From NCBI GenBank assembly GCA_014799585.1, contig JAAVHU010000034.1, positions 22,943 to 34,566 of the forward strand: a DNA stretch of 11,624 nucleotides, given 5' to 3'. The stretch's first letter is position 1, and every line of letters starts with the position of its first letter. This DNA comes from Clostridiales bacterium (GTDB lineage Bacteria > Bacillota > Clostridia > Oscillospirales > Acutalibacteraceae). The notes below the pieces were generated by a model. It was not told the origin of the DNA. It worked only from the letters and a program-made list of their open reading frames with translations, and searched no databases. Below are positions 1-11,624 of the stretch, piece by piece. Both the position numbers and the translations under genes were made by a program.

Positions 1-841
1 GCTCAACCTCTCTTTCCCCTGTTAGGCGAAGCTGAACAAACGCAATCACCGCAACAATGATAAAGAAGATAACCGCCTTTGCCTGACCAACACCCTGCCA
101 GCCTGCTCTGCCGTAAAACGTATTGTAAATATTAAGCGCAAGCATCTCTGTTTCTCTTGCGGGCGCACCTGCCGTTAGCGCAAGGTTCTGGTCAAACAGC
201 TTAAAGGAATTTGAAAGCGTTAAAAATGTGCATATTGTTACAGACGGCATAACCATGGGAATGGTGATATGCTTTAATATCTGCACACCGCTTGCACCAT
301 CTATCATTGCAGCTTCCGTTAAATCGCTTGGAATATTCTGAAGCCCTGCTATATAAATAACCATCATATAGCCTATCATCTGCCAGTTCATTAAAACAAC
401 AAGTCCCCAAAAGCCATACTTTGCCGCAAAAGTTATATCAACACCGAAATGTTCAAGCACACCGTTGATAATCAAATTCCATATATATCCAAGCACGATT
501 CCGCCGATAAGATTCGGCATAAAAAACACGGTTCTGAAAAGATTTGTGCCTTTTATGCCTCTTGTTAAGAGCATAGCAAGAAAAAATGCAAGAATATTAA
601 CAGACAAAACAGAAACGATTGTAAACTTAACTGTAAACCAAAGTGAATTTAAAAAGGTTTCATCTGCCGTAAACGATTTTATATAATTTTCAAAGCCAAT
701 CCACTGTGCATTTGTTACCGTTGTAAACTCCGTAAACGAAAGATATAAGCCGATTAAAAACGGAATTAAAAAAGCAATAAGAAAGCAAACAATGGTTGGC
801 AGAAGAAACAGCGGAAAATATTTTTTTAATGTTTTATTCAT
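1..841 (-). CDS. Carbohydrate ABC transporter permease, MalF/UgpA type (CUT1), 3' end cut by window
   Basis: This inner-membrane permease imports a sugar or other small carbohydrate together with the binding protein encoded just upstream. The frame is open from ATG at 841 to the window edge (280 codons). An AGGAG-type ribosome binding site precedes the start. Hydrophobic helices are visible at about residues 9-35, 68-92, 105-125, 143-166, 195-215 and 256-271. The EAA loop that docks the ATPase begins at Glu176 (EAAMIDGASG) and ends in the usual ITIP. The last visible residues, REVE, resemble the normal C-terminus of this family, so probably only a few residues are missing. The gap to the binding-protein gene is 22 bases, consistent with one operon; a second permease would be expected off the left edge. 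The substrate cannot be read from the sequence. Confidence 0.9.
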   Translation of the reverse strand, partial: MNKTLKKYFPLFLLPTIVCFLIAFLIPFLIGLYLSFTEFTTVTNAQWIGFENYIKSFTADETFLNSLWFTVKFTIVSVLSVNILAFFLAMLLTRGIKGTNLFRTVFFMPNLIGGIVLGYIWNLIINGVLEHFGVDITFAAKYGFWGLVVLMNWQMIGYMMVIYIAGLQNIPSDLTEAAMIDGASGVQILKHITIPMVMPSVTICTFLTLSNSFKLFDQNLALTAGAPARETEMLALNIYNTFYGRAGWQGVGQAKAVIFFIIVAVIAFVQLRLTGEREVE

Positions 842-863
842 TGCTATTCTCCTACTTTAAATT

Positions 864-2240
864 CTATTTTGAAGCGTTGCTTTCCGTTTCCCATTTTGAA
901 ACAACTGTGTTTTTAACATCATCAAAGGTTTTTGTTCCCTGTGCATATTGAAGCAGAACAGAGCCGAAATCCTCTTTAAAGTTCTGACTTGGGAAAACCG
1001 TAAACTGCCACGGAATATTGTTTATATCCTTATCGTTCATATAGCGAACAACCTCTTTTGCAAGCGGATCTTTCGGTGTGTCATCCACACCAAAGGTATC
1101 AAACGGAGCAATGAATCCTAAATCATTCACAACATAATTCTTGCCCTTTTCACTTGAATACAGCCAGTAAAGAAAATCTGCCGCAGCCTTTTGCTCTGCC
1201 TCACTTGCTTTGCTGTTAATTGCAAGAAAGTTTTCCGTGCCAATGCAAAGTCCCTGCTTTTCCTCGCCGTCTATACCTGTATAAATCGGAAGGAATTTGA
1301 TGTTGTTTTCCTCAACTGTGTTGCCCTGAATGTCACTAATCTGGCTCCATGCCCAGTTGCCGTTCTGCACCATTGCTGATTTGCCGAGCGCAAATTCCGC
1401 CATAGATTCATCAACAATTTTTTTGCCCAAATCTTTTTTATCTGAAACTGAATTTTCGGTGTACAAATCAAAAATGTTTTTATAGTTTTCAGCATATTCA
1501 AAATTCAGCTTCTTTGCTGCATCTGAGGTTAATTCAACATTATTCTTTTTAAATTCATAGTAAACAGGAATGTTTGCAAGATGTGTCTGCCATCTCCAGT
1601 CCTCGCCTGCTTTTAATGAGGTTGAAGAAAACACACCCTCTATGCCAAGAGCTTCCTTGTTTTTCTGCATATCCTCAACAAGCTCTTTAAGGGCTTTAAA
1701 GCTCTTGATTTCACTCATAGAGCTGTAATTTGTTGCCTTTGTATCAAGTGCAAAATACTTATCTGTAATTGCACTGTTATAAATAATTCCGTATCCCTCA
1801 ACCACATATGGAATACCATAAACTTTTCCATCTGAGGTTACAGCCATATCCTTATCATTCAGGTGCTTGTAAATTTCAGTATTCGTTAATTCAGCACAAT
1901 AATCTTTCCAGTTGTTGTAGCCCTTAGGCCCATTAATCTGAAAAATAGTTGGTGCTTCATCCGTTGCCATTTTTGCGGTTAAGGTCTGCTCATATGTGTT
2001 GTTTGCGGCCGTTTCAACAATAACCTTAATGCCTGTTTCCTTTTCATAATCATCGGCAATCTGCTGATACTTATCTGCAATTTCAGGCTTAAAATTCAGA
2101 TATCTTATGCTTTTAACTGCCGCATTATTGCTGCTGTTATTATTACCGCCGTTATCTTCCTTTCCCTTGCAGGCTGTAAAAATTGCACCTACAACAAGAA
2201 CGCTTAATAAAACCGATAATATTTTTTTCAGAGTTTTCAT
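864..2240 (-). CDS. Extracellular solute-binding lipoprotein of a sugar ABC transporter (family 1)
   Basis: This is the lipid-anchored receptor that hands a carbohydrate to the adjacent permease. I chose the ATG at 2240 (458 residues). An in-frame ATG at 2255 lies inside the ribosome binding site itself (GGAGG just upstream of 2240) and is unlikely to be used. Residues 1-23 form a lysine-led hydrophobic signal peptide ending in IFTA, with lipidated Cys24; the Phe at -3 is slightly unusual for a lipobox. A Gly/Asn-rich linker follows, then a mature domain beginning around residue 40 with the family 1 pattern (IADKYQQIADDYEKETGIKV and, later, AKMATDEAPTIF). Length is typical. It is the first gene of the operon with the permease. 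I see no convincing promoter in the 119-base gap upstream. The ligand is unknown; a disaccharide or oligosaccharide is likely from the family. Confidence 0.9.
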   Translation of the reverse strand: MKTLKKILSVLLSVLVVGAIFTACKGKEDNGGNNNSSNNAAVKSIRYLNFKPEIADKYQQIADDYEKETGIKVIVETAANNTYEQTLTAKMATDEAPTIFQINGPKGYNNWKDYCAELTNTEIYKHLNDKDMAVTSDGKVYGIPYVVEGYGIIYNSAITDKYFALDTKATNYSSMSEIKSFKALKELVEDMQKNKEALGIEGVFSSTSLKAGEDWRWQTHLANIPVYYEFKKNNVELTSDAAKKLNFEYAENYKNIFDLYTENSVSDKKDLGKKIVDESMAEFALGKSAMVQNGNWAWSQISDIQGNTVEENNIKFLPIYTGIDGEEKQGLCIGTENFLAINSKASEAEQKAAADFLYWLYSSEKGKNYVVNDLGFIAPFDTFGVDDTPKDPLAKEVVRYMNDKDINNIPWQFTVFPSQNFKEDFGSVLLQYAQGTKTFDDVKNTVVSKWETESNASK

Positions 2241-2311
2241 AGTTGTTTCCTCCATTTATATTTCTGTTTTGAGTGTTTGAGTTTTTTGTGTTAATTATTC
2301 AAAATCTTGGA

Positions 2312-2352
2312 TAAAAAAATAAAAAAACGGACGAGCAATGCTCGTCCTTACA
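2312..2352 (-). terminator. Palindromic terminator of the DUF4430 gene; copy 1 of an inverted pair
   Basis: Read on the minus strand just after the DUF4430 stop codon, GGACGAGC pairs with GCTCGTCC across a three-base loop (2329-2347). A run of seven Ts, then A, then seven more follows. This is a strong intrinsic terminator. A near-identical sequence in opposite orientation occurs at 4416-4446, so it is also a repeat. Confidence 0.85.
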
Positions 2353-2359
2353 ATTATTT

Positions 2360-3049
2360 TTAATCCGTTGGTGAGGTTACATAATACCATTCAACAACAT
2401 CGCCGTCTTTTAAAACATATTTTGAGGCAGACATCATCGGCTTTACACCGTTCACAAGATAGGTCCATCCGCTTCCGTTTCCGCAATCCTTTTCCGAAAG
2501 TCCGTCGATTGCTTTAACATACGATTTATTCTGATGATCAAGCGGTATTGAATTTTTACGGCACTCTGCATTCAGCAAATCAAAAACCGTAGTTCCGTTT
2601 TCAACAGTAAGCTTAGACGGATTTATGATATATTGCGGATAATTAGCCGCCTTTTCACTGTTTACAGAAAATGTAACGATAATTTCTTTTTTTTCAGTAG
2701 GCTTATCTGCTTTTTTTACTGTTGTTTTTGCTGAAGAGGTTGTTTCTTTTTTTACGAAAGATTTTGTACTACTCTCTGCTTTTGCACCGTTTTTCTTTGT
2801 TGTTGATAAATCATTTGATGTGCTTTTATTTTTTGCTGATGTTTCAGTTTCTTTTGATTTTTCAGAACTGTTAGTTTCTGATGTTTCGATTAGCAAAGAG
2901 CTTTCATCCACCGCAGATACGGTTTCAATATCCGATATTAAATTCGTTTCATCTTTTGAATTGCCGCTTTTATGATTCATTCCGATGCCCACAGCAAGGC
3001 AAACAACAATTAAAGAGCTGACAATTGCTATTATTATTTTATTATTCAT
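2360..3049 (-). CDS. Membrane-anchored DUF4430 (transcobalamin beta-like domain) protein
   Basis: This 229-residue protein has one N-terminal hydrophobic helix (residues about 4-22), best read as a membrane anchor or uncleaved signal, so the rest should be outside the cell. Residues about 30-120 are a low-complexity Ser/Thr/Lys/Glu linker suited to crossing the cell wall. Residues about 122-224 match DUF4430, the domain also found as the C-terminal beta domain of intrinsic factor and transcobalamin. Key marks are TTVFDLL (153-159), GSGWTYLVNG (192-201) and LKDGDVVEWYY (213-223). Cys163 and Cys189 could form a disulphide. The gene diverges from a riboswitch-controlled gene encoding the matching alpha-type domain, so I infer a role in binding cobalamin at the surface. 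DUF4430 also occurs in proteins with no known B12 link, so this rests on context. An in-frame TAG lies two codons upstream of the ATG, and there is no Shine-Dalgarno sequence. Confidence 0.85.
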   Translation of the reverse strand: MNNKIIIAIVSSLIVVCLAVGIGMNHKSGNSKDETNLISDIETVSAVDESSLLIETSETNSSEKSKETETSAKNKSTSNDLSTTKKNGAKAESSTKSFVKKETTSSAKTTVKKADKPTEKKEIIVTFSVNSEKAANYPQYIINPSKLTVENGTTVFDLLNAECRKNSIPLDHQNKSYVKAIDGLSEKDCGNGSGWTYLVNGVKPMMSASKYVLKDGDVVEWYYVTSPTD

Positions 3050-3056
3050 AAGCTAT

Positions 3057-3085
3057 ATCATACCAAATTTCATTCTGATTGACAA
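3057..3085 (-). promoter_or_regulatory. Promoter of the DUF4430 gene, giving a probably leaderless mRNA
   Basis: On the minus strand, TTGTCA (3085-3080), a 17-base spacer and TATGAT (3062-3057) make a good vegetative promoter. Only seven bases separate the -10 box from the ATG, so transcription should begin at or next to the start codon. The -35 box shares five bases with the -35 box of the opposite promoter. Confidence 0.65.
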
Positions 3086-3107
3086 TAAGAATTATTAATA
3101 GTATAAT
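3079..3107 (+). promoter_or_regulatory. Consensus promoter driving the cobalamin riboswitch
   Basis: TTGACA (3079-3084), a 17-base spacer and TATAAT (3102-3107) form a perfect SigA-type promoter. Transcription is predicted to start near 3113-3115, at the 5' edge of the riboswitch. It is back to back with, and overlaps, the promoter of the divergent DUF4430 gene. Confidence 0.85.
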
Positions 3108-3112
3108 TTTCC

Positions 3113-3325
3113 CGTGCCAAGAGGTGAACGCTAAATCACCTCACGGGGAATGCGGTTAGAATCCGCAGCAGCTCACTCTACTGTAAGCAGTCAGCAAAAC
3201 ATGGGTTCGACTCTTGTTTTGCTGTAAACTCCATCAGCCACTCGGTTTCGGGGAAGGCGGAGCAAGGTAAAACTGCAAGCCAGGATATCCGTTTGAGGTA
3301 CAAATAAATTTTACGGTGAGGTAAA
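3113..3325 (+). ncRNA. Cobalamin riboswitch, translational type
   Basis: The leader has the conserved blocks of the class in order: GGGAA then GGTTAGAATCC (3145-3164), ACTGTAA (3180-3186), GCCACT then GGGAAGGC (3237-3258), and a B12 box AAGCCAGGATATCCG (3277-3291). A 10-bp side hairpin (3192-3201 with 3215-3224) extends the variable part. Downstream, TTTAC (3310-3314) pairs with GTAAA (3321-3325) and presents loop GGTGAG (3315-3320), which contains most of the Shine-Dalgarno sequence of the next gene. Loop bases CTCACT (3172-3177) in the core complement it, giving the expected L5-L13 kissing contact. With ligand bound, translation should be shut off. No terminator is visible in the leader. 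Confidence 0.93.
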
Positions 3326-3329
3326 GGAA

Positions 3330-4376
3330 ATGAAGAAAATTTTAGCAACGCTCTTAACATTTGTGCTTGTTATGTCTGCATCCATAACAGCATTCGGAGC
3401 AACAACAAACGATGTAGACAAAACACTTGAATCATCACTAAAGTTTGCTTATGGTGATAAAACATCTTTTGATGTTTCTGAATCAAAGGATTATTATCTC
3501 TTTCTCTGTGCAGGCGGACAAGATGAAAAAATCAAGGAATCATACTTTAATTCCGTTAAAAAAGCGCTTGACGGCGGAGAAAAGTTTGATATCGGAACAC
3601 TCGCACTTATCATCAGCAATATGAAGATTTCCAACGAAAATCCAACTGATTTTAAGGGATACAATCTTGTTGATTTGTTCGGAAAAACCGAGCTTGGAGA
3701 GTTTGATAACGTGTATACATATATGTATGCATCCGATATCGCCCTTTCATTTGGTTTTGAAACTTTGGAAAAACAGCTTTGTGATGCTATGGTTTCAAAA
3801 TACATAAAAGGCGAAGGCACCGATTTCTGGGGCGGCTGGGGCACATCCGCTGATGATTTATCTGTATTCATCACAACACTTTCCGTGTGCTATGATGATT
3901 ATAAAGAGTATATAGAGGATGCCGTTTCACTTCTTAAAGGCTGCAATACAGAGGCAGGCTATGATAATTATGGTGCAAATGCAAACTCAACCGCTATGGC
4001 ACTTGCGGCTTATGTTTCAATTGATGAAAAGGAATTAGCAGATGATGCTTATAACAAGCTTATGCTTTTCTATAATAAAGAAACAGGTGGATTTAACAGC
4101 AATTATGATGATGTTTTAGCAACAAAGGATGCTATTTTCGGTTTATCAAAGTATCGTTCAGTAGCAGATTTTGATGATGTTTCAACAGGTAAAGATGAGG
4201 ATGAAAAGCCAACAAATCCGATTGTTGACAACAAAGATACAAATAGCGTAAAGACAGAGAACGAGCCGCAGGCTCCGGTAAAATCTCCTGCAACAGGGGG
4301 AGAATCGGTTGTTTTTGCAGCATTTGCTATGCTTGCAGCAGGCGGAATGATGATTGTTTCAAAAAAGAAAAAGTAA
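3330..4376 (+). CDS. Secreted, wall-anchored helical-repeat protein (prenyltransferase/intrinsic factor alpha-like), probable cobalamin binder
   Basis: This 348-residue surface protein has a signal peptide (residues 1-23, likely cut near AFG-A). Helical repeats at about 28-286 resemble the squalene cyclase/prenyltransferase repeat, the fold also used by the alpha domain of intrinsic factor. Clear repeat units are FWGGWGTSADDLSVFITTLS (166-185 region), YDNYGANANSTAMALAAYVS (221-240) and ETGGFNSNYDDVLATKDAIF (261-280). An acidic, Pro-rich linker (about 290-318) leads to a sorting signal: SPATG at 319-323, a hydrophobic segment and KKKK at the C-terminus. The ATG at 3330 is set by GGTGAGG with eight bases spacing. 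The cobalamin riboswitch upstream shows expression rises when B12 is scarce. I infer that it captures cobalamin or a relative at the cell surface. The enzyme role of prenyltransferases is unlikely, since the catalytic DxDD or zinc-site pattern is not evident. No transporter for B12 lies in the window. Confidence 0.82.
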   Translation: MKKILATLLTFVLVMSASITAFGATTNDVDKTLESSLKFAYGDKTSFDVSESKDYYLFLCAGGQDEKIKESYFNSVKKALDGGEKFDIGTLALIISNMKISNENPTDFKGYNLVDLFGKTELGEFDNVYTYMYASDIALSFGFETLEKQLCDAMVSKYIKGEGTDFWGGWGTSADDLSVFITTLSVCYDDYKEYIEDAVSLLKGCNTEAGYDNYGANANSTAMALAAYVSIDEKELADDAYNKLMLFYNKETGGFNSNYDDVLATKDAIFGLSKYRSVADFDDVSTGKDEDEKPTNPIVDNKDTNSVKTENEPQAPVKSPATGGESVVFAAFAMLAAGGMMIVSKKKK

Positions 4377-4382
4377 AAAAAC

Positions 4383-4416
4383 AGAGCCTTTCCCAACAGA
4401 AAGGCTCTAAATTTTT
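4383..4416. terminator. Bidirectional terminator between convergent genes
   Basis: AGAGCCTTTC (4383-4392) pairs with GAAAGGCTCT (4399-4408), a perfect 10-bp stem with a six-base loop. On the plus strand it is followed by AAATTTTT. On the minus strand it is followed by G and seven Ts, so it can end both the helical-repeat gene and the opposing ATPase gene. Confidence 0.9.
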
Positions 4417-4446
4417 GTAAGGACGAGCATTGCTCGTTCGTTTTTA
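4416..4446 (+). repeat. Copy 2 of the palindromic terminator repeat, inverted relative to 2322-2352
   Basis: GGACGAGC (4421-4428) pairs with GCTCGTTC (4432-4439) across ATT, with one G-T wobble, followed by GTTTTTATTT. It differs from copy 1 at a single position of the palindrome and shares the flank TTGTAA and the T-rich tail. It works as a second terminator for the plus-strand gene. Its last bases overlap the stop codon of the ATPase gene. Confidence 0.8.
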
Positions 4447-6444
4447 TTTCTTCGCTCTATAATGCAACGCTCTTAAAGAATTTGCAACAGCAATAAGGCA
4501 AACGCCCACATCACCGAAAACAGCAAGCCACATTGCATTTTCATCAAAGATGCCAACTGCACATCCAATAATGATAAGCACCTTTATCAGAATGCTGAAA
4601 ACAATATTTTCTTTAACAATACGCATTGTTTTTCCTGCAATTTTTCTGCCGACAGGGATTTTTGAAAGGCTGTCGCCCATAATAACGATATCTGCCGCTT
4701 CAATTGCCGCATCTGCGCCGATTGCACCCATTGCCACGCCCAAATCAGCTTCAGCAAGAACGGGAGCATCATTAATGCCGTCACCTGTATAAAGCACAAT
4801 TGCATCATCCGTTTTCTTAAGTGCTTTAACCCTTTCAACCTTTTCATCAGGCATAAGCCTTGCATAATAATCATCAATGCCTGCTTTTTCGGAAATATCC
4901 TTTGCAATAGGCTCTTTATCACCTGTAAGCATAACCGTTTTTAAAAAGCCCATCTTTTTCATTTCGGAAATTGCTTCTTTGCTGTCTGTTTTAATCACAT
5001 CGGCAAAAACAATATCGCCCAAAAATTCATCCTCACTGCAAAGATAAATCGCCGTGCCTACAAGCGAAGTTTCCTTAAATTCAACACCAACCTCTGCCAT
5101 CAGCTTTTCATTGCCTGCAAAATACTTTTTGCCGTTTACAACAGCAGAAACACCCATTCCTGCAAAGTTCTTTGCATCTTCAACCTTTAATTCATCTGCA
5201 TAATGCCCGAAAGCAAGGGAAATTGATTTTGCAATAGGGTGTGTTGAATATCTTTCACAGGCGGCAATGATTGCAAGAAGCTCTCTGTGTTCAACCGCAC
5301 TTTCACAATGGCAGTGCACACATTCACAGTTTACATATTCAAACTTTCCGCTTGTTATCGTTCCTGTTTTATCAAAAACAGCGGTGTTGCATTTTGAAAG
5401 CATTTCAAGATAATTGCTTCCCTTAATAAGAATTCCCTGCTTTGAAGAAGCACCAAGACCCGCAAAAAAGCCAAGCGGAATTGAAATAACAATTGCACAC
5501 GGGCAGGAAACAACAAGAGCAGAAAGCCCTCTGTAAATCCATTCGCTCCAACTCTGCTTAAAGAAAAGCGGGGGAACAACAATGATAAGAAGTGCAATCA
5601 GGCAAACCGCAGGGGTATAAATCTTTGCAAAACGGCTGATAAATTTTTCAGCATTGCTCTTCTTGCTGTCTGTATTCTCAATCATTTCAAGAATTCTTGC
5701 GGTAGTTGACTGACTGTACGGCTTGGTTGCTTTAATAACAAGCATTCCGTCTAAATTAACAGAGCCTGAAAGCACTTCATCACCTGCAGACATAGAAACA
5801 GGAATGCTCTCTCCCGTTAAGGCAGACATATCAACCTCTGCATTTCCCTTAACGATAACACCGTCTAAATGAATAATCTGCCCCGGATCAACAACGAATT
5901 CCTCGCCTGCTTCAATTTCTTCGGGTTTAACCTCAAGATTTTTTCCGTTTCTGATGACCGTTACCGCCTGAGGCTTGTTTTCTATCATATCCGAAATGGA
6001 TTTTCTGCTTTTGCCAACAGCCAAATCCTGTAAAAACTCACCGATTGTATAAAGCAGAACTACAGCACAGCCCTCTGTGTATTCCCCGATAGCAAACGCA
6101 CCGATAGATGCAATGCCCATCAGCAGATTTTCATTAAAGATATTTCCGTGAATAATGCCCTCTATTGCTTCCTTGATAATATTGAAGCCCACGATTAAAT
6201 AAAAAATTCCAAAGCAGATAAGGGCCGCCTTTTCGTTAATATCGGTAAATTTGCTTAATATGTAGCCAAGCACAAGGAAAGCACCGCCACAGGCAATTTT
6301 AAAGATGAAATCTTTTTTATTCACTTCTCCGCCGTGCTCGTGATCATGACCACAACCGCATCCGTCATCGTGATGATGCTTGTGATTATGCTGGTGTTCA
6401 CAGCAACAGCATCCGTCCGTATGATTATGCTTTTTTTCTTCCAT
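4444..6444 (-). CDS. cadA: P1B-2 type Zn/Cd/Pb-exporting ATPase
   Basis: This 666-residue ATP-driven pump expels soft divalent metals from the cytoplasm. The ATG at 6444 follows GAGGAA; an upstream in-frame start at 6525 would run through a palindromic repeat and the previous gene's stop region, so I reject it. Marks in order: TGES (210-213) in the actuator, CPC (314-316) in the membrane site, DKTGT with phosphorylated Asp358, HP (402-403), TGD (507-509) and GDGINDAP (554-561). Lys621 and Asp645-x-Gly647 in the last helices match the ZntA/CadA group rather than copper pumps. There is no classic CxxC ferredoxin-like N-domain. A tail rich in His and Cys (residues 6-37) takes its place, and a second cluster (Cys373, 375, 378, 380 with His377 and 379) follows the phosphorylation site. 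It lies downstream of a DUF421 gene, 70 bases apart. No ArsR/MerR regulator is present here. Confidence 0.93.
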   Translation of the reverse strand: MEEKKHNHTDGCCCCEHQHNHKHHHDDGCGCGHDHEHGGEVNKKDFIFKIACGGAFLVLGYILSKFTDINEKAALICFGIFYLIVGFNIIKEAIEGIIHGNIFNENLLMGIASIGAFAIGEYTEGCAVVLLYTIGEFLQDLAVGKSRKSISDMIENKPQAVTVIRNGKNLEVKPEEIEAGEEFVVDPGQIIHLDGVIVKGNAEVDMSALTGESIPVSMSAGDEVLSGSVNLDGMLVIKATKPYSQSTTARILEMIENTDSKKSNAEKFISRFAKIYTPAVCLIALLIIVVPPLFFKQSWSEWIYRGLSALVVSCPCAIVISIPLGFFAGLGASSKQGILIKGSNYLEMLSKCNTAVFDKTGTITSGKFEYVNCECVHCHCESAVEHRELLAIIAACERYSTHPIAKSISLAFGHYADELKVEDAKNFAGMGVSAVVNGKKYFAGNEKLMAEVGVEFKETSLVGTAIYLCSEDEFLGDIVFADVIKTDSKEAISEMKKMGFLKTVMLTGDKEPIAKDISEKAGIDDYYARLMPDEKVERVKALKKTDDAIVLYTGDGINDAPVLAEADLGVAMGAIGADAAIEAADIVIMGDSLSKIPVGRKIAGKTMRIVKENIVFSILIKVLIIIGCAVGIFDENAMWLAVFGDVGVCLIAVANSLRALHYRAKK

Positions 6445-6468
6445 TTCAATTCCTCGTTTTATGTAATT

Positions 6469-6499
6469 ATGGCTTCCCCTTGAGGGGAAGGCTTTTATT
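6469..6499 (+). repeat. GC-rich palindrome, probably a dispersed repeat
   Basis: CTTCCCC pairs with GGGGAAG (7 bp, loop TTGA) and is followed on the plus strand by GCTTTTATTTTTTT. The T-rich tail lies on the plus strand, but no plus-strand gene ends here. It sits between two minus-strand genes, so a terminator role for them is doubtful. Its arms recur, split apart, at 10141-10212. Confidence 0.6.
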
Positions 6500-6514
6500 T
6501 TTTTATAATATAAT

Positions 6515-7186
6515 TTATTTATCAAACAAAGTCAACACTCCGTTTGAATCCATAACACCTAAAAAGATATTTTTTACTTCCTTATCCTGCTGCTTTACTC
6601 TTTTAATCAAATCGCTTTTATCTATTTTAGCATCTGCAAGATCATCCTCCATAATCCTGCCGTCCATAATCACATTCACGGTAAGCCCCTCGCTCTGCGG
6701 TGCAAAGTTGAAATCCTTTGGATTAAGCGGTCTTTTGAGCGGAACAGGCATAAAGCTGATTTTTCCTGTGGTTTCCATCATTGCATAATCAATATCTGCA
6801 ATGTTGAAATAGCCCGCTGCACGTGCAGAAGAAAGTAAATCATTCAGTTCTATTCTTGCTTTTCTTAAATTCTTTTTATAAATTTTTCCTTTATAGATAA
6901 GGATAATCGGACTGCCGTTTATAATCTGCCTTGCGGCATTGCTTTTTTGTGAAATAAACGAAAAGATAACATCAAGAATGGCATAAACAGCCATTGCTGT
7001 TACACCCTTCCACCATTCCATATCAAGATTGGTAGACATTTCGGCAGCAACAGATCCAATTGTTATACCAACAACATAATCAAAAAAGGATAACTCGGAA
7101 ATTGCACGATAGCCCATTACCTTTGAAAGAATAAATAAAACAACAAACGATATAAGACCCAAAAGAATAATATTTAAAAAATCCAT
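6515..7186 (-). CDS. DUF421 (YetF-like) membrane protein
   Basis: This 223-residue protein has three N-terminal membrane helices (about 3-24, 34-50 and 59-80) and a cytoplasmic domain. Family marks are SELSFFDYVVGITIGS (30-45), NGSPIILIYKGKI (90-102) and the LSSARAAGYFNIADIDYAM stretch (118-136) followed by ETTG. Length is typical for DUF421 proteins related to Bacillus YetF. A good AAAGGTGAT ribosome binding site precedes the ATG. The biochemical role of the family is not established. Its place directly upstream of a metal-exporting ATPase on the same strand, and divergent from a cation diffusion facilitator, hints at envelope or metal stress, but that is context only. Confidence 0.9.
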   Translation of the reverse strand: MDFLNIILLGLISFVVLFILSKVMGYRAISELSFFDYVVGITIGSVAAEMSTNLDMEWWKGVTAMAVYAILDVIFSFISQKSNAARQIINGSPIILIYKGKIYKKNLRKARIELNDLLSSARAAGYFNIADIDYAMMETTGKISFMPVPLKRPLNPKDFNFAPQSEGLTVNVIMDGRIMEDDLADAKIDKSDLIKRVKQQDKEVKNIFLGVMDSNGVLTLFDK

Positions 7187-7221
7187 AAAATCACCTTTTT
7201 TAGTATGAGCAAAAAAACTGC

Positions 7222-7250
7222 TTTAAATCACATAAAATTTATGATACAAT
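7222..7250 (+). promoter_or_regulatory. Possible promoter of the cation diffusion facilitator gene
   Basis: TTTAAA (7222-7227), 17 bases and TACAAT (7245-7250) form a moderate SigA-like promoter about 35 bases before the start codon. A 13-base AT-rich palindrome, CATAAAATTTATG (7231-7243), lies within the spacer and could be an operator. Both calls are weak because the region is very AT-rich. Confidence 0.35.
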
Positions 7251-7284
7251 ACAAATAGATTATTTTTGTAAAAGAGGGACGTTT

Positions 7285-7893
7285 ATGAGCAAAAGAGATA
7301 TCAGAATTGCTGTTTTCGGAATTGCCTGCAACCTTTCGCTTTTTCTTATAAAGCTTTATGTTGGCATAAGCTCAAACTCACTTGCGATTTACTGCGATTC
7401 CGTTAATAATCTTGGCGATACCTTTTCTGCACTTATTGCTCTGTTCGGATTTATTTTTATTATAAAATCAAAAATCAGCGAAAGAAAAAGCGTCCGTGTG
7501 CAGGCTCTTTGCTCGTTTATTATCGGCAGTATCGTTGCGGTAACAGGCGGATATTGTGTTTATACAGGGCTTGAAAGATTTATGTATCCCGTGCTTGTTT
7601 CCTATTCTTTTAAATATGCAGTGCTTATTATTTTAACTGCCTGTGTAAAACTTGTTATGGCAATGGTTTATATTCGAAGCAACAGAAAATCTCCATCTCC
7701 TGTTTATAAGGCTTTAATTTTAGACAGCTTTCTTGATTTCGCCATAACAACAATGGCAGTTATGGGATTTTTCCTTATAAATAAAATCAATTATGCTATT
7801 GACGGTGTTTTCGGCATTGTAATCGGCATCATCATTCTTGCTTCTGCTTCAAAATCTGTTTTTCAGCAGGCAAAAATTCTTGTGAATGATTAA
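7285..7893 (+). CDS. Short cation diffusion facilitator (CDF) transporter lacking the cytoplasmic domain
   Basis: This 202-residue protein has about six hydrophobic segments and matches only the membrane part of CDF metal/proton antiporters. Helix 2 carries DSVNNLGD (38-45), where Asn41 and Asp45 fall at the metal-site positions. Helix 5 carries Asp147 and Asp151 (DSFLD). An Asn-Asp/Asp-Asp set differs from the His-Asp set of zinc CDFs such as ZitB and fits a manganese- or iron-type substrate better, though this is uncertain. The chain stops where the C-terminal metallochaperone-like domain would normally begin; typical members have about 300 residues. The last residues read into a clean stop and a hairpin, with no frameshifted remainder visible, so it looks like a genuine short form. 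GAGGG serves as ribosome binding site. It is divergent from the DUF421-ATPase genes. Confidence 0.8.
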   Translation: MSKRDIRIAVFGIACNLSLFLIKLYVGISSNSLAIYCDSVNNLGDTFSALIALFGFIFIIKSKISERKSVRVQALCSFIIGSIVAVTGGYCVYTGLERFMYPVLVSYSFKYAVLIILTACVKLVMAMVYIRSNRKSPSPVYKALILDSFLDFAITTMAVMGFFLINKINYAIDGVFGIVIGIIILASASKSVFQQAKILVND

Positions 7894-7900
7894 AAGGAAT

Positions 7901-7922
7901 CCCTCCCTTTAACAAGGGAGGC
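7901..7922 (+). repeat. Palindrome after the CDF gene, weak terminator or dispersed repeat
   Basis: CCTCCCTT (7902-7909) pairs perfectly with AAGGGAGG (7914-7921) across TAAC. The following bases are TTAAATAT rather than a T run, so termination would be inefficient. The sequence resembles other GC-rich palindromes in this window. Confidence 0.55.
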
Positions 7923-7964
7923 TTAAATATAAAAATTACTGTTTATGAAAGGGGTAAATAATTT

Positions 7965-9206
7965 ATGGCAATTCAAGAAAAGAAAAAAGGTAAGGGGAAA
8001 ATCGTGCTTATTGTTTTAGGTTCAATTATAGGGGTTGTTGCACTTGCTTTGCTTATTTGTATGGCAACAAGCCTTATCGGTGTGAAATCAAATTCAAATT
8101 TCATAAAATCCTTGGAAGCTGTTTCATACGAAAACCAGCTTAAGCCTGCGCTTGCAGAGGACGGATATTATACCTTTGTTACAGACGATAATTTTAAAGT
8201 TATGCAGCTTACGGATATACATATCGGTGCGGGCTTTTTAAGTATAAAAAAAGATAATATGGCTTTAAACGCTGTTGCCTCTATGATACAGGAGGAAAAG
8301 CCTGATTTAGTTGTTGTTTCGGGTGATATTGCGTTTCCGATTCCATTTCAGGCAGGCACATTAAACAATAAGAATTCTGCAAGGCTTTTTGCTCAGCTTA
8401 TGGAACAGCTTGGCGTTTACTGGGCACCTGCTTTCGGTAATCACGATACGGAAAGCTATTCATATTACACAAGAGAAGATATCTGCGATTTTTACGCAAG
8501 TGAGGAGTTCAGCCACTGCCTTTTACAAGCAGGGCCAAAAGAGGTTGATGGCTCAGGCAACTACATTATCAATGTTAAAAACACAGCAGGAAAAATTACA
8601 CAAAGCCTTGTTGTTATGGACTCTCAATCTTATGTAGGTTCAGGCATTATAGACGGTATTATTATGAAATACGACCGTATTCACGATAATCAGGTTGAAT
8701 GGTACAAGAATGAAATTAAAGCCTTAACCGAAGAAAACGGCGGTGAAACCCCAAAATCTCTTGCATTCTTCCACATTCCGCTTATGGAATATAAGGAGGC
8801 ATGGGATGAATATGTGAATAACGGCAGTCAGGATACTGAAAATGTTAAATACTACTATGGAAAAGTTGGCGAAAAAAACAGCGGCATTTTCTGTGCCGAA
8901 GAAAACTGCGGACTTTTTGATGCAGCAAAAGAGCTTGGATCTACACAAGGATTTTTCTGCGGACACGACCATTTAAACAATTTCTCTGTTGATTACAAGG
9001 GAATTCGCTTAACTTACGGCTATTCCATAGATTATCTTGCTTATATCGGCATTATGAAATACGGTGCGCAAAGAGGATGCACAATAATTAACATTGCACC
9101 TGACGGAAGTTTTGAAACACAGCTTGAAAACTATTATCAGGATAAATACAGCCCTTCTAAAGACAAAGAGCGGGTTAGTATGGAAAGCTGGGTTCCGAAA
9201 TATTAA
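7965..9206 (+). CDS. Membrane-anchored calcineurin-like metallophosphoesterase
   Basis: This 413-residue protein has a Lys-rich N-terminus and one membrane helix (about 12-38), which should place the catalytic domain outside the cell. The two-metal phosphoesterase motifs are complete and in order: Asp84-x-His86, Gly120-Asp121, GNHD (158-161), His270 and GHDH (333-336). It therefore hydrolyses a phosphate mono- or diester; the substrate is not readable. It resembles the purple-acid-phosphatase/DCR2-like group of bacterial surface phosphoesterases. AAGGGG precedes the ATG with suitable spacing. No terminator is seen after the stop, and the next promoter begins 10 bases later, so some read-through into the FMN riboswitch is possible, which the riboswitch could still control. 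Confidence 0.9.
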   Translation: MAIQEKKKGKGKIVLIVLGSIIGVVALALLICMATSLIGVKSNSNFIKSLEAVSYENQLKPALAEDGYYTFVTDDNFKVMQLTDIHIGAGFLSIKKDNMALNAVASMIQEEKPDLVVVSGDIAFPIPFQAGTLNNKNSARLFAQLMEQLGVYWAPAFGNHDTESYSYYTREDICDFYASEEFSHCLLQAGPKEVDGSGNYIINVKNTAGKITQSLVVMDSQSYVGSGIIDGIIMKYDRIHDNQVEWYKNEIKALTEENGGETPKSLAFFHIPLMEYKEAWDEYVNNGSQDTENVKYYYGKVGEKNSGIFCAEENCGLFDAAKELGSTQGFFCGHDHLNNFSVDYKGIRLTYGYSIDYLAYIGIMKYGAQRGCTIINIAPDGSFETQLENYYQDKYSPSKDKERVSMESWVPKY

Positions 9207-9215
9207 AATTTGCTA

Positions 9216-9244
9216 TTGACAAATTTTTAACAACGGCATATAAT
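9216..9244 (+). promoter_or_regulatory. Consensus promoter of the FMN riboswitch-ribU unit
   Basis: TTGACA (9216-9221), 17 bases and TATAAT (9239-9244) match the SigA consensus exactly. Transcription should begin near 9251, immediately before the riboswitch P1 stem. Confidence 0.88.
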
Positions 9245-9253
9245 ACTGATACA

Positions 9254-9398
9254 AAATATTTTCAGGGCGGGGTGTAATTCCCCACCGGCAGTATAGTCTG
9301 CGACCTGTGATTGAATAAATCACGGCTGAATCGGTGCAATTCCGATACCGACGGTGAAACATTTATAAAATGTAAAGTCCGGATGAGAGAAAATGTTT
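9254..9398 (+). ncRNA. FMN riboswitch (RFN element)
   Basis: The leader carries the RFN core: TTCAGGGCGGGGTG, CCCCACCGGCAGT, the TCTGCGACC segment, GAATCGGTGCAATTCCGAT, CCGACGGT and AGTCCGGATGAGAGAA. AAATATTTTC (9254-9263) pairs with GAAAATGTTT (9389-9398) to close P1. It binds flavin mononucleotide and, through the terminator that follows, switches off the riboflavin transporter when flavin is plentiful. Confidence 0.97.
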
Positions 9399-9446
9399 AA
9401 GGCAAATCAAAAAATAAAATAAATGCCTTTCAGTCAGAACATTTAC

Positions 9447-9482
9447 GCCCTTGATACTTTTTGTATCAAGGGCTTCTCTTTT
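9447..9482 (+). terminator. Riboswitch-controlled terminator upstream of ribU
   Basis: GCCCTTGATAC (9447-9457) pairs perfectly with GTATCAAGGGC (9463-9473) around TTTTT, followed by TTCTCTTTT. Competing pairings are possible: AAATGTT (9391-9397, the P1 3' strand) with AACATTT (9438-9444), and AAGGCA (9399-9404) with TGCCTT (9424-9429). AGGGCG in the RFN core (9264-9269) can also pair with CGCCCT (9446-9451). The last would break the terminator stem and could be the antiterminator. Confidence 0.88.
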
Positions 9483-9504
9483 GCCCAAAAAGGAGAAACT
9501 TATT

Positions 9505-10104
9505 ATGACAAACACAACAAAAAAATCACAAAGCAACAAAATCCGTTTCATTACAGGATGCGGTGTTCTTGCGGCATTTGCAACAGCACTTCAATATCTT
9601 GAAATTCCAAGCCCTGTAAGCTTTATCGCGTTTGATTTTTCGGATTTGCCCGCACTGATTGGATCTTTTGCTTACGGCCCTATCGCAGGTATTTTAATTG
9701 AATTGATTAAAAACATTATCCATCTTGCAGTCAGCCGAAGCGGATTTATCGGAGAACTTTCCAATTTCATTTTAGGTGCAGTTTTCGTTGGCGTAGCAGG
9801 CCTTATGTATAAGCATAATAAGACAAAGAAAATGGCTTTGATTGCAGGCGTTATCGGTTCGCTCTGCATGGCAGTTATCAGCTATCCTTCAAACTTATTT
9901 GTTGTTTATCCTTTCTACTACAATTTTATGCCAAAGGAAGCTGTTTTGCAGGTTTATCAGAATTTATTTAAAGTAAACAGCATTGAAATGGCTATCTTAA
10001 TTTATAATGTTCCGTTTACATTTGTTAAAGGCTTAATCAGCGTTGTAATCTCTGCGTTTGTTTACAAACCATTAAGCCCGATTTTACACGGAAAAACCAA
10101 ATAA
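9505..10104 (+). CDS. ribU: Riboflavin ECF transporter substrate-binding (S) component RibU
   Basis: This 199-residue integral membrane protein binds riboflavin and works with the shared EcfA-EcfA'-EcfT energy module, which is not in this window. About six hydrophobic helices are seen. The N-terminal part has the S-component pattern ALQYLEI (28-34), DFSDLPALIG (44-53), LIKN (67-70) and GELSNFILGA (83-92), as in RibU proteins. I chose ATG 9505 because AGGAG lies nine bases upstream; an in-frame ATG at 9451 is inside the terminator stem. The FMN riboswitch directly upstream confirms the vitamin assignment. Length is normal for the family. Confidence 0.95.
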   Translation: MTNTTKKSQSNKIRFITGCGVLAAFATALQYLEIPSPVSFIAFDFSDLPALIGSFAYGPIAGILIELIKNIIHLAVSRSGFIGELSNFILGAVFVGVAGLMYKHNKTKKMALIAGVIGSLCMAVISYPSNLFVVYPFYYNFMPKEAVLQVYQNLFKVNSIEMAILIYNVPFTFVKGLISVVISAFVYKPLSPILHGKTK

Positions 10105-10142
10105 ATTGTTTTTTCACTTTTTAAAATATTTTTTTGCACAAT

Positions 10143-10219
10143 GGCTTCCCTTTAGCCAAACAAGAGTTGAACAAAATAAGGTTTAGCTTTTGTTTGGCTA
10201 TTGAGGGGAGTCGTTTTTT
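10143..10219 (+). terminator. Long nested hairpin acting as ribU terminator
   Basis: An outer 10-bp stem (10143-10152 with 10203-10212, including G-T pairs), a perfect 11-bp stem (10153-10163 with 10190-10200) and a 9-bp wobble-rich stem (10164-10172 with 10181-10189) stack around an eight-base loop, with a single two-base bulge. Six Ts follow at 10214-10219. The roughly 30-bp length is unusual for a terminator and suggests a repeat element inserted in another palindrome. Confidence 0.8.
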
Positions 10220-10284
10220 ATCAAATTTACCAAAAACAGTATAATCCTTTTGTTATTTTTCTATTAACGAAACAAACAATATTA

Positions 10285-10313
10285 TTGCTATTTTTTTATC
10301 AATGTTGTATAAT
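10285..10313 (+). promoter_or_regulatory. Promoter of the aldolase gene
   Basis: TTGCTA (10285-10290), 17 bases and TATAAT (10308-10313) give a good SigA-like promoter about 42 bases before the start codon, in the AT-rich gap after the ribU terminator. Nothing else is evident between 10220 and 10284. Confidence 0.7.
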
Positions 10314-10355
10314 ATCATCATAAAAATTATAATTAAAATTAAGGAGATAAACATT

Positions 10356-11225
10356 ATGTTAGTTTCTGCAACCGAAATGCTTAAAAAAGCAAAAGCAGGC
10401 CACTATGCTGTTGGCCAGTTTAACATCAACAACCTTGAATGGACAAAGTCTGTTCTTTTAACTGCACAGGAATTAAACAGCCCTGTTATTCTTGGTGTTT
10501 CAGAAGGTGCAGGCAAATATATGACAGGCTTTAAAACAGTTGCTGCTATGGTTAAAGCAATGGACGAGGAACTTGGAATTACAGTTCCTGTTGCTCTTCA
10601 CCTTGACCACGGTTCATACGAAGGCTGCTATAAATGTATCAAAGCAGGATTTACTTCAATTATGTTTGACGGTTCACATTATCCTATTGAAGAAAATGTT
10701 GCTAAAACAACAGAGCTTGTAAATGTTGCTCACGCACTTGGCCTTTCAATCGAAGCTGAGGTAGGATCTATCGGCGGTGAGGAAGACGGCGTTGTTGGTG
10801 CAGGCGAATGTGCAGACCCGGAGGAATGCAAAATGGTTGCTGACCTTGGCGTTGATATGCTTGCAGCAGGTATTGGTAATATCCACGGTAAATATCCTGA
10901 AAACTGGGCAGGTCTTTCATTTGAAACACTTGATGCGATTCAGCAGAAAACAGGCGTTATGCCTCTTGTTCTTCATGGTGGCACAGGTATTCCTGAGGAT
11001 ATGATTAAAAAAGCTATCGATCTTGGCGTTTCAAAAATTAATGTAAACACAGAATGCCAGCTTTCATTCCAGGAAGCAACACGCAAATATATTGAAGAAG
11101 GCAAGGATTTACAGGGCAAAGGATTTGACCCTCGTAAGCTTCTTGCACCTGGCGCTGAAGCAATCAGAGCTACAGTTAAAGAAAAAATGGAGCTCTTCGG
11201 TTCAATCGGCAAAGCAAACGACTAA
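10356..11225 (+). CDS. fba: Class II fructose-1,6-bisphosphate aldolase
   Basis: This 289-residue cytoplasmic glycolytic/gluconeogenic enzyme cleaves fructose 1,6-bisphosphate into dihydroxyacetone phosphate and glyceraldehyde 3-phosphate using zinc. The motif LHLDHGS supplies catalytic Asp84 and zinc ligand His85. GSIGGEED (137-144), GNIHG with His177, LHGGTG with His207 and NVNT (229-232) complete the active site. Length fits the class IIB enzymes such as Bacillus FbaA. The start at 10356 is set by AAGGAG; an in-frame ATG at 10302 precedes the predicted transcription start and encodes Ile/Lys noise. It has its own promoter and terminator, so it is probably monocistronic. Codon choice is regular, as expected of a highly expressed gene. 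Tagatose-bisphosphate aldolase is a close alternative, but the window has no galactitol or tagatose genes. Confidence 0.95.
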   Translation: MLVSATEMLKKAKAGHYAVGQFNINNLEWTKSVLLTAQELNSPVILGVSEGAGKYMTGFKTVAAMVKAMDEELGITVPVALHLDHGSYEGCYKCIKAGFTSIMFDGSHYPIEENVAKTTELVNVAHALGLSIEAEVGSIGGEEDGVVGAGECADPEECKMVADLGVDMLAAGIGNIHGKYPENWAGLSFETLDAIQQKTGVMPLVLHGGTGIPEDMIKKAIDLGVSKINVNTECQLSFQEATRKYIEEGKDLQGKGFDPRKLLAPGAEAIRATVKEKMELFGSIGKAND

Positions 11226-11253
11226 TAACAATTCAATAAAAATTAACAAAAAT

Positions 11254-11284
11254 TCCCATTCCATTCGGAATGGGATATTTTTTT
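11254..11284 (+). terminator. Terminator of the aldolase gene
   Basis: TCCCATTCC (11254-11262) pairs with GGAATGGGA (11267-11275) around ATTC, followed by TATTTTTTTT. It is a standard intrinsic terminator. Confidence 0.92.
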
Positions 11285-11352
11285 GCTTTTTACTAAAAAT
11301 AGTATCGAATAACATTTATTATAACTTTTAATTTTTCAATCTCCGCAAACAC

Positions 11353-11372
11353 TATAATCGTGAGAAATCACG
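11353..11372 (+). promoter_or_regulatory. -10 box and 5' hairpin of the small-protein gene
   Basis: TATAAT at 11353-11358 has no good -35 partner at 17 bases. Directly after it, CGTGA-GAAA-TCACG (11359-11372) forms a 5-bp hairpin with a GNRA-type loop at the likely 5' end of the mRNA. Such hairpins can protect a transcript from decay, but the same bases could partly precede the true start point. Confidence 0.45.
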
Positions 11373-11400
11373 CAAATTTTTTGAATTGAGGAGAAACATT

Positions 11401-11577
11401 ATGAAAAAGAAAACAGTTAATATCATTAAAGGCGTTGGCGTTGCAATGGCTGTTGGTTCAGCAGTTGCAGCAGCAACATCTTCAATGGGTACAACCAACA
11501 AAAACACAAAAAAAACAATGCAGAAAGCCGTAAACAAAGTTTCAAACTTTGTGGACACTGTTTCTTCATTAATGTAA
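11401..11577 (+). CDS. Small 58-residue protein of unknown function
   Basis: The reading frame from ATG 11401 has a strong GAGGAG ribosome binding site eight bases upstream; an in-frame ATG at 11386 overlaps that site and is less likely. The product has a Lys-rich start, then a Gly/Ala/Val segment (about 8-27) with small residues at regular spacing, like a glycine-zipper membrane helix. A basic, Asn/Thr-rich middle leads to a likely amphipathic helix (about 37-56, with KAVNKVSNFVDTV). I recall similar short proteins in gut Clostridia, but no function is known to me. It has its own promoter element and terminator, which argues for a real and perhaps well-expressed gene. Confidence 0.7.
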   Translation: MKKKTVNIIKGVGVAMAVGSAVAAATSSMGTTNKNTKKTMQKAVNKVSNFVDTVSSLM

Positions 11578-11579
11578 AA

Positions 11580-11607
11580 AAAGAGGGCATTTTATTTTGC
11601 CCTCTTT
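11580..11607. terminator. Terminator after the small-protein gene
   Basis: AAAGAGGGCA (11580-11589) pairs with TGCCCTCTTT (11598-11607) around TTTTATTT. The A-run before it and T-run at its end would let it work in both directions. Confidence 0.85.
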
Positions 11608-11624
11608 ACATAATATTAAAATCA

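Follow-up and report, generated by a model that had tools for sequence, protein, structure and literature searches.

To our knowledge, the way in which Gram-positive gut bacteria capture corrinoids outside the membrane is poorly understood. In Bacteroidetes, corrinoids are captured at the surface by BtuG, a protein with a beta-propeller fold. The human B12 carriers intrinsic factor (2pmv), haptocorrin (4kki) and transcobalamin (2bb5) each combine an alpha/alpha toroid with a DUF4430-type beta domain in a single soluble chain of alpha-beta order. A bacterial precedent was set out by Burroughs and colleagues (2007), the main text of which describes a transcobalamin-like SLBB clade with members fused to alpha/alpha toroids on either side, together with operons that include CbiO/CbiQ-like transporters, and proposes both a role in B12 scavenging and a possible transfer of B12 carriers to animals from Gram-positive bacteria (PMC1796856). 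That main text mentions stand-alone prokaryotic beta-grasp domains and contains neither the word riboswitch nor the word split.

Here, an 11,624-nucleotide stretch of DNA (the window) from an uncultured, gut-type Clostridiales bacterium (G000; 1.03 Mb in 50 contigs, 67.6% complete) was analyzed. Two genes diverge from a 280-base gap, a beta gene of 229 amino acids (2360-3049, minus strand) and an alpha gene of 348 amino acids (3330-4376, plus strand), at the coordinates and on the opposite strands given in the initial annotation. Within the window, the pair is flanked by genes for a sugar-type ABC transporter and a P-type ATPase, with no EcfT, EcfA or S component adjoining. The ATPase (4444-6525) is of the heavy-metal type and has a His/Cys-rich N-terminal stretch.

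The locus shares with the 2007 proteins a secreted or surface beta-grasp domain, a toroid partner, an association of such proteins with CbiO/CbiQ-like operons and a predicted role in B12 scavenging, but the 2007 toroids are joined to the SLBB domain in one protein, whereas in the window the toroid is a separate, divergently encoded, SPATG-tailed protein unseen by Pfam, and the beta protein carries its own anchor (main text of PMC1796856). The likeness to the human carriers lies in the toroid and the DUF4430-type domain; unlike them, the window encodes these in two genes, its toroid does not match PF01122 and its binding of B12 is putative. BtuG also captures corrinoids at the surface before membrane import, but differs in its unrelated fold and in belonging to the Gram-negative outer membrane. 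RUMGNA_00854 of Ruminococcus gnavus (3u7z) is a putative metal-binding protein according to its PDB title. A full-text search of the open-licence literature returned no description of a split bacterial pair. Only the split, divergent and Pfam-unannotated form looks undescribed in the literature searched, the fused form having been predicted in 2007 (main text of PMC1796856).

The beta protein consists of an N-terminal membrane anchor, a linker and a C-terminal DUF4430/SLBB beta-grasp domain. The anchor is a hydrophobic helix that lacks a lipobox, and the linker of ~95 residues is rich in Ser, Thr, Lys and Glu; these four and Asn account for 74% of residues 31-110, a stretch of low confidence in the predicted structure. 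The DUF4430 domain (PF14478; residues 152-224, window 2378-2596, minus strand) scored 71.9 bits against a curated cut-off of 23.8, and the membrane-tethered DUF4430 protein first annotated was thereby confirmed. In the model, helix 155-165 is followed by strands 170-174 and 177-181, which form a beta-hairpin inserted after the helix of the beta-grasp fold. By its profile match and by this insertion, the domain belongs to the transcobalamin-like SLBB clade (DUF4430). The best structural matches of residues ~110-227 were the beta domains of haptocorrin, intrinsic factor and transcobalamin, and the model superposed on haptocorrin and intrinsic factor with rmsd values of 1.9 and 2.1, respectively, in keeping with the intrinsic-factor-type beta fold that had been proposed. 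Single alpha and beta sequences gave no match to the PDB at E 1. Given that the full beta profile was drawn mostly to matches with the low-complexity linker and missed transcobalamin, the DUF4430 domain was searched alone, and transcobalamin was then found at E 0.59, third after two unrelated proteins.

The alpha protein comprises a signal peptide (recognized by eye), an alpha/alpha toroid, a linker and a putative sorting signal. No Pfam domain exceeded its cut-off in this protein, and PF01122 (Cobalamin_bind) gave no match to it at E 1. An AlphaFold2 model places a barrel at residues ~26-281 (3405-4172, plus strand), with block pLDDT means mostly at or above 90 over residues 31-280, so that the predicted structure has the alpha/alpha toroid of the intrinsic factor and transcobalamin alpha domains. 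Its best structural matches were glycoside hydrolases and terpene cyclases, and transcobalamin came at Foldseek rank 50; as modeled, the barrel is a general alpha/alpha toroid with less likeness to transcobalamin than to those enzymes. The intrinsic-factor-type alpha fold of the initial annotation is upheld as far as the toroid barrel is concerned. The absence of PF01122 matches from 150 family genomes carries little weight, since the controls were silent too. The alpha profile returned a single unrelated weak match from the PDB, and the related toroid protein of locus L084 matched squalene-hopene cyclases and dockerins by sequence, with no transcobalamin among its matches. Since alpha is secreted and its toroid fold is widespread, an enzymatic, terpene-cyclase reading of it was not retained.

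Behind the SPATG sortase-like motif (residues 319-323; 4284-4298, plus strand) come a hydrophobic helix and a Lys-rich end (KKKK), and 81 of 89 alpha homologues have SPxTG among their last 60 residues. The Pfam anchor model scored 13.2 on the window protein, under its cut-off of 20, and the one sortase match in G000 is partial and lies at a contig end. Loops 157-173, 205-217 and 248-260 are among the most conserved alpha segments; all three join odd to even helices and should therefore lie together at one barrel end. With residues taken as independent and helix limits split by eye, odd-to-even loops were more conserved than even-to-odd loops (3.00 vs 2.49 bits; permutation p 0.006). Conservation of helix 10 equals that of the best loop.

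Directly before the alpha gene, a cobalamin riboswitch aptamer (RF00174; 3102-3310, plus strand) scored 51.2 bits against a gathering score of 31.5, downstream of a perfect promoter (TTGACA-17-TATAAT; 3079-3107, plus strand; 12/12 of the sigma-70-type consensus). An L5-like CUCAC segment (3172-3176, plus strand) is the predicted partner of GUGAG in L13, the loop of a P13-like hairpin, UUUAC-GGUGAG-GUAAA (3310-3325, plus strand), that overlaps the ribosome binding site. All 12 riboswitch leaders compared (window, L003-L011, L013 and L014) have CAGCTCACTCTAC at the L5 position and CGGTGAGGT ahead of the alpha ATG. The CUCAC/GUGAG complementarity is invariant in the window and the 11 related leaders and, for that reason, shows no covariation of its own. 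In the hairpin of which GGTGAG is the loop, 94.5% of cells were paired and seven cells were changed on both sides. Paired cells, both-side changes and the covariation score lay above all 500 shuffles; 315 of the 500 were equally high in pairs with a double change, and 32 of 500 in further pair types. Slid versions of the hairpin fell short of the real one in percentage paired, double-changed cells and score (nearest 0.314 vs 0.349), equaled it in double-changed pairs and, in one slide, showed more pair types. The P13 stem around GGUGAG covaries by two of three responsive measures. Kissing L5-L13 loops that promote a hairpin at the ribosome binding site are described for the btuB and env8 riboswitches in the relevant part of PMC10653944. 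We infer that the alpha leader acts as a translational off-switch of this predicted kind. Pairing of a 5' hairpin arm, ACCUCAC (3137-3143), with the ribosome binding site was also considered and was dropped because this 7-mer occurs in the window alone among 13 leaders, while CAGCTCACTCTAC is present in all 12 riboswitch leaders.

On the opposite strand, a sequence pattern predicts a beta promoter of the extended -10 type (TTGTCA-17-TATGAT with TG before the -10; 3057-3085, minus strand), the -35 of which overlaps the alpha -35, the two promoters together spanning 3057-3107. Eleven of 12 related divergent loci have a TTGTCA-17-TGN-TATTAT-like promoter with the -10 ending 6-9 nucleotides before the conserved beta ATG (L011 is the exception; L005 and L008 were measured to the second ATG). 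Both strands of nine loci (378 kb) contained 13 occurrences of the pattern, eight of which were the promoters themselves. Given that the -10 in the window lies 7 nucleotides from the beta ATG, a leaderless or near-leaderless beta mRNA is predicted, as is competition between the alpha and beta promoters.

When genomes were scanned with the alpha profile, 16 loci were recovered, in records of uncultured Eubacterium-like bacteria, Oscillospiraceae and other Clostridia. L015, L016 and L018 start less than 650 bases from the alpha match and were excluded from the pair count. In all 13 loci with enough flank, a DUF4430 gene adjoins alpha, divergently in 12 and co-directionally in L017, an adjacency that places the pairing beyond chance. 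The riboswitch that had been assigned to the alpha gene was also recovered at the gathering score in 12 of these 13, and in the divergent loci it lies on the alpha transcript only. At L012 (9893-10001), a divergent pair has 107 bases between its genes; the RF00174 scan found no riboswitch at threshold, the leader contains neither CAGCTCACTCTAC nor CGGTGAGGT, and the riboswitch was apparently lost or never gained. The co-directional L017 has the riboswitch and lacks the CAGCTCACTCTAC element. No cobalamin riboswitch besides that of alpha was found in G000 or in the genomes carrying L003, L004, L005 and L006.

These data bear on whether the toroid, although B12-regulated, is an enzyme or binds a ligand other than corrinoids (a glycan or a different cofactor), with DUF4430 alone handling corrinoids. 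Such a role would suit the structural matches to glycoside hydrolases and terpene cyclases, as well as the dockerin, Big_2 or fn3 modules borne by some related toroid proteins. It accords poorly with control by the sole cobalamin riboswitch found in five pair genomes and with retention of the DUF4430 neighbor in 13/13 loci, and we regard it as quite improbable.

The initial annotation had proposed that Clostridia be surveyed for co-occurrence with cobalamin riboswitches and for natural fusions, and both were found. Among 150 family genomes, at least 112 have DUF4430 and 94 a cobalamin riboswitch. DUF4430 lies within 6 kb of at least 66 of 107 riboswitch places (downstream on the same strand in at least 63), compared with ~0.7 expected under uniform placement in 2.1-Mb genomes. 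Alpha matches at E <1e-9 occurred in 11 of the 150 genomes, and at least nine of these have DUF4430 within ~3 kb on the same contig, G071 and G083 being the exceptions among the matches listed. Also among the matches listed, 49 weaker ones (E >1e-9) were left uncounted, 36 of which are confined to model positions 1-90 or 264-353, the signal peptide or the sorting signal. In G149, counted among the nine, DUF4430 and a toroid match share one frame, the toroid match not being confirmed on re-search.

Other arrangements were seen in relatives' regions picked for toroid, DUF4430 or riboswitch matches rather than sampled at random. The order is riboswitch-beta-alpha in G073 and G034 and riboswitch-alpha-beta in G102, G009 and G106. 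Single frames with both DUF4430 and a toroid were found in L088 (655 aa), L089 (729 aa) and L090 (1597 aa), with DUF4430 before the toroid, opposite to the animal order. The toroid part is weak in L090 (alpha profile A1, E 5e-9) and in L089 (A1, E 4e-5; Prenyltrans 23.0 bits, below the cut-off of 26.5). L088 and L089 encode a second, free DUF4430 protein besides the fused one. A 2613-aa open reading frame in L091 was rejected as a fusion when its toroid match (model positions 204-350) did not recur on re-search. Were alpha and beta unrelated neighbors and their intrinsic-factor likeness a coincidence of fold, the marginal sequence similarity to transcobalamin (E 0.59) would be expected; the neighborhood is nevertheless kept in divergent, operonic and fused forms, and with at least 66 of 107 riboswitches near DUF4430 this explanation is scarcely credible.

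A link to transport is provided by L084, where the riboswitch is followed by genes for a toroid protein (Prenyltrans and SQHop_cyclase matches plus a dockerin), a DUF4430 lipoprotein, EcfT, a fused ECF ATPase and an ECF S component. L084 thus shares the riboswitch, the toroid and the DUF4430 protein with the window but adds the ECF module, whereas the window pair stands alone and none was found in G000 (67.6% complete). We take operons of the L084 type to be comparable with CbrT/CblT-type cobalamin ECF transporters. An EcfT-like gene directly follows DUF4430 in seven of the 14 relatives' loci viewed for this order out of 21 examined (L084, L088, L089, L091, L094, L095 and L096). The EcfT name of profile A3 rests on the CbiQ match of a related L121 protein, the L084 member itself having no CbiQ match. 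A3 matched 16 of 17 pair-carrying genomes (E <1e-60 in 13, and 5e-38 in G073), the G106 match being by construction since the profile includes the L084 sequence. Among the strong matches were those of the L003, L004 and L005 genomes, which have the nearest alpha sequences; those in G034 and the genome of L010 were weak (~1e-11) and may be to ordinary EcfT. An S-component profile built from three sequences (A5) matched three of four genomes, G000 not among them, and G000, at 67.6% completeness, yielded neither an EcfT nor an S component of this type on profile search. A candidate S component at L093:11788-12837 was dropped when alignment showed it to be unrelated. None of ten scanned ECF stretches lying apart from the pair (of twelve, with G073 set aside) had a cobalamin riboswitch at threshold. 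L121 and L123 have a gene for an ATP:corrinoid adenosyltransferase ahead of EcfT. At L094:6629-9391 and L096:5517-7877, the ECF cluster has, before its DUF4430 gene, a gene for a secreted protein with a beta-propeller-type (PQQ_2) match in place of a toroid. G000 and its three closest relatives each have one B12-binding-domain protein; that of G000 (a 786-residue frame) is inferred from its size to be MetH.

Taken together, the initial interpretation holds in part: a role in B12 capture is well supported by fold, regulation, neighborhood and fusion, binding itself being predicted. An alpha-beta clamp around B12 is plausible, and its main rival is a relay within the same pathway, in which the wall toroid and the DUF4430 protein would each bind corrinoid alone and pass it inward, DUF4430 serving as the ECF docking component. 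Several observations point that way: the PQQ_2 protein takes the place of the toroid in L094 and L096, and DUF4430 is therefore not always accompanied by a toroid; free DUF4430 proteins exist besides the fused ones in L088 and L089; and a structure exists of the isolated human transcobalamin beta domain with cyanocobalamin (5np4, PDB title). A table entry in PMC9963975 also reads 'Additional lipoprotein component of putative cobalamin ECF transporter', the domain not being stated there. That DUF4430 and toroid are united in a single chain in animals and several relatives favors joint binding over relay (main text of PMC1796856), and we consider the relay rather unlikely.

The account that we favor, and judge reasonably probable, is a putative two-chain device for corrinoid capture at the surface, in which the wall toroid and the membrane beta protein cooperate and feed an importer. 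At low intracellular corrinoid, the toroid protein would be translated and fixed to the wall; at high corrinoid, L5-L13 pairing would shut translation off by stabilizing P13, the hairpin that covers the ribosome binding site. The beta domain, on its flexible ~95-residue linker, would reach up from the membrane, and the two domains would cooperate on corrinoids in the manner of their counterparts in transcobalamin and intrinsic factor. The corrinoid would then be handed to a membrane importer, most likely the ECF module carried by most pair genomes, the likely purpose being the supply of MetH. More tentatively, the pair may amount to a non-covalent intrinsic factor of two polypeptides, in which separately anchored alpha and beta domains close on one corrinoid and bridge wall and membrane, their overlapping promoters giving a riboswitch-led alpha and a leaderless beta message; split, operonic and fused forms would then mark a path to the single-chain animal carriers.

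If true, this account bears on the proposed origin of animal B12 carriers in Gram-positive bacteria (main text of PMC1796856). The pair offers two small soluble domains for the study of ligand-induced assembly, and would give a marker of corrinoid scavenging in uncultured Clostridia, DUF4430 still being filed as a domain of unknown function. The gene rtpR presumably encodes a B12-dependent ribonucleotide reductase. In Lacticaseibacillus rhamnosus, a DUF4430 gene adjoins rtpR, according to the relevant part of PMC9963975.

Two further features of the window were noted. An FMN riboswitch (9254-9398; 101.5 bits) lies ahead of an ECF S component (9451-10104) that is probably a riboflavin transporter, and an FMN riboswitch was found within ~8 kb of the pair in seven of 16 related loci scanned. 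A terminator-like palindrome, GGACGAGCATTGCTCGT, stands on both sides of the pair (2329-2347 and 4421-4439), with eight copies in its own genome, six in G152, one in G151 and none in G150.
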